A DNA stretch of 64,000 nt from Halorussus amylolyticus (lineage in GTDB: Archaea > Halobacteriota > Halobacteria > Halobacteriales > Haladaptataceae): assembly GCF_004143485.2 (NCBI RefSeq), contig NZ_ML974131.1, forward strand, positions 335,749-399,748, written 5' to 3'. Every line of letters begins with the position of its first letter. Position 1 is the first letter of the stretch. The notes beneath the pieces were generated by a model. The model was not told the origin of the DNA. It searched no databases and was given only the letters and a program-made list of their open reading frames with translations. Below, in pieces: positions 1 to 64,000 of this stretch. Made by a program: the position numbers and the translations under genes.

Positions 1-27
1 CCTCCTTCCTCCCCCCGCCCCTCTTCC

Positions 28-66
28 GTGGTGGGCCCCCCCCCCCCCCCCGGGGGGCCCCCCCCC
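28..66. repeat. Homopolymeric C/G tract at window edge
   Basis: A run of 16 C (36-51) is followed by 6 G and 9 C, preceded by GGG. The runs can fold back on each other. No gene is visible between base 1 and 71. The tract may be real low-complexity DNA or an assembly artefact, since such homopolymers are often miscounted. Confidence 0.6.
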
Positions 67-71
67 ACGAC

Positions 72-266
72 TCACCCCTCTTCGATAGGCGGATTGAACA
101 GTTCGTGGCCGATGACCGCGACCGAGGCCACCAGCCCCGCAATCGCGCCCGGCAACCCCGTTAGCTGGCCGACCAGAAAGCCGCCCCCCGAAAGCAGCGG
201 TATCGCCGCGAGGACCGCGTCGTAGTGGCTCACCATTTCGTAATTAGATGTAATTACCTCGTCCAA
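72..266 (-). CDS. Small hydrophobic membrane protein
   Basis: 64 residues. An acidic N-terminus precedes two hydrophobic stretches (about 13-35 and 37-53) rich in Gly, Ala, Val and Leu, consistent with a hairpin membrane protein. It ends with a short acidic tail. I do not recognise the family. The TATA-like, AT-rich bases 240-255 lie over the first codons, so the exact start is uncertain. It stands alone, with a 120-base gap to the next gene on the same strand. Confidence 0.55.
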   Translation of the reverse strand: MDEVITSNYEMVSHYDAVLAAIPLLSGGGFLVGQLTGLPGAIAGLVASVAVIGHELFNPPIEEG

Positions 267-390
267 GAAGATTGGGGCGGAAGGCCGTGACTTCGTCCTC
301 TCGCGCTCGGCGTAACGCCCGGCGTTCGACGCTACGCGCCACGTACTCCTGTGTTACGCCGCGATTTCGAGGAATAGGCCGAGCGTATCG

Positions 391-1110
391 CTACTGCAAC
401 TCCGCCTCCGCGAGCACGTCGTTCAAATCGGCTCGCACTCGCTCGCCCATCTCGCGGTCCTTCGCGGTGGTGACCACGCGGTTCTCCTGCACGCTGGACC
501 CGTCCCGTAACAGGAGGCGGACGTTGCCGTTCTCGCCCGCACGGGTCGCCTTCGCGCGCACGCCGGTCCGACTCCCCGACCCGCCAGCGTCGATGGGGCC
601 GGGAATTATCTTCTTGACGTGGGGGTGGCCCGCGACGGTGTGAATCACCTTCCGGCCCGTCCGTCCGGCGATGAGCGTCGAGTGACTCCCGCCGATTTTC
701 TCGCTCGGGGCGGCGTCCACCACTTTCAGCGCGGGGTCGCCGCGCCGCGAGAGGACCCCCTCGACCGGGTCGTCGTCGGTCACGCGATAGAACGAGTAGC
801 GCAACTGCCCGCGAGTCGCTCGGAGCACCTCGCGGTCGCCCCCGGCGTACACCTCCTCGGGGCGCTTGCGTCGGACCTCGTCGGCGATTCGACCCGCGAA
901 GTTCCGGAGCTCGACCACGCCCGCCTCGCCGCCGTCCTCGGGCGTGGTGGTCACCCCGGTTTCGCCCACGACCGCCTCGCCGTCGAGCATCGTGAGCGTG
1001 GCGTGGTCGCGCGCGAGGTCGAGCACCACGGCGTCGGCGTTGGGCGACCGGCAGACCAGACAGTAGTCGCCGGGGCGTTCGAGCGATGACCCACACTGCC
1101 GACACTCCAT
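391..1110 (-). CDS. DUF2103-type metal-binding protein
   Basis: 239 residues. The N-terminus has a zinc ribbon with Cys3, Cys6, Cys17 and Cys20. The rest is a soluble alpha/beta protein with the basic patch GRTGRKVIHTVAGHPHVKKI near the middle. Length and layout match the archaeal DUF2103 'predicted metal-binding' family, which has no assigned reaction. The overlapping ORFs on both strands are frame shadows: only this frame has normal halophile acidic composition. It is separated from the next minus-strand gene by about 100 bases, so co-transcription is possible but unproven. Confidence 0.85.
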   Translation of the reverse strand: MECRQCGSSLERPGDYCLVCRSPNADAVVLDLARDHATLTMLDGEAVVGETGVTTTPEDGGEAGVVELRNFAGRIADEVRRKRPEEVYAGGDREVLRATRGQLRYSFYRVTDDDPVEGVLSRRGDPALKVVDAAPSEKIGGSHSTLIAGRTGRKVIHTVAGHPHVKKIIPGPIDAGGSGSRTGVRAKATRAGENGNVRLLLRDGSSVQENRVVTTAKDREMGERVRADLNDVLAEAELQ

Positions 1111-1207
1111 GAATCTTCGTAGCCGAGCGCGGGGTTTAACCTCGGTGTTTTGGGTCGCCTCCCGGTGGTCGTTCGGTCATCTCACAGACCTAGTCCCCCT
1201 CGCCGAC

Positions 1208-1549
1208 TCACTCCGGGGTCGTCTCCGCGAGGTCGGTCCCGCAGTTCGCACAGTAGTTCGCGCCCGCGGGCACCGACACCCCGCACTCGGGACAGCCCCG
1301 GTCGTCGCGCAGGACGCGGCGCTGGGAGTCGTTCAGATATTTGTACCCGCCGTAGACGACGTTCACGAGGCCGAACGACCACCACGCGGTCAGGATGGCG
1401 AGGACGATGTGAACCCCGAGGTCGCCCACGGTTCGTTTCACGAGGACGATTCGCTCGGGCGTCTCGGTCTCTATCTTCCACCCGTCGGCGATGGCGTCGT
1501 CTATCTGGCGCTGGAGTCGCTCGCTTCTCGTCGCCGGTGTGTAGCTCAT
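1208..1549 (-). CDS. Membrane protein with C-terminal zinc ribbon
   Basis: 113 residues. A charged N-terminal helix (1-40) is followed by a hydrophobic segment (about 46-66, ending in VVYGGYKY) and a C-terminal zinc ribbon with CPEC and CANC pairs. Small zinc-ribbon membrane proteins of this kind are common and uncharacterised in haloarchaea. They may act as membrane-anchored adaptors, but that is inference. It reads toward the DUF2103-type gene. Confidence 0.75.
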   Translation of the reverse strand: MSYTPATRSERLQRQIDDAIADGWKIETETPERIVLVKRTVGDLGVHIVLAILTAWWSFGLVNVVYGGYKYLNDSQRRVLRDDRGCPECGVSVPAGANYCANCGTDLAETTPE

Positions 1550-1921
1550 TCGGAAATCCCCCTGATTGGTCGCAGAAAGCGTACGTCGCCGGTCGGGATA
1601 TGGTTTGAGGCTACGAGCGAGTCGGAAACGGTGTCGGCCGACTCACAGCACGCAGAAGCAATTCGACCGCTCTACTTCAGCCAGAGCCAGAAACGACTCA
1701 GTTGGCGTGAAGCTAGCTACTCCCGATACCTATGAGACCGCCCCGCACCGCACAGCACCGCGCCCCGTGCCTCCCCGCATGCGAATTCGCTCGCTGTGCG
1801 AGCGAATTCGCGGCGCGTCCCGTGGTCCGTGTCGCCGCCGAAACGGCCGTCGTGGACGGGCCGATAGCAGTCGTCTCCGACGGGCGGTGTATCACGGTTG
1901 TCACCCGAACAGAAATCGAAC
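1550..1921. other. Gene-poor interval
   Basis: This 370-base stretch lies between the zinc-ribbon gene and truD, both on the minus strand. Open frames here have unbiased codon use and no recognisable domain, so I call no gene. Its one striking element is the hairpin at 1781-1811, listed separately. Confidence 0.6.
1781..1811. repeat. Perfect 14-bp inverted repeat, 3-nt loop
   Basis: GCGAATTCGCTCGC (1781-1794), loop TGT, then its exact reverse complement (1798-1811). It lies downstream of the truD stop codon and upstream of the zinc-ribbon gene. It could be a transcript-end hairpin for truD, but no T-run follows on either strand. It resembles the other long GC-rich palindromes of this window. 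Confidence 0.85.
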
Positions 1922-3265
1922 TCACTCGTTCGCCGGGTCGGTCTTCATGAACTCCCGCAGAATCACCGTCGCGTACGACCCCTTCGGAAGTGCGAACTCG
2001 AACGTCACCGCATCGTCCGTCACGCTCGCTTCGAGGTCGGTCCGGACCAGAATCGGTCGCCGGGTCCCGGTCGAGTCGAACTCCCCCGGCAGGTCGAAAT
2101 CGCCGGGTTCGAGGTCCAAGTCAGCCAGCACCTCGCGCTCGATTTCTCCGGGTTCGCCCTTTCCCAACTCGGTCTCGGTCCCTACCAGCGGCGCGGTCAC
2201 GAAGGCTCGCCCGCGCTCGCAGTGGCGCGCGACCGTCTCGACCCGATTCTCGGTCACTTCCTGCAGGCGGTCGGTGTCGGGGACGGTCAGCCCATCGACC
2301 CGCTCGGTGAAACACACCACGTCGCCCGCGACCGGCCGGTGGAAGGGCAGACCGCGCGCGAGTCGCTCGCTCAGGATTCGGTTGAAGGCGTACGACTGGG
2401 CCGCGTTGACGAACAACCGCTGGAGGTTCGACGGCACGGCTTCGAGCGCGGCCCGGAAGTCCTCGGGGTCGTCGCCGTCGCGCTCGACCAGTCGATTCAC
2501 CATCGCGCGCTCGAAGCCGAGACGCCGCGGGAGCGCGTCGAGCGCGGCCCGCCAGTCGCGGTCGTCGAAGGCGTCTGCAACCTCGCGGCGGGCGCTCTGG
2601 GTCCCTTCGGGTTCGGTGTCGTAGGGATTCGCGACGTACGCCCGGACCGCCTCCTCCCACTCGTCGCGGACGACGTGGAGGCCGACCTCGTGGGTGACAG
2701 GGCGGTGGCTCCCGAATCGCTGCTGGCCGAAGAAGTCGGGGACGCCCACGGTACCCGGCTTGCCGCCGCCGAACGCTTCGAGTTCCTCTCGAATCGCCGC
2801 AGTGTTCTCCGGATTCCCGGCGTCTCTGACCACGATTTCGAAGGCGTTGCCCGCGAGGTCGCCGAACTCCAGTCCCCGCCCCGCGCGTCCGAGGATTTCG
2901 ATGTCGGCTCCGCGAATCGCCACGTCGTCGAGGTCCCGGGCGTCGATTTTCCGGAGGCTGAACAGTTGCGTCGTGACGGCGTGTTTGTCCTTGGTCCCGG
3001 CCCACGAGACGCGCTCGCGGCTGATTCCGAGCGCGTCGGAGAGTCGCTTCGCGAAGTCGTTGGTGTCCCACCCGTGGAGGGTGCCCCGGACGACGAGATA
3101 CGGGTACGCGCCGGGGTCGGCGTCGGTCGGTTCGGCGTCGAATCGCTCGACTTCGCGCACTCGGAAGTCGGCGTCCTCGACTCGGATGCGACCGCCGATG
3201 CCGTCGGTGTCGCTGACGAAGCGTTCGATGCCGACCGCCTGCTCGACTGGGTACGACTCGCGCAT
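1922..3265 (-). CDS. truD: tRNA pseudouridine synthase TruD
   Basis: 447 residues, normal for the archaeal TruD/Pus7 family, which isomerises uridine 13 of tRNA. The catalytic Asp93 lies in WAGTKDKHA, the family signature. A second conserved block, [11 protein letters not shown], follows near residue 190, and the TRUD insertion domain fills the middle. The start at 3265 gives the usual [14 protein letters not shown]-terminus. The gene lies upstream of the zinc-ribbon gene and downstream of pth2, all on the minus strand, making a small RNA-maintenance neighbourhood. Confidence 0.95.
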
Positions 3266-3389
3266 TCGCTCGGTCTTGGTGGTCGGTCGGCTTGTATCTG
3301 GCTTCCTGCGACGAACAGCGACTGAACTCGGAGGAGGTGTGGTCGGCGAAGCGACGGTTACGACTACGGAGACGAACGCTCCGAGGAAA

Positions 3390-3728
3390 TCAGTACAGCG
3401 AGAGGTCGCCGGTCACTTTGTCCACGAGGTCGTCGTCCGCGGGACCGACCGCGAGCGCGCTCACGGTCCCGGGGTCGAGTTGGGTGTGGCCCGCATCGCG
3501 GACGATGGCGTGGGGCAGGCCCTCTGCCCGCGCTTTCTCGGCGAGTTCGAACAGTTGGCTCTCGCTGTCTCCTTTCAACACGACCTTCTTCTGCCCCTCG
3601 CCCTTCCACCGCTTTCGCGCCTTGCTCCCCGTCTCCTCGTACGCCGACAGCGAGGCGTGGGCGACTTGGGCCGCCAGTTTCCCTTTCCCCATTCCGATGT
3701 CGGTCCGGGCGACGATGGCCTGTTTCAT
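3390..3728 (-). CDS. pth2: Peptidyl-tRNA hydrolase, archaeal/eukaryotic type (Pth2)
   Basis: 112 residues, full length for Pth2, which frees tRNA from stalled peptidyl-tRNA by hydrolysing the ester bond. The N-terminus [20 protein letters not shown] carries the invariant GKGKLAAQ(V)AHA block. The C-terminal region [16 protein letters not shown] is also characteristic. It is transcribed in the same direction as truD with about 120 bases between, so a shared transcript is plausible. The upstream gene is divergent. Confidence 0.95.
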
Positions 3729-3838
3729 GTGCCGGGGGACGCTCCCCGGCGTTAAATCGGTGGCTACTCGCGGTGGCCGCCCGCCCCGAAAAGACAGAAA
3801 ATCAACAGAATTAATGAGGTTCGGCGGTCGCTTCCGGT

Positions 3839-4564
3839 ATGGTCCTCGACGCCCTCCTCCGCCCCGACGACTTCTTCGCCGACCGCACGCCCGGACTCAG
3901 TCTGGGTCGCGCCGCGGTCGTCGTCCTCCTCGTCGCGGTGGTCATCACCACCTCGGTCGGCGCGTTCGGATGGCTGTTCAGCGAACGCCTGACCGCGACG
4001 ACCGAGATACCCAACGAGAACCGCCCGCCCGACTGGGTCTGCGACGGCGAGGCCGACACCGAAGCCGAGGAGATGCAACAGGCCGACTGCGACGAGCCGA
4101 AACAGCAGACCGTGGTAGTCGGCGACCTCGTCTGGGACGCCTTCAGCGAGATACTCCCGCTGGTGTTCGTCGGGATGCTGTTCGGCTGGCCGCTCTACGC
4201 CGTGGCCCTCCACGTCGCCTCCGCGGCGTTCGGCGGGACGGGGTCGTTCGCGGACACCCTCGCGGTTGCGGCGTGGGGGATGGTCCCGAGCGCGGTCGTC
4301 GCCGTCGTGGGTCTCGGCCTGCTGTACACCGGACTCGGCGGTATCGACCTCGCGACCTCGAACCCCGAACGCCTCGCCTCGCAAATCGAGTCGATGAGCC
4401 AGCGCGCGCAGGGCGACACCGCCCTGCTGTCGCTGGTCGGGGCGTGCTGGCAGGGGTACGTCTGGTCGTTCGGACTGAAGCACGCTCGCGACCTTCCGAC
4501 CGGCGCGGCGGCGTTCGCGGGCGGCGGAGTCGCGTTCGTGGTCTTCCTCTTCGGTCTCGCCTGA
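3839..4564 (+). CDS. Yip1-family membrane protein
   Basis: 241 residues. After a short N-terminal cytosolic segment with [12 protein letters not shown] there are five hydrophobic spans, at about 23-45, 103-125, 140-170, 190-215 and 222-240. An acidic extracytoplasmic loop near 60-90 has two Cys. The layout fits the archaeal Yip1-domain membrane proteins, which have no known biochemical role. It is divergent from pth2 and followed after 92 bases by dcd on the same strand. Confidence 0.75.
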
Positions 4565-4656
4565 GCGCGAACGCAGAACGCGATACCTCCAATCGCCCCC
4601 GGACGGTCTCGCGCAAAAGCCGGTCCATTTACACCGCTTCGCGCGAACCCCCGAGT

Positions 4657-5277
4657 ATGATACTCTCGGACGCCGACATCCTCCACCGACTCGAGGAGGG
4701 CGACCTCGCGGTCGAACCGCTCGACGACCTCGACCTCCAGATTCAGCCCGCGAGCATCGACCTCAGACTCGGCCGTGAGTTCCTGGAATTCCAGCGCACC
4801 AACATCTCCTGCATCCATCCCGACAGCGAACAGGAGATATCCGAGTACGTCACCGAGACCGTGGTCGAGGAGGGTGAGGAGTTCATCCTCCACCCCGGCG
4901 ACTTCGTCCTCGGAACGACGAAGGAGCGCGTCGAGATTCCCGACGACCTCATCGCCCACGTCGAGGGCCGGTCGTCGCTCGGACGGCTCGCGGTCGTGGT
5001 CCACGCCACCGCCGGACTCTGCGACCCCGGCTATCAGGGTCAGATAACCCTCGAACTCTCGAATCTCGGCACCGCACCCGTCGCGCTCGCGCCCGGCATG
5101 CGAGTCTCGCAGTTGACGTTCACCGAACTCAAAAACCCGGCCGACCGACCCTACGGTGCCGAGCGCGGGTCGAAGTATCAGGACCAGTCCGGGCCGCAAG
5201 CCTCCCGAATCCAGAGCGACCACGAGTTCGGCGGCGACCAGAAGGCCGGGTCGGAGACGGAGGCCGACCGGACATGA
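4657..5277 (+). CDS. dcd: dCTP deaminase
   Basis: 206 residues. It deaminates dCTP to dUTP in pyrimidine nucleotide metabolism. The N-terminus [17 protein letters not shown] and the central [10 protein letters not shown] ... GYQGQITLE blocks are family signatures. The Glu of QITLE is the catalytic acid, and the Arg/Ser of RSSLGR contact the phosphates. The start at 4657 is chosen because the longer upstream reading has non-coding composition and a weak TATA-like ATTTACA lies about 28 nt before this ATG. The stop overlaps the start of the ThiR-type gene by four bases (ATGA). Confidence 0.95.
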
Positions 5278-6173
5278 GATTCGTCGAGGAAGTCGTCGTA
5301 GAGGAGTTCCTTCCCACGGTCCGGTCGATGCTGGCCGAGGACCTCCGCGAGCGCGGCCTGACTCAGAGCGAGGTCGCCGAGTTGCTCGGCATCAGCCAGA
5401 GCGCGGTGTCGAAGTACGCCAACGGCGAGGTCGAGCGAAACGACCGCGTTCTCGGAGACGAGCGCGTCCGGGAGTTGGTCACTCGCGTCAGCAGCGGACT
5501 CGCGGAGGGAACGATGAGTCGCGTCGAGGCGCTGGTCGAAATCGAGGTTCTCGTTCGGCGACTGGAGGACCGCGACCTCCTCGCGGAACTCCACGAGACG
5601 GCGATGCCCGAACTCTCGGGTCACGGCGGCGACTTCAACGTCCACGACCCCGAGGGCGAACTCCGCGTGACCGAGCGGGTCCGGTCGTCGCTCCGCCGGG
5701 GACTGACCATCGTCGAGAGCGCGAGCGGGTTCGCGTCGCTCATCCCCGCGGTGGGGTCGAACCTCTGTGAGTGCACGCCCGACGCCGACGGCATCGACGA
5801 CGTGGCGGGCGTGCCGGGGCGCATCTTCGACGTGAAGGGCCAGGCGACCATCCCGGCCGACCCCGAGTTCGGCGTGAGCGAACACGTCGCGTCGCTCCTG
5901 CTCGCGGCCCGACGGAACGGAAGCGACGCGCGCGCCGCGCTCAACGTTCGATACGACCCCGACCTCGTGGCCGCGCTCGAAGCGCGCGGCCACGAGGTCG
6001 CCGAGTTCGACGCCGAGTACGACGACCTCGACGCGGTGGTCGGGGCGGCCCTGCGCGAGCACCCCGACGCGACGGTCCTCTACCACACCGGCGGGTACGG
6101 CATCGAACCCATCACCTACCTGCTCGGCGACGACGCCGAGGTGGTTTCGGAGATGGCTCGGAGTCTGTTGTAG
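5274..6173 (+). CDS. thiR: ThiR-type regulator: HTH plus ThiN domain
   Basis: 299 residues. The N-terminal XRE-type helix-turn-helix (about 20-50, [20 protein letters not shown]) is followed by a linker. The C-terminal ThiN-like domain (about 130-299) ends in a [12 protein letters not shown] block. ThiN domains bind or make thiamine phosphate. The HTH fusion matches archaeal ThiR, which represses thiamine genes when thiamine phosphates bind. It is translationally coupled to dcd by an ATGA overlap. No thiamine biosynthesis gene is visible nearby, so its targets must lie elsewhere. Confidence 0.85.
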
Positions 6174-6200
6174 CCGATTTGGAGCGTCCTCGTCGCCGAC

Positions 6201-6367
6201 TCAGAACTCCTCGACCACGTGCCGGTCGGCGGTGACGTGCGCCCTGCCGTGGCGAACCTCGGAGACGGTCCCGAGACGGGTCCCGTCGCTGTCTACCACT
6301 TCTTTGTCCACCTCGTTCTCGGTGAGTGCGACCGTCGTGGCGTGGGCGTTACGACGCGAGGAGTCAT
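6201..6367 (-). pseudogene. Remnant of a PRC-barrel gene
   Basis: In one minus-strand frame the last 42 codons before the stop at 6201 read like the start of a haloarchaeal PRC-barrel protein (LTENEVDKEVVDSDGTRLG, then a VSEVRHGRAHV strand). No ATG, GTG or TTG in this frame lies nearby. An ATG at 6367 sits in a different frame, so a one-base frameshift may have broken the gene. The predicted product is also shorter than usual PRC-barrel proteins. It could still be a short gene with an unusual start. Confidence 0.35.
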
Positions 6368-6443
6368 CAGGACGACGGCCGACCGCCTCCGTCGCAGTCG
6401 TCCCGCGCTCAGCCTTTTGTCCCGGAACGCCGTACGCGCTCGC

Positions 6444-7133
6444 ATGGCACACGACTCGACCGCCGCGGCCCAGCAGTTCTACGGCCGGTGGGCCGACCTC
6501 TACGATTTCCTCGCGCGCGCGACGCCCGGACTCGGGCGACTGCGCGCGCACGCCGCGGACGCGCTGGCGCTCGAACCCGGTGACACCGTGGTCGAGATGG
6601 GATGTGGCACGGGCGCGAACTTCGAACACCTCCGCGAGCGCGTCGGTCCGGCGGGCAGGGTCGTCGGCGTGGACTTCACTCGGGGGATGCTCGAACGCGC
6701 TCGCGACCGAATCGAGCGTGAGGACTGGCGGAACGTCCACGTCGTGCAAGCCGACGCGACGGGAATCGAGTTTCGCGAGTCGCCGGACGCGATTCTCGCC
6801 ACCTTCGTCGTCGGGATGCTGGGTGACCCCGGGCGTGCCGTGAATCGGTGGGCGGATATGCTCGCACCCGGCGGGTCGCTCGCGCTCCTCGACGCTGCCC
6901 AGACGAATCAATGGTTCGGGTGCCCGGTCAATCTGGCGTTCCGGGGGCTGGTCGTCGCGTCGTCGCCGACCGGGATGGACGGCTACGACCGACCGCCGTG
7001 GGCGATTCTGGACGAGCGAGTAGCGACTGCTCGGCGCGCGCTCCGAGCGCGCGCGGACGAGACGGCCCACACCGAACACGCGCTCGGCGTGGTGCGAGTG
7101 ACTGGCGGACGAATCGACTCCGGAGGAGCGTGA
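6444..7133 (+). CDS. Class I SAM-dependent methyltransferase
   Basis: 229 residues. Motif I is VVEMGCGTGANF (about 47-58), followed by an acidic strand end (VVGVDFTRGML), the QADATGIEF block for the adenine pocket, and post-motif LAPGGSLALLDAA. The fold is UbiE/Coq5-like, but the substrate cannot be told from sequence. The start at 6444 is the first ATG in the frame with normal coding composition. The gene stands alone, divergent from the PRC-barrel remnant. Confidence 0.85.
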   Translation: MAHDSTAAAQQFYGRWADLYDFLARATPGLGRLRAHAADALALEPGDTVVEMGCGTGANFEHLRERVGPAGRVVGVDFTRGMLERARDRIEREDWRNVHVVQADATGIEFRESPDAILATFVVGMLGDPGRAVNRWADMLAPGGSLALLDAAQTNQWFGCPVNLAFRGLVVASSPTGMDGYDRPPWAILDERVATARRALRARADETAHTEHALGVVRVTGGRIDSGGA

Positions 7134-7260
7134 CAAAGCAGTGGTGTCGGGGTGCAAGCCCGGGATGACAGACGCTTCAGGATGGGCACAACCGCGTCCA
7201 TCAGTGTGTTACGCCGTGTCATACACAATAAGGGTGTCTATCGAACAGATTTGTACAGTG

Positions 7261-8004
7261 TCAGCGGAGGTCACCTCCCCGAATCGCGCGCTCGGCCTCC
7301 GCCAGCGCCGCCTCGCGGTCGAACTCGCCGACGATTCGCTCCAACTCCTCGTCGCTCGCACCTTGCAGGTCGCGAGCGTGTTCTGCGATGTTCGGCACCG
7401 CTCGGATGATGTTGTCGATAATCGGAATCGCCGCGGTCCGGGCCGACCGCGAGAGCGGATTCAGGTCCACCACGATTTCGACTTTTCCCATCTCGGCGAG
7501 CGCCTCGGCCCGGTCGCCGTCCTCCAGCGGCACGACCACCACGTCGGCGGCGAAGATGCCGTCTTCGTCTACTTTCGCGCGCTCGTGGTCCAGCCCCGGA
7601 ATCCGGGCGTCCGCCGCGAGACCCTTCACGTCGCTCGCGCCGTGGTCCCGAAGGTGGTCGGCGATGGCCTCCATCCGCTCGGGCGTTCGATTGAACAGAT
7701 TCACTTCGATGTCGGCCCCCACGACCTCGGCGAGCTTGACCGTCTCGCCGGGCACCAGCGCCGCGACGTTGCCGTTGACCGAGAGCACCGGGCGGTCGGC
7801 GAGTAGGAGTCGGGCCGCCGCGGTGCGCTCGGCCCGGTCGGCGCTCGGAATCGTCTCCTCGCCGAGCAGGTAGTCGAAGGCTTCGCCCCTCCCCTCGGCG
7901 ATGAGGCCCTGCTTGCTGGTGATACCCTTCTCGACGCCCTCCTCGATTCGGTGACGGGTGAGGAGTGACTGGTAACGCGGGTGGTCCTCCGGGATGTCGG
8001 TCAT
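7261..8004 (-). CDS. 4-phosphopantoate--beta-alanine ligase (phosphopantothenate synthetase)
   Basis: 247 residues, the normal length of the archaeal phosphopantothenate synthetase (COG1701). It joins 4-phosphopantoate to beta-alanine using ATP, the second step of the archaeal coenzyme A route. The N-terminus IPEDHPRYQSLLTRHRIEEG and the GLIAEGRGEAFDYLLGE block are characteristic. It lies downstream of pantoate kinase on the same strand, with a small SIMPL-like gene between, so an operon for consecutive steps is likely. An MfnA-type decarboxylase that could supply beta-alanine is 17 kb away in the same window. Confidence 0.92.
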   Translation of the reverse strand: MTDIPEDHPRYQSLLTRHRIEEGVEKGITSKQGLIAEGRGEAFDYLLGEETIPSADRAERTAAARLLLADRPVLSVNGNVAALVPGETVKLAEVVGADIEVNLFNRTPERMEAIADHLRDHGASDVKGLAADARIPGLDHERAKVDEDGIFAADVVVVPLEDGDRAEALAEMGKVEIVVDLNPLSRSARTAAIPIIDNIIRAVPNIAEHARDLQGASDEELERIVGEFDREAALAEAERAIRGGDLR

Positions 8005-8039
8005 GGCCGACCCTCCGCGGGGGAGTCGGAAAAATCGAC

Positions 8040-8423
8040 CTATCTCTCGCGCTCTCGACGGGGCGGAACTTCGAGACTCGACTCCGAATCAGTCGCCGGT
8101 GAGTTCGTACACGACTTCGACCGACTCGGTGACGACGACCGGCTCCGGTCGGAGTTCCGCATCTCGATTGCGCGGTACGGCGCGTCGGTGTCAGGGTCGA
8201 ACGCCTGCGTCGAATCCTCGACTCGGAGTTCCACGGTGTCGATTCGCTCGCTCGGCGAAACCTCGGCGAGCGACTCCCGAACGGTCGCGGCCCGGTCGCG
8301 AGCGCCCTCTCGAGCGGCCGCGGCCGAATCCCCCTCGCCAATCGCCTGCACTCCGACCGTGGCGAGTTCGGGCGACCGCTCACTTCGTCCGGTGGCGTCC
8401 GTCGTGATAGTGCGTCGAGTCAT
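8040..8423 (-). CDS. SIMPL (DUF541)-like protein, probably frameshifted
   Basis: 127 residues as read. Residues 1-85 look like a haloarchaeal SIMPL-domain protein (ELATVGVQAIGEGD, then VELRVEDSTQAFDPDTDAPY). After about base 8170 the frame becomes Ser/Arg-rich and poor in third-position G/C. A neighbouring frame instead reads AELRPEPVVVTESVEVVYEL with normal coding bias and stops at 8089. A one-base indel near 8165-8175 would restore a 335-base gene. The start lies 6 nt after the pantoate kinase stop. SIMPL function is unknown. Confidence 0.65.
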   Translation of the reverse strand: MTRRTITTDATGRSERSPELATVGVQAIGEGDSAAAAREGARDRAATVRESLAEVSPSERIDTVELRVEDSTQAFDPDTDAPYRAIEMRNSDRSRSSSPSRSKSCTNSPATDSESSLEVPPRRERER

Positions 8424-8429
8424 CGTCGT

Positions 8430-9266
8430 TCACTCCACCTCCAACGTCGCGCCCGCCGGATGCGTCTCGCAAGCGCGGGCATCGTATCCGGCGTCGGTCA
8501 GCCCCGTCCCGAGTGCGAACACCGTCTCGCCGAGCATCGCCATCGCGGCCTCGCCGCCCTCGGCCTGCACGTCCTCGATGACCGCCCGAACTTCGGGCGT
8601 GAGCAGGCCAGCTACCTCCGCGAACTTCCGCGAGGCGGCCATCAGCGACGGCAGGGTCGGCTTCTCCACGAGACTGACGAGCATGTCCACGCCGACCTCC
8701 GAGAGGCCTCGGGTGTCGCCCGACAGCACCTCGGCGGTCGGACGCTCGCCGAGCGTGAGATACTCCACGCGAGTCCGGGCGGGCACGCCGTCCATTCGGT
8801 TGTACTCGGGCGCGCCGGGGTCGAGTCGAATCGGCACGCCGCCCCGCGCTTGGGCCACCACGTCACCGAGTCCGGTTCCAGCTTCGACCTCCGCGGCGTG
8901 GGCGATGGCGATGAGTTCGTTCTCCGAAAGCCCGCACTCGAACACCCGGTTCGCGGTCAGGGCGGTCCCGAGCGCGGCCGCGCCCGAGACGCCGAACCCC
9001 GCGCTGACGGGGAGGTCGGTCCGGACGGTCACGCGCGCCTCCGCGTCGAGCGCGTCGAGGACGCGCGTGACCGCCTCGATAGCGGCGAAGTCGTCGTTCA
9101 ACTGCATCCCGGTCTCGGCGGCGCGTTCGACCTCGATGGTCGCCCCCTCCGAGAGCGTCAGCCCCGCGCCGCGCGACCCCGCCTGCTCGGGGTCCTCGGC
9201 CTCGTGGACGCTGAAGAAGCCGGTGACGTGGCCGGGAACGAACGCCCGCGCCGACTCGTTAGTCAT
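8430..9266 (-). CDS. Pantoate kinase (GHMP kinase)
   Basis: 278 residues. It phosphorylates pantoate to 4-phosphopantoate, the first archaeal-specific step of coenzyme A synthesis. The N-terminus has AFVPGHVTGFFSVHE. The GHMP glycine-rich loop is PVSAGFGVSGAAALGTAL (about 86-103), and GTGLGDVVAQARGG is the family-specific block. On the minus strand a TATA-like TTATAAAC lies about 30 nt before the start (around 9292-9303), which suggests a leaderless message that continues through the SIMPL-like gene to the synthetase. Confidence 0.92.
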   Translation of the reverse strand: MTNESARAFVPGHVTGFFSVHEAEDPEQAGSRGAGLTLSEGATIEVERAAETGMQLNDDFAAIEAVTRVLDALDAEARVTVRTDLPVSAGFGVSGAAALGTALTANRVFECGLSENELIAIAHAAEVEAGTGLGDVVAQARGGVPIRLDPGAPEYNRMDGVPARTRVEYLTLGERPTAEVLSGDTRGLSEVGVDMLVSLVEKPTLPSLMAASRKFAEVAGLLTPEVRAVIEDVQAEGGEAAMAMLGETVFALGTGLTDAGYDARACETHPAGATLEVE

Positions 9267-9384
9267 GGCCGTGGCTTTCGGGGCGGGGCGTATAACGTTT
9301 ATAATCCGCTTCGGTGAGTCGGGTATTTTCTCGGTCGAAGATACAGAAAACGACGCCGAGGCCGCGAAGCGACTCTGAACAGTC

Positions 9385-10686
9385 CTACGGCGACAGGCGT
9401 TGCCTATCTCGCGGGAAGATGACGGCCTCGCGGATGTTCTCCAGTCCGAGCATCGTCATGACCAGACGCTCGCCGCCGAGTCCCCATCCGGCATGGGGCG
9501 GCATGCCGTACTTGAACATCTTGGTGTAGTAGTCGAACGCCTCGGGGTCGAGGCCCTGCTGTTCGAAGCCTTCGACGAGTCGCTCGTAGCGGTGTTCACG
9601 CTGGCCGCCCGACACCAGTTCCATGTTCGGGTGCATCAGGTCGAAGCCCTTCGAGAGCTGGGGGTCGTCCTCGTAGTCGGCGATGTAGAACGGCTTGATT
9701 TCGCTGGGCCAGTCGGTCACGAAGTAGTGCGACCCGACCTCCTCGCCGAGCGCCTTCTCGCCCTCGGTGGGGAGGTCGTCGCCCCACACCAACTGCTCGT
9801 CGAGTTCGCCCGTGGCGTTGATGCGCTCGATGACTTCCTCGTAGGTGAGTCGCGGGAAGTCGCCGTCCGGAACCTCGAAGTCGTCGTAGCCGAGCGCTTC
9901 GAGTTGGTCTTCGCAGTTCTCGGCCACGCCCTCGTAGGCCGCCTTCACGACGGCTTCGCAGGCGTCCATCGCGTCCTCGTGGTCGAAGAAGGCGCTCTCG
10001 AAGTCGATGGAGGTCGCCTCGTTGAGGTGGCGCGGGGTGTTGTGTTCCTCGGCGCGGAAGATGGGTCCGACCTCGAAGACGCGTTCGAGTCCGGAGCCGA
10101 CCATCAACTGCTTGAACAGTTGGGGCGACTGGTTCATGAACGCCTCTTCGCCGAAGTAGGTGATGGGGAACAGTTCGGTGCCGCCTTCCGTCCCAGTGGC
10201 GACGATTTTCGGCGTGTTGATTTCGGTACAGCCGAGGTCGCGGAACGCCTCGCGGGCCGACCGAAGGACTTCCGCGCGAATCTCGAAGATTGCCTTCGTC
10301 TCCTCCTTGCGGAGGTCGAGGGTGCGGTTGTCGAGTCGGGTCGAGAGGTCGGCGTCCACCTTCCCCGAGGGGTCGAGCGGGAGTTCGGGGTCGGCGGGCG
10401 CGATGACTTCGAGCGACTCGGGGACGATTTCCACGTCGGTCGGCGCGCGCGGTTCCTCCTCGACGTCGCCCGTGACCTTCACGACGCTCTCGCGCGAGAC
10501 GTTCAGGCCGGTCTCCACGAGGTCGTCGTCCATCTCGTCCTTCTCGAACTTGACCTGAATCTTGCCGGAGTTGTCCCGGACGATGAGAAACGCGATGCCG
10601 CCGAGGTCTCGAATTTCGTGCGCCCAGCCAGCGACGGTTACGGTGTCGCCGGGTTCGGCGTCGGCCGTGTACGTGCGGTCTTGCAT
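9385..10686 (-). CDS. aspS: Aspartyl-tRNA synthetase (archaeal type)
   Basis: 433 residues from the ATG at 10686, which gives the usual [11 protein letters not shown]-terminus. The upstream extension is Arg-rich and unlikely. An N-terminal OB-fold anticodon-binding domain (about 15-110) is followed by the class II core with motif 2 ([19 protein letters not shown]) and motif 3 ([11 protein letters not shown] near the end). Many archaeal AspRS enzymes also charge tRNA-Asn, and GatCAB then amidates it. GatB is encoded at 21.3 kb here. Whether this enzyme discriminates was not determined. Confidence 0.95.
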
Positions 10687-10795
10687 ACCGCTTGGTTCTC
10701 GCGGGTCGGTCTTAAACGCGGTCATTTCCGTGGAACGAACTCGGCCGAGAGCCACGATAACCGTATCCGAGGTGTGCTAGCAGCCACCAAAAAAG

Positions 10796-11407
10796 CTACT
10801 CCCCGACGCCCCGAACCAACCCCGCGGCGAGCGTCTCGATGAACGTCTCGCGAACGTCCCGGTAGTACTCGTCGTCGTGGAAGTCCTCGCGGTGGTAGGG
10901 AACGAACTTCGCCATCCCGAGGACGCCAGCCAGCACCTCCGGGTCACCCGCCCGAAGTTTTCCCTCGTCCTGCCACGCTTCAATGAACGGCGTGAGGTAC
11001 GCCATCGACTCGTCGCGCTCGGCCTGCATCTCCGCGTCGGTGAACTGCTCGGTCAGCCTCCGGAGGTCGTCGTCCACGACGAGGCGGTGGACCAGCGGAT
11101 TCGTCTCCATCTCGTCGCAGAGAAGGGTCAGGAACGCGACGATGGCGTCCTCGGGGTCGTCTTCGACTGCCAGCGACTTCCCGATTATCTCCTCTGCGAG
11201 TCGCTCGCCCTCCTCGCGAAGCACCTCGTAGTAGAGTCGGTCCTTCGAGTCGTAGAACCGATAGAACGTGCCGGTGGCGATGCCCACCGGGTCGGTGAGG
11301 TCCGCGATGGTCGTCTTCTCTAGTCCGTGGCGTGCGAACAGGTCCCGTCCGGTCTCTCTGAGTTCGCGCCGGATGCGTTCGCGCTCGTCGTCGTCGAAGC
11401 CCCTCAT
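10796..11407 (-). CDS. TetR/AcrR-family transcriptional regulator
   Basis: 203 residues. The N-terminal HTH (about 8-55, RDLFARHGLEKTTIADLT ... GTFYRFYDSK) is the canonical TetR signature, followed by an all-helical ligand-binding domain. It lies directly downstream of the ABC permease and ATPase genes on the same strand, 36 bases after the permease stop, so it probably controls that exporter. A candidate operator is the inverted repeat at 13238-13260 in front of the ATPase gene. The effector is unknown. Confidence 0.9.
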   Translation of the reverse strand: MRGFDDDERERIRRELRETGRDLFARHGLEKTTIADLTDPVGIATGTFYRFYDSKDRLYYEVLREEGERLAEEIIGKSLAVEDDPEDAIVAFLTLLCDEMETNPLVHRLVVDDDLRRLTEQFTDAEMQAERDESMAYLTPFIEAWQDEGKLRAGDPEVLAGVLGMAKFVPYHREDFHDDEYYRDVRETFIETLAAGLVRGVGE

Positions 11408-11443
11408 CGAACCCTCCGCTCTCGGCGCTCTGCGGCCCGCATC

Positions 11444-12241
11444 TCAGACGTCCCTCCGGCGGAACCACCACGCGCTGACCGCCACCAGCGCGGCGGTCAT
11501 CGCGAGCAGAATCGCCGCGCCCGCGAGGTCGTACTCGCCGCCCACCAGCACGCCGGTCGGGTCGTAGTACCGGGTGGGACTCATCGCGCCGAGCCAACCG
11601 ATATCGGCCGACTGACTGACGGTGTCGAGCAGAAACAGCCCGAAGATGGCTCCGAGACCGCCACGCTTGGCGATGTCCGAGTCGCTCACCGCGACCGACA
11701 GTAGGAGACCGATTCCCCCGCACGCGAGCAGGTACGGAATCGACAGCAAGTGGACCATCGCGAGGTCTGCGATGGCTATCGACTCGCCGATGGCGGCGAC
11801 GGTGACGTACACCACTGCGCCGACCACGAGATTGAGCGCGAGGACGCCCGGCACCAGCGACAGGAACTTCTCGACCACGACCCGGCGGCGCGAGACCGGC
11901 GCGGCGAGCAGGACGTCCATCCGGTCGCGCTCCACGTCGCCCGCGATGAGACCGCCCGCCTGATACGCGAGGTAGATGCCGAGCATCAGAAGCCAGAAGA
12001 ACTGATAGAGTTCGACCGCGAGGAACCCCTCGATTGTGGTGATGGAGAACGCGCCTGACGCGCCGAACGCCGCGCGCATCGCTGGCGGCAGGCTTTCCAT
12101 GTAGGCGTCCAAGTCCGCGCCCGAAGTCGTGATGGACGGGAACAGCGCGACGAACAGCAGCGACATCGCGGCGAGCAACACCGACAGCACGAGCGACCCC
12201 GTGATGCGGCGCTCGGCCTCGTACCGGACGATTTCAAGCAT
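11444..12241 (-). CDS. ABC-2 type transporter permease
   Basis: 265 residues from the ATG at 12241 (MLEIVRYEAERRITGS). Six hydrophobic spans with a large loop after the first match ABC-2 exporter permeases such as ABC drug or bacteriocin exporters. The start overlaps the end of the ATPase gene by eight bases, which indicates coupled translation. The longer reading beginning upstream would overlap the ATPase gene more and has a basic N-terminus, so it was rejected. The substrate is unknown. Regulation is probably by the adjacent TetR protein. Confidence 0.88.
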   Translation of the reverse strand: MLEIVRYEAERRITGSLVLSVLLAAMSLLFVALFPSITTSGADLDAYMESLPPAMRAAFGASGAFSITTIEGFLAVELYQFFWLLMLGIYLAYQAGGLIAGDVERDRMDVLLAAPVSRRRVVVEKFLSLVPGVLALNLVVGAVVYVTVAAIGESIAIADLAMVHLLSIPYLLACGGIGLLLSVAVSDSDIAKRGGLGAIFGLFLLDTVSQSADIGWLGAMSPTRYYDPTGVLVGGEYDLAGAAILLAMTAALVAVSAWWFRRRDV

Positions 12242-13211
12242 CGCCGTCACCTTCCTGCGACTCGGCGGCGGTCTCGCCGACATCTCCCCGCGACTCGCCA
12301 GCGGCCTCGGCGCGCGCCGACACCGCCGGCGAGTCGGTGCCGCCGTAGAACTGCATGAACACGTCTTCGAGTGGCGCTTCCTCGATTTCCAAATCGCGGA
12401 TGCTGTACCCTTGGAGGTGGCCGAGCAGGTCGTCGTACTCGCCCGTGAACACGAACGAGGCGTCGCCGTCCCGGAGTTCGAGGTCGCCGACCCCCGCGAG
12501 GTCGAAGTCGTCGGCGTCGAGCGCTCCCTCGACGCTGACTCGGACGCGCTTGCCGCTCCTGTCGAGGAGTTCCTCGACGCCTTCGAGCGCGACGAGGCTC
12601 CCGTCCCGGATGATGCCCACGCGGTCGCACACTTTCCGAACCTCGCTCAGGATGTGACTCGAAAAGAACATGGTCTTGCCGCGGTCGCGTTCGCCCCGAA
12701 CGAACTCGTAGAAGCGGTCCTGCATCAGCGGGTCGAGACCCGAGGTCGGCTCGTCCATCACCACGAGGTCGGGGTCGTGCATGAACGCCAGCACGATAGC
12801 GAGTTTCTGCTTGTTGCCACGGGAGTACTCGCCGATTTCGCGCTCGACTGGCGGGTCGAACTGCTCCAACAGCTCCGCGCTTCGCTCGTCGCCCTTGAGT
12901 TCGGCGTGGTACCGAATCAGCCGTCGGCCCGTCACGCCGTCGTCGAAGCCGGGGTCGCTCGGCAGGTAGCCGATGTGGCGCTTGGCCTCGATGAGTTCGG
13001 CTTCGTCGGTCGCGTCCCTGCCCAAGACGGTCGCGCTCCCGTCGGTCGGCGAGAGGAACCCGAGCAGCGTCCGAATCGTCGTGGTCTTGCCCGCACCGTT
13101 CGGCCCGAGGAAGCCGAACACCTCGCCCTCTCGAACAGTGAGGTCGAGGTCCGCGACGGCGCGAGTGTCGCCGTAGTACTTCGTCAAGCCGGTCGTTTCG
13201 ATGGCGCTCAT
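12234..13211 (-). CDS. ABC transporter ATP-binding protein
   Basis: 325 residues from the ATG at 13211 (MSAIETTGLTKYYGDT). It carries Walker A GPNGAGKTTT, a Q-loop region, the divergent signature YSRGNKQKLA, and Walker B LVVMDEPTSGLDP. A C-terminal extension of about 100 residues with a DrrA-like DUF4162-type region ends in a charged tail. It powers the ABC-2 permease encoded next. It is the first gene of a three-gene unit ATPase-permease-TetR. The in-frame ATG further upstream adds a non-coding-like stretch over the promoter. Confidence 0.9.
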   Translation of the reverse strand: MSAIETTGLTKYYGDTRAVADLDLTVREGEVFGFLGPNGAGKTTTIRTLLGFLSPTDGSATVLGRDATDEAELIEAKRHIGYLPSDPGFDDGVTGRRLIRYHAELKGDERSAELLEQFDPPVEREIGEYSRGNKQKLAIVLAFMHDPDLVVMDEPTSGLDPLMQDRFYEFVRGERDRGKTMFFSSHILSEVRKVCDRVGIIRDGSLVALEGVEELLDRSGKRVRVSVEGALDADDFDLAGVGDLELRDGDASFVFTGEYDDLLGHLQGYSIRDLEIEEAPLEDVFMQFYGGTDSPAVSARAEAAGESRGDVGETAAESQEGDGDA

Positions 13212-13237
13212 CTTTCGATGTTGGCGCTGTGAATACA

Positions 13238-13260
13238 TGAATGATACTATTTTGCATTCA
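13238..13260. promoter_or_regulatory. Candidate TetR operator at ABC ATPase promoter
   Basis: Inverted repeat TGAATG - 11 nt - CATTCA, inside a longer imperfect repeat that also includes GTGAAT at 13229-13234 and ATTCAC at 13256-13261. It lies 27-49 nt upstream of the ATPase start, over the position where the TATA box of a leaderless minus-strand transcript would be (AAAATAGTA). That suits repression by the TetR protein encoded at the end of the unit. Inference from position only. Confidence 0.5.
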
Positions 13261-13335
13261 CGAACGACGAACACCGACCGAGACGCGTTTTCGTGCGGAG
13301 AACCACCGCTGCTCGGACCGACTCGCCCCGCCCGC

Positions 13336-14058
13336 TCAGACCGACTCGGCGGTCGTCTTCTTCGCGTCCTTTGCGCCCTCGACGGTCTCGCGGACGGCGT
13401 CTACGCCTTCGTCGTGGACGAGGTCACCGACGACGACAGTATCGGCGTGTTGAGCCATGGTGTACGCCGAATCGTAGTCGTGGATGCCGCCGCCGTAGAA
13501 CAGGGTCGCGTCTTCGAGCGCGTCGGCCGCGGCCGCCACCACCTCGGGGTCGCCGAACGTGCCGGAGTACTCGACGTAGACGATGTCCTGACCGAACAGT
13601 CGCTCGCCGACTTCGGCGTAGGCCGCGACCTCCTCGGGGCGCTGGTCGCAGTCGGCTTCCGTGAGTTGTGCCACGCTCGAATCGGGGTTGAGGACGATGT
13701 ACGCCTCAGTCGCGGTGTGCTCCCAGTCCACGTCGTCGATTCGAACCCACTCCTTGTGCGCGCCCGTGACCCACGACACGTCGCCCGCGTTGAGGACGAT
13801 TGGCACGAGGTAGCCGTCGAGACCCTCGTCGTCCACCACGACCGCGGGGTTGCTCGGCTCCTGATACACCGGCACGTCGTACTTCGCGCAGGCGTCGATG
13901 ACTCGCGTCATCTTCTCGGTGGTCATGTCGAGCGTGCCGCCGATTTCGAGCGCGTCGGTCCCGGTCGCGCACACGTCCTCGAACGTCTCGCCTTCCACGA
14001 GCGTCTTGTCGGGGTCTAGCTTCACGATGTGGTCCCAGTCGTCCCACGGAGCGGTCAT
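13336..14058 (-). CDS. Geranylgeranylglyceryl phosphate synthase
   Basis: 240 residues, PcrB/GGGPS family TIM barrel. It joins geranylgeranyl diphosphate to sn-glycerol-1-phosphate, the first ether bond of archaeal lipids. Signatures are [10 protein letters not shown] at the N-terminus, [20 protein letters not shown], and the phosphate-binding [12 protein letters not shown] and VVVGDLVHD near the C-terminus. It is a single gene, with about 120 bases to the ABC unit promoter and a wHTH gene upstream. Haloarchaeal length is normal. Confidence 0.93.
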
Positions 14059-14173
14059 TGTTCGACCTAACCTCAGGGGGCGCTAAAACAGCTTCGAATC
14101 GGGAAGTGAGTGGTGAGAGGCGGACAACAGGTCGGAACGTCCGTGAGCGTCGTTTCTCGCGTTCGGTGGCACG

Positions 14174-14548
14174 CTACTCGTCGGTCGGGTCCGCGCGACC
14201 CGCGCCAATCGCGTTTATCTCGCCGTTGAGTTCCGCGATACGCTTTCCGACCTCGCTCTCCAGATTGTAGTGATACCGTTTCCCTCCGGCAGTTTCGGCG
14301 ACGACGCCCAATTCGACGAGCTTATCGATGTGCCGTCTGACACTTTGGGTGCTGATGCCCGCAAAGTCGGCGAGTTCGGTCTTGTTGAACTCCTTTTTCG
14401 GGTCGACTTGAAGCAGCGCGTCGATGATGAAGTGCACGCTCTCGTGCTGACAGAGGTAGAGCCAACCGCTCGGATACGCGAGTCGCTTTTCGCGCATGCT
14501 CGTCCCGGTTTCGCCTCGTCCGGCGGCGTCCTCGGATTCACTGCTCAT
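14174..14548 (-). CDS. Winged-helix transcriptional regulator (ArsR/MarR-like)
   Basis: 124 residues. A disordered acidic N-terminus of about 20 residues precedes a winged helix (about 35-100) with recognition helix GISTQSVRRHIDKLVELGVV and wing GGKRYHYNL. It probably binds DNA as a dimer. Two inverted repeats immediately upstream of the start cover the likely TATA box, which suggests autoregulation. It is divergently transcribed from the small gene at 14666, which may be a co-regulated target. Confidence 0.82.
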   Translation of the reverse strand: MSSESEDAAGRGETGTSMREKRLAYPSGWLYLCQHESVHFIIDALLQVDPKKEFNKTELADFAGISTQSVRRHIDKLVELGVVAETAGGKRYHYNLESEVGKRIAELNGEINAIGAGRADPTDE

Positions 14549-14565
14549 ACGAAGACAAATGTCTC

Positions 14566-14584
14566 ACAACACTATAACTGTTGT
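14566..14584. promoter_or_regulatory. Inverted repeat over wHTH promoter
   Basis: ACAACA - CTATAAC - TGTTGT, with the minus-strand TATA-like GTTATAG in the spacer, about 26 nt before the wHTH start. A second small palindrome, GACAAATGTC, lies at 14554-14563. The arrangement is typical for an autoregulating repressor. Which protein binds is inferred. Confidence 0.5.
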
Positions 14585-14665
14585 CCTATTCTACCATTAT
14601 CAGAGTCAGATGTTAGCTACATCAAAGTAGGAATATTTATATCCTGTCTATAATGTTATTCGAAT

Positions 14666-14986
14666 ATGAGCGACACGGACCTCATTTGTGCGATTTTACG
14701 CGTGTTAGTGTCGGACCACGCATACGGTAATCCGCGTCCACGGGACGTGATTCTCGACCGCGCATCGTATCCGCGTCACAGGGGTGGGGCCGCAAAAGAG
14801 GCGTACGAAACCGTTCGATCACAGAACTTCGTGCTCGATTACGGCGACCGCGGCATCAAACTCGATAACTCCGAGTTTGGTTCGCTCGTCCAGTTTCTGC
14901 ACGAGAGATGTGGCTGGAAACGATTCGAACTCGAACTTCGAATCAAACACTTCGAAGGGTGGGACGAGATTCGGTGGAACGACTAG
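14666..14986 (+). CDS. Conserved-looking hypothetical protein
   Basis: 106 residues, mixed alpha/beta, ending in LRIKHFEGWDEIRWND. I do not recognise a family. A clear TATA box (AATATTTATATCC, 14631-14643) lies about 29 nt upstream, so the message should be leaderless from this ATG. Codon use is less G/C-biased than in neighbours. Its stop overlaps the topA stop by four bases, tail to tail. It is divergent from the wHTH gene and may be controlled by it. Confidence 0.65.
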   Translation: MSDTDLICAILRVLVSDHAYGNPRPRDVILDRASYPRHRGGAAKEAYETVRSQNFVLDYGDRGIKLDNSEFGSLVQFLHERCGWKRFELELRIKHFEGWDEIRWND

Positions 14987-17496
14987 TCCGCCTTCGCCTG
15001 CCAGCCCCGAAGCCTGTCCTCGCTCACGCCCTGCACCTCGGACGCCACCGTCTCGACCTCCGCCTCTTTCAGGTCCGCGACGCTCTCGATGCCCGCGTCC
15101 GCGAGCTTTTCTGCGGTCTTCGCGCCGAGTCCGTCGAGCGCTTCGAGGTCGCTCCCCGACTCGCTCTCGCGGGCCTGAAACTCCCTGTAGTTGCAGATGG
15201 GACAGCCGAGTTCCCACGGGTCGTCGCCGCTGTGAACTACGAGTTCGGGTAGGTCGTGTTCCTCGCACCGCTCGTCGGTGACTTCGATGTCGCCCCGGCG
15301 CGGGAGCGGGAGCGAGTAGTCACAATCGGGGTAGCGAGTACACCCGACCAGCCGAGAGCCGTTCTGGAGGCGCTTGATTGCGAGTTCGCCGCCTTCTTCC
15401 GCACCGCACTCGGGACACTCGCCGATGACTTCGTCTTCCTCCTCGTCGGCCTCCTCGGCCTTGCAGAGCGGACAGCCGTGGACGAACGTCTGGCGGCCCG
15501 CGAGCATCTTGACGTGGTGGAGGTCGTGGTCCTCGCACGTCTCGTCGAGGATGAGCGGCTTGCCGGTGTTCGGAAGCGGCAGGGTGTATTCGCAGTCCGG
15601 ATAACCGTCACAGCCGACGAAGTACGACCCGCGACGGCTCTGGCGGACCAGCAGGTCGTGGCCGCTTTCGGGACACGGCCCGAGAATCTTATCGGCCTTC
15701 AGCGACTTCTGGAGCAGGTCGCCGACCTCCTCGCGCGACTCGCGGAGGTCCTCGAACACCTGCTGGAGGTACTCGCGCGATTCGTCGGCCACCTCGCTCA
15801 GGTCGGCTTCGCCCTCCGCGATGGCGGTCATGTCCTGTTCGAGTTCGCGGGTCATCTCCTCACTCACCACGAGGTCCGCGAACTCCTCTGCGGCCTCCAC
15901 GACGGCCTTCGCAATCTGAGTCGGGCGCGGCGGGTCGCTCTCGACGTACCCGCGGTCGTAGAGTTTTTCGATGGTATTGTGGCGGGTCGATTTCGTCCCT
16001 ACCCCCATCTTCTCCATGGTCTCGATGAGCCGCGACTGGCCGTATCTCCGGGGCGGTTGGGTCTGCTTGTCTTCGATGCGGGTGTCGGTGACGGCCAGCG
16101 TCTCGCCTTCGGTCACGTCGGGTACGTAGTTCTCGGAGGTGTTGTAGTAGGGGTACACCGCGTGGTAGCCCTCCTCCAGCAGGCGCTTGCCGTTCGACTT
16201 GAGTTTGTGGGTGTCGCCGTCAGCTTCGATGCCCGCCACCACTTTGAGGTGTTCCCACTCCGCCGAATCCGCGACCGTGGCGAAGAAGCGCCGGACGACG
16301 AGTTCGTACACCTCCCACTCGTCGTCGCTCAAGTCGGCCTTGGTGGGGATGTCCTCGGTCGGGTGAATCGGCGGGTGGTCGGTGGTCTCCTCGTCGCCCT
16401 CGGTGGGCGTGATTTCGTCTGCTTCGAGGAGCAGTTCGGCGTCCTCGTCGAAGTGGTAGCTCTCTGCGAAGGTCCCCAACAGTTCCTCGGGGTCCAAGTC
16501 GTCCGGATAGACGGTGTTGTCGGTCCGGGGGTAGGTCATGTACCCCGCGGTGTAGAGGTCCTCGGCGATGCTCATCGCGCGCTGGGCCGAGTAGCCCAGA
16601 CTCCCCGCGGCGCGGATGAACTGCGTGGTGTTGAACGGCGCGGGCGGGTCGTCGGTCCGGGTCCGACGAGAGACGCGCTCGACCACGGCCTCGGTCGCGG
16701 ATTCGAGCGCCTCGAAGACGGCTTCGGCGGTCTCCTCGTCCCAGACGCGCTCGGCCTCGTTGTCGTCCTCGTCGAGGTAGAAGTACTGCGATTCGAACGC
16801 GGCGTCTTCGTCCTCTTCAGCCTTCAGGAGGTCGGCGAACAGTTCCCAGTAGTCCTCGGGGTCGAAGGCTTCGATTTCGCGCTCGCGGTCCACGATGAGT
16901 TTGAGCGTGGGCGACTGCACCCGACCCACCGAGATGAAGTCGTCACCCAACTGTCGGGCCGAAAGCGAGAGGAACCGAGTGAGTGCGGCACCCCAGATGA
17001 GGTCGATTTCCTGTCGGGCCTCCCCGGCGGCCGCCAGGTCGAAGTCGAGTTCGTCGGGGTCTTCGAAGGCGTCCACGACCTCGTTTTCGGTAATCGAGGA
17101 GAATCTGACCCGGTGAATCGGCACGTCGTCGTTCACGTCGCGGACGATTTCCCACGCCTCCTTTCCGATGAGTTCGCCCTCGCGGTCGTAGTCGGTCGCA
17201 ATCGTAACTTGGGTTGCCTTCCGGGCCAGCACGCGGAGGGTACTGACGATGTTCTCCTTCGTGGCCTTCTTCTCGATGGGCGCGTCGATTAGCTCGACTG
17301 GCTCCACGTCGCGCCAGTCGTTGTACTCGTCGGGGAAGTCCACGCCGACGACGTGGCCCGACAGGCCGATGCACCGCTTGCCGCCCCACTTGTAGACGTT
17401 GACGCCGTTCTTGCGCTCGGCCTCGGCGGACTCGCCGCTCAGGATGTCGGCGATTCGCCGCGCCGCGTTGTCCTTCTCCGTGATTATCAGTTCCAT
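14983..17496 (-). CDS. topA: DNA topoisomerase I (type IA)
   Basis: 837 residues. It relaxes negative supercoils through a 5'-phosphotyrosine intermediate. The Toprim domain is at the N-terminus (MELIITEKDNAARRIADIL). The catalytic Tyr lies in GYMTYPRTDNTVYP, near residue 320. The C-terminus has four Cys-rich zinc ribbons (for example CPESG/CDGYPDC and CPECG/CTRYPDC) and a final helix-hairpin-helix region (LDGLGAKTAEKLADAGI). That order is normal for haloarchaeal TopA. The 678-residue open frame on the opposite strand is a codon-bias shadow. Confidence 0.95.
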   Translation of the reverse strand: MELIITEKDNAARRIADILSGESAEAERKNGVNVYKWGGKRCIGLSGHVVGVDFPDEYNDWRDVEPVELIDAPIEKKATKENIVSTLRVLARKATQVTIATDYDREGELIGKEAWEIVRDVNDDVPIHRVRFSSITENEVVDAFEDPDELDFDLAAAGEARQEIDLIWGAALTRFLSLSARQLGDDFISVGRVQSPTLKLIVDREREIEAFDPEDYWELFADLLKAEEDEDAAFESQYFYLDEDDNEAERVWDEETAEAVFEALESATEAVVERVSRRTRTDDPPAPFNTTQFIRAAGSLGYSAQRAMSIAEDLYTAGYMTYPRTDNTVYPDDLDPEELLGTFAESYHFDEDAELLLEADEITPTEGDEETTDHPPIHPTEDIPTKADLSDDEWEVYELVVRRFFATVADSAEWEHLKVVAGIEADGDTHKLKSNGKRLLEEGYHAVYPYYNTSENYVPDVTEGETLAVTDTRIEDKQTQPPRRYGQSRLIETMEKMGVGTKSTRHNTIEKLYDRGYVESDPPRPTQIAKAVVEAAEEFADLVVSEEMTRELEQDMTAIAEGEADLSEVADESREYLQQVFEDLRESREEVGDLLQKSLKADKILGPCPESGHDLLVRQSRRGSYFVGCDGYPDCEYTLPLPNTGKPLILDETCEDHDLHHVKMLAGRQTFVHGCPLCKAEEADEEEDEVIGECPECGAEEGGELAIKRLQNGSRLVGCTRYPDCDYSLPLPRRGDIEVTDERCEEHDLPELVVHSGDDPWELGCPICNYREFQARESESGSDLEALDGLGAKTAEKLADAGIESVADLKEAEVETVASEVQGVSEDRLRGWQAKAD

Positions 17497-17774
17497 GCCT
17501 CACCTCCCGAAGGTCGCCCGGAGCTCGGGGTTCGCCCCGAGTTCAGGTGTCGCTCCGGGTGTCGCTGGTCGGTCATCGTGTTCCCGGTAGGACAACGGGA
17601 TGGGTAAAGCTTTCGCCGGAGAAAAATCGCAAGCGGGCGGCGGGACAAGGCGCGCTCACGCACCCGCGCGTGAGCGAGATCAAAATAACGGTGGACTCTT
17701 CAGGAAGCAGAATACGTTAAATAACAATAATAAAAATAGTAACTTTTTCATTTTATACTATATTATATGGTAAT

Positions 17775-18896
17775 ATGGGGTCAGAAAAACCATCTCGGAG
17801 AAAAGTTCTAAAAGCGCTCGGAATCACCGCCAGTGTCACTGGAACGGCGACCTATGCTAGAGCCTCCTCTCCCCAGACGACACAAGTACCAAAGCTCATC
17901 GCTGGCGGAGAAGTCTACGAATACATGAGCGTCGAAAAAGACTGGTATGAACACACTCAGCACGCCGCACAAGCTAGGGACCGATTTAGCAAGCAGTTCC
18001 GTAATAACTCTTCTATATTTTCTATCGGTCTTGTGCGCTCGCCCGAGACTTATGGCGGCCAGAGTGGACTGCAGATTCAGGTCACAACCGAGAAAGACGA
18101 ACTTGAGACCCTTTCAAACGTACTTCCGAACCGATTCGACGAAGTACCCGTCACGGTCGGTGAAAGACCTGAGAACAAGAGGAAGGGAAACTGTACAAAC
18201 ACCGAGACGAACACAAACATTCAAGGAGGTGAGGCTGTCGGGTGCAAGGAAACCAGCTCTTACGGAACTGTTTGCTGTCCCATAAATTCCGACGAGTTAT
18301 TACATTGTGCACATGTGTTCTGGAGCAGTTGTGATGACAATAGTTCTGATATCGAAGGTCGGACGGCTAGAGTGACGGATCTCAATGGGACGGTACAGAA
18401 CATTGGAACGGTCGAATTCGCGGATAAGAAGGGTGACTTTATTAGAATCACCCCGTACTCTGACGTTTCCGTGGACAACACAATCGACGACAACGATGTC
18501 TACCCACCAATTCGGGGTCTCGTCACCAAAGCGACGTTGGATCGCTGGGTTTCGAAGTCCAAAAGTGACCGTCCGATGCTCAATCACATGGGAGTGAACA
18601 CTGGGAAAACGAACGGGCGGCTTGCTTCGGTCAACTACGAAGAGAGTCTCACGTGTACGAACTTCGACGACGGCCATGGAGTGTACACGTGGGTCGACAT
18701 GGGTGACGGTGATTCCGGCGGGCCAACGTACTGGTACGACGGCGAGTACGCGTGGATCACGAATATTACGACAGACTACTATTACGCCTACGATACGGGC
18801 TGTAACGATGGTTGGATCGGAACCGATTCTTGTGGAACCGGTGCCTACCAAATCGCAGATTACGGAATCACATTTGGCGATGATCTAGGGACATGA
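17775..18896 (+). CDS. Tat-exported trypsin-like serine protease
   Basis: 373 residues. The N-terminus PSRRKVLKALG is a twin-arginine export signal, with a likely cut after about residue 30. The chymotrypsin-fold triad is visible: His180 in LLHCAHVFW, probable Asp221 in KKGDFIRI, and Ser314 in GDGDSGGP. Eight or more Cys residues suggest disulfides in the secreted enzyme. The N-terminal 150 residues may be a pro-region. GC content and codon use are clearly lower than in neighbours, and the upstream 17690-17770 is very AT-rich, so recent acquisition is likely. Natural substrate is unknown. Confidence 0.82.
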   Translation: MGSEKPSRRKVLKALGITASVTGTATYARASSPQTTQVPKLIAGGEVYEYMSVEKDWYEHTQHAAQARDRFSKQFRNNSSIFSIGLVRSPETYGGQSGLQIQVTTEKDELETLSNVLPNRFDEVPVTVGERPENKRKGNCTNTETNTNIQGGEAVGCKETSSYGTVCCPINSDELLHCAHVFWSSCDDNSSDIEGRTARVTDLNGTVQNIGTVEFADKKGDFIRITPYSDVSVDNTIDDNDVYPPIRGLVTKATLDRWVSKSKSDRPMLNHMGVNTGKTNGRLASVNYEESLTCTNFDDGHGVYTWVDMGDGDSGGPTYWYDGEYAWITNITTDYYYAYDTGCNDGWIGTDSCGTGAYQIADYGITFGDDLGT

Positions 18897-18957
18897 GCAA
18901 TTCGCCGAGCGTGAGAACGGAAAAATTGAATCTTCGTAACACATATTCCCGAAGCGA

Positions 18958-19524
18958 ATGAATCACGATTCTGAAATGCCGAGTACGTTTTTCACCTCAA
19001 TACTCTTTGGTCGAGGCTGGAACTCACTGAAATGGGTTTTCCTCGCCACTATCGGTCTCAGTCTCGTGTCGTTCGTCGGCGTCTCGTTCGTTCGCCGACT
19101 GGCACCCGAATTAACACCGCGACTCATTGAGGTGTTCTATCCTCTCTTTCTCCTGAATAGTCGGCCCGTAGCCGGAGTCGGTGTCGTCATCGGCTGGGTC
19201 ATTCTCTCTGGGGCTATCGGATATCGACAAGAGGGATTGCTCGCGAGTTGGACCATCTCGTTCGGTCCTCTCTTTGGAGGACTGACAAACTCGTTTGTCG
19301 CTAGAAACCTTTGCTGTGCCGGAGCAACAACGTCGCCAACCACGCTCACGACGACCTACTCGCTGTACTCTTACGGCATGAATACCTTGCTAGCGGTGAT
19401 CGCCGCACTGAGCTTCGCACTTGTCTTCGGAACGGCGGGATACCTGTTTGCGATAGGAACGAAGCTATTGCTCCGGCCAGTGAGATCCAACGAAGAGGGG
19501 GATACCGAATCCGACGACTACTGA
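18958..19524 (+). CDS. Four-span membrane protein next to protease
   Basis: 188 residues. Hydrophobic spans lie at about 22-42, 60-82, 90-110 and 140-170, with a CC pair in the loop near 118 and an acidic C-terminus. I do not recognise the family. It follows the secreted protease by 62 bases on the same strand and shares its lower GC, so the two probably arrived together. The membrane protein might anchor, export or protect against the protease, but this is inference. Confidence 0.65.
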   Translation: MNHDSEMPSTFFTSILFGRGWNSLKWVFLATIGLSLVSFVGVSFVRRLAPELTPRLIEVFYPLFLLNSRPVAGVGVVIGWVILSGAIGYRQEGLLASWTISFGPLFGGLTNSFVARNLCCAGATTSPTTLTTTYSLYSYGMNTLLAVIAALSFALVFGTAGYLFAIGTKLLLRPVRSNEEGDTESDDY

Positions 19525-19702
19525 AACCGACCACGAGATACGAAACAGGGTGTACGGGAGAGATACAAAACCGGGAACGGGAGAGGTTCAATTGACGCGT
19601 TATCGATACCCAACCCGATACTGATAAAGTTTGACCCGTTCAAAGACCCGGCAACCCTGCCCGAGAATCCACGCGCTTAAGCACCTCTTACCCGATTGAC
19701 CG

Positions 19703-21139
19703 ATGAGAGCCGTGTCGAAACAGGCAGACAGCCGCGTCGATATGACTACCGGGGCCATCACCCCGAAACTCACCAGCCTCGCGTGGCCGCTGGTGGCCGG
19801 AAACCTCCTCCAGACGTTCTACAACCTCGCGGACATGTTCTGGGTGGGCCGGGTGAGTCCCGAGGCGGTCGCGGCCGTCTCGCTGATGTTTCCGACCTCG
19901 TGGATGTTCGTCTCGGTCGCGATGGGGCTGACCGCGGCGTCGGTCGCGCTCGTCTCCCAGCACGTCGGCGCGGGCAACGACCGCGAGGCCGACAACGTGG
20001 TGGCCCAGACCCTCATGATAACGGTCGCGGCGGGGCTGACTCTCGCGACAATCGGGTTCACGTTTCGCGAACCGCTCGTCACGCTCGTCGGCGCGCGCGG
20101 GCAGGTGTACACCGACGCGCTGGCGTACATCGAGGTACTGTTCGTCGCCATCCCGTTCACGTTCCTCTTCTTCGTCTTCCGGGCGGTGCTTCGGGGCGCG
20201 GGCGACACCAAGACCGCGATGTGGCTGATGGTGTTCTCCGCCGGACTGAACGTGATTCTCGACCCGTTCTTCATCCTCGGCTGGGGACCGTTCCCCGAGT
20301 GGGGCACCCGGGGTGCGGCGGTCGCGACCCTCATCTCGCGCGTCCTCGTCGCACTGCTCGGGGTCGCCATCCTCCTCAAGGGCGACTGGGGGGTCAAGCT
20401 TCGGCTCGAAGACCTCCGTCCCGACTGGCCCGTGATGAAGAAGCTCGTGAGCATCGGGTACCCCGCCACCATCGACGGCGCGGCCAGAAGCTTCGCCGCA
20501 GTCGCGATGGCCGCGCTCGTCGCCCGGTTCGGCCCGATTCCGACCGCGGCGTACGGCGTCGGCGTCAGGCTGATGTCAGTGTCGTGGACCGTCTCGGGCG
20601 CGGTCGGGCAGGCCGCCGCGACCGGCGTCGGCCAGAACCTCGGCGCGAACACGCCCGACCGCGCGGCCGAAGTCACGTGGAAGGCCACCGCCGGGACGAT
20701 GGTGGTCCTGTTCGGTGCCGGGGCGCTCATGTTCGCGTTCCCCGCCCAGGCGATGCGGATATTCATCGACGACCCCGGCGTCGTCGCGGAGGGCGTCGTC
20801 TTCCTCCGAATCATCGGGCCGTTCCTCGCATTCTTCGGCGGCCTGATGGTCGTGCAGGGCGGCTTCCGCGGCGCGGGCGATACGCTGGTCGCGATGGCGC
20901 TCTCGTTCCTCTCGCGGTGGGTACTCCGGATTCCGCTCGCGGTCCTGCTGGCGTATCAGGGGACAGTGGCGTTCGCGGGCGTCTCCATCTCCGGTCTCGG
21001 GTGGGGCGTGACCGGTCTCTGGTGGTCGTGGTCGGCGTCGGCCATCGGGTCGTTCGTCGTCGGCGTGCTGTGGTTCAGACTCGGCCGGTGGCGCGAGGGC
21101 GTCGTGGAGAAAGAGTCCAAGCCGACCACGGCGGACTGA
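19703..21139 (+). CDS. MATE-family efflux transporter
   Basis: 478 residues with twelve hydrophobic spans in two similar halves. The N-terminal half has LAWPLVAGNLLQTFYNLADMFWVGR, the typical MATE opening helix. The family exports drugs or metabolites in exchange for Na+ or H+. The first ATG (19703) has an AT-rich TTAAG about 27 nt upstream. An internal ATG at 19742 would also leave all spans intact. It is a monocistronic gene, divergent from nothing, and convergent with gatB. Confidence 0.92.
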   Translation: MRAVSKQADSRVDMTTGAITPKLTSLAWPLVAGNLLQTFYNLADMFWVGRVSPEAVAAVSLMFPTSWMFVSVAMGLTAASVALVSQHVGAGNDREADNVVAQTLMITVAAGLTLATIGFTFREPLVTLVGARGQVYTDALAYIEVLFVAIPFTFLFFVFRAVLRGAGDTKTAMWLMVFSAGLNVILDPFFILGWGPFPEWGTRGAAVATLISRVLVALLGVAILLKGDWGVKLRLEDLRPDWPVMKKLVSIGYPATIDGAARSFAAVAMAALVARFGPIPTAAYGVGVRLMSVSWTVSGAVGQAAATGVGQNLGANTPDRAAEVTWKATAGTMVVLFGAGALMFAFPAQAMRIFIDDPGVVAEGVVFLRIIGPFLAFFGGLMVVQGGFRGAGDTLVAMALSFLSRWVLRIPLAVLLAYQGTVAFAGVSISGLGWGVTGLWWSWSASAIGSFVVGVLWFRLGRWREGVVEKESKPTTAD

Positions 21140-21296
21140 CCGGGACTCGAACCTCGCTCGCGAAGGTTTAAATCGGAGAACGCGGCCAAACGCTCCCGTG
21201 ACCTGAGAACTGCCGCGAGGGGTCGAGGCGCGAGCGCGGCGCGCCCCTTGCGAGTCCGCCCACGCACCGCCTGTTCGCTCCACGCGCCGCTCGAAT

Positions 21297-22784
21297 CTAT
21301 TCGTCGAGTCGCTCCCGTAGCAGGCCGTTCACCGAGCCGGGGTCGGCGCTCCCGCCGGTCTTCTGCATGACCTGCCCGACGAGGAAGTTGAGCGCGCCGC
21401 CTTCGCCAGCGTGGTAGTCTTCGACCGCGTCGGGGTTCTCGGCGATGGCGTCCTCGACCGCGCCCTCGATTGCGCCCTCGTCGGCCTTGCCGAGACCCTC
21501 GCGGTCGATGATGGTCTCGGGGTCGTCGCCGTCGTCTAACATCTCGCGGAGGACGACCTCCTCGGCGTTCTTGGTCGTGATTTCCTCGTCGGCCACGAGC
21601 GCGACGAGGCGCTTGAACTCCCCGAGGCGGTCGGCCACGTCGGTAATCTCCATGTCGCGGTAGTTGAGTTCGCCCAACAGATTGTCGGCGACCCACGTCG
21701 CCGCGAGGTCGGGGTCGTACTCGCTCGCCACGTCCTCGTAAAAGTCGGCGACTTGCTTGGTCGAGGTGAGCTTGCTCGCGGCTTCCTCGCTCAGGCCGTA
21801 CTCCGACTGGAACCGCTCTCGCCGGGCGTCCGGGAGTTCGGGAATCTCCAACTTCTGCTTCCAGTCGCTGACTCGCAGGGGCGGGAGGTCGGCCTCACGG
21901 AAGTACCGATAGTCTTTCTCCTCCTCCTTCGAGCGCATCGAGACGGTGATGCCTCGGGCTTCGTCCCAGTGGCGGGTCTCCTGTTCGACCTCGCGGCCGC
22001 GCTGGACCGCGTTCTTCTGTCGGGTCGCCTCGTAGGAGAGCGCCTTCTCCGCGCCCTTGTGGCTGGAGATGTTCTTGACCTCGGTTCGGTTGGCGGCTTC
22101 GAGCGTCTCGTCGTCGATTGCGCCGTCGTCGCCGACCTCGCTCTCGGGCACGACGCTGAGGTTGGCGTCGATGCGGAGGCTCCCGTCGCGCTGGCTGTCG
22201 AAGACACCGAGGTATTCGAGGACCTCTTCGAGTTTCGCGAGGAAGGCCCGGACCTCTCCCGCACCCCGGAAGTCGGGCTTGGTCACGATTTCCATCAGCG
22301 GGACGCCCGCCCGGTTGTAGTTGACCAGCGTGTAGTCGGCGGTGTCGATGTTGCCGCCTTGGTGCTGGAGGCTTCCGGGGTCCTCTTCGAGGTGGGCGCG
22401 CTCGATGCCGACGGTCCGGCGCTCGCCGCCCTCCTCGATTTCGAGGTGGCCGTCCTGACAGATGGGGGCGTCGTACTGGGTAATCTGGAATCCCTTGGGG
22501 AGGTCGGGGTAGAAGTAGTTCTTTCGGTGGAAGGTGGTCTCCTCGGGAATGTCGGCGTCGATGGCCTTCCCGACTTTGACCGCCGACTCGACCGCGGCCT
22601 CGTTCAGCACCGGGAGCGCGCCCGGCAGGCCGAGACACACCGGACAGGTGTGGGTGTTCGGTTCGTCGTCGGCCACGTCGGTCGAACAGCCGCAGAATAT
22701 CTTCGTGTTCGTCTCCAACTGGACGTGAACCTCCAGCCCGATGACGACCGCGAGGTCCTCCTGCTGGACAGCCTGAGGGGTCAT
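21297..22784 (-). CDS. gatB: Aspartyl/glutamyl-tRNA amidotransferase subunit B
   Basis: 495 residues. With GatA and GatC it turns mischarged Asp-tRNA-Asn or Glu-tRNA-Gln into the amide form. The GatB catalytic cradle (about 10-300) has IGLEVHVQLET, FCGCSTD, CPVCLGLPGALPVLN, KNYFYPDLPKGFQITQYD and the DPGSLQH segment. The C-terminal YqeY-like tail starts near 345. It is a lone gene here; gatA and gatC are not in the window, as is common in haloarchaea. It probably works with the AspRS encoded at 9.4 kb for Asn-tRNA synthesis. Confidence 0.95.
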   Translation of the reverse strand: MTPQAVQQEDLAVVIGLEVHVQLETNTKIFCGCSTDVADDEPNTHTCPVCLGLPGALPVLNEAAVESAVKVGKAIDADIPEETTFHRKNYFYPDLPKGFQITQYDAPICQDGHLEIEEGGERRTVGIERAHLEEDPGSLQHQGGNIDTADYTLVNYNRAGVPLMEIVTKPDFRGAGEVRAFLAKLEEVLEYLGVFDSQRDGSLRIDANLSVVPESEVGDDGAIDDETLEAANRTEVKNISSHKGAEKALSYEATRQKNAVQRGREVEQETRHWDEARGITVSMRSKEEEKDYRYFREADLPPLRVSDWKQKLEIPELPDARRERFQSEYGLSEEAASKLTSTKQVADFYEDVASEYDPDLAATWVADNLLGELNYRDMEITDVADRLGEFKRLVALVADEEITTKNAEEVVLREMLDDGDDPETIIDREGLGKADEGAIEGAVEDAIAENPDAVEDYHAGEGGALNFLVGQVMQKTGGSADPGSVNGLLRERLDE

Positions 22785-22829
22785 TATCCGCCAGTTCGGG
22801 GCGTGAGCGTTAAAAGGCTACGGGACGGA

Positions 22830-22863
22830 CGCACGCCGCGACGGCGCGCCGTCGCGGCGTGCG
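22830..22863. repeat. Perfect 34-bp palindrome without loop
   Basis: CGCACGCCGCGACGGCG is followed directly by its exact reverse complement. It lies just upstream of the gatB start, between gatB and the VTT-type gene. The centre GGCGCGCC resembles the centre of the palindrome inside the pilus ATPase gene (43339-43370). It may act as a transcript-end hairpin for the VTT gene or be a small mobile palindromic unit. Confidence 0.9.
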
Positions 22864-22963
22864 CCTTGCGATTCCGGTCGTCGGACCGTCCGATGTCGCC
22901 GACCAGACGTTGCGGAATCGCGGCTCGTTGCGGAACCACGGGCCGGGTGACCCGAATCGGGGT

Positions 22964-23524
22964 TCAAATGAGCATAACCGTCGAGCCGACGAGAAACAGC
23001 GTGACGAGGAGTCGCCCCACGCTCCCCACGAACGACGCCAGCGCGAACTTCGCGTAGTCCTCTTCGAGGACCGCGAAGGCGTAGATGGAGATAGTGTCGG
23101 GGAAAAAGGGCACGCAGAGCGCGAGCGCCATCCCGAGGTAGCCCCACTTCTGGGCTATCTTGACCGTGTTCTTCTCCGACCACTCGATGACGTCGAACCG
23201 GGAGCGTCGGAGCGCGTCGATTATTATCCCCGACTCCTTGGCCTCCTGTCCGATGTGGAACGCCAGCAGGCTCCCGGCGGCCTTTCCGACCCCGCTCACG
23301 AAGATGATGAGCGTGAGCTTCAGCCACTCGGGAAGTCCGAGGTTGAGCGGCGCGGCCAGCACCACCTCGCTCACGCCCGGGAGCGCGAACGCGATGAGAA
23401 ACGAGTAGACGAAGATTATCGCGAGGCCGACCCACCCCGTCGCGGTCTCGACGACGTACTGAATCCACTCGAACGACCCGAGACCGGGAATCTCCGCGAG
23501 TAGGGGGAGGCCGACGCTGTACAC
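22964..23524 (-). CDS. VTT/DedA-like membrane protein (YqaA type)
   Basis: 186 residues with four or five hydrophobic spans. The central region FALPGVSEVVLAAPLNLGLP and KAAGSLLAFHIGQ, and the later WGYLGMALALCVPFFPDT, match the VTT-domain (SNARE-associated/DedA) pattern of a re-entrant loop plus helices. Members are proposed lipid scramblases or transporters, but the substrate here is unknown. It is a single gene upstream of gatB on the same strand, with the 34-bp palindrome in between. Confidence 0.82.
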   Translation of the reverse strand: MYSVGLPLLAEIPGLGSFEWIQYVVETATGWVGLAIIFVYSFLIAFALPGVSEVVLAAPLNLGLPEWLKLTLIIFVSGVGKAAGSLLAFHIGQEAKESGIIIDALRRSRFDVIEWSEKNTVKIAQKWGYLGMALALCVPFFPDTISIYAFAVLEEDYAKFALASFVGSVGRLLVTLFLVGSTVMLI

Positions 23525-23679
23525 GCTTCAAAGATGACAAACTGTGGTTTTAGCTGTTCCGCCTTCGGCCGAAAAGCAGTTCGAAAGTATACATTTTTCG
23601 CGCGAGAAATGGCGCGGTCCGGGCGGCAAACGGACCGATACGATGCCGAACACATCGGCCTGAACCGGTCGTACGCGGT

Positions 23680-24336
23680 CTACTCGGGGACGTACACGTA
23701 GGAGTGGCGCAGGTCGGCGTCGTAGAGGAGCGTCCCCTCCGGCATCCGAGCCAGCCGGTACGCCAGATAGAGGTCGCCCACGGCACCCGACGTGTTGACG
23801 ACCAGCACGAGAAACGCCGCGAGCGCGATTCGAAGCGGTCCCGCCAACAGCGGGACCAGCACGACGGTGAACACCACCACCGGCGCGAGCGCGATGAGCA
23901 GATTGTCGCGCCGAGTTTGAAACTGGCCGAACGCGGCGGCGTAGGCCGCGCCCATGTTGAGTGCGAGTCCGTACCGGACCCGATACCCCAACGCTCGGGA
24001 GACGAGACCGTGAATCAGTTCGTGGACCACGACGGTCCCGACGACGAGAAGCGCGACCACCGCGATTCCGTTCGGGCCGAAACTGATTTCCAAGGAGGTC
24101 ACGCCCCGAATCTCTGCCATCAGCGCCCCGAATCCAGCGGCCGCTCCGACGAGCAGCGCGAACGACCCGACGAGCAACCACGGCGTCGGGTAGCTGAACG
24201 TGGTCGGCTCGCGGTAGCCCTCGGGCGGGTCCGGCGGTTCCGGGTGTTCGGGGTCAGAACCTTCGAGTGCTGTGTCCCCGAGGCCGGAGTCTGCGGATTC
24301 GGACCCCGACCGCTCGTCGGTCGCGGCGTCGGTCAT
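23680..24336 (-). CDS. DUF3267-type membrane metalloprotease-like protein
   Basis: 218 residues from the ATG at 24336. An acidic, Pro-rich N-terminus (1-48) is followed by four or five hydrophobic spans. The zinc-binding motif HELIH (His105, Glu106, His109) lies inside a membrane span. A later acidic residue in the C-terminal part may be the third ligand. This fits the DUF3267 (putative zincin) family near site-2-protease-like proteins. Activity is unproven. The longer upstream reading is Arg-rich, so it was rejected. Confidence 0.8.
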   Translation of the reverse strand: MTDAATDERSGSESADSGLGDTALEGSDPEHPEPPDPPEGYREPTTFSYPTPWLLVGSFALLVGAAAGFGALMAEIRGVTSLEISFGPNGIAVVALLVVGTVVVHELIHGLVSRALGYRVRYGLALNMGAAYAAAFGQFQTRRDNLLIALAPVVVFTVVLVPLLAGPLRIALAAFLVLVVNTSGAVGDLYLAYRLARMPEGTLLYDADLRHSYVYVPE

Positions 24337-24377
24337 GGCGCTACCACGACGGAGCGCGGGAAAAAGATGTTTCCAGG

Positions 24378-25427
24378 TCACACCGAGTCGAGGTCCGCGA
24401 CGAACGATTCGAGCATCTCGCGGGTGACGTGGGGCATGCAGACCACCCGGAGTTCCCCGTCCCCGGTCGGGGAGACGCGCCACCCCTCGGCTTGGAGCGC
24501 CTCGACCGTCGTCTCGGGAATGTCGGCTGCGACAATCGGAAGCACCGGAGCGACTACGTCGTAGCCCCGCGATTCGAGCGCGTCGGCGAGCCACTCGGCG
24601 TTCTCTCGGCCGCGCGCCGCGTTCTCGCGGTATCCGTCGGGCCAGAGCGCCGAGAGCGCGGCGTGTGCGCCCGCGACTCCCGCGCCGCTTCGAGTCCCCG
24701 TGAGGGCCGCCTGCGAGGTGGATTCGAGGTAGGGTGTGTCCACCGCGAGCGCGTCGAGAATCGCCTCGTCACGTGCGAGAAATCCTCCGGCGGGAACCGG
24801 CGCGCGGCCCATCTTGTGCGGGTCTATCGTCATCGTATCGACCGATGCGTCGGCGAAGCTCCACGCCCAGTCGGTGAACGGGAGGACGAATCCGCCCCAC
24901 GCGGCATCGACGTGCAGGAGTGCATCCACGGCCGCGGCCGCGTTCGCGAGCGCGGGAATCGGGTCTACCCGGCCGTACTCGGTGGTCCCCGCCACGCCGA
25001 CCACGAGCGCGGTGTCTTCATCTGCGAGTCGCCGGATTTTCGCGGGGTCGGCCCGCAAGTCGCTCCCGACCGGGGCGAGTCGCAATTCGACGTCCAGTAC
25101 GTCGGCGGCCTTCCGGAAGCTGAAGTGGACGCTCTCGGGCGCGACGACGTTCGGGTCGGTGGTCTCGGCGAGGTTTCGCGCAGCGCGCACGGCCTGCAGA
25201 TTCGCTTCGGTCCCGCCGCTGGCGACGTAGCCGTGGGGGTCGGACAGCCCCGTCACCTCGCCGAGCGTCTCGACGACTTCGCGTTCGAGTTCGGCGACCG
25301 CGGGGTAGGTCGTCGGGTCGCCCGGATTACTGGCGAGGAACCGCCGGGCGGCATCGCGGGCGTCGGGGTGTGGCTCCGTACACATCGAGGAGAGGACGCG
25401 CCCGAAGTCCTGTGGGTCGCGTTGCAT
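24378..25427 (-). CDS. mfnA: Aspartate/tyrosine decarboxylase (MfnA family)
   Basis: 349 residues, PLP-dependent group II decarboxylase. The PLP lysine is in [18 protein letters not shown], and the aldimine-stacking region is [13 protein letters not shown]. In methanogens MfnA decarboxylates tyrosine. In non-methanogens the family mainly makes beta-alanine from aspartate for coenzyme A, which fits the pantoate kinase and phosphopantothenate synthetase genes of this window. Substrate choice cannot be read from sequence alone. The gene is followed after 41 bases by the DUF3267-type gene on the same strand. Confidence 0.88.
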
Positions 25428-25523
25428 GTTCGAGAATTTTTCCGGTCCGCGCTTAGGGGTTCTGTTCTCGGTTCGGACGCTCGGGAATTAGCTTGCGAAG
25501 CGGTCGCATCCATCGGGTGACGA

Positions 25524-25716
25524 CCGGTGACGCAACTGCCAGAAACAGCCGGTGACACAATCCACCGGAAACGGCCGGTGACAGTTTCGCGGTGGGTGGG
25601 ACTGAAAGGGGCCGCCCGGTCGCGCTCGTCTTGGTCGTCTCTGCGGCCACTATCTGCACCGGGTGTTGCGGAGAGGTGCAGATATGCCGCAGAGCGACCG
25701 CGACCGGGCGGGGGCT
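25524..25716 (+). repeat. Composite hairpin repeat, copy A
   Basis: It fills the gap between mfnA and the VOC gene. Order on the + strand: three 25-26-nt units starting CCGGTGAC (25524, 25549, 25575); a conserved block GGGACTGAAAGGGG (25599-25612); an outer stem CGCCCGGTCGCG (25613-25624) paired with CGCGACCGGGCG (25699-25710); inside it a long hairpin (arms 25633-25660 and 25675-25699, loop 25661-25674); then GGGGGCTTT. The inner stems TCTGCGGC/GCCGCAGA and TATCTGCACC/GGTGCAGATA are fully paired. Copies B and C have the same design with other bases. It is probably a structured RNA or a mobile palindromic element; no named family is recognised. Confidence 0.85.
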
Positions 25717-25784
25717 TTCTGGCTGTTACTGGGTGCGTCACTTGCGGTCGTAGCGACTCCGCGGGAATTTTCCTCCGACACCAC

Positions 25785-26225
25785 TCACTCCACCAACGTC
25801 TCGGGGTCGAAGCGGACGTTCTCGCCGCCCCACTCCCACCGGTCGTTCGATTTGCGCGTGTCGAGGTACACCTCCAGACCGTTCCCGTCGGGGTCGTCGA
25901 AATACAGCGCCTTGCTGATTCGATGGTCCACGGGCGCGACCTCGACGCCGCGCTCTCGGAGACGCCGGTACGTCGCCGCGAGCGACTCGGCGTCCTCGAC
26001 TTCGAACGCGGCGTGATACAGGCCGACGCCGCCGCCGGGACCCGAGGCTTCCGCCCCGACCTCCTGAAGCGCGACATCGTGATGGCGGTCGCCGAACGAG
26101 AGGAACGCGAAGCGACCCGGTCGCTCGACCACGTCGAGACCGAGCACGTCGGTGTAGAACTCGACCGCGCGCTCGACATCGCGCACCTTGAGGTGGATGT
26201 GGCCGAGTTCCGTGGGGTGGTTCAT
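25785..26225 (-). CDS. VOC-family protein (glyoxalase/bleomycin resistance fold)
   Basis: 146 residues from the ATG at 26225. Two beta-alpha-beta-beta-beta modules are visible: HIHLKVRDVERAVEFYTDVLGL at the start, and GLYHAAFEVEDAESLAATYRRL in the middle. The end has SKALYFDDPDGNGLEVYLDT, where the Glu and earlier His positions form the usual metal site. VOC enzymes include extradiol dioxygenases, glyoxalases and thiol transferases. Which one this is cannot be told. The more distal ATG gives a basic extension and was not used. Confidence 0.85.
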   Translation of the reverse strand: MNHPTELGHIHLKVRDVERAVEFYTDVLGLDVVERPGRFAFLSFGDRHHDVALQEVGAEASGPGGGVGLYHAAFEVEDAESLAATYRRLRERGVEVAPVDHRISKALYFDDPDGNGLEVYLDTRKSNDRWEWGGENVRFDPETLVE

Positions 26226-26285
26226 GCTCAGGTCTTCGCGCCCGGGGCGCAAAAACGCACTACTCGCGTCGTCGCTCGCCGCTAT

Positions 26286-26813
26286 TCAGCCGTCCGGGTC
26301 GTATCGCTCGGCGGCCGACTCGAATGCGGTCTCGCGCTGTTCTCGACTCCGGCGACCTTCCTTTTCGGCGATGGCCTCCGGGTCGGGGTTCGCGTCGTCG
26401 TCGATGCGCGCCCACGACTTGTGGACCTTGGCGTGGCACCACCGACAGAGGAACACCGTGATTTCGTGGCCGAGCGTTTCTCCTTCACCGGCGTACGAGA
26501 GGTGGTGTTCTTCGAGCAGGGGTCGTTCGTCTGAGTGGGCCATCCGGCGCTCGCCCAGTCCGCATCGGACACACTCGCGGTCGCGGTTTCGGCACCGGAA
26601 GTGGGGGCACGAGTCCCAGTCCCAGTCGCCATCGGGGTCGGCGGCGGGGCATCGAAGGTCGTCCTCCCTGCGCTCGCGGGCGAACTCGGGGTCGTGTTGG
26701 GGGTGCTCGAAGGCGTACCGGCACTTCCCCTCGTCGGTGAGGTGGTCGCAGACCCCGACGTGGTCGTAAGGGTCGTCCACCCCGACCGTGGTTCCGGCGG
26801 GCGTCTTCGTCAT
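26286..26813 (-). CDS. HNH-like zinc protein (DUF7097-like)
   Basis: 175 residues. A Cys/His-rich N-terminal half (CDHLTDEGKCRYAFEHPQHD; CPHFRCRNRDRECVRCGLGE) is followed by an HNH-type segment, LLEEHHLSY ... LCRWCHAKVHKSW, then an acidic, disordered tail. I recall a haloarchaeal family of this layout under a DUF7097-type number but cannot confirm it here. HNH folds are often nucleases, yet no substrate is implied. It is divergent from the DUF192 gene, and repeat copy B lies between the two promoters. Confidence 0.75.
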   Translation of the reverse strand: MTKTPAGTTVGVDDPYDHVGVCDHLTDEGKCRYAFEHPQHDPEFARERREDDLRCPAADPDGDWDWDSCPHFRCRNRDRECVRCGLGERRMAHSDERPLLEEHHLSYAGEGETLGHEITVFLCRWCHAKVHKSWARIDDDANPDPEAIAEKEGRRSREQRETAFESAAERYDPDG

Positions 26814-26925
26814 CGTCTGGTGGGTGGGGCGTTCTCGGATAAAAACGTGTGGCTAGGACATGCCCGAGATTTTGGAACAGTTTGTCTGGCCTTCAGTGAC
26901 CGCAATCAACTGATGCCGTTCTCCT

Positions 26926-27260
26926 CGAAAGCCCCCGCCCGGTCGCTACGAACGACAGTACCGACCGCGGTGAACACTTCGAAAGCCCCCGCCCGGTCGC
27001 TACGAACGACAGTACCGGCCGCGGCGAACACCTCGAAAGCCCCCGCCCGGCCGCGGTCGCTGAGCAGGATATTTCGGGGCTCTCCGCACCGCCCGCCCCG
27101 AAATAGAGCCTGCTCAGACGACTAAACTGGACGCGACCGGGCGGCCCCTTTCAGTCCCGCCCACGTTGAAGATGTCACCGGCTGTTTCCGGTGGACCGTG
27201 TCACCGGCTGTTTCCGCCGGCTGATGCACCGGCCGATTTCCGGTGGTACGTGTCACCGAG
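26926..27260 (-). repeat. Composite hairpin repeat, copy B
   Basis: Same design as copies A and C, on the minus strand, filling the gap between the HNH-like and DUF192 genes. Reading the minus strand: four 25-27-nt units with CCGGTGA (between about 27256 and 27174); the GGGACTGAAAGGGG block; an outer stem (27132-27143 with 27044-27055, one T-G wobble); an inner hairpin with stems TGAGCAGG/CCTGCTCA and TATTTCGGGG/CCCCGAAATA, loop 27080-27095; then three 54-nt units with GGGGGCTTTCGA (ends 26926, 26980, 27034). The stem sequences differ from A and C but stay paired. Confidence 0.85.
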
Positions 27261-27329
27261 CGCCGCCCGTCGAACCCCGGCCTCGGAGCCAACAAAACGC
27301 TTTTCTCGCCGCCGCGAACACCTCCTCTC

Positions 27330-27677
27330 GTGCGACTGATACGCGAGTCCGACGGCGAGCGCGAGACCCTCGCCACCGAAATCGAGACCGCCGATTCGTT
27401 CTTTTCGCGGGCGAAGGGCCTGATGTTCCGGCGGTCGATTCCCGACGACTACGCGCTCGTCTTCGAGTTCGACGGCGTGGCGAGCCGAGACGTGCACATG
27501 GTGTTCGTCCCCTTCGCGCTCGACGTGCTGTGGCTTCGCGACGGCGAAGTCCAGAAGAAAGCGCGCCTCTCGGCGTGGACCGGGATGGCGAAGGCCGAGG
27601 CCGACCGCTTAATCGAGCTTCCGGCGGGGGCGGCGAACGGAGTCGAAATCGGCGACCAAATCCGGCTCGAACGCTGA
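27330..27677 (+). CDS. DUF192-family protein
   Basis: 115 residues from a GTG start at 27330 (VRLIRESDGERETLATEIE). The family core is visible: SFFSRAKGLMFRRSIPDDYALVF, DVHMVFVPFALDVLWL and KKARLSAWTGMAKAEADRLIELPAGAANGVEIGDQI. DUF192 proteins are small beta-barrels of unknown function. The upstream ATG at 27243 would add 29 residues that lie over repeat copy B and have no family similarity, so the GTG start is preferred. The gene ends two bases before the PIN gene stop on the other strand. Confidence 0.85.
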   Translation: MRLIRESDGERETLATEIETADSFFSRAKGLMFRRSIPDDYALVFEFDGVASRDVHMVFVPFALDVLWLRDGEVQKKARLSAWTGMAKAEADRLIELPAGAANGVEIGDQIRLER

Positions 27678-27678
27678 C

Positions 27679-28215
27679 TCACTCGCCGGCGCGGTCGATT
27701 AGCTTCTCCGCGCGCCTGAGCAGGCGCGCGCTCAGGCGGGCACCCACCTCGTCCATCGCGACCAGCGCGTCCTTCGCCTCCGCCGGGGCGAGCGTCCCGC
27801 GTTCGACCGACGCGACGAGGACGCCGACGGACCCCGAGAGCGGAACGCCGAGCGCCTTGCAGGCGTTCCGAAGCGGTTTGTCGTCGGTGACGACCACCGG
27901 ATTCTCAGCGGTCGTGCCGAACGCGAGCAGCGCCACGTCGCCCTCGTAGTCGTCGAGTTCCGCGTCCAAGTGCGTCGCGGCGTGTACCACCGACTCCATC
28001 CCGGCGGTTTCGACCGCGTTGTCGATTCGGAGCCAGTCTTCTGTCGCGGTGGCGAGGTGGCTCGCGGCCGGGTCGTCCGAGACCTCGTGAACGACCGCCG
28101 ACGGGACGACCACCTCACCGTCGAATCCCGCGAGCAGGTCGGTGTAGTCGATTTCCGCGAGCGTGATGAACACGCTGGCGTCCACGAACACCCGTCTGGT
28201 CGCGTCCTCGCTCAT
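27679..28215 (-). CDS. PIN-domain protein, probable toxin (VapC/DUF3368-like)
   Basis: 178 residues. The PIN acidic residues are visible: FVDASVFI (Asp near 12), PSAVVHEVSD (Glu near 44), an EGDVALLAF block (Glu/Asp near 93-95) and VVTDDKPLRNACKALG (Asp pair near 110). These usually hold Mg2+ for RNA cleavage. The start overlaps the upstream antitoxin-like gene by four bases (ATGA). The pair fits a type II toxin-antitoxin or PIN/UPF0175 module. The C-terminal extension, about 60 residues longer than VapC, matches the DUF3368 group. Confidence 0.82.
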   Translation of the reverse strand: MSEDATRRVFVDASVFITLAEIDYTDLLAGFDGEVVVPSAVVHEVSDDPAASHLATATEDWLRIDNAVETAGMESVVHAATHLDAELDDYEGDVALLAFGTTAENPVVVTDDKPLRNACKALGVPLSGSVGVLVASVERGTLAPAEAKDALVAMDEVGARLSARLLRRAEKLIDRAGE

Positions 28216-28508
28216 AGCAGATTTTCCACGTCGGATTCGAGGTCGGTCTCGTCGTAGTTCAGGAGGACGCCGCGGTCGTTCGCCTCGGCCATCATCTCGG
28301 CGACGGTCAGGCCAGCGATATCTGCTGCTCCGCGCATGCCGACCGCGCCGTCTCGGTATCGATCCAGTGCAACCCTGACGAGTTCTTCGCGTGCGCCCGC
28401 CCGGAGCGCCGCCCGAATCGCGTCACTTCGGCTTCCGTCGTGCTGTTCGGCCAGTCTGTCCACGAGGTCGAGTTCCTCGTCGCTCATCCGAGTGGTGACG
28501 TTCTCCAT
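28212..28508 (-). CDS. Ribbon-helix-helix/UPF0175-type antitoxin
   Basis: 98 residues from the ATG at 28508 (MENVTTRMSDEELDLVDRLA). Residues 1-45 form an RHH DNA-binding fold. The C-terminal half (AADIAGLTVAEMMAEANDRGVLLNYDETDLE) matches the UPF0175 motif found in antitoxins beside PIN genes. The ATG at 28529 would add seven residues, but the perfect inverted repeat and TATA-like box upstream make 28508 the better leaderless start. The stop overlaps the PIN gene start, so the two are co-translated. Confidence 0.8.
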   Translation of the reverse strand: MENVTTRMSDEELDLVDRLAEQHDGSRSDAIRAALRAGAREELVRVALDRYRDGAVGMRGAADIAGLTVAEMMAEANDRGVLLNYDETDLESDVENLL

Positions 28509-28510
28509 GC

Positions 28511-28538
28511 GCAATACAACGTATTGCATCGTAATATG
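28511..28538 (-). promoter_or_regulatory. Antitoxin promoter with 7-bp inverted repeat operator
   Basis: Perfect inverted repeat GCAATAC (28511-28517) - AAC - GTATTGC (28521-28527), directly in front of the ATG at 28508. A minus-strand TATA-like CATATTAC lies at 28531-28538, about 25 nt before the ATG. A repressor bound here would block initiation, as expected for an autoregulating RHH antitoxin. Confidence 0.6.
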
Positions 28539-28626
28539 CCTACTGCCGGTCCGACAGGTGGCTCTGTCACAAAGGCCCCTTTAACCCCCTCGACGCGAGA
28601 GACCCTGTCGTGGTTTCGCATGACCC

Positions 28627-30177
28627 GTGAACGATTTATTCGGGGGCTTCCCGAATAGCACTCCACTCTCAGACCGGGACGTACAGCTCTTAGACACGAC
28701 GCTCCGCGACGGCGAGCAAGCGCCGGGCATCTCGCTCGCACCCGCGGAGAAAGCCGAGATAGCCGCCGCGCTCGACGCCGCGGGCGTGGACGTAATCGAG
28801 GCCGGAAGCGCCTGCACCGGCGAGGGCGAGCGCGAGACCATTCGGAAGGTCACCGACCTGGGTCTCGACGCGCGCATTACCAGTTTCGCGCGCGGAGTCG
28901 AATCCGACATCGACGCCGCGCTCGACTGCGACGTGGACGGCATCGGTCTCGTCGTCCCCGCGAGCGACCGCCACGTCGAGGGGAAGGTGGGTTCGACCCG
29001 CGAGGAGGTCGTCGAGACGACCGCCGACCTCGTGGCCTACGCCCGCGACCACGGCCTTTGGGTCGAGGTCCTCGGCGAGGACGGCTCTCGCGCCGACCTC
29101 GACTTCCTCGAAACGCTCATGGAATCGGCGCTCGACGCCGGGGCCGACCGCGTGTGCTACTGTGACACGGTAGGCCACGCCGGACCCGAACACACCTACG
29201 AGGCGGTGTCCAGACTCTCGGCGCTCGGGCCGACCGGCACTCACACCCACGACGACCTCGGCCTCGCAGTGACGAACGCGCTCGCCAGCATCGCGGCGGG
29301 CGCGGATCTCGTCCACGCCACAGTGAACGGCATCGGCGAGCGCGCGGGCAACGTCGCCCTAGAGGAGGTCGCCATCGCGCTCGACCACTGTTACGGCGTC
29401 GAGACCGCCGAGACGACCCAACTCTACGACCTCGCCCGCGTCGTGGCCGACGCGACCGACGTGCCGCTCGCGCCCAACAAGGCGGTCGTGGGCGAGAACG
29501 CGTTCGCCCACGAGTCGGGCATCCACACCGACGGCACGCTCAAAGACGACCGGATGTACGAACCCTACCCGCCCGAGAAGGTGGGTCGGGAGCGCCGCCT
29601 CGTCCTCGGCAAGCACACCGGCCGCGCCGGAGCGCGGGCCACCCTCGCCGAACACGGCGTCGAAGTCGCGGACGACGACCTCGCGGCGGTCGTGGCCCGC
29701 GTCCAGCGACTCGCCGAGCGCGGCAAGCGCGTGACCGACGCCGACCTGCTCGCAATCGCCGACGACGTCCGGGGCCGCGAGCGCGACCGTCACATCCAAC
29801 TCCGGGAGCTCACCGCGACCAGCGGCGGCCCGCTCCCGACCGCGAGCGTGCGACTCGACGTTCGCGGCGAGGAGCGCGTCGCCTCCGGGACCGGCGACGG
29901 TCCAGTCGATGCCGCGGTCGCGGCGGTCCGCGAAGCCGTGGGTTCGGCGGCCGACGCGACCCTTGAATCGTACCACGTGGACGCCATCACCGGCGGCACC
30001 GACGCCGTGGTCACGGTCGAAGTCGAGATGAGCCGCGACGACCGAACCGTCACGGTCCGGTCGAGCGACGGCGACATCACTCGGGCGAGCGTCACCGCGA
30101 TGGTGGACGCACTCGACCGACTGCTGGACCAGACCGACTCCGACGCCGACCTCGACGCCCCGGTCGCCGACGACTGA
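28627..30177 (+). CDS. 2-isopropylmalate/(R)-citramalate synthase family protein
   Basis: 516 residues from a GTG start. The DRE-TIM core is at the N-terminus, with [14 protein letters not shown] (metal-binding Asp and catalytic Arg) and [16 protein letters not shown] (HxH metal ligands). [20 protein letters not shown] follows, and a C-terminal LeuA dimer/allosteric domain begins near 370. It condenses acetyl-CoA with 2-oxoisovalerate (LeuA) or pyruvate (CimA); the sequence alone does not settle which. Feedback control by leucine or isoleucine is expected for the family. An out-of-frame ATG at 28620 opens a 12-codon ORF overlapping the start. Confidence 0.88.
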
Positions 30178-30240
30178 CCCGGTTCGGCCGACGGCGGCGA
30201 CAGCGGTCGCCGCCGTCGGCCGAATCGGTCGGGATATCGG

Positions 30241-30680
30241 CCGGTGACACATTCTATCGGGAACAGCAGGTGACGCATTCCGCCGGGAACGGTCGGTGAC
30301 ACAAACCATCGGAAACAGCCGGTGACACATTCTGCCGGGTGGGACTGAAAGGGGCCGCCCGGTCGCGCAACGCTTGGTCGTCTCAGCGACCTCTATTTGC
30401 GCCGGTGCTGTCGGTGCGGTGAGGCGCAAATATGTCGCTGAGCGACCGCGACCGGGCGGGGGCTTTCGAGGTGGTCCCTCTCGTAGCGGTCGTCTTATTT
30501 GGTACTGGACGGGGGCTTTCGAGGTGTCTTCTGCTGTAGTAGTCGTCTTATTTGGTACTGGACGGGGGCTTTCGAGGTGTCTTCTGCTGTAGTAGTCGTC
30601 TTATTTGTCACTGGACGGGGGCTTTCGAGCTGGTCTTCGTCGGAGTGGTCGTCTTATTTGAATATCAGACGAGGACTTTC
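30241..30680 (+). repeat. Composite hairpin repeat, copy C
   Basis: The longest copy, filling the gap between the LeuA/CimA-type gene and TspO. Four 26-nt units start exactly 26 nt apart (30241, 30267, 30293, 30319), followed by GGGACTGAAAGGGG. The outer stem pairs 30356-30367 with 30447-30458. The inner hairpin arms are 30376-30403 and 30423-30447, with stems TCAGCGAC/GTCGCTGA and TATTTGCGCC/GGCGCAAATA and a 19-nt loop. Then come five GGGGGCTTTCGA units spaced 53-54 nt, the last one degenerate (near 30671). There is no sensible open frame across it. Confidence 0.88.
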
Positions 30681-30750
30681 AAACTCCACTCCCTCACGAC
30701 CTACACGTCGAACCCCGGTTTTTACTCTCCACAAAACCGTATCTCGACGC

Positions 30751-31266
30751 ATGAGCGTCATCGACGCCGTTCGACGAAAACCAATCGCGTGGCCTGCACT
30801 CCTCGGGAGCATCCTGCTCTGCGAACTCGCCGGAATCGTCCCCTCGGTACTGACCGCCGGGGACGTGGCGACGTGGTATCCCACCCTCGCCAAACCGGGG
30901 TTCACGCCGCCGAGTTGGCTGTTCGGCCCGGTGTGGACCACCTTGTACCTCCTGATGGGCGTGGCGCTCTACCTCGTCTGGCGGGGCGGCGGGACGAATC
31001 GGGAAACGAGTCGAATCCGGCGGTTCGCGCTCGGGGCGTTCGGCGTCCAACTGCTCCTCAACGCGAGTTGGACGCTCGTGTTCTTCGGGTCGCGCGAGAT
31101 TTTCGGCGGTCTCGTCGTCATCGTCGCGCTGCTCGCGGCCATCCTCGCGACGATGTGGGCCTCGGTGCGAGTCGATAGGCGGGCCGCGATTCTGCTCGTG
31201 CCGTATCTCGCGTGGGTCGGGTTCGCCACCCTGCTCAACTACGAAATCTGGCGGCTCAACGCCTGA
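30751..31266 (+). CDS. TspO/MBR-family tryptophan-rich sensory protein
   Basis: 171 residues, five hydrophobic spans. The family signature WYPTLAKPGFTPPSWLFGPVW sits in the first loop, with LLNASWTLVFFG further on and NYEIWRLN at the end. TspO proteins bind porphyrins and related ligands in the membrane, and in microbes they affect stress and pigment responses. The ATG at 30751 is chosen because the longer frame runs into the repeat. The gene lies downstream of repeat copy C. Confidence 0.93.
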   Translation: MSVIDAVRRKPIAWPALLGSILLCELAGIVPSVLTAGDVATWYPTLAKPGFTPPSWLFGPVWTTLYLLMGVALYLVWRGGGTNRETSRIRRFALGAFGVQLLLNASWTLVFFGSREIFGGLVVIVALLAAILATMWASVRVDRRAAILLVPYLAWVGFATLLNYEIWRLNA

Positions 31267-31431
31267 TTCGACGGTCGGCCTGCCCGAACCGCCGGTCGGC
31301 CCGTCGCGACCGAGTAGCGAGTCGTTACCTCGCGGTCGCCTCGAATAACTCGGGCCTGAATCGAGGTAGTCGAAATCCTCTCGGGTTTTGTCCGGCGCAT
31401 AACAAAGACGGGAACTGGCGTCGGGCCGGAC

Positions 31432-31863
31432 GTGTCGAACGGCTCCGACTCGGGAGTCTCTGAACCGGGCGTTTCCGAACCGGGAGTGTACGTCGCGGGG
31501 AGCGGCCGGTACGCCGTCGGCGCGACCCGGCCCGGACTGCTCGCGGTGTTGGTGGCCGGGAAGGCGCTCGACGCCGTCAGCACCGTGACGGTGCTCTCTC
31601 TCAGAGACGACGTGTACGAGTCGATGTGGTTCACCCGGACCATGATGGCCGAACTCGGGATGGTGACCGGCGTCCTCGTCACCGTGATCGTCGCCGTCGC
31701 GGGCGTGGCGCTGTTGGCCGAGAGCGCCGAACTGCTCGCCCGCGTTCTCCCCGACTCGTGGGCACCCGACGACTACCCCGCGGCGTTTCGGGTCGTGACC
31801 TACTGCTCGGCGGGCGCGTGGTACGGCTTCCTCGGGATGCACAACTTCTCGCTGTTGTTCTGA
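31432..31863 (+). CDS. Membrane protein of unknown function
   Basis: 143 residues from a GTG start. A Gly/Ser-rich N-terminus (1-30) is followed by a hydrophobic span near 33-52 with KALDAVSTVTVLS, another at 75-98 and a third near 118-140 (TYCSAGAWYGFLGMHNFSLLF). I do not recognise the family with certainty; similar small membrane proteins are common in haloarchaea. It precedes tRNA-Ser, which is on the other strand. Confidence 0.7.
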   Translation: MSNGSDSGVSEPGVSEPGVYVAGSGRYAVGATRPGLLAVLVAGKALDAVSTVTVLSLRDDVYESMWFTRTMMAELGMVTGVLVTVIVAVAGVALLAESAELLARVLPDSWAPDDYPAAFRVVTYCSAGAWYGFLGMHNFSLLF

Positions 31864-31900
31864 ACGGAGAACATCCTGTTCGATGTGAGGTTGGAAGAAG

Positions 31901-31985
31901 CGCCGAGAGGGAGATTTGAACTCCCGTGTCCGTGAGGACAGTAGATTTCGAATCTACCGCCTTGGCCGGGCTAGGCTATCTCGGC
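31901..31985 (-). tRNA. tRNA-Ser(CGA)
   Basis: 85 bases without an intron. The acceptor GCCGAGA pairs with TCTCGGC, and the discriminator G is usual for tRNA-Ser. The anticodon stem GTAGA/TCTAC closes loop TTCGAAA, so the anticodon is CGA. A long variable arm (TGTCCTCACGGACAC) confirms class II tRNA-Ser. The T-loop is GTTCAAATC. CCA is not encoded. Confidence 0.95.
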
Positions 31986-32085
31986 TCGCCCCAATCTACC
32001 GCCGTCTCCGCCTTAGTGGTTTCGATTTACCGCCCAAACCTCAGTCGACCGTCACCTTCAAGCGAGTGGCATTCGGACGTAGCGT

Positions 32086-33045
32086 ATGGACGTAACCGAG
32101 GCGAGCGAGCAGTGTGAGTCGGTCCTCGACGCGATTTCCGGCGCGGTCATCGCCGACCGGGAGTTTCTCGAAACCGTACTGTTGGGCGTGATGGCGGGCG
32201 GCCACGTCCTGCTGGAGGACGTGCCGGGCACGGGCAAGACGCTGACCGCCCGAAGCTACGCGTCCGCGCTCGGGCTTTCCTTTTCGCGCATTCAGTTCAC
32301 GCCCGACCTCCTCCCCGCGGACGTGACCGGCACGCACGTCTTCAACGAGGAGACCCGCGAGTTCGAGTTCAACGAGGGTCCCATCTTCGCGAACGTCGTC
32401 CTCGCGGACGAAATCAACCGCGCGCCGCCCAAGACCCAAGCCGCGCTCCTCGAAGCGATGGAGGAGGCTCAGGTCACCGTGGACGGCGACACCCACGACC
32501 TCCCCCAACCGTTCTTCGTCATCGCCACGCAGAACCCGGTCGAGCAGGAGGGCACCTTCCCGCTCCCCGAGGCGCAGGTGGACCGCTTCGCGGTCAAGTC
32601 CTCCATCGGCTACCCCGACACCGAGGGCGAGTACGAACTCCTCCGGCGGCGGGCCGGGCGGAGCGCCCAGAGTCCCTCCATCGGGACGGTGCTCGACGAA
32701 CAGCTCGTGACCGACCTCCGGAGCGTCCCCGAATCGGTCCGGGTGGACGACGACCTGCTGGAGTACATGGCGAACGTCGCGCGCGGGACCCGCGAGGACC
32801 GCCGGGTCGAAGTCGGCGTCTCGCCGCGCGGGACCCAGCGACTCTTCGAAGCGGCCCGCGCTCGCGCCGCGATGCAGGGCCGGGAGTTCGTCACGCCCGA
32901 CGACATCAAGCGCGTGGCCCACCCCGTGCTGGCCCACCGCGTCGTGCTGACGCCCGACGCGCAGGTCAACAACGTCGCGAAGGCCGCAATCGTGGACCGG
33001 GTGCTGGACGAGGTGGAAGTGCCGACCGTGGAAGGCGCGGCGTAG
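32086..33045 (+). CDS. MoxR-family AAA+ ATPase
   Basis: 319 residues. It has Walker A VPGTGKTL (about 46-53), Walker B VVLADEINRAPPKTQAALLEAM, sensor 1 FFVIATQNPVEQEGTFPLPEAQ, and the C-terminal lid. MoxR ATPases act as chaperone-like factors that work with DUF58/VWA proteins in folding or metal insertion. Such a partner, DUF58, is encoded in the operon ending at 34368, but on the opposite strand and about 3 kb away. In many haloarchaea these genes are adjacent, so the locus may have been rearranged. Confidence 0.92.
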   Translation: MDVTEASEQCESVLDAISGAVIADREFLETVLLGVMAGGHVLLEDVPGTGKTLTARSYASALGLSFSRIQFTPDLLPADVTGTHVFNEETREFEFNEGPIFANVVLADEINRAPPKTQAALLEAMEEAQVTVDGDTHDLPQPFFVIATQNPVEQEGTFPLPEAQVDRFAVKSSIGYPDTEGEYELLRRRAGRSAQSPSIGTVLDEQLVTDLRSVPESVRVDDDLLEYMANVARGTREDRRVEVGVSPRGTQRLFEAARARAAMQGREFVTPDDIKRVAHPVLAHRVVLTPDAQVNNVAKAAIVDRVLDEVEVPTVEGAA

Positions 33046-33117
33046 TCGGTTTCGCCCGAATTTCACTTTCACCGCGGTTGGCACATCTTTATATCAGTTC
33101 CGAGACCACCCGCCAGC

Positions 33118-33267
33118 ATGGAGCCTGACGACGATACGGGGGCGGACGTATCAGATTCGGAGCAAAACGAGGAGCGCGAACTCCGGGACCTCGACCCGAA
33201 CGCCGAAGACGAAGCCCGGAAGGTCGAGCGCCAACTCCGGCGAGTTCGGCGCGAGTCGCGGGGGTGA
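33118..33267 (+). CDS. Small charged protein (49 residues)
   Basis: 49 residues. An acidic first half (EPDDDTGADVSDSEQNEE) is followed by an alternating acidic/basic helix (RKVERQLRRVRRESRG). A textbook TATA box TTTATATC (33088-33095) lies 23-30 nt before the ATG, so the message should be leaderless. Third codon positions are strongly G/C. There is no recognised family. Coiled-coil interaction is possible. Confidence 0.6.
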   Translation: MEPDDDTGADVSDSEQNEERELRDLDPNAEDEARKVERQLRRVRRESRG

Positions 33268-33341
33268 GTGGCGAACGACGCCGGATTCGACCGCTCTCTG
33301 CCCGCCGAAAAGTCGATAGACTCTCGCGGACAAGTGAACTC

Positions 33342-33656
33342 ATGGTCGAGACCCACTGGGGGGACATCGCGGGGAGAGAAGTACGCTACACCGACCACAC
33401 GTGGGAACTCACGGGGAACGTCGGCGTTCGAAACAGCGGCGAGTCGCTCGCGGTCGAAGCCAAGCAGGCCGACGACGTCCGCGGCGAGACCGCCACGCTC
33501 CACTTCGAAGTCGAGGACCCGGCCGACTCGCTGAATCCGGGGAATCTCGGCGAACACTTCGACTCTCTCGAACGAACCCGAGAGGGCCAGTATCTCGTGG
33601 TGAAAAAAGACCGCCGGACGTACCGGTACGAACTGCGACGGCTGGAGTACGACTGA
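33342..33656 (+). CDS. Uncharacterised beta-rich protein
   Basis: 104 residues from the ATG at 33342 (MVETHWGDIAGREVRYTDH). It seems mostly beta-strand, ending in LVVKKDRRTYRYELRRLEYD. No family is recognised. The longer reading from 33264 overlaps the end of the 49-residue gene and looks non-coding, so the internal ATG is preferred. It is convergent with the flavin-binding-like gene. Confidence 0.65.
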   Translation: MVETHWGDIAGREVRYTDHTWELTGNVGVRNSGESLAVEAKQADDVRGETATLHFEVEDPADSLNPGNLGEHFDSLERTREGQYLVVKKDRRTYRYELRRLEYD

Positions 33657-33723
33657 CTCCACGCCGGACCCCGCATCGGTCTTCGAAACCGAGTCGAGAG
33701 CCATTCCGGCCGTCGATGTGCCT

Positions 33724-34176
33724 CTACGACTCGTTCGACCGCACTTCCTTTCGCCCCGTCAGCGTCTCGGGGGCGAGCCGGAAGTGGCGGAACGCCACGT
33801 CCTCCGGTGGTCGGTCGAAGATGTCGATTTCGGGTATCTCGACGGCCCACATCCCCTGCACGGCGCTCGAATCGTACGGCATATCGGTCACCTCTTCGAG
33901 CGTTCCCGCCGCGACGACGCTCCGATACCCGCGGTCGGTCCGGCGGTGCGCGACGAACGAGACCGGACGGTCCACGACGCCCTCTTTCGTCGCTCCCTCC
34001 GGAAACGCGAGTCGGAAGTAGAAGGCGTTCGCGTCCTCGTCGTAGCCGTACGAGACGGGTATCGAAAACGGCGGGTCGTCGATTGCCGTCGAAAACGACA
34101 GGGTGCCCGTCCCCCCGCGTCCGAGAAAGTCGCTCATTTCGTCGTCGGTCATCCGAACCCAGCGGAGTCCCTCCAT
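33724..34176 (-). CDS. Pyridoxamine 5'-phosphate oxidase-like flavin-binding protein
   Basis: 150 residues from the ATG at 34176 (MEGLRWVRMTDDEMSDFLG). The N-terminal GTGTLSFSTAIDDPPFSIPVSYGYDEDANAFYFRLA is the start of the split-barrel FMN-binding fold. A SVVAAGTLEEV strand and an ENP-like C-terminus follow. Family members bind FMN or F420, or are nucleotide-binding stress proteins; the substrate is unknown. It is a lone gene, convergent with the beta-rich protein. Confidence 0.85.
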   Translation of the reverse strand: MEGLRWVRMTDDEMSDFLGRGGTGTLSFSTAIDDPPFSIPVSYGYDEDANAFYFRLAFPEGATKEGVVDRPVSFVAHRRTDRGYRSVVAAGTLEEVTDMPYDSSAVQGMWAVEIPEIDIFDRPPEDVAFRHFRLAPETLTGRKEVRSNES

Positions 34177-34367
34177 GCGAACCGATACGCTCCCGCGGCA
34201 AAAAAATCGCCCACACACCCCTCTTCGAACGGACCGTTTCGGTCGCTACATCTATCGACTCGGCAGTCGAACGTAGCCCCCGACGCCTCGTTTCGGATTC
34301 GGTACGGACGCCGCGAAGCGACAGTGGCGGTATCGGACACAGACAAACGACGGGACGCTGGCGCAGG

Positions 34368-34868
34368 TCAGTTCCGGAGCGCCGAGGTCAGCACCACGAC
34401 CGCCACCAGCAGGAACACCAGCGCGGTCACCGGCTGGCCGCCCGACGAACCCAGATAGATGGCGTAGCCCAGTCCGCCGCCGCCGACGCCGACGACCGTG
34501 CTCGCGGCGGCGTGGGTCGCCTCCAACTGCGCGGTGTCGGCCTCGCGGCCCAACTGCTCGCCGACGTTGATGGCCTGCTCGCCGAAGTCCCACGCGAGGA
34601 CCGCCGCGATGACGCCCGGCAGGAGCAGGTGGGCGAGTGCGGTCGTCAGGCCGCCAGCCAGCGCGCCGACGAGCAGGGCGGTCGCGCCGAGCGTGACCGC
34701 TCGGCGCGACCCGCGGACGACCGCGGCCGCGACGAGGACGAAGCCCGCGCCGCCGACCGCGAGACCGACCGACGACGTGAACGCGGTCGTGCCCGCCGAA
34801 ATCGCGGCGACCGACACCGAGAGCGCGGCCGACAGGAGCGCGGGCGAGCGGTCGATTTCGGCGGTCAC
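34368..34868 (-). CDS. Multi-span membrane protein of the DUF58 operon (DUF7519-like)
   Basis: 166 residues from a GTG start at 34868. Five or six Ala/Val/Gly-rich spans are visible, with one polar segment AWDFGEQAINVGEQLGREADTA near residue 95. The start overlaps the DUF58 stop by four bases (GTGA). It is the last gene of the unit. I recall such a family as DUF7519 in haloarchaeal DUF58 operons, but the number is from memory. Role unknown. Confidence 0.75.
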   Translation of the reverse strand: MTAEIDRSPALLSAALSVSVAAISAGTTAFTSSVGLAVGGAGFVLVAAAVVRGSRRAVTLGATALLVGALAGGLTTALAHLLLPGVIAAVLAWDFGEQAINVGEQLGREADTAQLEATHAAASTVVGVGGGGLGYAIYLGSSGGQPVTALVFLLVAVVVLTSALRN

Positions 34869-36136
34869 GCCCGCCACCTCCGGGCGGTCCGTTCTAAGGC
34901 GACCCCGAGCAGGTCGTCGGGGTCCCAGTCCACGACCCGGATGTTGCTCGACCGGAGCGCCGAGATTCGCCGGGTGCGCTCGGTCCGGGCGAGTCGCTCG
35001 CCGGGCGTCCCCGCGGCGGTGGGATTGACGCTGACCACGGTCACGAGGTGGCCCTGCGCGTCGAGTCGCCGCGCGGTCTTCACGCCGAACTCGTCGCACA
35101 GCGGCGTGAGGAACAGCACTTGCGACGACGCCGGAAGTCGTTTCCGGAGCCACTTGAGCCGAGAGGTCGGGTAGAACGTCTCGTCCGACGGGACCGGCGA
35201 GAACGCCGGATGAGTCGCCAGCAGGTCGCGCGCCCTCGCCCGGTGGTCGTGGCCCGCGCCCGGTCCGAGCCAGCACGTCCGCGGGCCGAGCGCCGCGAGG
35301 CCCACGCGGTCGCCCGCGTCGAGGAGCTTGGTCGCGATTTTGCCCGCCGCATCGACGCCGTACTGGACCGCGTTTCGCTCGCCCTCGCCGCGAGCGAGGT
35401 ACGCCGCGTCGCGGGTGTCCACCACCACGACCACGCTCGCGGCGCGCTCCTCGCGGAACTCGACGGTGGTGAGGTCGCCCGTGCGCGCGAGTCGATTCCA
35501 ATCGACTCGCGCGAGCGGGTCGCCTCGGCGGTACTCGCGCGTGCCGTAGAATTCGATGCCCGACCCGCCCGTGTCGGTGGTGACCCGACCGGTGTACTGG
35601 GTGGTCTGAGCGCGCAGGGGCACGTCCACCGTGGTTCCGAGTTTCGGGACGACCGTCAATGCGGTTTCGCAGTCGGCGGCGGTCTCGACCTCCGTCGCGC
35701 CGCTGAAGTCCCGCGCCACGACCAGCGGCGAGTCGAAAGCGTGGTCGCCGCGCTCGGCTTCGACCGCGTAGGTGAGGTGGGCGGTCTTGCCGGGCCGGAG
35801 CGCGGTCCCGAGGCGGGCCGACCCGTCCACGACCGCGAGCGCGTCGGGGACGCCGTCCACGATTCGGAGGTCGGGAAGCGTGGCGCTTCCGACGTTCTCG
35901 ACGGTCAACTGGACCGTCACCTCGTCGCCCGGAAGCGGGTCGTCGTCGCTCAGCGTCCGAGTCACGTCGAGTTCGACCGCGGGCGCGCTCGCGGTCCGGG
36001 CGTAGGCCGCGAACGCCACGCCGACCACGCCCGACAGCAGGACGAGGGGACTGCTGAACAGGATGCCGAGACCGCCTGCGAGGAGCGCGATCGCGCTGAC
36101 CCCGCGCCACCGGTTCGTCGTTCGAATCGTCGTCAC
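34865..36136 (-). CDS. DUF58-domain membrane protein
   Basis: 423 residues from a GTG start at 36136. The N-terminus has two hydrophobic helices (about 12-45). CARDB-like beta repeats follow (LPGDEVTVQLTVENVGSATLP). The DUF58 core has YRRGDPLARVDWNRLARTGDL near 210, then a VWA-like region with VVVVDTRDAAYL. Such proteins partner MoxR ATPases. Both flanking genes overlap it by GTGA, so translation is coupled across the operon. Cell-surface function is likely, but unproven. Confidence 0.88.
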   Translation of the reverse strand: MTTIRTTNRWRGVSAIALLAGGLGILFSSPLVLLSGVVGVAFAAYARTASAPAVELDVTRTLSDDDPLPGDEVTVQLTVENVGSATLPDLRIVDGVPDALAVVDGSARLGTALRPGKTAHLTYAVEAERGDHAFDSPLVVARDFSGATEVETAADCETALTVVPKLGTTVDVPLRAQTTQYTGRVTTDTGGSGIEFYGTREYRRGDPLARVDWNRLARTGDLTTVEFREERAASVVVVVDTRDAAYLARGEGERNAVQYGVDAAGKIATKLLDAGDRVGLAALGPRTCWLGPGAGHDHRARARDLLATHPAFSPVPSDETFYPTSRLKWLRKRLPASSQVLFLTPLCDEFGVKTARRLDAQGHLVTVVSVNPTAAGTPGERLARTERTRRISALRSSNIRVVDWDPDDLLGVALERTARRWRA

Positions 36137-36753
36137 GACTCGACCTCCGTGGTGTCTTCTTCGGCGCTCATTGCGACTTCGTCGTTCGATTCGACGCCCG
36201 CCACCCGAGCGACGGCGTCGGCGGCCCGGCGGAGTCGGAACTGGTGGACCGACTCGGTGCTGAACGCGAGTCGAAGTTTCGACCGGAACGGCGGGTTCGG
36301 AGCGTCGTCGCCGCCGAGGAACGCCGCGGCGTGCACGTCGTCGGTCCACGTTCCGGCGTCGATTCGCTCGCGGGCGTCCTCTCGCGAGCAGTTCTCGGCG
36401 TGCGCGACCGCCGACACCGCGGCGTCGAGCAGCGCGTCGCGGAGGTCGGCCCGCTCGCGGATGGTGGTCCGGCGGGGTCCCGACCGCATCCTCGCGACTC
36501 GCTCGTCGAACTCGGCTCCCGGCGTCGGCATCGTCTCGACGGTCTCCACGTCGGGGGTCTCCGCGCCGCGAATCTCGCTGGTGCGCCGGGACTGCGCGAT
36601 TCGAACCCCCTGCACGAGCGCGAGCGCGCCGATGAGGAGGACCGCGGCGTAGTCGGCGGAGATTGCTGTCGCGAGACTCGGCTGGACTACCATCAGCACG
36701 CCGAGCGCGACCGCGACGACACCGATTCCGGTCAGAATCGGGCGGGTACTCAC
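36133..36753 (-). CDS. Membrane protein of the DUF58 operon (DUF7269-like)
   Basis: 206 residues from a GTG start at 36753. Two hydrophobic helices near the N-terminus (about 7-50) are followed by a long, soluble, helical and acidic C-terminal domain with a possible coiled-coil (ERADLRDALLDAAVSAVAHAENCSREDARERI). The start and the stop both overlap neighbours by GTGA. I recall DUF7269 for this position in haloarchaeal operons (from memory). Function unknown. Confidence 0.75.
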   Translation of the reverse strand: MSTRPILTGIGVVAVALGVLMVVQPSLATAISADYAAVLLIGALALVQGVRIAQSRRTSEIRGAETPDVETVETMPTPGAEFDERVARMRSGPRRTTIRERADLRDALLDAAVSAVAHAENCSREDARERIDAGTWTDDVHAAAFLGGDDAPNPPFRSKLRLAFSTESVHQFRLRRAADAVARVAGVESNDEVAMSAEEDTTEVES

Positions 36754-37733
36754 GGCTCGCCTCCTTGGTCGCGTTCGTCGCGCCTCGTCTCGCCGTCCAC
36801 GTCGGCGTACTCGGCTTCGATGTTCCGGAGCGCGTCGAGCGCCCGGCGCTCGCGGTCGTCGGTCGCCGATTCGCCGCCGTACCTGACCTCCTCGAACAGC
36901 GCGGTGAGTTCGGCAACGTCTTCGCGCGCCATCCCGGCATCGACCGCGGCGGCCGCGAACTCCGCGGGCGTGCTCGATTCGGGGTTCGACACGTCGAGGT
37001 GACGGGTCATCTCGTGCCACGCGCGGTACACCTCGTTCGCCACGTCGGTCGCGTCCTCGATTCGGTCGGCGGCCGCGCCCGCCGCACGTCCGACCGCGGC
37101 CACGTCCTCGTCCGCGTCGGGTTCGAACACTTCCTCGGGGTCGTCGGGGTCGGTGCCGCTCGACGAGACGAACAGGAGCGCGACCGCCGCGACGAGTGCG
37201 ACCCCGAGACCGAGCAGGAGCAGGACCGACGGGTCGGTCAGCGTCGTTCCCGACCCCGACCCGGCCGCGCCGCTCCCGCCCGGGGGGAGCGAACTGTTGT
37301 TCGACCCGATCAGTCCAGCGGTTAGCTCCCCGGGACCGGGGTCCGAGCAGAGCGTGAGGAGCGCGTGAGCGAACGCGACCGGGAGCCCAACCGGACCGAC
37401 GTAGGCCACGAAGCCGAGGCCGCCGAATCGTCGGTAGGCGAGGGCCGCCCCGAGCAGGAACACCGCCAGTATGAGTCCGATAGCCCACAGTTCGTCGAGG
37501 ACGGGGTAACACGGCAGGTCAATTGGGACCGACGCTGCGGCGTCAGAGCTGTTCCCGATGCTCGCTCCGGTGTCGCTACTGTTCGACGCTCCGGTCCCCG
37601 TCTGGGGGTCGCCGACGCCGAAGCCGCCGCCCGAGTCGGTCTCGACCGTCGAGTTCAGGGTGGCCGCGGCGGCCCCGAGCGCGAGTACGCAGAGGAGCGC
37701 GAGGACGACCGGACGGAGTTTGTCGCTGTCCAC
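36750..37733 (-). CDS. DUF4129-domain membrane protein, first gene of the DUF58 operon
   Basis: 327 residues from a GTG start at 37733. An N-terminal signal-like helix (VVLALLCVLALGAAAATL) is followed by a Ser/Gly-rich extracellular stretch, two spans near 88-120, another near 168-190, and a cytosolic DUF4129 region (YRAWHEMTRHLDVSNPESSTPAEF ... LTALFEEVRYGGE). DUF4129 is transglutaminase-associated and common in DUF58/MoxR loci. A TATA-like AAGTTATC lies about 26 nt upstream (37753-37762), so this gene heads the four-gene transcript. Confidence 0.85.
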   Translation of the reverse strand: MDSDKLRPVVLALLCVLALGAAAATLNSTVETDSGGGFGVGDPQTGTGASNSSDTGASIGNSSDAAASVPIDLPCYPVLDELWAIGLILAVFLLGAALAYRRFGGLGFVAYVGPVGLPVAFAHALLTLCSDPGPGELTAGLIGSNNSSLPPGGSGAAGSGSGTTLTDPSVLLLLGLGVALVAAVALLFVSSSGTDPDDPEEVFEPDADEDVAAVGRAAGAAADRIEDATDVANEVYRAWHEMTRHLDVSNPESSTPAEFAAAAVDAGMAREDVAELTALFEEVRYGGESATDDRERRALDALRNIEAEYADVDGETRRDERDQGGEP

Positions 37734-37868
37734 ACGGGTAGGTAGCGCGATTGATAACTTAGAAGTTCGGTCTTCCGGTCACACTCTCGTGGTTCCGAGG
37801 CCGATGGCCGACTCTCCGAAGCCATCGCCAACTGTTCCGATATCTTTCCGCACTATAAATCGAAAACA

Positions 37869-37880
37869 TTTATATATTTT
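37869..37880 (+). promoter_or_regulatory. TATA box of the lanthipeptide precursor gene
   Basis: TTTATATATTTT, centred about 29 nt before the ATG at 37902. This is the classic haloarchaeal spacing for a leaderless message. Two other ATGs (37888, 37897) share a different frame that is an antisense shadow of the LanM gene. Confidence 0.7.
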
Positions 37881-37901
37881 GAAGCGCATGATTCTCATGC
37901 A

Positions 37902-38021
37902 ATGTCACGTGATACCATCACAGCCGTCGAAGCGGAGTACGAACCAGAAACCGACGAGCCGAAACCGGAATCGTCGTCGCACAGGGGTACGTGCGTCCAC
38001 GGTTCGCTGGCGTGTATGTAG
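37902..38021 (+). CDS. Candidate class II lanthipeptide precursor peptide
   Basis: 39 residues. An acidic leader (about 1-23, MSRDTITAVEAEYEPETDEP) is followed by a short core, SSSHRGTCVHGSLACM, with two Cys (31, 38) and Ser/Thr at 24-26, 30 and 35 that LanM could dehydrate and cyclise. It is too short for routine gene calling. It is convergent with the LanM gene, 39 bases from its stop, and has its own strong TATA box. Third codon positions are G/C-rich. No GG or GA leader-peptidase motif is seen, and no LanT transporter is nearby. Proof needs expression or mass spectrometry. Confidence 0.72.
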   Translation: MSRDTITAVEAEYEPETDEPKPESSSHRGTCVHGSLACM

Positions 38022-38060
38022 CGTCGGTCCAAAACTGAATTTTTCACCGTCTTCGAAACG

Positions 38061-41000
38061 CTACTCTAATCGCGTCACGTTCGGAATCTCGCAGTCGCGT
38101 TCTCGCGCGTCGAGCGAGAGCGCGACGTACCCGAGACCCGTCAGCCCGGTGAACAGGCCGAACTTCGGAAGCAGCGGGAGGTGGTTCGCGAGTCGGAACC
38201 GCCCCTCGCGTTCGGCTCTATCGAGCGTGTTCTCGAACAGTTCTTCGCCGCGTTCCGTGAGCGACTCGTCTTCGAGCACGTCGCCAGCGTCCAGCAGAAA
38301 GAGCGCCCGACCGGCGGACCCACAACACAGCGAGTCTTCCTGACTCAACTCCGGTCGAAGGCTCTCCCGGAGGACCGAGAAGTCCCCGACCGATTGCATT
38401 CCGGCGTCAGCAACGCCTACGCGACTGGTTCCGACGCCAGCGGTGCCGTTGCACCACCCCCAGACGGTTCCGGTGTGACTCCCCGATTCGCCGGTGCCTT
38501 CGTCGTCGGCGTCGCTCTCGCGCTGCCAGAGGTAGGTGTCGAACCGAAGCGCGTCCCGCCCGACGCGAGCGTACGCCTCGTCGTCGGTCACGCCTCCGAG
38601 TTTCGAGAGCGCGTAGCCGATACCCCCGGCGCCGTGTGCGAACGCGAACCGCGTCTCCGTCTCCTCGCTCGTCGGGACTTGAAACCCCGCCGACGTTTCG
38701 CTCGTCGCTTCGAGCAGGCGGTCGCCACACCAGCGCGCCCGTCTGAGCGCACCCCGGTCGCCGGTCCGCTCGTACACCGCTAACTGCGCGAGCAGTTCGC
38801 CCGCCGAACCGCCCATCACGTCGAGCGCGACGTCCTCGGCGATTTCGTCCGCGGAGGTCCGATTCGCTACCTCGCGCGCGCTCTCTACGAGGCCGGCGTC
38901 ACCGAGTAGTTCACCTGCGGTCACCAGCGCGTAGGCGACCGACCCCGTTCCGGTCACACCGCCGATTCGAAGCGTTTCGGCTCGGTCGGTTTCGTTCTCG
39001 AACGCCTCTCGAACGGACTGCAACACGCGTCTGCTACGCTCGGCCAGTCGGTCGTCGTCGTACACCGCGGCCGCGGCCGCGAGAAACACGCCGACCCCGG
39101 CGTACCCCTCGTAGAGACCGAGTCCGGGTTCACGCGGGAGTACGTGGTCCGTCGGCGACGAACGCGCGAACTCCGCCCACCGGAGACTCCCGTCCGAGTA
39201 CCGCGTCGCCGTCTCGTCCAACAAGTCCGCAATCGCCGAGACGAACTCCCGCGGCGAATCCGCGTCGGACACCGACCGTGAGGGTCCCTCCGACGGCGGG
39301 GAAACGGGGTCGGACACTTGCGAATCGGTTAACGTGAGGTCGATGAGCCGCAACTGCGTCTCGACCTGGTGTGCGTCGAGAGACGAGATTCGCCGGGATG
39401 CGTGTTCGACCGGCGAGTCGTCCGTGAACACGCCCTGCGGATTCCCGCGACCGTCTCTCAGTTCGCGCCCGGTCGCCTCGGCGGTAAACCGCGGGACGAT
39501 ACCGTCCAAGAGCGCCGCCTTCTCGCACGTCACGAGGTCCGATAGTCCCGGGTTCTCGGCGTCCGAAACGAACTGCTCGTAGAGCGACTCCATCGTCAGC
39601 GACTGGCGTACTCCCGACCGGAGCCGAGAAGCGTATCGACGCTCGGCGAGTAGCGACGCGTACGCACCCGTCGGGCGGACGAGATACCGTATCTCGGTGC
39701 CTTCGAAGGCGGCGAGCGGCCCGTCCGGGCTCGCCAGTTCGTCGCGGTGGTCCAGAACTGCCGCCATCACGTCGCGGAATCCGCGTTTCAACGGGGCGAG
39801 ATACTCCGATACCCCCCGGACCTCACCGTCGAGGCGAGGGAGGTTCTCACCGTCGAAGTGGTACACCTTATCGAACGTGATGTCCATCGCGTCCGTGTTC
39901 GGTCTCCGGAAGTTGGGTCGCTTCGTCTCCCGCGTCTCGTTCGTCAGCTCGCTGAGTCCGCTGGTCATGAGCTCGTGATTGTCCGCGCCGGTGTGCTTCG
40001 AAAACGGAACGAGAAGCGTATCGAGTATCGAGCCTTCGATGAACGACGATACCGCAGGTGACGCCGAGGACGGGCGTTCGAATCGCGGAGAGAGTATCGT
40101 CTCTAGGTCCACGAGTACCGGGGTCTCGCCCACCGCGACGATGTTCTCGTGGTGCAGGTCGGTCGAGCCGAGTGCGAATCCCAACGCGCTCAGTTCGCCC
40201 ATCCGCCTGTAGTATCGCTCGACTTGGTCCGAACGCTCACACGGCTGCTGTGACAGATGCTCCATCCACCCGTAGCTTCCTCTGTCGAGAACCGTCGGCG
40301 CGTAGAGGTCCGGACCCTCCGTGCGTTCGTTCGTCCACCCGAGCAGTCGATTGAACGCGACTGCCGCCCCGACCGACCGCGGTTTGTAGACGACCGAACA
40401 GTCGTCGGCGAATCGAACCGCGAACACGATTTCGCCGTCGCCGTGCGAGTCTTCCGACAGCGGTTCCACGTCGGCCACCGGCCCGAGTTCGGTCCCGTCG
40501 TTGAACGTCCGTTCGAGCGCGGCCCTGTCGGCAGAGATACGCTTCCGAAGACGCTCGGCCGACCGCCGCCACTGGTCGGTGACGACTCCGAGGAGTCTCA
40601 GCAGTACCGGGTACGTCTCGAAGATTCGCTCGTAGTCGGTCTCGCGGTGTTCCGCGACGAACTCCTCGTACACTGCGGTCGAGTCGGTCGCTTCCGAGAA
40701 GTCCGTCTCGGGGTATGCCGTGCGCTGATACGCTTTGAACAGGACGAACAGGGGATGACGGAAGACCTGGCTCAGACGCTCGAACAGGCAGTTTTCGAGC
40801 GACTCGACCGCCGACCGCTCGAAGTCGCCTTCGAGTTCGAGACCGGCGGCTCCGGCCTCGACCAACGGGGCGAGCAGGTGGACGAACGCGCGACCTTCGT
40901 GTCGGTCTCGGAGGGCTTCGGTGTCCCCAGCGTCCGGCGAAACCGCGCGGTCTACGACTCGCTCTGCGGTTTCGAACGCCGACGGAATCGATTCGGGTTC

Positions 41001-41222
41001 TTCGCCTCCGGTCTCGAACTGCTCGCGGACGCTCGCGACGGTGTGGCCCGAGAGCGAGAGGCGCTCGCGAAACGCGTCTTCGGAGTCGAACACGTCGGAC
41101 CAGTCGCCAATCGTCGATTCGGTGCCGTGGTCTGCTGGAAGTGCTGTGTTCTCGTCCGGGTCTAAAACGGTGCTCAACGGGTGCGAACGAGCGACGCAAT
41201 CGGCGAGGAGCGTCTGGCGCAT
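38061..41222 (-). CDS. lanM: Class II lanthipeptide synthetase LanM
   Basis: 1053 residues. It dehydrates Ser/Thr in a precursor peptide and forms lanthionine rings with Cys. The N-terminal dehydratase (DUF4135) region shows SVVYKPRSVGAAVAFN near 280 and STDLHHENIVAVGETPVLVDLE near 360. The C-terminal LanC-like cyclase (about 690-1053) shows FAHGAGGIGYAL, WGWCNGTAGVG and LCCGSAGRALF. The zinc ligands are then Cys924, Cys966 and Cys967, the three-Cys 'CCG' type also seen in ProcM, which is linked to broad substrate use. A minus-strand TATA-like TTAAATTATC about 28 nt upstream makes the message leaderless. Confidence 0.95.
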   Translation of the reverse strand: MRQTLLADCVARSHPLSTVLDPDENTALPADHGTESTIGDWSDVFDSEDAFRERLSLSGHTVASVREQFETGGEEPESIPSAFETAERVVDRAVSPDAGDTEALRDRHEGRAFVHLLAPLVEAGAAGLELEGDFERSAVESLENCLFERLSQVFRHPLFVLFKAYQRTAYPETDFSEATDSTAVYEEFVAEHRETDYERIFETYPVLLRLLGVVTDQWRRSAERLRKRISADRAALERTFNDGTELGPVADVEPLSEDSHGDGEIVFAVRFADDCSVVYKPRSVGAAVAFNRLLGWTNERTEGPDLYAPTVLDRGSYGWMEHLSQQPCERSDQVERYYRRMGELSALGFALGSTDLHHENIVAVGETPVLVDLETILSPRFERPSSASPAVSSFIEGSILDTLLVPFSKHTGADNHELMTSGLSELTNETRETKRPNFRRPNTDAMDITFDKVYHFDGENLPRLDGEVRGVSEYLAPLKRGFRDVMAAVLDHRDELASPDGPLAAFEGTEIRYLVRPTGAYASLLAERRYASRLRSGVRQSLTMESLYEQFVSDAENPGLSDLVTCEKAALLDGIVPRFTAEATGRELRDGRGNPQGVFTDDSPVEHASRRISSLDAHQVETQLRLIDLTLTDSQVSDPVSPPSEGPSRSVSDADSPREFVSAIADLLDETATRYSDGSLRWAEFARSSPTDHVLPREPGLGLYEGYAGVGVFLAAAAAVYDDDRLAERSRRVLQSVREAFENETDRAETLRIGGVTGTGSVAYALVTAGELLGDAGLVESAREVANRTSADEIAEDVALDVMGGSAGELLAQLAVYERTGDRGALRRARWCGDRLLEATSETSAGFQVPTSEETETRFAFAHGAGGIGYALSKLGGVTDDEAYARVGRDALRFDTYLWQRESDADDEGTGESGSHTGTVWGWCNGTAGVGTSRVGVADAGMQSVGDFSVLRESLRPELSQEDSLCCGSAGRALFLLDAGDVLEDESLTERGEELFENTLDRAEREGRFRLANHLPLLPKFGLFTGLTGLGYVALSLDARERDCEIPNVTRLE

Positions 41223-41245
41223 GGCTCTTCCGATAGTGATTCTAT

Positions 41246-41303
41246 GATAATTTAAGCGTTTTGCACCCCGGCCACTTCGTTGTATTACTAAAATTTAAGT
41301 AAA
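41246..41303. promoter_or_regulatory. Divergent promoters of lanM and the pilus ATPase gene
   Basis: Minus strand: TTAAATTATC (41255-41246), about 28 nt before the lanM ATG at 41222. Plus strand: TTTAAGTAAA (41294-41303), about 27 nt before the ATG at 41325. Both suit leaderless transcripts. The 102-base gap is AT-rich compared with the genes on either side. Confidence 0.6.
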
Positions 41304-41324
41304 ATAGAATGGCGAACCAATTGT

Positions 41325-43565
41325 ATGGCCGAGACCTCGACCGCGAGCGACACGCCGCTCGACACTTCCGACACGCCGCGCGTCCCGCCGCCACTCCCGC
41401 CCGACGACCCCGACGCGTGGTACGCCCCCCGCGTCCGCGACCAGACCGAACTCCACCCCGACGTGGTCGCCACCATCCGCGAGACCGACGACGGTTTCGA
41501 CTACCTCGTCCGCGAACCGTTTCTCTCGCCCGCGGGCGACGACGCGCTCGCTCGTGTCGAAGACCACTTCTCGACCGCGAATCTCGCCCGGCCGCTCACC
41601 CGCGAGGGCGCGACCGAGCGCATGGCGGCCGGATTCGACGCGAAGTACCGGCGCATCGTGGACCGACTCACCGACCTCCCGCCCGGCGCGCGCAGGCGAG
41701 TCGAGTACTACGCGCTCCGGAATCTGCGGTGTCTCGGCGACCTCACGCCGCTCGCGCTCGACGACGGCATCGAAGTCGCCGACACCGCGAGCGAGAATCT
41801 GGTGGTCCACACCGACGACTACGCGCCCGCCGACACCGACCTTCCGGCCGACGCCGACTTTCTGGAGCGATTCGCGAGCGAACGCGTCGAGACCCACACC
41901 GTCGAATTCCGGACCTTCCGGATTCCGGTCGTGGTCTACCGCGAACACCTGCTGGCGAACGACTCGTTTACCACGAAGTACGCGGTCCAAGAACCCGACC
42001 TCCTGCCGGGCGACGAGGAACTGATTGCCGAGTGCAAGGACCGAATCTGGGAGACCAACGTTGACGGCGTAGTCGAAGACAGGGCGGGGTTCGTGCGTGA
42101 GCGCGCACGAACCTTCCTCTCGCGGCGGCTCACCGCGCGAAACACGCGGGCGTGGCTCGACGCCGCCGCCTATCGCGCCCGGACCGCGCTCGCGGAGTAC
42201 GATTTGGCGGTCCCGCCGGTCAATCACCGCTTCTCGACCGACCGGCTCTCGGACCTGGTGTACTACGTAATGCGAGACTTCGTGGGCCACGGCAAACTCA
42301 CGATACCGATACGCGACGACCTCCTCGAAGACATCGAGGCCAACCGAGTGGGCGAGCGCATCAAAGTAGTTCCGCGCGGGCGCGAAATCGGCCACGGCGA
42401 GCGCGTCCCGACGAACCTCGAATTCGAAGACGAGACCGAGTTCGTCAACGTCGTCACGCAGATGGCCGCCGCCGACGGCACCGAACTCAACGCTTCGAAT
42501 CCGAGCGCGAAGGTGAACCTCCGACCCGAGGGCGTGCCCGACGGCACGACCATCCGGTGTGCGGTTGCGCTCGGCGTTATCAGCGAGGACGGCCCCCACA
42601 TCTCGATTCGCAAGCAGGCCCCCGAAGCGATGACGCCCGTCGACCTGCTCGAATCGGGGAGCCTCTCGACCGAAATCGTGACCCTGCTCTGGCAGGCGTA
42701 CGAACACCACGGCGTCGTCCTCTACTCCGGACCGACCGGGGCCGGAAAGACCACCTTGATGAATGCGCATATGCCGTTCATCCCCTACCGCGACCGACCC
42801 ATCTCTATCGACGAAGGCTCGCGCGAGGTTCGGCTTCCACACGAAACGGGCGTCTCACTCACGACGCGCGACCACGAGAGCGACTACAAGCGTGTCACGA
42901 TGGCCGACCTCATGACCGAGTGCAATTACCTCAACCCGGACGTGGAGGTCATCGCCGAAATAAACACGCCCGCGAGTTTCGAGACCTTCGCCGAGACGCT
43001 CAACACCGGCCACGGCGTCATCGGCACCACACACGCCGAGGACGTTGAGAAGTTGGTGAATCGGGTGGTCGAGCAGGGCTTGCCGCCGTATCTCCTCCGG
43101 GAACTCGACCTCGTGGTGTTCCCTCGGCGAGTCGAGGGCGAACGCTACGTTGGCGAGGTGGTCGAACTCCTCACCGAATCGGAGTTCGAGAGTCTCGATT
43201 CGGAGCGCGCGCGGTGCGGTACGATTCGCAAAGACGACGCGACGGTGTACTGGAACACGGTCGCGTGGCGCGATACGCACGGAGAGTTTCATCTGGCGTC
43301 CGACCGTTCGGACGCGTCCGACCACCCGAACTCGGAGCGCGGAGGCGACGGGCGCGCCCGTCGCCTCCGCTTTTTCGACCGCCTCGCCGAGCGCACCGAC
43401 AGGACGGTGGCGGAGGTGGAAGCCGAGTTCCACCGGAAGCACCGGTACGTCCAGTATCTGGAGCGAGAGGGGATGGACGACTTCGAAGAACTGTTCGCGT
43501 TCCTCTCGGACTTGCAGACGAACGAGGCCGCGACGGTGGAGCGGGCGAAGCGGGAGAGTGTCTGA
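41325..43565 (+). CDS. Type IV pilus/TadA-like secretion ATPase (PilB type)
   Basis: 746 residues. A long N-terminal region (1-330) has a FWY-rich domain typical of archaeal PilB proteins. The ATPase core (about 400-620) has Walker A YSGPTGAGKTTLM, an Asp box near SIDEGSREVRLPHE, Walker B EVIAEINTPASFET, and a His box GHGVIGTTHAED. The C-terminus (about 640-746) has a Gly/Arg-rich linker that holds a 32-bp palindrome. It powers pilus assembly with the TadC-like protein at 44.9 kb. It is first in the pilus locus, which is interrupted before the next pilus gene. Confidence 0.92.
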   Translation: MAETSTASDTPLDTSDTPRVPPPLPPDDPDAWYAPRVRDQTELHPDVVATIRETDDGFDYLVREPFLSPAGDDALARVEDHFSTANLARPLTREGATERMAAGFDAKYRRIVDRLTDLPPGARRRVEYYALRNLRCLGDLTPLALDDGIEVADTASENLVVHTDDYAPADTDLPADADFLERFASERVETHTVEFRTFRIPVVVYREHLLANDSFTTKYAVQEPDLLPGDEELIAECKDRIWETNVDGVVEDRAGFVRERARTFLSRRLTARNTRAWLDAAAYRARTALAEYDLAVPPVNHRFSTDRLSDLVYYVMRDFVGHGKLTIPIRDDLLEDIEANRVGERIKVVPRGREIGHGERVPTNLEFEDETEFVNVVTQMAAADGTELNASNPSAKVNLRPEGVPDGTTIRCAVALGVISEDGPHISIRKQAPEAMTPVDLLESGSLSTEIVTLLWQAYEHHGVVLYSGPTGAGKTTLMNAHMPFIPYRDRPISIDEGSREVRLPHETGVSLTTRDHESDYKRVTMADLMTECNYLNPDVEVIAEINTPASFETFAETLNTGHGVIGTTHAEDVEKLVNRVVEQGLPPYLLRELDLVVFPRRVEGERYVGEVVELLTESEFESLDSERARCGTIRKDDATVYWNTVAWRDTHGEFHLASDRSDASDHPNSERGGDGRARRLRFFDRLAERTDRTVAEVEAEFHRKHRYVQYLEREGMDDFEELFAFLSDLQTNEAATVERAKRESV
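42088..42113. repeat. In-gene inverted repeat in the pilus ATPase
   Basis: GGTTCGTGCG (42088-42097), six-base spacer, CGCACGAACC (42104-42113). It lies inside the coding sequence of the pilus ATPase and codes for a Val-Arg-Glu-Arg-Ala-Arg segment. It is weaker than the other palindromes of the window. Confidence 0.6.
43339..43370. repeat. Perfect 32-bp palindrome inside the pilus ATPase gene
   Basis: GCGGAGGCGACGGGCG followed directly by its reverse complement, then TTTTT. It lies in the C-terminal linker (GGDGRARRLR). The shape is that of a transcript-end hairpin with a T-run, but inside a reading frame that continues for about 65 codons. The centre GGGCGCGCCC resembles the 34-bp palindrome at 22830. 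Confidence 0.9.
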
Positions 43566-43622
43566 AATCGGGTCCGACTCCGCAAATCATATTTTCCGAA
43601 CGCGAAAGAAACGACCACCGGA

Positions 43623-43973
43623 ATGAACCAAACGTCGCCGGAGACGACGGACACGCTCTGGACCGGAGTAGTGTCAATAGTTCTCGGTCTGAGCGCAATC
43701 GCCGTCTTCCTGTTCTACACCCCTTCGGACGAATCAGTCAACGGGACCGGTATCGTGTCCGGTGCGTTCCTCGTTCTCGCGGGAGTGCTTACGATGGTCG
43801 AACCGTTCGTGAATCCGTCCGAGCGGTGGGAGGCCGTCTTCTGGATAGCCGCCGGTCTGACCGTCGCCGGAGCCGCGATACTGTTCGCCCCGCGCAGACG
43901 CATCAACGGCGTCGTACTCGGGGTTGGGGTGGCACTCGTGGGGTGTCTTCGCTACTACGGCGTGTCGAACTAA
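43623..43973 (+). CDS. Small membrane protein inserted in the pilus locus
   Basis: 116 residues with four hydrophobic spans (about 14-32, 46-62, 70-88, 93-112). Polar residues lie in the loops. No family is recognised. It starts 57 bases after the pilus ATPase stop. In typical haloarchaeal loci the TadC-type gene follows the ATPase directly, so this gene and the next two look like an insertion. Confidence 0.6.
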   Translation: MNQTSPETTDTLWTGVVSIVLGLSAIAVFLFYTPSDESVNGTGIVSGAFLVLAGVLTMVEPFVNPSERWEAVFWIAAGLTVAGAAILFAPRRRINGVVLGVGVALVGCLRYYGVSN

Positions 43974-43999
43974 TCGTCCGGTGCGGCCCTGCTGAACTT

Positions 44000-44191
44000 T
44001 CAGTCGTTCGTCTCACTCCCCGGAAACGTACCGGCGAGGAAAATCCACGCGAGAGCCAGCGCACCAACCACGTCGATTCGATAGTACATCTCCGGCCGGA
44101 GAGGGCCTGAAGTTGCGATTGGCATACCCACCGCGAACGCTACGAGAAGACCGAGTGCGGCCGCCACTGCGTGCTTCGAATCCTCTTTCAT
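44000..44191 (-). CDS. Small two-span membrane protein
   Basis: 63 residues. Hydrophobic spans lie at about 8-28 and 42-58, with a charged N-terminus (MKEDSKH) and a short acidic tail. No family is recognised. It is on the opposite strand to both neighbours, which breaks up any pilus operon transcript. Upstream DNA (44192-44230) is AT-rich (TTTTTGTATTAAT). Confidence 0.5.
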   Translation of the reverse strand: MKEDSKHAVAAALGLLVAFAVGMPIATSGPLRPEMYYRIDVVGALALAWIFLAGTFPGSETND

Positions 44192-44384
44192 ACGTCGGAT
44201 ACAGCTTCGCTTTTTGTATTAATTTCCGACGTGGTGGCTTCGAATACTCCTCTCCTGTACCGATTTCGACCTCTGCTATTCTCGGCTAGCAACGACGTTA
44301 CCGACGCCCATCTCGTACCCTCCGAACGAGCTATTCTGGAGGCATTCATAAAAGAATTAAACTTTTCGAGCGCAATTCGAACGC

Positions 44385-44747
44385 ATGCCTCTCCGTTCGA
44401 AGGTCGGGTCGATACTGGCGTTTCTCGGTAGCCTCCTTCTCGGGGGCGCGACGGCGCAATATTACGACGAACTCTGGGTCGGGATACTCGCCACGGCGCT
44501 GCTGGGCGTCGTCTCGGTCGGGTTCGTGCAGTTTCCTCGTCTCCTCGGACGAACTGTTTTCAGTGGTCGAAGCGGTTGGCAGTCCGTATTCGGTGTTCTC
44601 ACAGTTCTCGTCCTGTTCACACCGCAGGAGTCAGATATCTTCGCGACCGACTACATGTATGCGAAAATGCTGTTTCTCTGGGGAGTCCTCGTCTGTGGCG
44701 TCGTCGTCGGAATCAGTATCGGGCGAGCCACCAACACGGGCGAGTGA
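44385..44747 (+). CDS. Small membrane protein inserted in the pilus locus
   Basis: 120 residues with three or four hydrophobic spans (about 7-22, 31-48, 67-82, 92-112). No family is recognised. An AT-rich AAAAGAATTAAACTT lies about 27 nt upstream (44350-44364), which suits its own leaderless promoter. It is probably not co-transcribed with the pilus ATPase. Confidence 0.6.
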   Translation: MPLRSKVGSILAFLGSLLLGGATAQYYDELWVGILATALLGVVSVGFVQFPRLLGRTVFSGRSGWQSVFGVLTVLVLFTPQESDIFATDYMYAKMLFLWGVLVCGVVVGISIGRATNTGE

Positions 44748-44820
44748 GCGTCTCCGTTGTGGAAGACTAGCGGGCAGTGAGTATTCTGTACTCTCTCAAT
44801 CACGAATATAATTCCTTTAT

Positions 44821-44880
44821 TTTAAATATAAAAACGAACGAACTCGCGTTATGAACGCTACTCGGAGGACCGGACGGTGA
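44821..44880 (+). promoter_or_regulatory. TATA box, nine-codon leader ORF and SD in front of the TadC-type gene
   Basis: An AT-rich TATA box (TTTAAATATAAAA, 44821-44833) lies about 27 nt before an ATG at 44851. That ATG opens a nine-codon ORF (MNATRRTGR) whose TGA overlaps the GTG start of the pilus gene (GTGA at 44877-44880). A GGAGG at 44864-44868 lies 8 nt before the GTG. Translation of the pilus gene may be coupled to the leader ORF. Confidence 0.5.
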
Positions 44881-46775
44881 ACACGGCGGTTAACTCGAAC
44901 TCGGTCCGCCCGCTTTCGGTCCTCGACCGCGCGCTCTACGCCATCTTCTCGCGCCACGCCGACAGCACCCGCCACGACGCCGACCGCAAGCGCTACCGCG
45001 CGACCACCGTGACCGCGAGCTTCGACGTGTACCTCTCCAGAACGTACGGCCTGTCGTGGGTCGCGTTCGCGCTCGTCGGCGTCTGGTCGTTTGCGGTTGT
45101 CGCCGCGGTTCCCGACACCACGCTCGGCGCGGTCGCGGCGTTCGTCCGCAGAGGCGTCCCCGGTCTCGAAGTCGTCGGCTTCCCGGCGGTTTCGCGGTCC
45201 GCGACGGCCGTCGTCTTGGGAGGCGCAGTCGGACTCGCCGCGAAACGCGCCACTGTCGCGCTCGGGAGTCTCTACCTCAAGTGGGCCGCGAGCGCCCGCC
45301 AGTCGAACATCGAGCGCACCCTGCCCGGCGCGGTCCGGTATCTCCACGCGCTCGCGTCGGGGAGCGACGACGGCGCGGCGATGCTCCGGAAGGTCGCCGA
45401 CCGCGAGGAGGCCTACGGCGAGACCGCGGTCGCGTTCCGGAAGGCCCTCAACAAGGCGACCCTCACCGGAAGCCTCGGCGAGGGGCTTCGAATCGTCGCG
45501 CGCGATACGCCCTCGCGGGACGCGCTCGCTCCGTTCCTCGTGAAGTTCCGCGAGCACGCCGAGCAGGGACCCGACGCGCTGGCTCAGTACCTCCAGATGG
45601 AGAGCCGAATGCTGAGTCATCGCCAGTCCCGGACTCGCGAGCAGGCGGGCGACTTCCTCGAACTCATCGCGGAGATGTTCATCGTCCTGCTCGTGATGCC
45701 CGCCCTGCTGGTCATCGTGCTGACGGTGATGAGCGTCCTCGCGCCCGGACTGAGCGAACCGGTCGCGACGCCGCTCGGCACCACCTCGACTCGCGGGCTT
45801 CTGGTCTACGGGAGCGCGGTGTTCATCCTCGTCGTCGGCGCGGGCGCGGCGATGCTGGTCGAGACGCTCCGACCGCCCGACCAGTCCGGGCGCGGATACG
45901 ACCGACCGCCGGGTCTCCTCGAGACGCTCGCCACGTCGCTCCACAACCCCGCGAGCGCGACGGGCGCGTTCGCGCCCGTCGCGCTCGCGTTCGGCGGACT
46001 TCTCCGGCGAGTCGGCTACGGACCGGTGGACGTGGCGCTTCTGAGCTACGTCGCGTTCGCGCTCCCGGTCGGACTGGTCGCGCTCCGGCGGGCCAACCTC
46101 GACGACGCGAAGGACCGCGAAATCAAGGACTTCGTTCACGCCGTCTCGGGCCACGTCAGCCTCGGCCGACCGTTCTCGGAAGCCGTCGAGCGGGTCGCCC
46201 GAGACGTTGACCTCGGTGCGCTGAACCCCGACGTGGCCGACCTCGCGTTCAACGCGAACCTGACCACCCGCGAGGGAGAGCTCCGGGCCGACGCGCTCTC
46301 GCGGTTCGTCGGCCGGGTCGGCACGCCGCTCGCCGACCAGACCATCGGTCTCGTGACGGGCGCGCTCGACTCGGGCGGCGACGCCGAGGCGGTCTTCGAG
46401 ACGCTACAGGTCGAAATCGGGAGACTGTACCACGAGCGAAAGGCGCTCCGTTCGAACATGCTCGTCTACGTCGCGGTCGGGTGGACGACCGCCCTGCTCG
46501 TGGTCGCCATTATGGTCGCGGTCGATGGCTACGTCCTCGACAGTTTCTCGCAGTTGTCGTCGGTCTCGACCGCAGATTCGGGGATGGCGCTCGACCCCGA
46601 CGCGGTCGACCCCGCCCGCGATAGACACCGCTTCTACGTCGTGACCCAAGCCACGATGCTCGCCTGCGGGTGGTTCGCGGGGTACGCGAGCAGGGGTCGC
46701 TACGAGGCGCTGCTCCACTCGGCCGCGTTGGTCGCGGTCGCCCACTTCGTGTTCGCGGGGGTGGGGATGGTATGA
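44877..46775 (+). CDS. TadC/T2SSF-type pilus platform membrane protein
   Basis: 632 residues from a GTG start. Two T2SSF-like cytosolic helical domains (about 130-260 and 420-520) alternate with hydrophobic spans near 55-120, 265-315, 360-400 and 545-625. It is the membrane platform partner of the pilus ATPase. The stop overlaps the start of the next gene (ATGA), so it is translated with the pilin-like gene. An SD and a leader ORF are described at 44821-44880. Confidence 0.9.
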   Translation: MNTAVNSNSVRPLSVLDRALYAIFSRHADSTRHDADRKRYRATTVTASFDVYLSRTYGLSWVAFALVGVWSFAVVAAVPDTTLGAVAAFVRRGVPGLEVVGFPAVSRSATAVVLGGAVGLAAKRATVALGSLYLKWAASARQSNIERTLPGAVRYLHALASGSDDGAAMLRKVADREEAYGETAVAFRKALNKATLTGSLGEGLRIVARDTPSRDALAPFLVKFREHAEQGPDALAQYLQMESRMLSHRQSRTREQAGDFLELIAEMFIVLLVMPALLVIVLTVMSVLAPGLSEPVATPLGTTSTRGLLVYGSAVFILVVGAGAAMLVETLRPPDQSGRGYDRPPGLLETLATSLHNPASATGAFAPVALAFGGLLRRVGYGPVDVALLSYVAFALPVGLVALRRANLDDAKDREIKDFVHAVSGHVSLGRPFSEAVERVARDVDLGALNPDVADLAFNANLTTREGELRADALSRFVGRVGTPLADQTIGLVTGALDSGGDAEAVFETLQVEIGRLYHERKALRSNMLVYVAVGWTTALLVVAIMVAVDGYVLDSFSQLSSVSTADSGMALDPDAVDPARDRHRFYVVTQATMLACGWFAGYASRGRYEALLHSAALVAVAHFVFAGVGMV

Positions 46776-47602
46776 GCCGAGACAGTCGCTCCGACGTGCC
46801 ATCGGCACGTCGGACACGAGTGTCTCGGCGACTGTGCCGGAGCGAAGCGCGACGGCGACTTTCCGACGCCCGCGCCCAGTCCAACGTCGTCGGCGTCGCG
46901 CTCCTGCTCGGAATCGTCGTCGTCTCGCTCGGGTCGCTGACCGCGGGCATCGGAACCGTGGTCGAGGAGAACGCCGCGACCGCCGACGCCAACCGCGTGG
47001 CGGCCGACTTCGACGCGGCGCTCGAACCTGTCGAGGCCACGGGTGTCCACCGCGAACAGGTGTCGTTCACCGAGGGCGAGGTCCGGACCGTCGAGCGAAA
47101 TCTTCGGGTGCTGAACGACTCTGGAGTCGTCCGGACCGTCGGCGTCGATGCGCTCGTGTTCTCCGCGGGCGACCGCCGGGTCACGTTCCTCGCGGGCGCG
47201 GTCGTCCGCGGCACCGAGACGGGCGGCCAGATGCGGACCCCGCCGCCGATTACCGCGTCTCGGAGCGGTGGTGACGACGGGGAGGACGACGAGGGCGTTC
47301 TCGTCGTCGGCGCACCCAAACTGAACGGGTCGGCGTCGGTCTCGGCGACCGGCGGCGGCTCCTTTCGACTCCGGACGAACGTGACCCACGAGCGCGAGCG
47401 TCTCGGCAACGACACCTTCCGGGTCGCAATCGAAACCGCGAATCCGGACGCATGGCGACGACAGTTCGAGTCGATGAACGCGACTGTGACGACCGAGCGG
47501 TTCGACGGCGACGACGAACGGAGCGTGGTCGCTCGGTTCCCCGGCGAGCGAGTCGGCTACGTGGTCGTCCACGACATGCGACTGGGGGTGGCACATGGGT
47601 GA
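46772..47602 (+). CDS. Pilin-like protein of the pilus locus (DUF7289-like)
   Basis: 276 residues from the ATG at 46772. A basic N-terminus of about 30 residues is followed by RAQSNVVGVALLLGIVVVSLGSLTAGI, a pilin-like helix with a possible prepilin peptidase site before it. An extracellular beta-rich domain follows, with an acidic low-complexity linker near 165-180. The start overlaps the TadC-type stop. Residues 2-20 are encoded by a nested palindrome. I recall DUF7289 for this type (from memory). Confidence 0.78.
   Translation: MSRDSRSDVPSARRTRVSRRLCRSEARRRLSDARAQSNVVGVALLLGIVVVSLGSLTAGIGTVVEENAATADANRVAADFDAALEPVEATGVHREQVSFTEGEVRTVERNLRVLNDSGVVRTVGVDALVFSAGDRRVTFLAGAVVRGTETGGQMRTPPPITASRSGGDDGEDDEGVLVVGAPKLNGSASVSATGGGSFRLRTNVTHERERLGNDTFRVAIETANPDAWRRQFESMNATVTTERFDGDDERSVVARFPGERVGYVVVHDMRLGVAHG
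46777..46828. repeat. Nested palindrome at the 5' end of a pilin-like gene
   Basis: Inner arms TCCGACGTGCC (46790-46800) and GGCACGTCGGA (46804-46814), loop ATC. Outer arms CCGAGACA (46777-46784) and TGTCTCGG (46821-46828). It begins within the start region of the gene and codes for a basic Ser/Arg-rich N-terminus. It could affect initiation if it folds in the mRNA. Confidence 0.85.
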
Positions 47603-48089
47603 GCGTCGGCGGGCAGACCCGCGAACTCGCGGGGTCTCGCCGGTCGTCGGTAAGGCGCTAGAAGCGAGCATCGTCGTCCTCTACATCTCGGTCCTCGGGG
47701 CCACGCTGTACGGCGGCGTCGTCCCCGACTACCGGACCGCCGCAGGTGCCGAGGTCGGCGAGCGCGTCCTCTCCCAGTCGGCCCAGCGCGTCCAGCAGGC
47801 GGTACCCGGCGTCGCGAGAAGCGCTGCGACCCGGACCGGCGTCGAGGCCCGAACGGAGGTGTCGCTCCCCGAAACGCTCCGCGGACGGGCGTACTCGATT
47901 CGGGCCGACAATCGGACGCTCGTCCTCGACCACCCCCGAGACGACGTCGGCGGACGGGTTCGCCTCGCGCTCCCGCAGACGGTCGAATCGGTCGAGGGCG
48001 AGTGGTCGAGTCGGGACTCCGCGCTCGTCGTCGTTCGGAGCGCGCCCGAGGGCCTGACGGTCGAACTCGAATCGGGTGAGCGACGGTGA
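47595..48089 (+). CDS. Pilin-like protein (DUF7266-like)
   Basis: 164 residues. The N-terminus RTRGVSPVVGKALEASIVVLYISVLGATLYGG is the archaeal pilin-type opening (RGVSP-V-V) followed by a hydrophobic helix. The rest is a soluble, beta-rich domain. The start overlaps the previous gene by eight bases and the stop overlaps the next (GTGA). It is probably a minor pilin or assembly factor. The family number is from memory. Confidence 0.78.
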   Translation: MGERRRADPRTRGVSPVVGKALEASIVVLYISVLGATLYGGVVPDYRTAAGAEVGERVLSQSAQRVQQAVPGVARSAATRTGVEARTEVSLPETLRGRAYSIRADNRTLVLDHPRDDVGGRVRLALPQTVESVEGEWSSRDSALVVVRSAPEGLTVELESGERR

Positions 48090-48763
48090 ACCGCGCGCAG
48101 ATGAACCTCCCCGCGCTCGCAGTCGCGCTGCTCCTCGTGACCACGGTCACGGTCGTCAGCCTCGGGATGGCCGACCGAGCGTTCGTCGCGGGGGAACGCG
48201 ACGCCGACCAGCGCCGGGTCGCGGTCGCGCTCTCGGAGCGATTCGTCGGCGCGGAGTCGCCGCTGACCGCCCGCCAGAACGTCTTCGCCGCCGACAAAAT
48301 CGAGGGCGTGAACGCCTCCGAACTCCGGACGCTGTTCCCGGTCGTCGGGGACCGCGACGTACGGGTTCGCCTCGGCGACCGGACGCTCGTTGACGCGGGC
48401 GACTCGACCGGCGGGACCACGATTCGACGAATCGTTTTGGTCGAGGAGCGCGAGTCGGTGACGCTCGACCCCGACCTCTCGGCGTCAGACCCCGAACTCA
48501 CGCTCCCGCGCCGGTCGTCGAGCGCCGACATCGCACTGAATCCGTCCGACGGGACTACGGTTACCGCAGTCCGGGCGAACGACCGGGTCGTCCTCCGGAA
48601 CGAATCGGGACTGTCGGGCGAGTTCGAAATCGACCTCTCGGGGTTCGAGACCACGACGCTCTCGTTCGAATCGGACGGCGCGCTTTCGGCCGGAAGCGTC
48701 GAAGTGACCTACTACCCCACGGAGACCCGAAAGGAGATGGTGGCGGTGACCGTCGATGAATAA
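48086..48763 (+). CDS. Pilus-locus membrane-anchored protein (DUF7263-like)
   Basis: 225 residues from a GTG start that overlaps the previous stop (GTGA). An N-terminal hydrophobic helix (NLPALAVALLLVTTVTVVSLG) precedes a soluble beta-rich region with an acidic middle. It is one of the conserved small partner proteins of this haloarchaeal pilus locus. Role unknown. The stop overlaps the next gene by eight bases. Confidence 0.75.
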   Translation: MNRAQMNLPALAVALLLVTTVTVVSLGMADRAFVAGERDADQRRVAVALSERFVGAESPLTARQNVFAADKIEGVNASELRTLFPVVGDRDVRVRLGDRTLVDAGDSTGGTTIRRIVLVEERESVTLDPDLSASDPELTLPRRSSSADIALNPSDGTTVTAVRANDRVVLRNESGLSGEFEIDLSGFETTTLSFESDGALSAGSVEVTYYPTETRKEMVAVTVDE

Positions 48764-49160
48764 GGCTCAGCTCTCGCTGTCGGTCGTGGAGGCCGGAGTC
48801 GGCGTCGTGTTGATTCTCGCGGTCGCGATGGGGTTCGCGCTCGGCGTCTCGCCGCCAGACGACCGGAGCGCCCAACTCGACCTCTACGCCGAGGACGGTG
48901 CGACCGTCCTCGCTGGTGAGTCCCCGCGCCACCGGGAAGCGACTCGACTCGCGGAGGTCGCGGCCTCGCCCGACGCCTTCGACCGCGAGCGCGACGCCCT
49001 CGAACGCCGGGTCGCGCGTATCCTCCCCGACAATCTGCTGTTCCGGGTGACGACGCCCCACGGGGCGGTCGGCTTCCGCAAGCCCGCGGGGGTCGCGGTC
49101 GGGTCGGCGACCGTGACGACCGCGAACGGCGACGTGACGATTTGGGTGTGGTATGCGTGA
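48756..49160 (+). CDS. Pilus-locus membrane-anchored protein (DUF7262-like)
   Basis: 134 residues. The N-terminal helix (QLSLSVVEAGVGVVLILAVAMGFALGV) is followed by an acidic soluble domain ending in NGDVTIWVWYA. It overlaps the previous gene by eight bases. An ATG at 49153 inside its last codons reads MRED..., which in an intact locus would start the next gene; here that frame stops after 18 codons. See the insertion finding at 49165-50257. Confidence 0.75.
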   Translation: MNKAQLSLSVVEAGVGVVLILAVAMGFALGVSPPDDRSAQLDLYAEDGATVLAGESPRHREATRLAEVAASPDAFDRERDALERRVARILPDNLLFRVTTPHGAVGFRKPAGVAVGSATVTTANGDVTIWVWYA

Positions 49161-49228
49161 GGACGTGATCTCGATACGCTGCTCTGCCCATCCGTTGGAT
49201 TTATTTTGATTCTTGATAGCGATGTGGT

Positions 49229-50023
49229 ATGAAATCTCCCGATGGGTGGACTTCAGACACCGTCCACACAGATGGAATCGAGTTGCAGTATTACCGAACG
49301 GGCTACGGGCCACCGTTGGTTTTGGCCCACGGATTCTACAACGATTCACGGTGCTGGACACAGTTGGCGACGGACCTCGCCGATGAGTATGAGATTGTGT
49401 TGTACGACGCTCGCGGACATGGCCAATCTGATGGTCCCGAGACGGGTTACGCAATCGAGAACCGAGTTTCCGACCTTGTGGACTTGGTGACCGCACTCGA
49501 CCTCACAGATCCGATTTTACTCGGACACTCGATGGGCGGTTCAACCGTGGCTTGGGCCGCCGCCACCTATCCGGATCTCCCGCGTGCGGTCGTCCTCGAG
49601 GATCCTGCTGGAATGTACGGTGACCCGGAGATGGGCCCTGACGAGCGAGCGACCACAGTCCGTGAACAGGTACGTGATTGGGAGGATCAGTCGGTCACGG
49701 ACATCGCGACCGATTACACCGACCGCGAACCGAAGTTAGCTCGTCGCTTGGCGGTTGCAGATTCCGAGTGTAGTCCCCATATCGCCGAGATAGCTCGAGA
49801 AGGATATCCCGACTTGGCGGAGGCATTTCCGCAGATCACGTGTCCGGCACTGGTGTTGAAAGCCGACGCTGACCCGGAACAGCGGGCCGTGGATTTAGAT
49901 ATTGCAGCGGATCTACACGATGGGCGGCTCGTTCACATTCCTCAGTCAGGTCACTGCGTATTCTACGACCGGTACGGTGCGGCATACGCAGAGTTACGCA
50001 CATTTTTCCATCGCATATCTTAA
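49229..50023 (+). CDS. Alpha/beta hydrolase inserted in the pilus locus
   Basis: 264 residues. The nucleophile Ser is in LLGHSMGGST, the oxyanion region in LAHGFYNDS, and the catalytic Asp and His in LVLKADADPE and IPQSGHCVF. It is similar in layout to haloalkane/epoxide-hydrolase or lactonase-like esterases, but the substrate is unknown. It has its own TATA box (TTTATTTT, 49200-49207) 28 nt before the ATG. GC content is lower than in the pilus genes on both sides, which suggests a recent insertion. Confidence 0.88.
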   Translation: MKSPDGWTSDTVHTDGIELQYYRTGYGPPLVLAHGFYNDSRCWTQLATDLADEYEIVLYDARGHGQSDGPETGYAIENRVSDLVDLVTALDLTDPILLGHSMGGSTVAWAAATYPDLPRAVVLEDPAGMYGDPEMGPDERATTVREQVRDWEDQSVTDIATDYTDREPKLARRLAVADSECSPHIAEIAREGYPDLAEAFPQITCPALVLKADADPEQRAVDLDIAADLHDGRLVHIPQSGHCVFYDRYGAAYAELRTFFHRIS

Positions 50024-50247
50024 CTCTCCGGAAACTCACATACTCGTTCCATCTACTCAATAAATTATTGAAACTAAGAGAAATTATATATGTGATAGGG
50101 GATGAACTGTACCTGCCCAAATCAAAAATGACGTGGACCGGCCGATAGCGCATCAAGAACCGGCGTCACCCTCCCATATCGTGATTGGCTATTCATAGCT
50201 ATTTGCAATTATTGAATCGACTACTCCAACGAGACAAACAGTCCCAC
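50024..50247. other. AT-rich right flank of the inserted hydrolase gene
   Basis: This interval holds a perfect inverted repeat TCAATAA-A-TTATTGA (50057-50071), which could be a terminator or operator for the hydrolase gene. A TATA-like AATTATTGAATC lies near 50210. No gene is seen; the interval looks like the foreign right flank of the insertion. Confidence 0.5.
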
Positions 50248-50775
50248 ATGAAACAAGGAACCGACCGCGCCCAGTTAGTCCTCGTCGCGGCCGCGCTCGT
50301 CGCGGTCGCGCTCGCACCGGTCGTGATGGCGTACGTCCAGTTGGGCTACCACGCCGACGTGACTGCGAGCGAGGGGTTCGACGCGCCAGCGGAGAACGCC
50401 GACCGATTGCTCACGCGCGCGGTCCACGATTCGACCGCCGACGTGCCCACTAACTTCGCGTGGGACGACCGTGAGGCCGCGACTGAGGAGGTGCGTTCGG
50501 AGTTGGAGCCTCGACTCGACGCGCTCCGGTCGTCGCGCGTCGAGTCGGGAACCGTGTATCGGGTGGAGTACAATCGGTCGGCCGCGGAGGCGTGGCGGGA
50601 CTCGAACTGTCCGGACGGCCCGGACCGACAGTTCGGGCCGTGCGAGTCCGCTGAAGGCGTGGTCGTCCAAGAGCGCGCGGGCGAGACCCACGTCCTCGCG
50701 GTCGCGTTCGACGTGCGGGTGACCGGCGAAGCGCAATCGGTGGCGTGGACGGCGGTCGTTCGGCCGGTCGAGTGA
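50248..50775 (+). CDS. Pilus-locus pilin-like protein (DUF7261-like), displaced
   Basis: 175 residues from the ATG at 50248 (MKQGTDRAQLVLVAAALVAVALAPVVMAYVQLGYHADVT). The hydrophobic helix at 8-30 and the short DRAQLVL lead-in match the last protein of haloarchaeal pilus loci. It should directly follow the DUF7262-like gene but lies 1.1 kb away, behind the hydrolase insertion. The likely old start (ATG 49153, MRED) is left behind, so the present start is a new one. High GC contrasts with the DNA before it. Confidence 0.75.
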   Translation: MKQGTDRAQLVLVAAALVAVALAPVVMAYVQLGYHADVTASEGFDAPAENADRLLTRAVHDSTADVPTNFAWDDREAATEEVRSELEPRLDALRSSRVESGTVYRVEYNRSAAEAWRDSNCPDGPDRQFGPCESAEGVVVQERAGETHVLAVAFDVRVTGEAQSVAWTAVVRPVE

Positions 50776-50791
50776 CTGTCGAAAACCCCGC

Positions 50792-51580
50792 CTACAGGTC
50801 GCTTCGTTCGAATCGCTCCATCCCCGCGACGAGCGGCACGGCGAGCCACAGTACGAGCACCAGCACGCCGAACCACGCGGTCGTGTAGAACGCGTCGCCG
50901 GGGAGCGGCGTCCCCGAGACGAGTTCGCGGCCCGCCACCTGGAACGCGGTAATCGGATTCAGTTGATTGAACACCAGTGCCCACTCGGGCGTCGGTCCCT
51001 GCGGCGGCGAGAAGCCGTTGAGGACGTACCGCACCAGCCCCGGAAGCTGGCCCCACAGACCGAGAAACAGCAGGTACGTCCCGAACGCACCGACCGCGGC
51101 CCTGTTGGTGGTGCGGACGCTCGCGGAGAGTCCGACCGCGAAGCTCACTATCGACGCCCCGAGGAGCACGCCGAGCGCCCACGCAACTGCGAGCGGGCCA
51201 ATTTCGGGGACTCCCCCGCCGACGAGCGAGACGAGCGCGGCCGCGACGAACCCGGCGGTCACGAGCAGCGCCATCACGACCGCGCGACCGATTGCGGTTC
51301 CGACGACGACCTCCCGGCGGGTGTGGGGGTACGACAGCACCACGCGCAGGCCGCCGTTCTGTCGGCTCTGAGCCACCGACTGGTAGCCGACCGCGAGCGC
51401 GACCAGCGGGACGAAGAACGCGACGAGACCGACGAGCGCTCCGGCGAGCGCCCCCGACTGAGACGAGGTGAGGTAGCCCGCCACCCCGAACAGCACGACG
51501 AACACCCCGAGGTGGACCCACAGCGATCGCGAGCGGTACGGGTCGCGGGCGTTTCGCTCGGCGACGATGCGCCAGCTCAT
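50792..51580 (-). CDS. ABC-2 type transporter permease
   Basis: 262 residues from the ATG at 51580 (MSWRIVAERNARDPYRSRSLW). Six hydrophobic spans and the NosY-like layout (SYPHTRREVVVGTAIGRAVVMALLV) point to an ABC-2 exporter permease. The start overlaps the ATPase stop (ATGA). Substrate unknown. The gene ends 16 bases from the displaced pilus gene stop, tail to tail. Confidence 0.88.
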   Translation of the reverse strand: MSWRIVAERNARDPYRSRSLWVHLGVFVVLFGVAGYLTSSQSGALAGALVGLVAFFVPLVALAVGYQSVAQSRQNGGLRVVLSYPHTRREVVVGTAIGRAVVMALLVTAGFVAAALVSLVGGGVPEIGPLAVAWALGVLLGASIVSFAVGLSASVRTTNRAAVGAFGTYLLFLGLWGQLPGLVRYVLNGFSPPQGPTPEWALVFNQLNPITAFQVAGRELVSGTPLPGDAFYTTAWFGVLVLVLWLAVPLVAGMERFERSDL

Positions 51581-52491
51581 GCTCGTTCCTCCGTGTAGGC
51601 CGCGAACAGGTCGTCGAGTGACGCGTCGCTCGTCTCGATGTCGAGGACGGTCGCGCCGTCGCCCCGGAGCGCGTCCACGACCTCGACCTTTCGGTGGTCG
51701 GGACACGAAAGCGACACGGTGGTTCCGTCGCCGTCGAGCGAGACGTTCGACACGCCGCCGAGGTTCCGGACCTCGGCGAGAACGCCCTCGGGCGACCCGT
51801 CGAGCGTGACGGTCATGGTCGCTTTCGACCCGACCGCGTCCTGTAGCTCGTCGATGGTATCGACCGCGACGAGGTTGCCGTCGGCGAGGATGCCGACGCG
51901 GTCACAGACCGCCTCGACCTGCCCGAGGATGTGCGACGAGAAGAAGACGGTCGCGCCGCGGTCGGCCTCCTCGCGCACGATTTCGCGCATCCGACGCGCC
52001 CCGTTCGGGTCGAGTCCGGTCGAGGGTTCGTCCAGAATCAGGAGGTCGGGGTCGCCCGCGAGCGCCATTCCCAACAGGAGTCGCTGGGCCATCCCCTTCG
52101 AGAAGCCGCCGACCCGCCGGTCGAGCACGTCGCCGAGACCCACGCGGTCGAGAAGCGCCGCCGGGTCGTCGTCGGCGTCCTTCGAGTCGATGGCGAATTC
52201 GAGATGGTGGCGCGCGGTGAGGTGGCCGTCGAGGTGATAGCCGTCGGGAAGCACCCCGATTCGACGCCGGATTCGCTTGGCCTCCGATTGGGCGTCGAGA
52301 CCGAACACGCTGGCGCTCCCGCTGGTCGGCCTGAGGAAGTCGAGCACGATGTCGATAGTTGTCGATTTGCCTGCGCCGTTCGGGCCGAGGAAGCCGAACA
52401 CCTCGCCCGACTCGACGGTGAGGTCGACTCCGCGGAGTGCGACCACGTCGCCGAACCGCTTGTGGAGGGACCGTAGTTCGAGGGCGGTCAT
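51577..52491 (-). CDS. ABC transporter ATP-binding protein
   Basis: 304 residues. Walker A GPNGAGKSTT is near 40; the divergent signature FSKGMAQRLLLG and Walker B LLILDEPSTGLDP follow. A C-terminal extension of about 80 residues is DrrA/NatA-like. It is the partner of the permease at 50.8 kb. There is no peptidase or C39 domain, so it is not an obvious exporter for the lanthipeptide 10 kb away. Confidence 0.9.
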   Translation of the reverse strand: MTALELRSLHKRFGDVVALRGVDLTVESGEVFGFLGPNGAGKSTTIDIVLDFLRPTSGSASVFGLDAQSEAKRIRRRIGVLPDGYHLDGHLTARHHLEFAIDSKDADDDPAALLDRVGLGDVLDRRVGGFSKGMAQRLLLGMALAGDPDLLILDEPSTGLDPNGARRMREIVREEADRGATVFFSSHILGQVEAVCDRVGILADGNLVAVDTIDELQDAVGSKATMTVTLDGSPEGVLAEVRNLGGVSNVSLDGDGTTVSLSCPDHRKVEVVDALRGDGATVLDIETSDASLDDLFAAYTEERA

Positions 52492-52581
52492 ACACCCCGA
52501 CGTACTGACACCTGCACAAAAGCTCTTGTCATCGGGTCGTCGGGAACGGGGTTTAGTGGTCTTGGAATGGAGCGTGTCGGG

Positions 52582-53130
52582 CTATTCCAGTTCGCTATCT
52601 AACCCCCACTGCTCGGCCCGCGTTCTCGCCTCCTCGCGGGCGCGGTTCCGAATCGCGTCGATTTTCTCGTCGTCGTCCAAAAACGCCTCGACGGCGTCCA
52701 TCGACTCGCCGCCGGTCTCGTCGCGGCGGCCCCGTTCCGACGGGGCCGCCGCGCGGGTTCGCTCCGCGAGGTCGGGGTCGCCCGCGAGTCGGTCGGCCGC
52801 GGTTCCGGGCGCGACTCGGAGGTCCGACTCGCCCCGAACCGCCTCGCGGTCGTCGGCCGGGAGTTCGCGGAGTTCGACGCTGTACGGTCCCGGAACCGCG
52901 AGGTCGGCGAGCGCGTTCGCACCGCCGCGACCCGTGCCGGTGTGGTACGCACACACCGGCACCCCGTCGTCGAAGGTGACGACGCCCTCGCTGTCGGCGT
53001 CGAGTAAGAGCGCGTCCTGCGGTTCGAACACGGCGTAGCCCGTGAGTTCGCGGTCGAGCGCGGTCGAGAGCGCCGCGGCCGGGTCGCCGACGACCCGCGA
53101 CCGGACGAGCGTGCCCCGCGGCAGATTCAT
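52582..53130 (-). CDS. Uncharacterised acidic protein coupled to MinD-like gene
   Basis: 182 residues. The N-terminal half is alpha/beta (VVGDPAAALSTALDRELTGYAVFEPQDALLLDAD), and the C-terminal half is helical and charged. A 14-bp palindrome codes for the linker near residues 127-136. The start overlaps the MinD-like stop by four bases (ATGA). I do not recognise the family. Coupling suggests it is a partner or effector of the ATPase. Confidence 0.72.
   Translation of the reverse strand: MNLPRGTLVRSRVVGDPAAALSTALDRELTGYAVFEPQDALLLDADSEGVVTFDDGVPVCAYHTGTGRGGANALADLAVPGPYSVELRELPADDREAVRGESDLRVAPGTAADRLAGDPDLAERTRAAAPSERGRRDETGGESMDAVEAFLDDDEKIDAIRNRAREEARTRAEQWGLDSELE
52722..52753. repeat. In-gene palindrome, 14-bp arms
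   Basis: CGCGGCGGCCCCGT (52722-52735), loop TCCG, exact reverse complement (52740-52753). It lies inside the coding sequence of the 182-residue protein, in its Ala/Arg-rich linker. Confidence 0.88.
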
Positions 53131-53921
53131 GGCGACTCGGGCACGACCGCGCTCCGGAAGCGGTCTGCCACGTCGTCCGATTCGCCCGCTCGCACGTCGA
53201 GGTCCGCGGCCGCCGTGCGGTAGGCGCGGGCGGCAGCGCTCTCGGGTGCGTGTGCGAGCAGGGGTTCGCCCGCGCGCCGGGCCGACCGGGCGGCGTCGGC
53301 GTCGGGAACGGTCGCCAGCGTCGGCCCGTCGAAGTAACGCTCGGCCTTCTCGGCCACGCTCTCGGCGGCGTCGGGGTCGTGAACCTTGTTGAACACCACG
53401 CCCGCGGTGTCGGTGCCGTAGGAGTGGGCGTACTCTTGGACTTTGAGACCGTCGCTGAGCGCCGGAATCGTGGGCTGGACCACGACCACCGCGCGGTCGG
53501 CGAGGACGATTGGAAGCACCGCGCTTTTCGACCCGAGCGCGGCGGGCGAGTCGAGAAGGAGCACGTCGGCGTCCGCGGCGAGTTCGGCGACCACCTCGCG
53601 GAGTCGGTCGGGGTCGGCGGCCTCGAAGGCGTCGAGGCTGGTGCCACAGGGGACGATACGCATCCCGAACCGGTCGTAAACGGCGTCCTCGACCGTCACG
53701 TCGTCTCGACCGTCCTCGTTTCCGTCCGCTACGAGTAGGTCGTGGAGGGTCGCGTCGGCGTCGGTCAGGCCGGTGTGAAAGAGAAGATTTGCCATCCCGG
53801 TGTCGGCGTCCACGATGGTCACGTCGTACTCGTCGGCGAGCGCCATCCCGAGCGCGACCGTGGTGGTGGTCTTGCCGGTGCCGCCCTTTCCGCTCGCGAC
53901 CGCGAACGCCTCGACCATCAA
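53127..53921 (-). CDS. MinD/ParA-family ATPase
   Basis: 264 residues. The deviant Walker A KGGTGKTTTT (about 11-20) and VDADTGMANLLF follow the MinD pattern. DSPAALGSKS is the switch region, and VVQPTIPALSDGL follows. These ATPases position or partition cell structures. Haloarchaea have several MinD paralogues with roles in placing motility and chemotaxis machinery. Which role this one has is unknown. An alternative start three bases later (53918) is equally possible. Upstream DNA is very AT-rich. Confidence 0.9.
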   Translation of the reverse strand: MMVEAFAVASGKGGTGKTTTTVALGMALADEYDVTIVDADTGMANLLFHTGLTDADATLHDLLVADGNEDGRDDVTVEDAVYDRFGMRIVPCGTSLDAFEAADPDRLREVVAELAADADVLLLDSPAALGSKSAVLPIVLADRAVVVVQPTIPALSDGLKVQEYAHSYGTDTAGVVFNKVHDPDAAESVAEKAERYFDGPTLATVPDADAARSARRAGEPLLAHAPESAAARAYRTAAADLDVRAGESDDVADRFRSAVVPESP

Positions 53922-54082
53922 CTCTGTCTTCTCCCTAATTGATTAAAAACATATCTATAAAATAACTTATAAAAATTATTCATAATATATTATTGATATT
54001 TCATTAAATGTATTTATAAAATAATTTATAAATTTATCTAATAGACTTATTTATATATGGTTCATACTTAGTAGAAAATGGA
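53922..54082. other. AT-rich spacer with multiple TATA-like boxes
   Basis: This 161-base interval is almost all A/T, with near-repeated TTTATAAA/ATAATTTATAA segments around 53951-53972 and 54007-54030. It lies between divergent genes (MinD-like and the Tat-exported protein) and may carry both promoters. It also marks the edge of the lower-GC insertion that follows. Confidence 0.6.
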
Positions 54083-54880
54083 ATGCAACAAAGACGAGAG
54101 TTCTTGATGTCCGCAGGAGCGGCAGCAGCCGCACTTGGCACCGTTGGTTCAGTTAACGCGAAAGACAAAGCAGAGAGTCTTCCTCTGGAGGCAATTAATA
54201 ACAAGTTCCACAACGCCGTTAAAGACGACGGCGCTGCAGGTGCTAAAGACGGTTTCGAAGGTTTTGGACTGAACCCCATCGTCCAAAAAAGTCAAGATTT
54301 CAAAGTGAACGAAATCCCCGACGACGATTCAGACGTTACTCCCCAGTACTCGTACAAGGACCCAAAGGAATCTAACTCTGAACTTATTACTTCGCTCAGT
54401 ACTTACGATGGTGACGTGGTACTTGGCGTCAGTATGATACTCCGGGGTTGTGCCACCACTTTCAGGAATTCCTGGTTCGTCGATGACGCCATTGGAATTG
54501 GATTCAACGATAGCGATTGGGCCGATGTTGGCGAACCCGCAGTAACTGCGTCTACAGATCATACCGCCCGATTTACTCAGTCTGACGTTGCTTCGAATGC
54601 GCTCGCTGGGACTGTTGATATCGTTAATCAAGATGGCGGTGTTGCTACCTGTGATGCAATCCCTAAGGCAACGGTCAGTTTGACCGGGCAATTCAGATTG
54701 CGGGACGGAGGTGAACCGACGACACTCTGGGGTTCGTACTCGCATACTTTCGGCTACGAACCTACAGGAACTATACAGAGTATTGAGGGAGGAAGAGGTG
54801 GTATCTCGTTGAATCTTAAACTTGGGGCTTCTACGTACTGGAGTATTGCTGACCCATCGGATCCCGAGGATGTTCTCTGA
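54083..54880 (+). CDS. Tat-exported protein of unknown function
   Basis: 265 residues. The N-terminus [23 protein letters not shown] is a twin-arginine signal with a cut after about residue 26. The mature part is beta-rich, has two Cys (one in ILRGCATTF, one in VATCDAIP) and no recognised domain. Low GC and codon use unlike neighbours point to transfer. A TATA-like ATTTATATATGG (54050-54061) lies about 27 nt before the ATG. Confidence 0.68.
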   Translation: MQQRREFLMSAGAAAAALGTVGSVNAKDKAESLPLEAINNKFHNAVKDDGAAGAKDGFEGFGLNPIVQKSQDFKVNEIPDDDSDVTPQYSYKDPKESNSELITSLSTYDGDVVLGVSMILRGCATTFRNSWFVDDAIGIGFNDSDWADVGEPAVTASTDHTARFTQSDVASNALAGTVDIVNQDGGVATCDAIPKATVSLTGQFRLRDGGEPTTLWGSYSHTFGYEPTGTIQSIEGGRGGISLNLKLGASTYWSIADPSDPEDVL

Positions 54881-54940
54881 CAACGAGGCGGACCAGTACA
54901 GATAGAAAATCGTATATCGCACACCACTCTTTCAGTATAC

Positions 54941-55123
54941 ATGGATACAGAAACAGAGATGTATTATGTACATCTTCGTTCAATACGTTCTTCTATCGCT
55001 GCCTTGGCACTCGCTATTTTATCGGTTCCGCTTATTATGAGAAACGAGTTTGGATTCCCAATTCTCCTTCTCACACTAAGTATCGTACTATTCTCCTTCC
55101 TCCAAACCCTACTCAAAATATAA
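54941..55123 (+). CDS. Small two-span membrane protein
   Basis: 60 residues with two hydrophobic spans (about 16-34 and 40-57) and a polar N-terminus. No family is recognised. It follows the Tat-exported protein by 60 bases and shares its low GC. The inverted repeat TAAGTAA-CTCTA-TTACTTA (55149-55167) about 26 bases after the stop could end the transcript. Confidence 0.55.
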   Translation: MDTETEMYYVHLRSIRSSIAALALAILSVPLIMRNEFGFPILLLTLSIVLFSFLQTLLKI

Positions 55124-55298
55124 GTGGTAAATTATATAATATGATGGTTAAGTAACTCTATTACTTATAAATTATACTATACTCTGATGATTGTTTAAGC
55201 GGACCGTTGATAATTAACCGCTTGCCATTCTCGACTGTGACGAACAAAATCCGATATTTTCTCTCCGCTATCCTTCATCGCGTTCAACAACAAATTTG

Positions 55299-55841
55299 CT
55301 ATTCTAACCCTGATCGGACCTTCGCGTTCAGCGTTTCGAGCGTGTCGGTCGTCGCGCTCGAAAAGTCGTCACCGGGCGGTTCCAAGCCGGGTTGGTCGGC
55401 GGGAGCGGGGTCGCCGACTACGAGCGTCCCGACCATCGCGAGCGGTTCGTGGGGCGTGCAGTAGTAGTCGTAGACGCCAGGCACGTCGAACGTGCGCTCG
55501 AACGTGCCGCCAACTTCTCTGATGACGCCGCTGTCCCACGAGTCGGCGTCGTCGGGAATCCGGCGGTCGCGGTCGTTGTCGGGGTGGTAGGCGGTCGCGG
55601 AGTGGTTGCCCGAATCGTTGGTCCACGTCACCGTGCCGCCGACTTCGAGGTGGGCGATTTCGGGGTCGAAGACGTTCCGGCCGCCCATCCCGATTTCGAG
55701 GCTGGACTCGGCCGCCGGGAGCGAGTAGTCGTCGGTCGGTTCGGAGTCGTTGCCCGAGAGGCTCGCGGCGCACCCGGCGAGGCCGGTCGCGGCGGCGACG
55801 ACAGTCGTGGCGAGGAATCGCCGACGTGTCGAGTCGGTCAT
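55299..55841 (-). CDS. Halocyanin-like blue copper lipoprotein
   Basis: 180 residues. The N-terminus RRRFLATTVVAAATGLAGC has a Tat signal and a lipobox (LAGC), so the protein is likely exported folded and lipid-anchored. The plastocyanin-fold copper ligands are visible: His in SGNHSATAYH, and Cys, His and Met in YYCTPHEPLAM. Halocyanins carry electrons at the outer face of the membrane. The redox partner is unknown. The 3' side of the gene lies in AT-rich DNA. Confidence 0.93.
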   Translation of the reverse strand: MTDSTRRRFLATTVVAAATGLAGCAASLSGNDSEPTDDYSLPAAESSLEIGMGGRNVFDPEIAHLEVGGTVTWTNDSGNHSATAYHPDNDRDRRIPDDADSWDSGVIREVGGTFERTFDVPGVYDYYCTPHEPLAMVGTLVVGDPAPADQPGLEPPGDDFSSATTDTLETLNAKVRSGLE

Positions 55842-56186
55842 GGTCGAGACGTTCGGACTCTACCGTGACCTTCTTTTTGTTCTCTATCTCGGTTGGTTGA
55901 TTTCGCGAGCGGTTTCTGTATCGCGGTTATAGATTGATGAGCGATTCGGCCGGGCTTCCGAGGGAACGTCGCGAGATGCAATGCGACAGTTGCGCTAAAG
56001 TGCAGTGGGACAGCATCGTCGTACAGGACGCCAGCTGAGATGATTAGCTACCCCTTGAGCCAATCAAGACCGCACCTCATACCTCCCCAGCCTCTTGCGG
56101 TCCTCACTTCGTTGCGGTCCTCATCCCTCGCGCGCGTTGCTCGCGCGCGCCGGGAACAAAAATCGAGATTTTGAAACGACGACAGA
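55842..56186. other. Gap between halocyanin and M24 genes
   Basis: 345 bases. It holds the short ORF at 55937-56038, two GCGGTCCTCA direct repeats (56097-56106 and 56115-56124), and an alternating CGCGCGCG pair (near 56129-56155) that can fold back. I see no larger gene here. Confidence 0.6.
55937..56038 (+). CDS. Possible 33-residue peptide with CxxC
   Basis: 33 codons: MSDSAGLPRERREMQCDSCA, then KVQWDSIVVQDAS. The CDSC pair, charged composition and full reading frame hint at a small zinc-ribbon peptide, but a single CxxC cannot hold zinc alone, and no TATA box lies at the usual distance. It may be a fragment of a longer family or chance. Confidence 0.35.
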   Translation: MSDSAGLPRERREMQCDSCAKVQWDSIVVQDAS

Positions 56187-57389
56187 TTACTCCACGTCGA
56201 TGATATTCGACTCCAAATCTCGCGGGAAGTAGGTCAGCCACTCGACGCCGTCTTCGGTGATTGCGATGGTGTCCGAGTGGCGATAGCCGTACTCGTCGGT
56301 GTAGATGCCGGGTTCGATGGTGTAGACGTGGCCGACTTCCATCTCGGCGTCCGCGGGGTCCCGGCCCTCCTGCTCCTCGCAGTGGACGGTCCACCCGCGG
56401 TCGATGTACGGCGGTTCGTGGCCGCCGAGTCCGATGTTGTGGCCGACGTGGTGCTGTGCGAGGTCTGACACGCCCTGTTCCTCGAAGTAGTCGCTGACCT
56501 GCTCGTCCACGTCGGAGATGGAGACGCCCGGCCCGAGCGCGTCGATAGCGATGGTCTGGGCCTCCAGCATGAGCTCGAAGTAGTGGGCCTGCTCGTCGGT
56601 GGGGTCGCCCAGAAACATCGTGCGTTCGAGTTCGGAGTGGTAGCCGTCCACGTTTGCGCTCGCACCCGTGACCAGCACGTCGCCCTCCTGCAGGCGACGG
56701 TTCGCGGTGTGGCCGTGCGGAAGGGCGGTCTGCTCGCCCGTGATGTAGCCTGCCATCGCGGGACCGTCTGCGCGCGTACGCGGGACGTACTCATCGCCGA
56801 GCGTATCGAGCATGGCGCGCGAAGCCTCCATCGACGCGCGCTGGCTAACGGTCGCGGGGTGTGCGCCGACCTCGGTGTAATCCGCGAGGTAGCGGTGGGC
56901 GAGGTTGCCCCATCTTGCCGATTCGCGAATCAGGTCGATTTCGGCGTCGGACTTCGCCCACCGCATCCGGTCCACCCAACTCTGGGTCTCGACCTCGACG
57001 AACTCCGAGAGCTTCGGTCCCTCGTAGCCCATCACGCCCGGCGCGCCGTCGGCGTCCGTGGCGACCGAGTCCGCGCCGAGACCCGACAGCATCTCGGCCG
57101 CTACCTCGATCGGCGCGCCGCCGGGGTAGTCGAAGTAGTGGTGGACCGCGTCGATTCGGGGGTTGGTCTCGACGCGCTCGACTTCCAATCGCGGGACGGT
57201 AATCTCCACGCGGTCGGCGGCGACCGCGAGGACCACCGGGCGCTCGGTCTGGATGTGGCCGAACCCGGTCAGGTACTCGATGCTGGTCGCGCCGAACCAG
57301 ACGCCAGCGTCGGCTCCGGTGTCGGCGATTCGCTTTCGGACGGCTTCGAGACGGTCCGCGAACTCGGACTCGGGTACGCGCGTTTGCAT
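56187..57389 (-). CDS. M24 family (creatinase-like) protein with altered metal site
   Basis: 400 residues from the ATG at 57389. An N-terminal creatinase domain (1-150) is followed by the pita-bread fold. The segment VLVTGASANVDGYHSELERT replaces the usual DxG...(S)D pair with T and E, and HSDTIAITEDG replaces the usual E before D. The His of GHNIGLGGHEPP and the Glu of IEPGIY remain. Three of five metal ligands of aminopeptidase P are therefore changed, and the protein may be a metal-independent hydrolase like creatinase. The upstream reading in the same frame is non-coding-like. Confidence 0.85.
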   Translation of the reverse strand: MQTRVPESEFADRLEAVRKRIADTGADAGVWFGATSIEYLTGFGHIQTERPVVLAVAADRVEITVPRLEVERVETNPRIDAVHHYFDYPGGAPIEVAAEMLSGLGADSVATDADGAPGVMGYEGPKLSEFVEVETQSWVDRMRWAKSDAEIDLIRESARWGNLAHRYLADYTEVGAHPATVSQRASMEASRAMLDTLGDEYVPRTRADGPAMAGYITGEQTALPHGHTANRRLQEGDVLVTGASANVDGYHSELERTMFLGDPTDEQAHYFELMLEAQTIAIDALGPGVSISDVDEQVSDYFEEQGVSDLAQHHVGHNIGLGGHEPPYIDRGWTVHCEEQEGRDPADAEMEVGHVYTIEPGIYTDEYGYRHSDTIAITEDGVEWLTYFPRDLESNIIDVE

Positions 57390-57466
57390 ACGAGACACCA
57401 CGCAATCAGCTCGGTTAAACGTTGACGTGACAGCAACCGACACTGTTCGCGCAAGTGTCCGAGGCC

Positions 57467-57802
57467 TCAGGTCAGATTCAGTCCGACCCGGACCAATACC
57501 GCGTACACCGCGATACCGACCCGAAAGAATAGGCCGAACGCGACCGCGAACGCGGCCGCGAGTCCGAGCACCGTCGCGGCCGCACCGACCGCGCTCGGTC
57601 CGGCCCGCGAAACCTCCACCGCGACGGTCGCCAGCGCCAACAGCGCGGCGACCCCGCCCGCGACGTACGCGCCGAGCGAGAGACCGACGCCGAGACGCGG
57701 GTCGAGGAAGTCGGCGGTCGCCGAGAGGTCGCGCGCGAGACCGCCGTAGAACCCGACCAGCGCCACGACGACCAGCGAATCGGCGAGGAGTGGCGACACC
57801 AT
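57467..57802 (-). CDS. Small membrane protein
   Basis: 111 residues with three hydrophobic spans (about 5-22, 40-62, 74-108), rich in Ala, Val and Leu. No family is recognised. It lies upstream of the M24 gene on the same strand and is divergent from the redoxin gene, with 89 bases of promoter region between. Confidence 0.6.
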   Translation of the reverse strand: MVSPLLADSLVVVALVGFYGGLARDLSATADFLDPRLGVGLSLGAYVAGGVAALLALATVAVEVSRAGPSAVGAAATVLGLAAAFAVAFGLFFRVGIAVYAVLVRVGLNLT

Positions 57803-57891
57803 GGAGACGGCCTACCGAGTCGAATCGCATAAATCAGTCGGAGTCGGCGTCTGACGTAGCTTTAAGCGACCGCCCGAAGATAGCTCGAACG

Positions 57892-58425
57892 ATGGACGAT
57901 TCGGCCGCTCCCGACGTCGGTTCGAAAGCCCCGGCGTTCACCGCGCGGTTGGCGGCCCCCGACGGAACGGTCTCGGAGGTGTCGCTGTCGTCGCTGTGCG
58001 AGGAGAGCGTGGTCCTACTGGTGTTTCAGCCGACCGACTTCGAGCTGGAGACGTTCGCCGAGCGCGCGGCGCTCGGCGAGTACGATTGGTTCAGCGCCGA
58101 CGACCGCGTTCGCGTCGTCGGCGTCAACCGCGCTCGACCCACCACCAACCGGGAGTTCATCGACTACCTCGACGTGACCTACCCGTTCTGTTCGGACCGG
58201 GACCTCTCGATAGCGAAGGCCTACGGCGTGACCTACCGGGCGTTCGGGGTCGCGCCGCGAGCGCGCCGGGCGTGCTTCTTCGTGGACCACGACGGCGTCG
58301 TTCGGTATCGGTGGGTCGGCGACCGGGAGAGTCGCGGTCGGAGTCGCCCCCAAGCGTGGGACCTCTACGACGCGGTTCTGGACGTGTTGGGCAAACGCGA
58401 CCCCGAGACGTTCGGACTGGCGTAA
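57892..58425 (+). CDS. Peroxiredoxin-like (AhpC/TSA fold) protein lacking the peroxidatic Cys
   Basis: 177 residues from the ATG at 57892. The thioredoxin-like fold is clear: VGSKAPAFTARLAAPDG, VVLLVFQPTDFELETF, VRVVGVNRARPTTNREFIDYL, YPFCSDRDLSIAKAYGV and FFVDHDGVVRYRWVGD. At the position of the usual Thr-x-x-Cys, PTDFELE has no Cys, so normal peroxide reduction is unlikely. A Cys in YPFCSD and one in RRACFFVD remain. Role may be regulatory or structural. It stands in front of the SLC13-type gene. Confidence 0.85.
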   Translation: MDDSAAPDVGSKAPAFTARLAAPDGTVSEVSLSSLCEESVVLLVFQPTDFELETFAERAALGEYDWFSADDRVRVVGVNRARPTTNREFIDYLDVTYPFCSDRDLSIAKAYGVTYRAFGVAPRARRACFFVDHDGVVRYRWVGDRESRGRSRPQAWDLYDAVLDVLGKRDPETFGLA

Positions 58426-58503
58426 ATCGTCGGAGTTCGCCGAACTACCGCAGTCCGCACGGCCACCGCAAGGCTGACGTGACCCTTCTTCGATATTCGG
58501 ACG

Positions 58504-60333
58504 ATGCCAGCCGAAGGCGCGGCGTTGACGCTCGACATCGCGGTCGTGTTCGGACTCGTAGCCGTCGCCGTCGCGCTGTTCGTCACCGAAGCGATTCCGA
58601 CCGACACCACCGCAATCGCGGTCGTGGTCTCGCTCGTCGTGTTCGGCGAGTTCACGCACGTCTCGGCCGAGCAGGCCATCTCGGGCTTCTCGAACCCCGC
58701 GACCATCACCATCGTCGGGATGTACATCCTGAGCGCCGGGGTCGAGCGAACCGGAATCGTCGGCCGACTCGAACACCTCGTCGCCCGATTCACGGACGGC
58801 GACCGCGACCGACTCCTCGCCGCGACGGTCGGCCTGACGGGGCCGCTCGCGGGGTTCATCAACAACACGCCGGTCGTGGCGCTGTTCATCCCGATGGTGA
58901 CTGACCTCGCCGACCGAAGCCACACCTCTCCGTCGAAGCTCCTGATTCCGCTGTCGTACGCCGCGATGCTCGGCGGGACCCTCACCCTCGTCGGCACCGC
59001 GACGAACGTGCTGGCGAGTTCGGTCGCCGCGGACCTCGGCGTGCCCGGAACGCCGTTCTCGATGTTCCAGTTCACGCCGCTCGGAATCCTGGTGCTGGCG
59101 GTCGGGTCGGCGTACCTCCTCACGGTCGGACAGTGGCTCCTCCCGTCTCGGATTCCGCCTCACGACCTGACCGAGGAGTTCGGCCTCCGGGGGCGACTCG
59201 CCAGAGTGTACGTCCCACCGGGGTCGCCGCTGGTCGGCCAGCCGATTTCGGACGCCCGGACGAACGGCCTCAAAGTCCTCCAGATAATTCGCGGCGACGA
59301 GGCGTTCGTCGCCACTCGGACCGACCGACAAATCGAGGGCGGCGACGTGCTGACCGTCCGGGGCGAGGACGAGTCGGTCCGGGCGTTCGTCGAGCGCGCC
59401 GACCTCAGACGACTCCCGCGCGCGGAAGTGACGGAAGCCGAACTCGCGCTCGGTGAGGGTCGGGGGACGCTCGCGGAGGTGGTCGTCGCCGCCGGGTCGG
59501 ACCTCGACGGGCGGGCGGTCGGCGAGACGAAACTCGGCGAGCGATACGACGCGACCGTTCTCGCGGTCCGGCGCGGCGACGAACTGTTCGTAGAACACGT
59601 CGCCGACGTGGTGCTGACCGAGGGCGACGGCCTCCTGCTCCACGCCACGCAGGTCGGTCTCGACCACCTCGAAGAGACGGGCGACCTCGTCGTGACCGAG
59701 ACCGTGGGCGACGGCGCGCGCGCCGAACCCGACCCAATCGACCGCCGGGAAGCCGGTCTCGCGGTCGGCATCGTCGCGGGCGTGGTCGCGGTCGCGGCGG
59801 CGGGCCTCCTCCCCATCTCCATCGCGGCGCTCGGGGGCGTCGTGGCGATGGTCGTGACCGACGTGATTCGACCCGCTGACGCCTACGACGCCGTCAACTG
59901 GGAGGTCATCTTCCTGCTCGCGGGCGTCATCCCGCTCGGACTCGCGATGCAGGAGACCGGGGCCGCGGCGTTCGTCGCGGGCTACGTGACCGCCGCCGCG
60001 GGTGTGCTTCCGGTTCTGGCGACTCTCGCGCTGTTCTACCTCCTGACCGGCCTGCTGGCGAACGTCATCACGCCGGTCGCGAGCGTGGTCCTCCTGCTCC
60101 CCATCGCGGTCGATACCGCGGGCGAAATCGGCGCGAGCGCCTTTGCGTTCGTCCTCGCGGTCACGTTCGCGGCCTCGACCGCGTTCATGACGCCGATGGG
60201 CTACCAGACGAATCTGATGGTGTACAGCCCCGGCGGCTACAAATTCACCGACTACATCAAGGTCGGCGCGCCCCTCCAACTCCTGTTGGCGGTCGTCACG
60301 ACGCTCGGCATCGCGGCTATCTGGAGCGTTTGA
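58504..60333 (+). CDS. SLC13/DASS-type transporter with two RCK_C domains
   Basis: 609 residues. Hydrophobic spans fill residues 8-215 and 410-605. Between them lie two TrkA-C (RCK_C) domains (about 220-305 and 315-400), for example EGGDVLTVRGEDESVRAF and TEGDGLLLHATQVG. The family motif NNTPVVALFIP near 120 resembles the SLC13 SNT signature, and FAASTAFMTPMGYQTNLMVY follows in the second half. Such proteins carry sulfate or dicarboxylates; the substrate is not clear. The 1210-residue open frame on the other strand is a shadow. Confidence 0.9.
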   Translation: MPAEGAALTLDIAVVFGLVAVAVALFVTEAIPTDTTAIAVVVSLVVFGEFTHVSAEQAISGFSNPATITIVGMYILSAGVERTGIVGRLEHLVARFTDGDRDRLLAATVGLTGPLAGFINNTPVVALFIPMVTDLADRSHTSPSKLLIPLSYAAMLGGTLTLVGTATNVLASSVAADLGVPGTPFSMFQFTPLGILVLAVGSAYLLTVGQWLLPSRIPPHDLTEEFGLRGRLARVYVPPGSPLVGQPISDARTNGLKVLQIIRGDEAFVATRTDRQIEGGDVLTVRGEDESVRAFVERADLRRLPRAEVTEAELALGEGRGTLAEVVVAAGSDLDGRAVGETKLGERYDATVLAVRRGDELFVEHVADVVLTEGDGLLLHATQVGLDHLEETGDLVVTETVGDGARAEPDPIDRREAGLAVGIVAGVVAVAAAGLLPISIAALGGVVAMVVTDVIRPADAYDAVNWEVIFLLAGVIPLGLAMQETGAAAFVAGYVTAAAGVLPVLATLALFYLLTGLLANVITPVASVVLLLPIAVDTAGEIGASAFAFVLAVTFAASTAFMTPMGYQTNLMVYSPGGYKFTDYIKVGAPLQLLLAVVTTLGIAAIWSV

Positions 60334-60390
60334 GCCGCGTCTTCTCGGACTCCCTAGAGATAAGTGACCACTGCACGTGGACTCACTCGA

Positions 60391-61839
60391 ATGCGGCCCA
60401 CATCGACGCGACGGCGATTTCTCCAAGCGACGGCCGCCGTCTCGCTGGTGGGCGGCGCTCGCGGATCCCCGGGCGTGCGTGAACGAGCGCCCGAGAACGT
60501 CCGAGCGCCCCCGATGCGCGCCCGACGCCGCGACGGCTTCGACCCCGCGATTCACGGATTCGGATTTCGAAACTGGTCCACCCGAGAGCCGACTTATCCC
60601 GAACACGACCACGAGGAGGTCGCCGAGGAGCAGGTCCGGCGGGTCGTCGGCCAGCGATGGAGCGAACCGGCTCGGACCGCGATGAGCGTGGAGGTGCTCG
60701 GCCTCCCGAACGCGCTCCTCGACGCCATCGGAAAGCAGATTTACGTCTCGGTCAATCAGCAGTCGGCGACCAACGGCCACTGCTACGGCATGGTGTTCGC
60801 GGCACAGCAGTACTACGAGAACCCCGCGACCCTCCCGTTCGACCGGGCGGTCGCGAGCGAACTTACCCACCCCGAGGAACCGGTCGGCGAGTCGGACGCC
60901 GCGCCGGTGAGCAAGGAAATCGACCTCTATCAGCTCACGCAGTTTCTGAACATCCACTCGTGGATCGGCCGCCGGAGCATGGTCCACCCCGAGTGGATAC
61001 GCTACGAGACTCAAATCGACCGCGTCACGTCGGTACTCGACGAGTTCGGAACCGCGGGAATCACGCTGTTCAACGCGGGGTCGCGCCTGGCCCATCAGGT
61101 GCTGGTCTACGACTACCGTCGGGACTCGGACGTGACTCGGTTGCTCGTCTACGACCCGAACTACGCCGCGAGCCGGTACGCCCGAGCGGAGTCGCCCCGA
61201 ACTGTCGAAATCGACACGAGCGGCGACCGGCCGACCGTCCGACGGTACAACGACACGTACGACGAGTTCGTGTTCAATCGCCGCGACCGCGTGGTGGCGG
61301 CCCAGTCCGCGCCGGTCCCCTCCACGCTGGTCGAGCGGAGCGGCGACCGCCTCCGAGATGCAATGTTCTGTCTCGCGCTCTTCCTCGTGGACTCGCCCGA
61401 CGTGTCGATGACGGTCGTCGGACCGGACGACCGGCCGCTCCGCCGCGACGAGGCGACCTACATGGACCGCGGAGCGGGCGCATACAGCCGAATGCGCTAC
61501 CGCTACGGCTTCTCGCCCGGCACGTATCGCGTCCGCGTCGTCGGCGACTTGGCGACCGAGTACACCCTCGAAGCCCTCGTCTCCGACCACGAGGCGGCCC
61601 GCCTCGACGCCACGGCCTCGCGGTCGATAGACGCCGGGGAGGTCCACCGTTACACCGCGGAGATTCCGGAGACAGGGTCCGGGTCGCTCGACTTCGACTC
61701 GGGGTCGCCGCCGTGGGTGACCGGGGTTGCGGGTATGGGTGTCGGTGTGGGCGTGGCGGTCGGCGGGTACCGGTATCTGCGGACGCAGTCGGGTGGGGGG
61801 TCGGCGAAGTCCGACGACTCCGTGGAAGACGAATTGTAA
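60391..61839 (+). CDS. Tat-exported papain-like cysteine protease-like protein
   Basis: 482 residues from the ATG at 60391. The N-terminus STRRRFLQATAAVSLVGG is a Tat signal. ATNGHCYGMVFAAQQYY near residue 130 looks like a Cys nucleophile at a helix start; LAHQVLVYDY near 235 offers the His, and YDPNYAASRY a possible Asn/Asp. This resembles C39/papain-like folds. A beta domain follows, then a C-terminal Gly-rich hydrophobic helix and an acidic tail that could anchor the protein. It is probably a cell-surface enzyme; substrate unknown. The GTG start at 60364 is less likely. Confidence 0.72.
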   Translation: MRPTSTRRRFLQATAAVSLVGGARGSPGVRERAPENVRAPPMRARRRDGFDPAIHGFGFRNWSTREPTYPEHDHEEVAEEQVRRVVGQRWSEPARTAMSVEVLGLPNALLDAIGKQIYVSVNQQSATNGHCYGMVFAAQQYYENPATLPFDRAVASELTHPEEPVGESDAAPVSKEIDLYQLTQFLNIHSWIGRRSMVHPEWIRYETQIDRVTSVLDEFGTAGITLFNAGSRLAHQVLVYDYRRDSDVTRLLVYDPNYAASRYARAESPRTVEIDTSGDRPTVRRYNDTYDEFVFNRRDRVVAAQSAPVPSTLVERSGDRLRDAMFCLALFLVDSPDVSMTVVGPDDRPLRRDEATYMDRGAGAYSRMRYRYGFSPGTYRVRVVGDLATEYTLEALVSDHEAARLDATASRSIDAGEVHRYTAEIPETGSGSLDFDSGSPPWVTGVAGMGVGVGVAVGGYRYLRTQSGGGSAKSDDSVEDEL

Positions 61840-61878
61840 AACGAGTACCGTTCTCGACTACGGAACGACTGGGAAAGA

Positions 61879-61902
61879 AGTCCGCCCTCCCCGATTTGAA
61901 CG
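61879..61902. repeat. Duplicate of the tRNA-Tyr 3' end (possible attachment-site scar)
   Basis: The 24 bases AG + TCCGCCCTCCCCGATTTGAACG match 62031-62054 exactly. That second copy is the 3' end (acceptor and T-arm, minus strand) of tRNA-Tyr plus two flanking bases. The distance is 152 bases. Integrases of haloarchaeal mobile elements use such tRNA 3' ends, so this may be an att remnant. Confidence 0.8.
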
Positions 61903-61981
61903 ATGTGAGACGTTCCTGCTCGCCTACGGCTGCGCGGGCATGCGACTCACAGGCTCAAATCGGCTCGGAGTATGCTGATAC

Positions 61982-62024
61982 CTCGGCGCAGCTCGGTCGC
62001 TTCGCTCCTTCGCGTTGCGCCGAG
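61982..62024. repeat. Hairpin between the tRNA-Tyr end and its duplicate
   Basis: CTCGGCGCA (61982-61990) pairs with TGCGCCGAG (62016-62024), with a 25-base loop. It lies just downstream of tRNA-Tyr (minus strand) and may help end its transcript. Confidence 0.75.
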
Positions 62025-62032
62025 AGAATCAG

Positions 62033-62106
62033 TCCGCCCTCCCCGATTTGAACGGGGGGCAAGTCGATCTACAGTCGACTGCTCTACCAGTCTGAGCTAA
62101 GGGCGG
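62033..62106 (-). tRNA. tRNA-Tyr(GTA)
   Basis: 74 bases without an intron. The acceptor CCGCCCT pairs with AGGGCGG, with archaeal-type C1-G72 and discriminator A. The D-stem starts TAGCTCAG. The anticodon stem GTCGA/TCGAC closes loop CTGTAGA, so the anticodon is GTA. The T-arm is GTTCAAATC-like. CCA is not encoded. Confidence 0.95.
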
Positions 62107-62250
62107 ATGCATTTCGAAGTAGGGCCGCTGTCGGACTTAAGGGTTATTATTCGATTTCCGCTCGCGCGCGAACTGCCCGACTGGAGCGCGATGCAATCCG
62201 GCGCGAACGTTCGTGCGGGTGTCACCCGCGTCAGACATCTCGGGAAGATT

Positions 62251-62274
62251 GAAGTACCGAGGGGTTCGTACTTC
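62251..62274. promoter_or_regulatory. Inverted repeat before cdrL
   Basis: GAAGTAC (62251-62257) - 10 nt - GTACTTC (62268-62274), ending 16 nt before the cdrL ATG. The position suits an autoregulatory operator for an RHH protein. Inference from position. Confidence 0.45.
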
Positions 62275-62289
62275 GACACGAACAGTCGA

Positions 62290-62871
62290 ATGAGCAAGAT
62301 TACCTTCCGCGCGGACGACGACCTCATCGAGCGCATTGAGGCGCTCGACGACTCCAAGAGCGAGGTCATGCGCGAGGCGCTCCGGGCGTACCTCGACGGC
62401 GAGACCGACCCGAGTTCGGACCGCGACGAGGGGCCGACCGGTGCGTCGAGCGCGACCGACGACAGCCTCGACGCGATTCTGGCCGAGCGCGTGGACGAAC
62501 TCGTCTCCGACCGGCTCGCCGAGCGGGAGGCCGCGCGTCCGGCCGCTCGTGCGGGCGGCGCGCAGGACGTGAACGTAAACGTCACGCTCGAAACCGACGC
62601 GCCCGTCCGGGCACACGACGCGGAGGCTGACTCTCGGGGCGTGTCGGACGCGGGCCGCTCGGCGGGTCGCTCGCGACCCGCCGAGTCCTCACACGACTGC
62701 GGCCAGTGCGGCGAGTCGCTGTCCGACGACCACGTGTACTGCCCGAACTGCGGGGAGAAGGCCGCACGGCGGGTGTTCTGCGAGTGCGGCGACGAAGTGC
62801 GCTCGGACTGGTCGTTCTGTCCGGGATGCGGCCGACGGACGCCCGCCGCGGACGTTCTCGACCGGTCGTAA
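62290..62871 (+). CDS. cdrL: RHH plus zinc-ribbon cell-division regulator (CdrL-like)
   Basis: 193 residues from the ATG at 62290 (MSKITFRADDDLIERIEALD). Residues 1-45 form a ribbon-helix-helix DNA-binding domain. A long acidic, disordered linker follows, then a double zinc ribbon (CGQCGESL ... CPNCG; CECGDE ... CPGCGRR). This layout and its place in front of cdrS-ftsZ2 match CdrL, the 'long' partner of CdrS in Halobacterium salinarum. The linker holds a 13-bp palindrome. It probably controls division genes. Confidence 0.82.
   Translation: MSKITFRADDDLIERIEALDDSKSEVMREALRAYLDGETDPSSDRDEGPTGASSATDDSLDAILAERVDELVSDRLAEREAARPAARAGGAQDVNVNVTLETDAPVRAHDAEADSRGVSDAGRSAGRSRPAESSHDCGQCGESLSDDHVYCPNCGEKAARRVFCECGDEVRSDWSFCPGCGRRTPAADVLDRS
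62658..62685. repeat. In-gene palindrome in cdrL, 13-bp arms
   Basis: CTCGGCGGGTCGC (62658-62670), loop TC, exact reverse complement (62673-62685). It lies in the disordered linker of CdrL and codes for a Ser/Arg/Pro stretch. Confidence 0.88.
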
Positions 62872-62884
62872 GACACTTCGGTGC

Positions 62885-63030
62885 TAACGGCCGTTAACTA
62901 TTTAACTTCTGACTATGTGGGTTTGTCTACGTAAGACGGCCGTCTTACACACCGGTTGAAACCGGGTAAACGCGGTGTTTACCCGGTTATACGTGTAAGA
63001 CAGGTGCGCGGCGTCCGTGCGCCGTCTTAC
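62885..63030. promoter_or_regulatory. Palindrome cluster before cdrS-ftsZ2
   Basis: Four nested or tandem palindromes lie in 146 bases: TAACGGCCGTTA (62885-62896); GTAAGACGGCCGTCTTAC (62931-62948); AACCGGGTAAAC-GCGGT-GTTTACCCGGTT (62960-62988); and GTAAGAC ... GTCTTAC (62995-63001, 63024-63030). The half-site GTAAGAC occurs four times, two inverted. GTCTTACAC (62942) and GTGTAAGAC (62993) also enclose the central palindrome. They are likely binding sites for RHH regulators CdrS and/or CdrL controlling ftsZ2. A TTATAC at 62987-62992 could be the TATA box. Confidence 0.65.
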
Positions 63031-63050
63031 CACAAAGGGGAATATGAACT

Positions 63051-63230
63051 ATGGAGCGTGTGACACTCCGAATACCAAAGCAGCAGATCGAGGAGGTCGA
63101 ACAGATGGTCGAGACGGGGGAGTTCCCGAATCGTAGCGAGGCGATTCGGGCCGCCGTTCGAGACATGTTGAACGAACAAGAGGAAACGACCGACCAGACG
63201 ACTGGGAAACGGTCGTGGGCGAAGGTGTAA
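63051..63230 (+). CDS. cdrS: CdrS: short RHH regulator of ftsZ2
   Basis: 59 residues, just below the usual length cut-off for gene calling. The sequence [20 protein letters not shown], then [20 protein letters not shown], is a complete ribbon-helix-helix domain with a short basic tail. It lies two bases before ftsZ2, as in Halobacterium salinarum, where CdrS is a major regulator of division and of ftsZ2. An upstream ATG at 63044 is out of frame. It is probably co-transcribed with ftsZ2. Confidence 0.88.
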
Positions 63231-63232
63231 TC

Positions 63233-64000
63233 ATGCAGGATATCGTGCAGGAGGCCCTAACGAACGCTGAAGAAGAGAGCCGAGAGATGGACGCGTCCAC
63301 CGACGGCGACGAGTTCGGCGACCCCCGAATCGTCATCGTCGGCTGTGGTGGCGCGGGCAACAACACCGTCAATCGGTTGTACAACATTGGCGTCGAAGGT
63401 GCCGACACCGTCGCCATCAACACCGACAAACAGCACCTCAAGATGATTGAGGCCGACACGAAGATTCTGGTCGGCAAGAGCCTGACCAACGGTCTCGGTG
63501 CGGGCGGCGACCCCTCGATGGGTGAGCGCGCGACCGAGATGGCCCAGGGTACCATCAAGGAGGTACTCGGCGAGGCAGACCTCGTGTTCGTCACAGCAGG
63601 CATGGGCGGCGGCACGGGCACGGGTGCGGCCCCCGTGGTCTCGAAAATCGCCAAAGAACAGGGTGCTATCGTCGTCGGGATGGTCTCGACGCCGTTCAAC
63701 GTCGAGCGCGCGCGGACGGTCAAGGCCGAGGAAGGACTGGAGAAGCTTCGCAACGAAGCCGACTCCATCATCGTCCTCGACAACAACCGTCTGCTCGACT
63801 ACGTGCCGAACCTCCCGATTGGCAAGGCGTTCTCGGTGATGGACCAGATTATCGCCGAGACGGTGAAGGGCATCAGCGAGACCATCACCCAGCCGAGCCT
63901 CATCAACCTCGACTACGCCGACATGACTTCTATCATGAATCAGGGCGGCGTCGCGGTGATGTTGGTCGGCGAGACCCAAGATAAGAACAAGACCGAGGAG
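63233..64000 (+). CDS. ftsZ2: Cell-division protein FtsZ2, N-terminal part (runs off window)
   Basis: 256 codons of a longer gene. It carries the GTP-binding signature [17 protein letters not shown] and [13 protein letters not shown] (tubulin loop T4), followed by the MVSTPFNVE and [24 protein letters not shown] blocks. Context (cdrS in front, separated by two bases) marks it as FtsZ2, the haloarchaeal paralogue needed for constriction. The C-terminal part is outside the window. Confidence 0.95.

Follow-up and report, generated by a model that had tools for sequence, protein, structure and literature searches.

The best-described relative of the locus reported here is the pel system of Halorussus pelagicus RC-68. 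Pellan has been made from its precursor PelA in Haloferax volcanii, by heterologous expression combined with mass spectrometry, and is doubly dehydrated, with intertwined rings (PMC12144867). In this host, the pel genes led to higher motility, more rod-shaped cells and stronger archaellin (flgA1) expression (PMC12144867). Other class II lanthipeptides described from haloarchaea are archalans alpha, beta and gamma and further products of Halorussus (PMC10105419, PMC12144867). Here we analyze a locus in the window, i.e. the whole stretch of 64,000 nucleotides of Halorussus amylolyticus DNA under study, where a LanM gene and a 39-codon gene face each other. The two genes probably form a functional pel-type class II lanthipeptide cassette. 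The cassette type is already known through pellan; the precursor is what is new. The locus enlarges the small group of archaeal lanthipeptides by a putative, divergent product.

A LanM gene and a facing precursor gene

The features of the gene pair, in window coordinates, are as follows.

37902-38021, plus strand: precursor gene (PelA-type LanA), 39 codons, MSRDTITAVEAEYEPETDEPKPESSSHRGTCVHGSLACM; its homologs are convergent to orthologous LanMs in four other genomes
37869-37876, plus strand: TATA box TTTATATA, at -33 from the precursor ATG
37902-37958, plus strand: conserved part of the leader, residues 1-19, MSRDTITAVEAEYEPETDE, with residues invariant across seven precursors
37983-38018, plus strand: predicted core RGTCVHGSLACM, residues 28-39, from alignment with PelA, the mature product starting at residue 28
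38061-41222, minus strand: LanM, class II lanthipeptide synthetase, 1053 aa, with a CCG-type zinc site and a match to TIGR03897

The LanM gene has the coordinates, strand and length given in the first-pass annotation, and its reading frame contains zero internal stops over 1053 aa. The protein scores 655.6 bits against NCBIfam TIGR03897 (cut-off 304) and matches Pfam DUF4135 (PF13575) and LANC_like (PF05147), both above cut-off; it has the fused DUF4135 dehydratase and LanC-like cyclase of a class II LanM, and it is the sole LANC-like gene found in the genome. By alignment with the LicM2 and CylM structures, the dehydratase catalytic set of CylM, which we take to be K274, D347, H349, N352, D364, R506 and T512, is represented by K280, D355, H357, N360, D372, R512 and T518. 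These seven residues are invariant in five orthologs, as are the three zinc ligands Cys924, Cys966 and Cys967, which lie where they had previously been placed. LanM codon divergence is biased toward third positions (0.45-0.49 versus 0.23-0.30), suggesting long purifying selection. Judged by its residues, the enzyme is complete and its catalytic site intact.

The facing ORF was also as annotated, with 39 codons at 37902-38021 (plus strand), a C-terminal TCVHGSLACM, a strong TATA box, no leader GG motif, and 39 bases between its stop codon and that of LanM. The position of the TATA box suggests a nearly leaderless precursor transcript. Reading frames as short as 39 codons can arise by chance, and many unrelated frames of similar size are present. 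A leave-one-out profile, built from the six non-window precursors, retrieved the window ORF as top match (E = 0.0026), followed by a next-best match with E = 0.83 in the whole 3.78 Mb genome. The match begins exactly at the ATG of the ORF, which adjoins LanM. A homology-blind scan for acidic ORFs with at least two Cys near the C-terminus and a TATA-like element returned this ORF as the only candidate beside the window LanM. As in other LanAs, a short ORF beside lanM here carries a leader and a C-terminal core with Ser/Thr and Cys. The idea of a chance reading frame is already refuted by the leader and position; with orientation and promoter conserved as well, and with the profile match, it deserves almost no weight. 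The precursor gene is real.

Homologous gene pairs in other Halorussus genomes

Orthologs of the window LanM (58-60% identity) are present in four other Halorussus genomes, and each is paired with one or two convergent precursors. Across the family, homologous precursors are convergent to an orthologous LanM in 7/7 genes and 5/5 genomes. The first-pass annotation had proposed that the locus is of class II lanthipeptide type, its precursor being convergent, and had regarded lack of conservation of the short ORF beside other LanM genes as fatal to that proposal; homologs of the ORF lie beside the LanM in every one of these genomes, and the proposal holds. The precursors have a common leader, MSRDxTxSLExEYEPxxDE, and M1, E10, Y13, E14, P15, E19 and two Cys are invariant in all seven. 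Residues 1-19 are presumably the segment recognized by LanM. Each of the seven genes has a TATA-like element at -30 to -34, which is TTTAT-like in sequence (CTTAT in one). The Castro leader motif K.[YF][DE]..[FY], quoted as Kx(Y/F)(D/E)xx(F/Y) for haloarchaeal LanA leaders in PMC10105419, is absent from 7/7 pel-type precursors.

One of these genomes, G019, links the family to pellan. Its second precursor reads MSRSITTSLEAEYEPSHDETDDRAVIG-STGCYISDKPVCI-GSGKDDEMEF, and the core, STGCYISDKPVCI, is identical to the PelA core of H. pelagicus RC-68; G019 would thus appear to be H. pelagicus. Given this identity, the window locus is a pel-type cassette and not an isolated oddity. Its LanM is orthologous to (60% identical to) the one beside the precursor with the PelA core, its precursor has the common leader and is convergent, and the core residue order is Thr-Cys-Ser-Cys in both. 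On these comparisons, we class the window locus as pel-type and as the ortholog of the H. pelagicus pel system. The two differ in several respects. There are two precursors in pel and one in the window; the pel core is STGCYISDKPVCI, whereas that of the window is RGTCVHGSLACM; pel has an acidic C-terminal tail and a V-x-G before the core, both of which the window precursor lacks; and the window pair, unlike pel, lies directly between a DUF4129 gene and a pilus ATPase gene.

The archalans and the other Halorussus class II lanthipeptides resemble the window system in having a class II LanM, short precursors, a haloarchaeal host and no bacterial-type GG leader. However, LanMs from elsewhere in the genus and family share only ∼30-35% identity with the window LanM, which groups with its orthologs and apart from other haloarchaeal LanMs. 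Away from pel-type loci, a search across 392 genomes of the order gave none but borderline matches to the precursor family, those in other genera being weak (E 0.003-0.01). When the named genome collection was scanned with only the window LanM as query, zero relatives emerged; an alignment-based scan of the same collection yielded one, in Halorussus halobius HD8-83. No pel-type LanM was found on plasmids, where the best LanMs are ∼30% identical. Three further Halorussus LanM loci (L010, L019, L029) have candidate precursors with the leader VExEYxHxDHxVPDE and cores such as MYSFEHCC; these leaders resemble the pel leader VEAEYEP, though the corresponding LanMs are only about one-third identical.

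CCG-type zinc ligands are a feature of the permissive ProcM group, and the earlier annotation had raised the use of many precursors in the manner of ProcM, the bacterial enzyme of the prochlorosins. The window LanM might then mainly modify other, unrecognized precursors elsewhere in the genome, the adjacent short gene being one of several or incidental. Both the zinc ligands and the intact active site would fit such an enzyme. However, the search of the genome for precursors of pel type (unrelated leaders being outside its scope) recovered one, with no second precursor carrying a pel-type leader, and the LanMs of the relatives are paired with just one or two adjacent precursors. The likeness to ProcM lies in the three-Cys zinc site; the window LanM is of the archaeal branch, and many scattered precursors were not found for it. 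We regard this explanation as very improbable.

The convergent arrangement had been described as unusual. This is true among haloarchaeal LanM loci: in a crude scan covering 18 other LanM loci from the same genus and family, candidate precursors were seen at ∼11, on the LanM strand in all but one. Within the pel clade, on the other hand, convergence is the norm, and hence it can be viewed as a trait of that clade. The earlier annotation had suggested that antisense overlap of the two 3' ends could regulate expression; this is speculative, as the genes merely have their 3' ends facing across 39 bases. The gap contains the following feature.

38018-38064, no strand assigned: inverted repeat GTAGCGT/ACGCTAC, bridging the interval from one stop codon to the other (z = -1.98)

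This hairpin folds only modestly better than shuffles, and it might just as well serve as a shared terminator, though tentatively so. We rejected it as a conserved terminator, as it is weak in the window and its sequence is not common to the relatives.

The part of the window precursor predicted to form the product

Leader length is unchanged in the window precursor, and its Cys31 is also residue 31 in most relatives. V25-x-G27, invariant before the core in the other six precursors, is replaced by S-S-H. The core spacing, [ST]-x-C-x2-S-x4-C exactly in 5/6 relatives, is T-C-x3-S-x2-C in the window, and the predicted second ring is shorter. The relatives continue into an acidic tail of 10-11 residues ending in F, where the window precursor has an in-frame TAG. 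The stop follows Cys-Met, at the point where mature pellan ends (Cys-Ile). Thus spacing, V-x-G and F-ending tail all deviate from the pel-type core, a term that has no published definition and is used here for the features seen in the other precursors. By product sequence, the window precursor is a divergent member of the family. As the departure falls in the product-forming part, it counts against the reading of the locus as a functional pel-type cassette.

These same changes would be expected if the precursor were decaying, i.e. if a nonsense change after codon 39 had cut off the tail and the cleavage motif had drifted, such that no mature product is formed while LanM is still intact. Loss of a motif invariant in the six other precursors and of the tail, the TAG where relatives read on, and the single precursor copy left in the window genome are all in line with this. 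Yet the leader, both Cys, the promoter and the convergent position have been kept; the leader has its original length and Cys31 its place; the ORF ends at the residue matching the end of mature pellan; and LanM, which is intact, would be expected to degrade too. At such divergence, codon-position counts do not tell constraint on the precursor from drift. On balance we find decay unlikely, though it is the main competing explanation, and favor a functional cassette.

Because the residues run Thr, Cys, Ser, Cys, the term 'intertwined' as applied to pellan can only mean nested rings. The wording of PMC12144867 points to Thr2-Cys12 and Cys4-Ser7. By analogy, the rings of the window product are most likely nested as well, joining Thr30 to Cys38 and Cys31 to Ser35. 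Sequential rings (Ser26/Thr30-Cys31 and Ser35-Cys38), suggested earlier from the window alone, seem less likely than this pellan-like arrangement.

If the cassette functions in this way, the precursor gene would be transcribed from its own TATA promoter into a nearly leaderless mRNA encoding the 39-residue precursor. LanM would bind the conserved N-terminal leader (approximately residues 1-19); its kinase-like domain would dehydrate Thr30 and Ser35, and its CCG-zinc cyclase domain would close two thioether rings with Cys31 and Cys38. A host protease encoded outside the cassette would then remove the leader, probably near residue 27-29; the alignment with PelA suggests that the core begins at residue 28. 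Trimming at the C-terminus would be unnecessary, because the precursor ends where mature pellan ends. The product would be exported by machinery encoded elsewhere, and would probably act as pellan does, or else as a mild antagonist of other haloarchaea. The tail-less precursor offers a natural test of the role of the acidic tail and V-x-G in pellan maturation.

Extent of the cassette and its surroundings

The cassette and its neighbors have the following coordinates in the window.

37776-41284, no strand assigned: two-gene cassette, interrupting the homology to the LanM-free site of sister genome G018; limits good to some tens of bases
36750-37733, minus strand: DUF4129 protein, left neighbor, kept in the genus with or without LanM
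41325-43565, plus strand: FlaI/TadA-like secretion/pilus ATPase, right neighbor, in 15/18 Halorussus genomes with or without LanM

Homology between G018 and the window breaks off at 37775 and returns at 41285. G018 has its DUF4129 and FlaI/TadA-like ATPase genes in divergent orientation, ∼275 bases apart, with no LanM. This empty site indicates that the cassette consists of just the precursor and LanM pair, from which it follows that transport and proteolysis must be supplied by the host. From their distribution, the DUF4129 and pilus ATPase genes lie outside the lanthipeptide system. The FlaI/TadA-like ATPase and a TadC-like membrane protein are encoded beside the cassette (41325-46775); this neighborhood is ancestral in the genus, whether LanM is present or not, although the pel cluster stimulates motility in the test host.

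In G019, G024 and G014, the LanM-precursor pair follows hydantoinase genes in the same region, and in G022 it is on the other side of the ATPase gene. Hydantoinase genes and an ABC pair occupy the same place in LanM-free genomes, and hence are not part of the system. A role as dedicated exporter was considered for the ABC transporter pair that adjoins LanM in G019 and G024; this was rejected, as six genomes without a pel-type LanM have the same pair in the same place. The window ABC pair (50795-52491) is a paralog, 9.6 kb away, with 58% identity for the ATPase.

In the LanM tree, G022 is joined with G014, whereas trees of two neighbor genes (ATPase and DUF58) place the window next to G022. Identity between genomes is 58-60% for LanM versus 85-90% for the ATPase. 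This conflict and the low LanM identity suggest, with moderate support, that the cassette has been exchanged horizontally or has moved repeatedly within a hotspot; alternatively, some genomes may have lost it and LanM may have evolved fast. A more speculative extension, which we hold to be doubtful, is that of a mobile, minimal two-gene cassette with a precursor that has lost both its C-terminal tail and the former cleavage site, with maturation by a proteolytic route unlike that of pellan and a different nested ring pair, and with motility signaling kept.

Several minor features were noted at LanM loci of these and other genomes. In G024 (L061:3144-3326; C1:479146-479325), a 61-aa fragment of a LanM N-terminus (39% identity) is flanked by the genes for the pilus ATPase and a Tat-signal protein; the intact pel-type LanM is 6 kb away. 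The fragment is probably left over from an earlier copy in this region. In G022 (L060:12600-13540), the 5' end of the TadC-like gene is duplicated next to the pel cassette (116 bp, 96% identical), and the duplicates flank a minus-strand ORF, small and Cys-rich, that has a twin-arginine-like signal. Finally, LanM is split in several haloarchaea, with the DUF4135 dehydratase and LanC-like cyclase in adjacent reading frames (G012 C1:219495-222223, in L014 and L021; G026 C6:144939-147853, in L020 and L025; G219 C1:288991-291791), which could be due to gene fission, frameshifts or decay.
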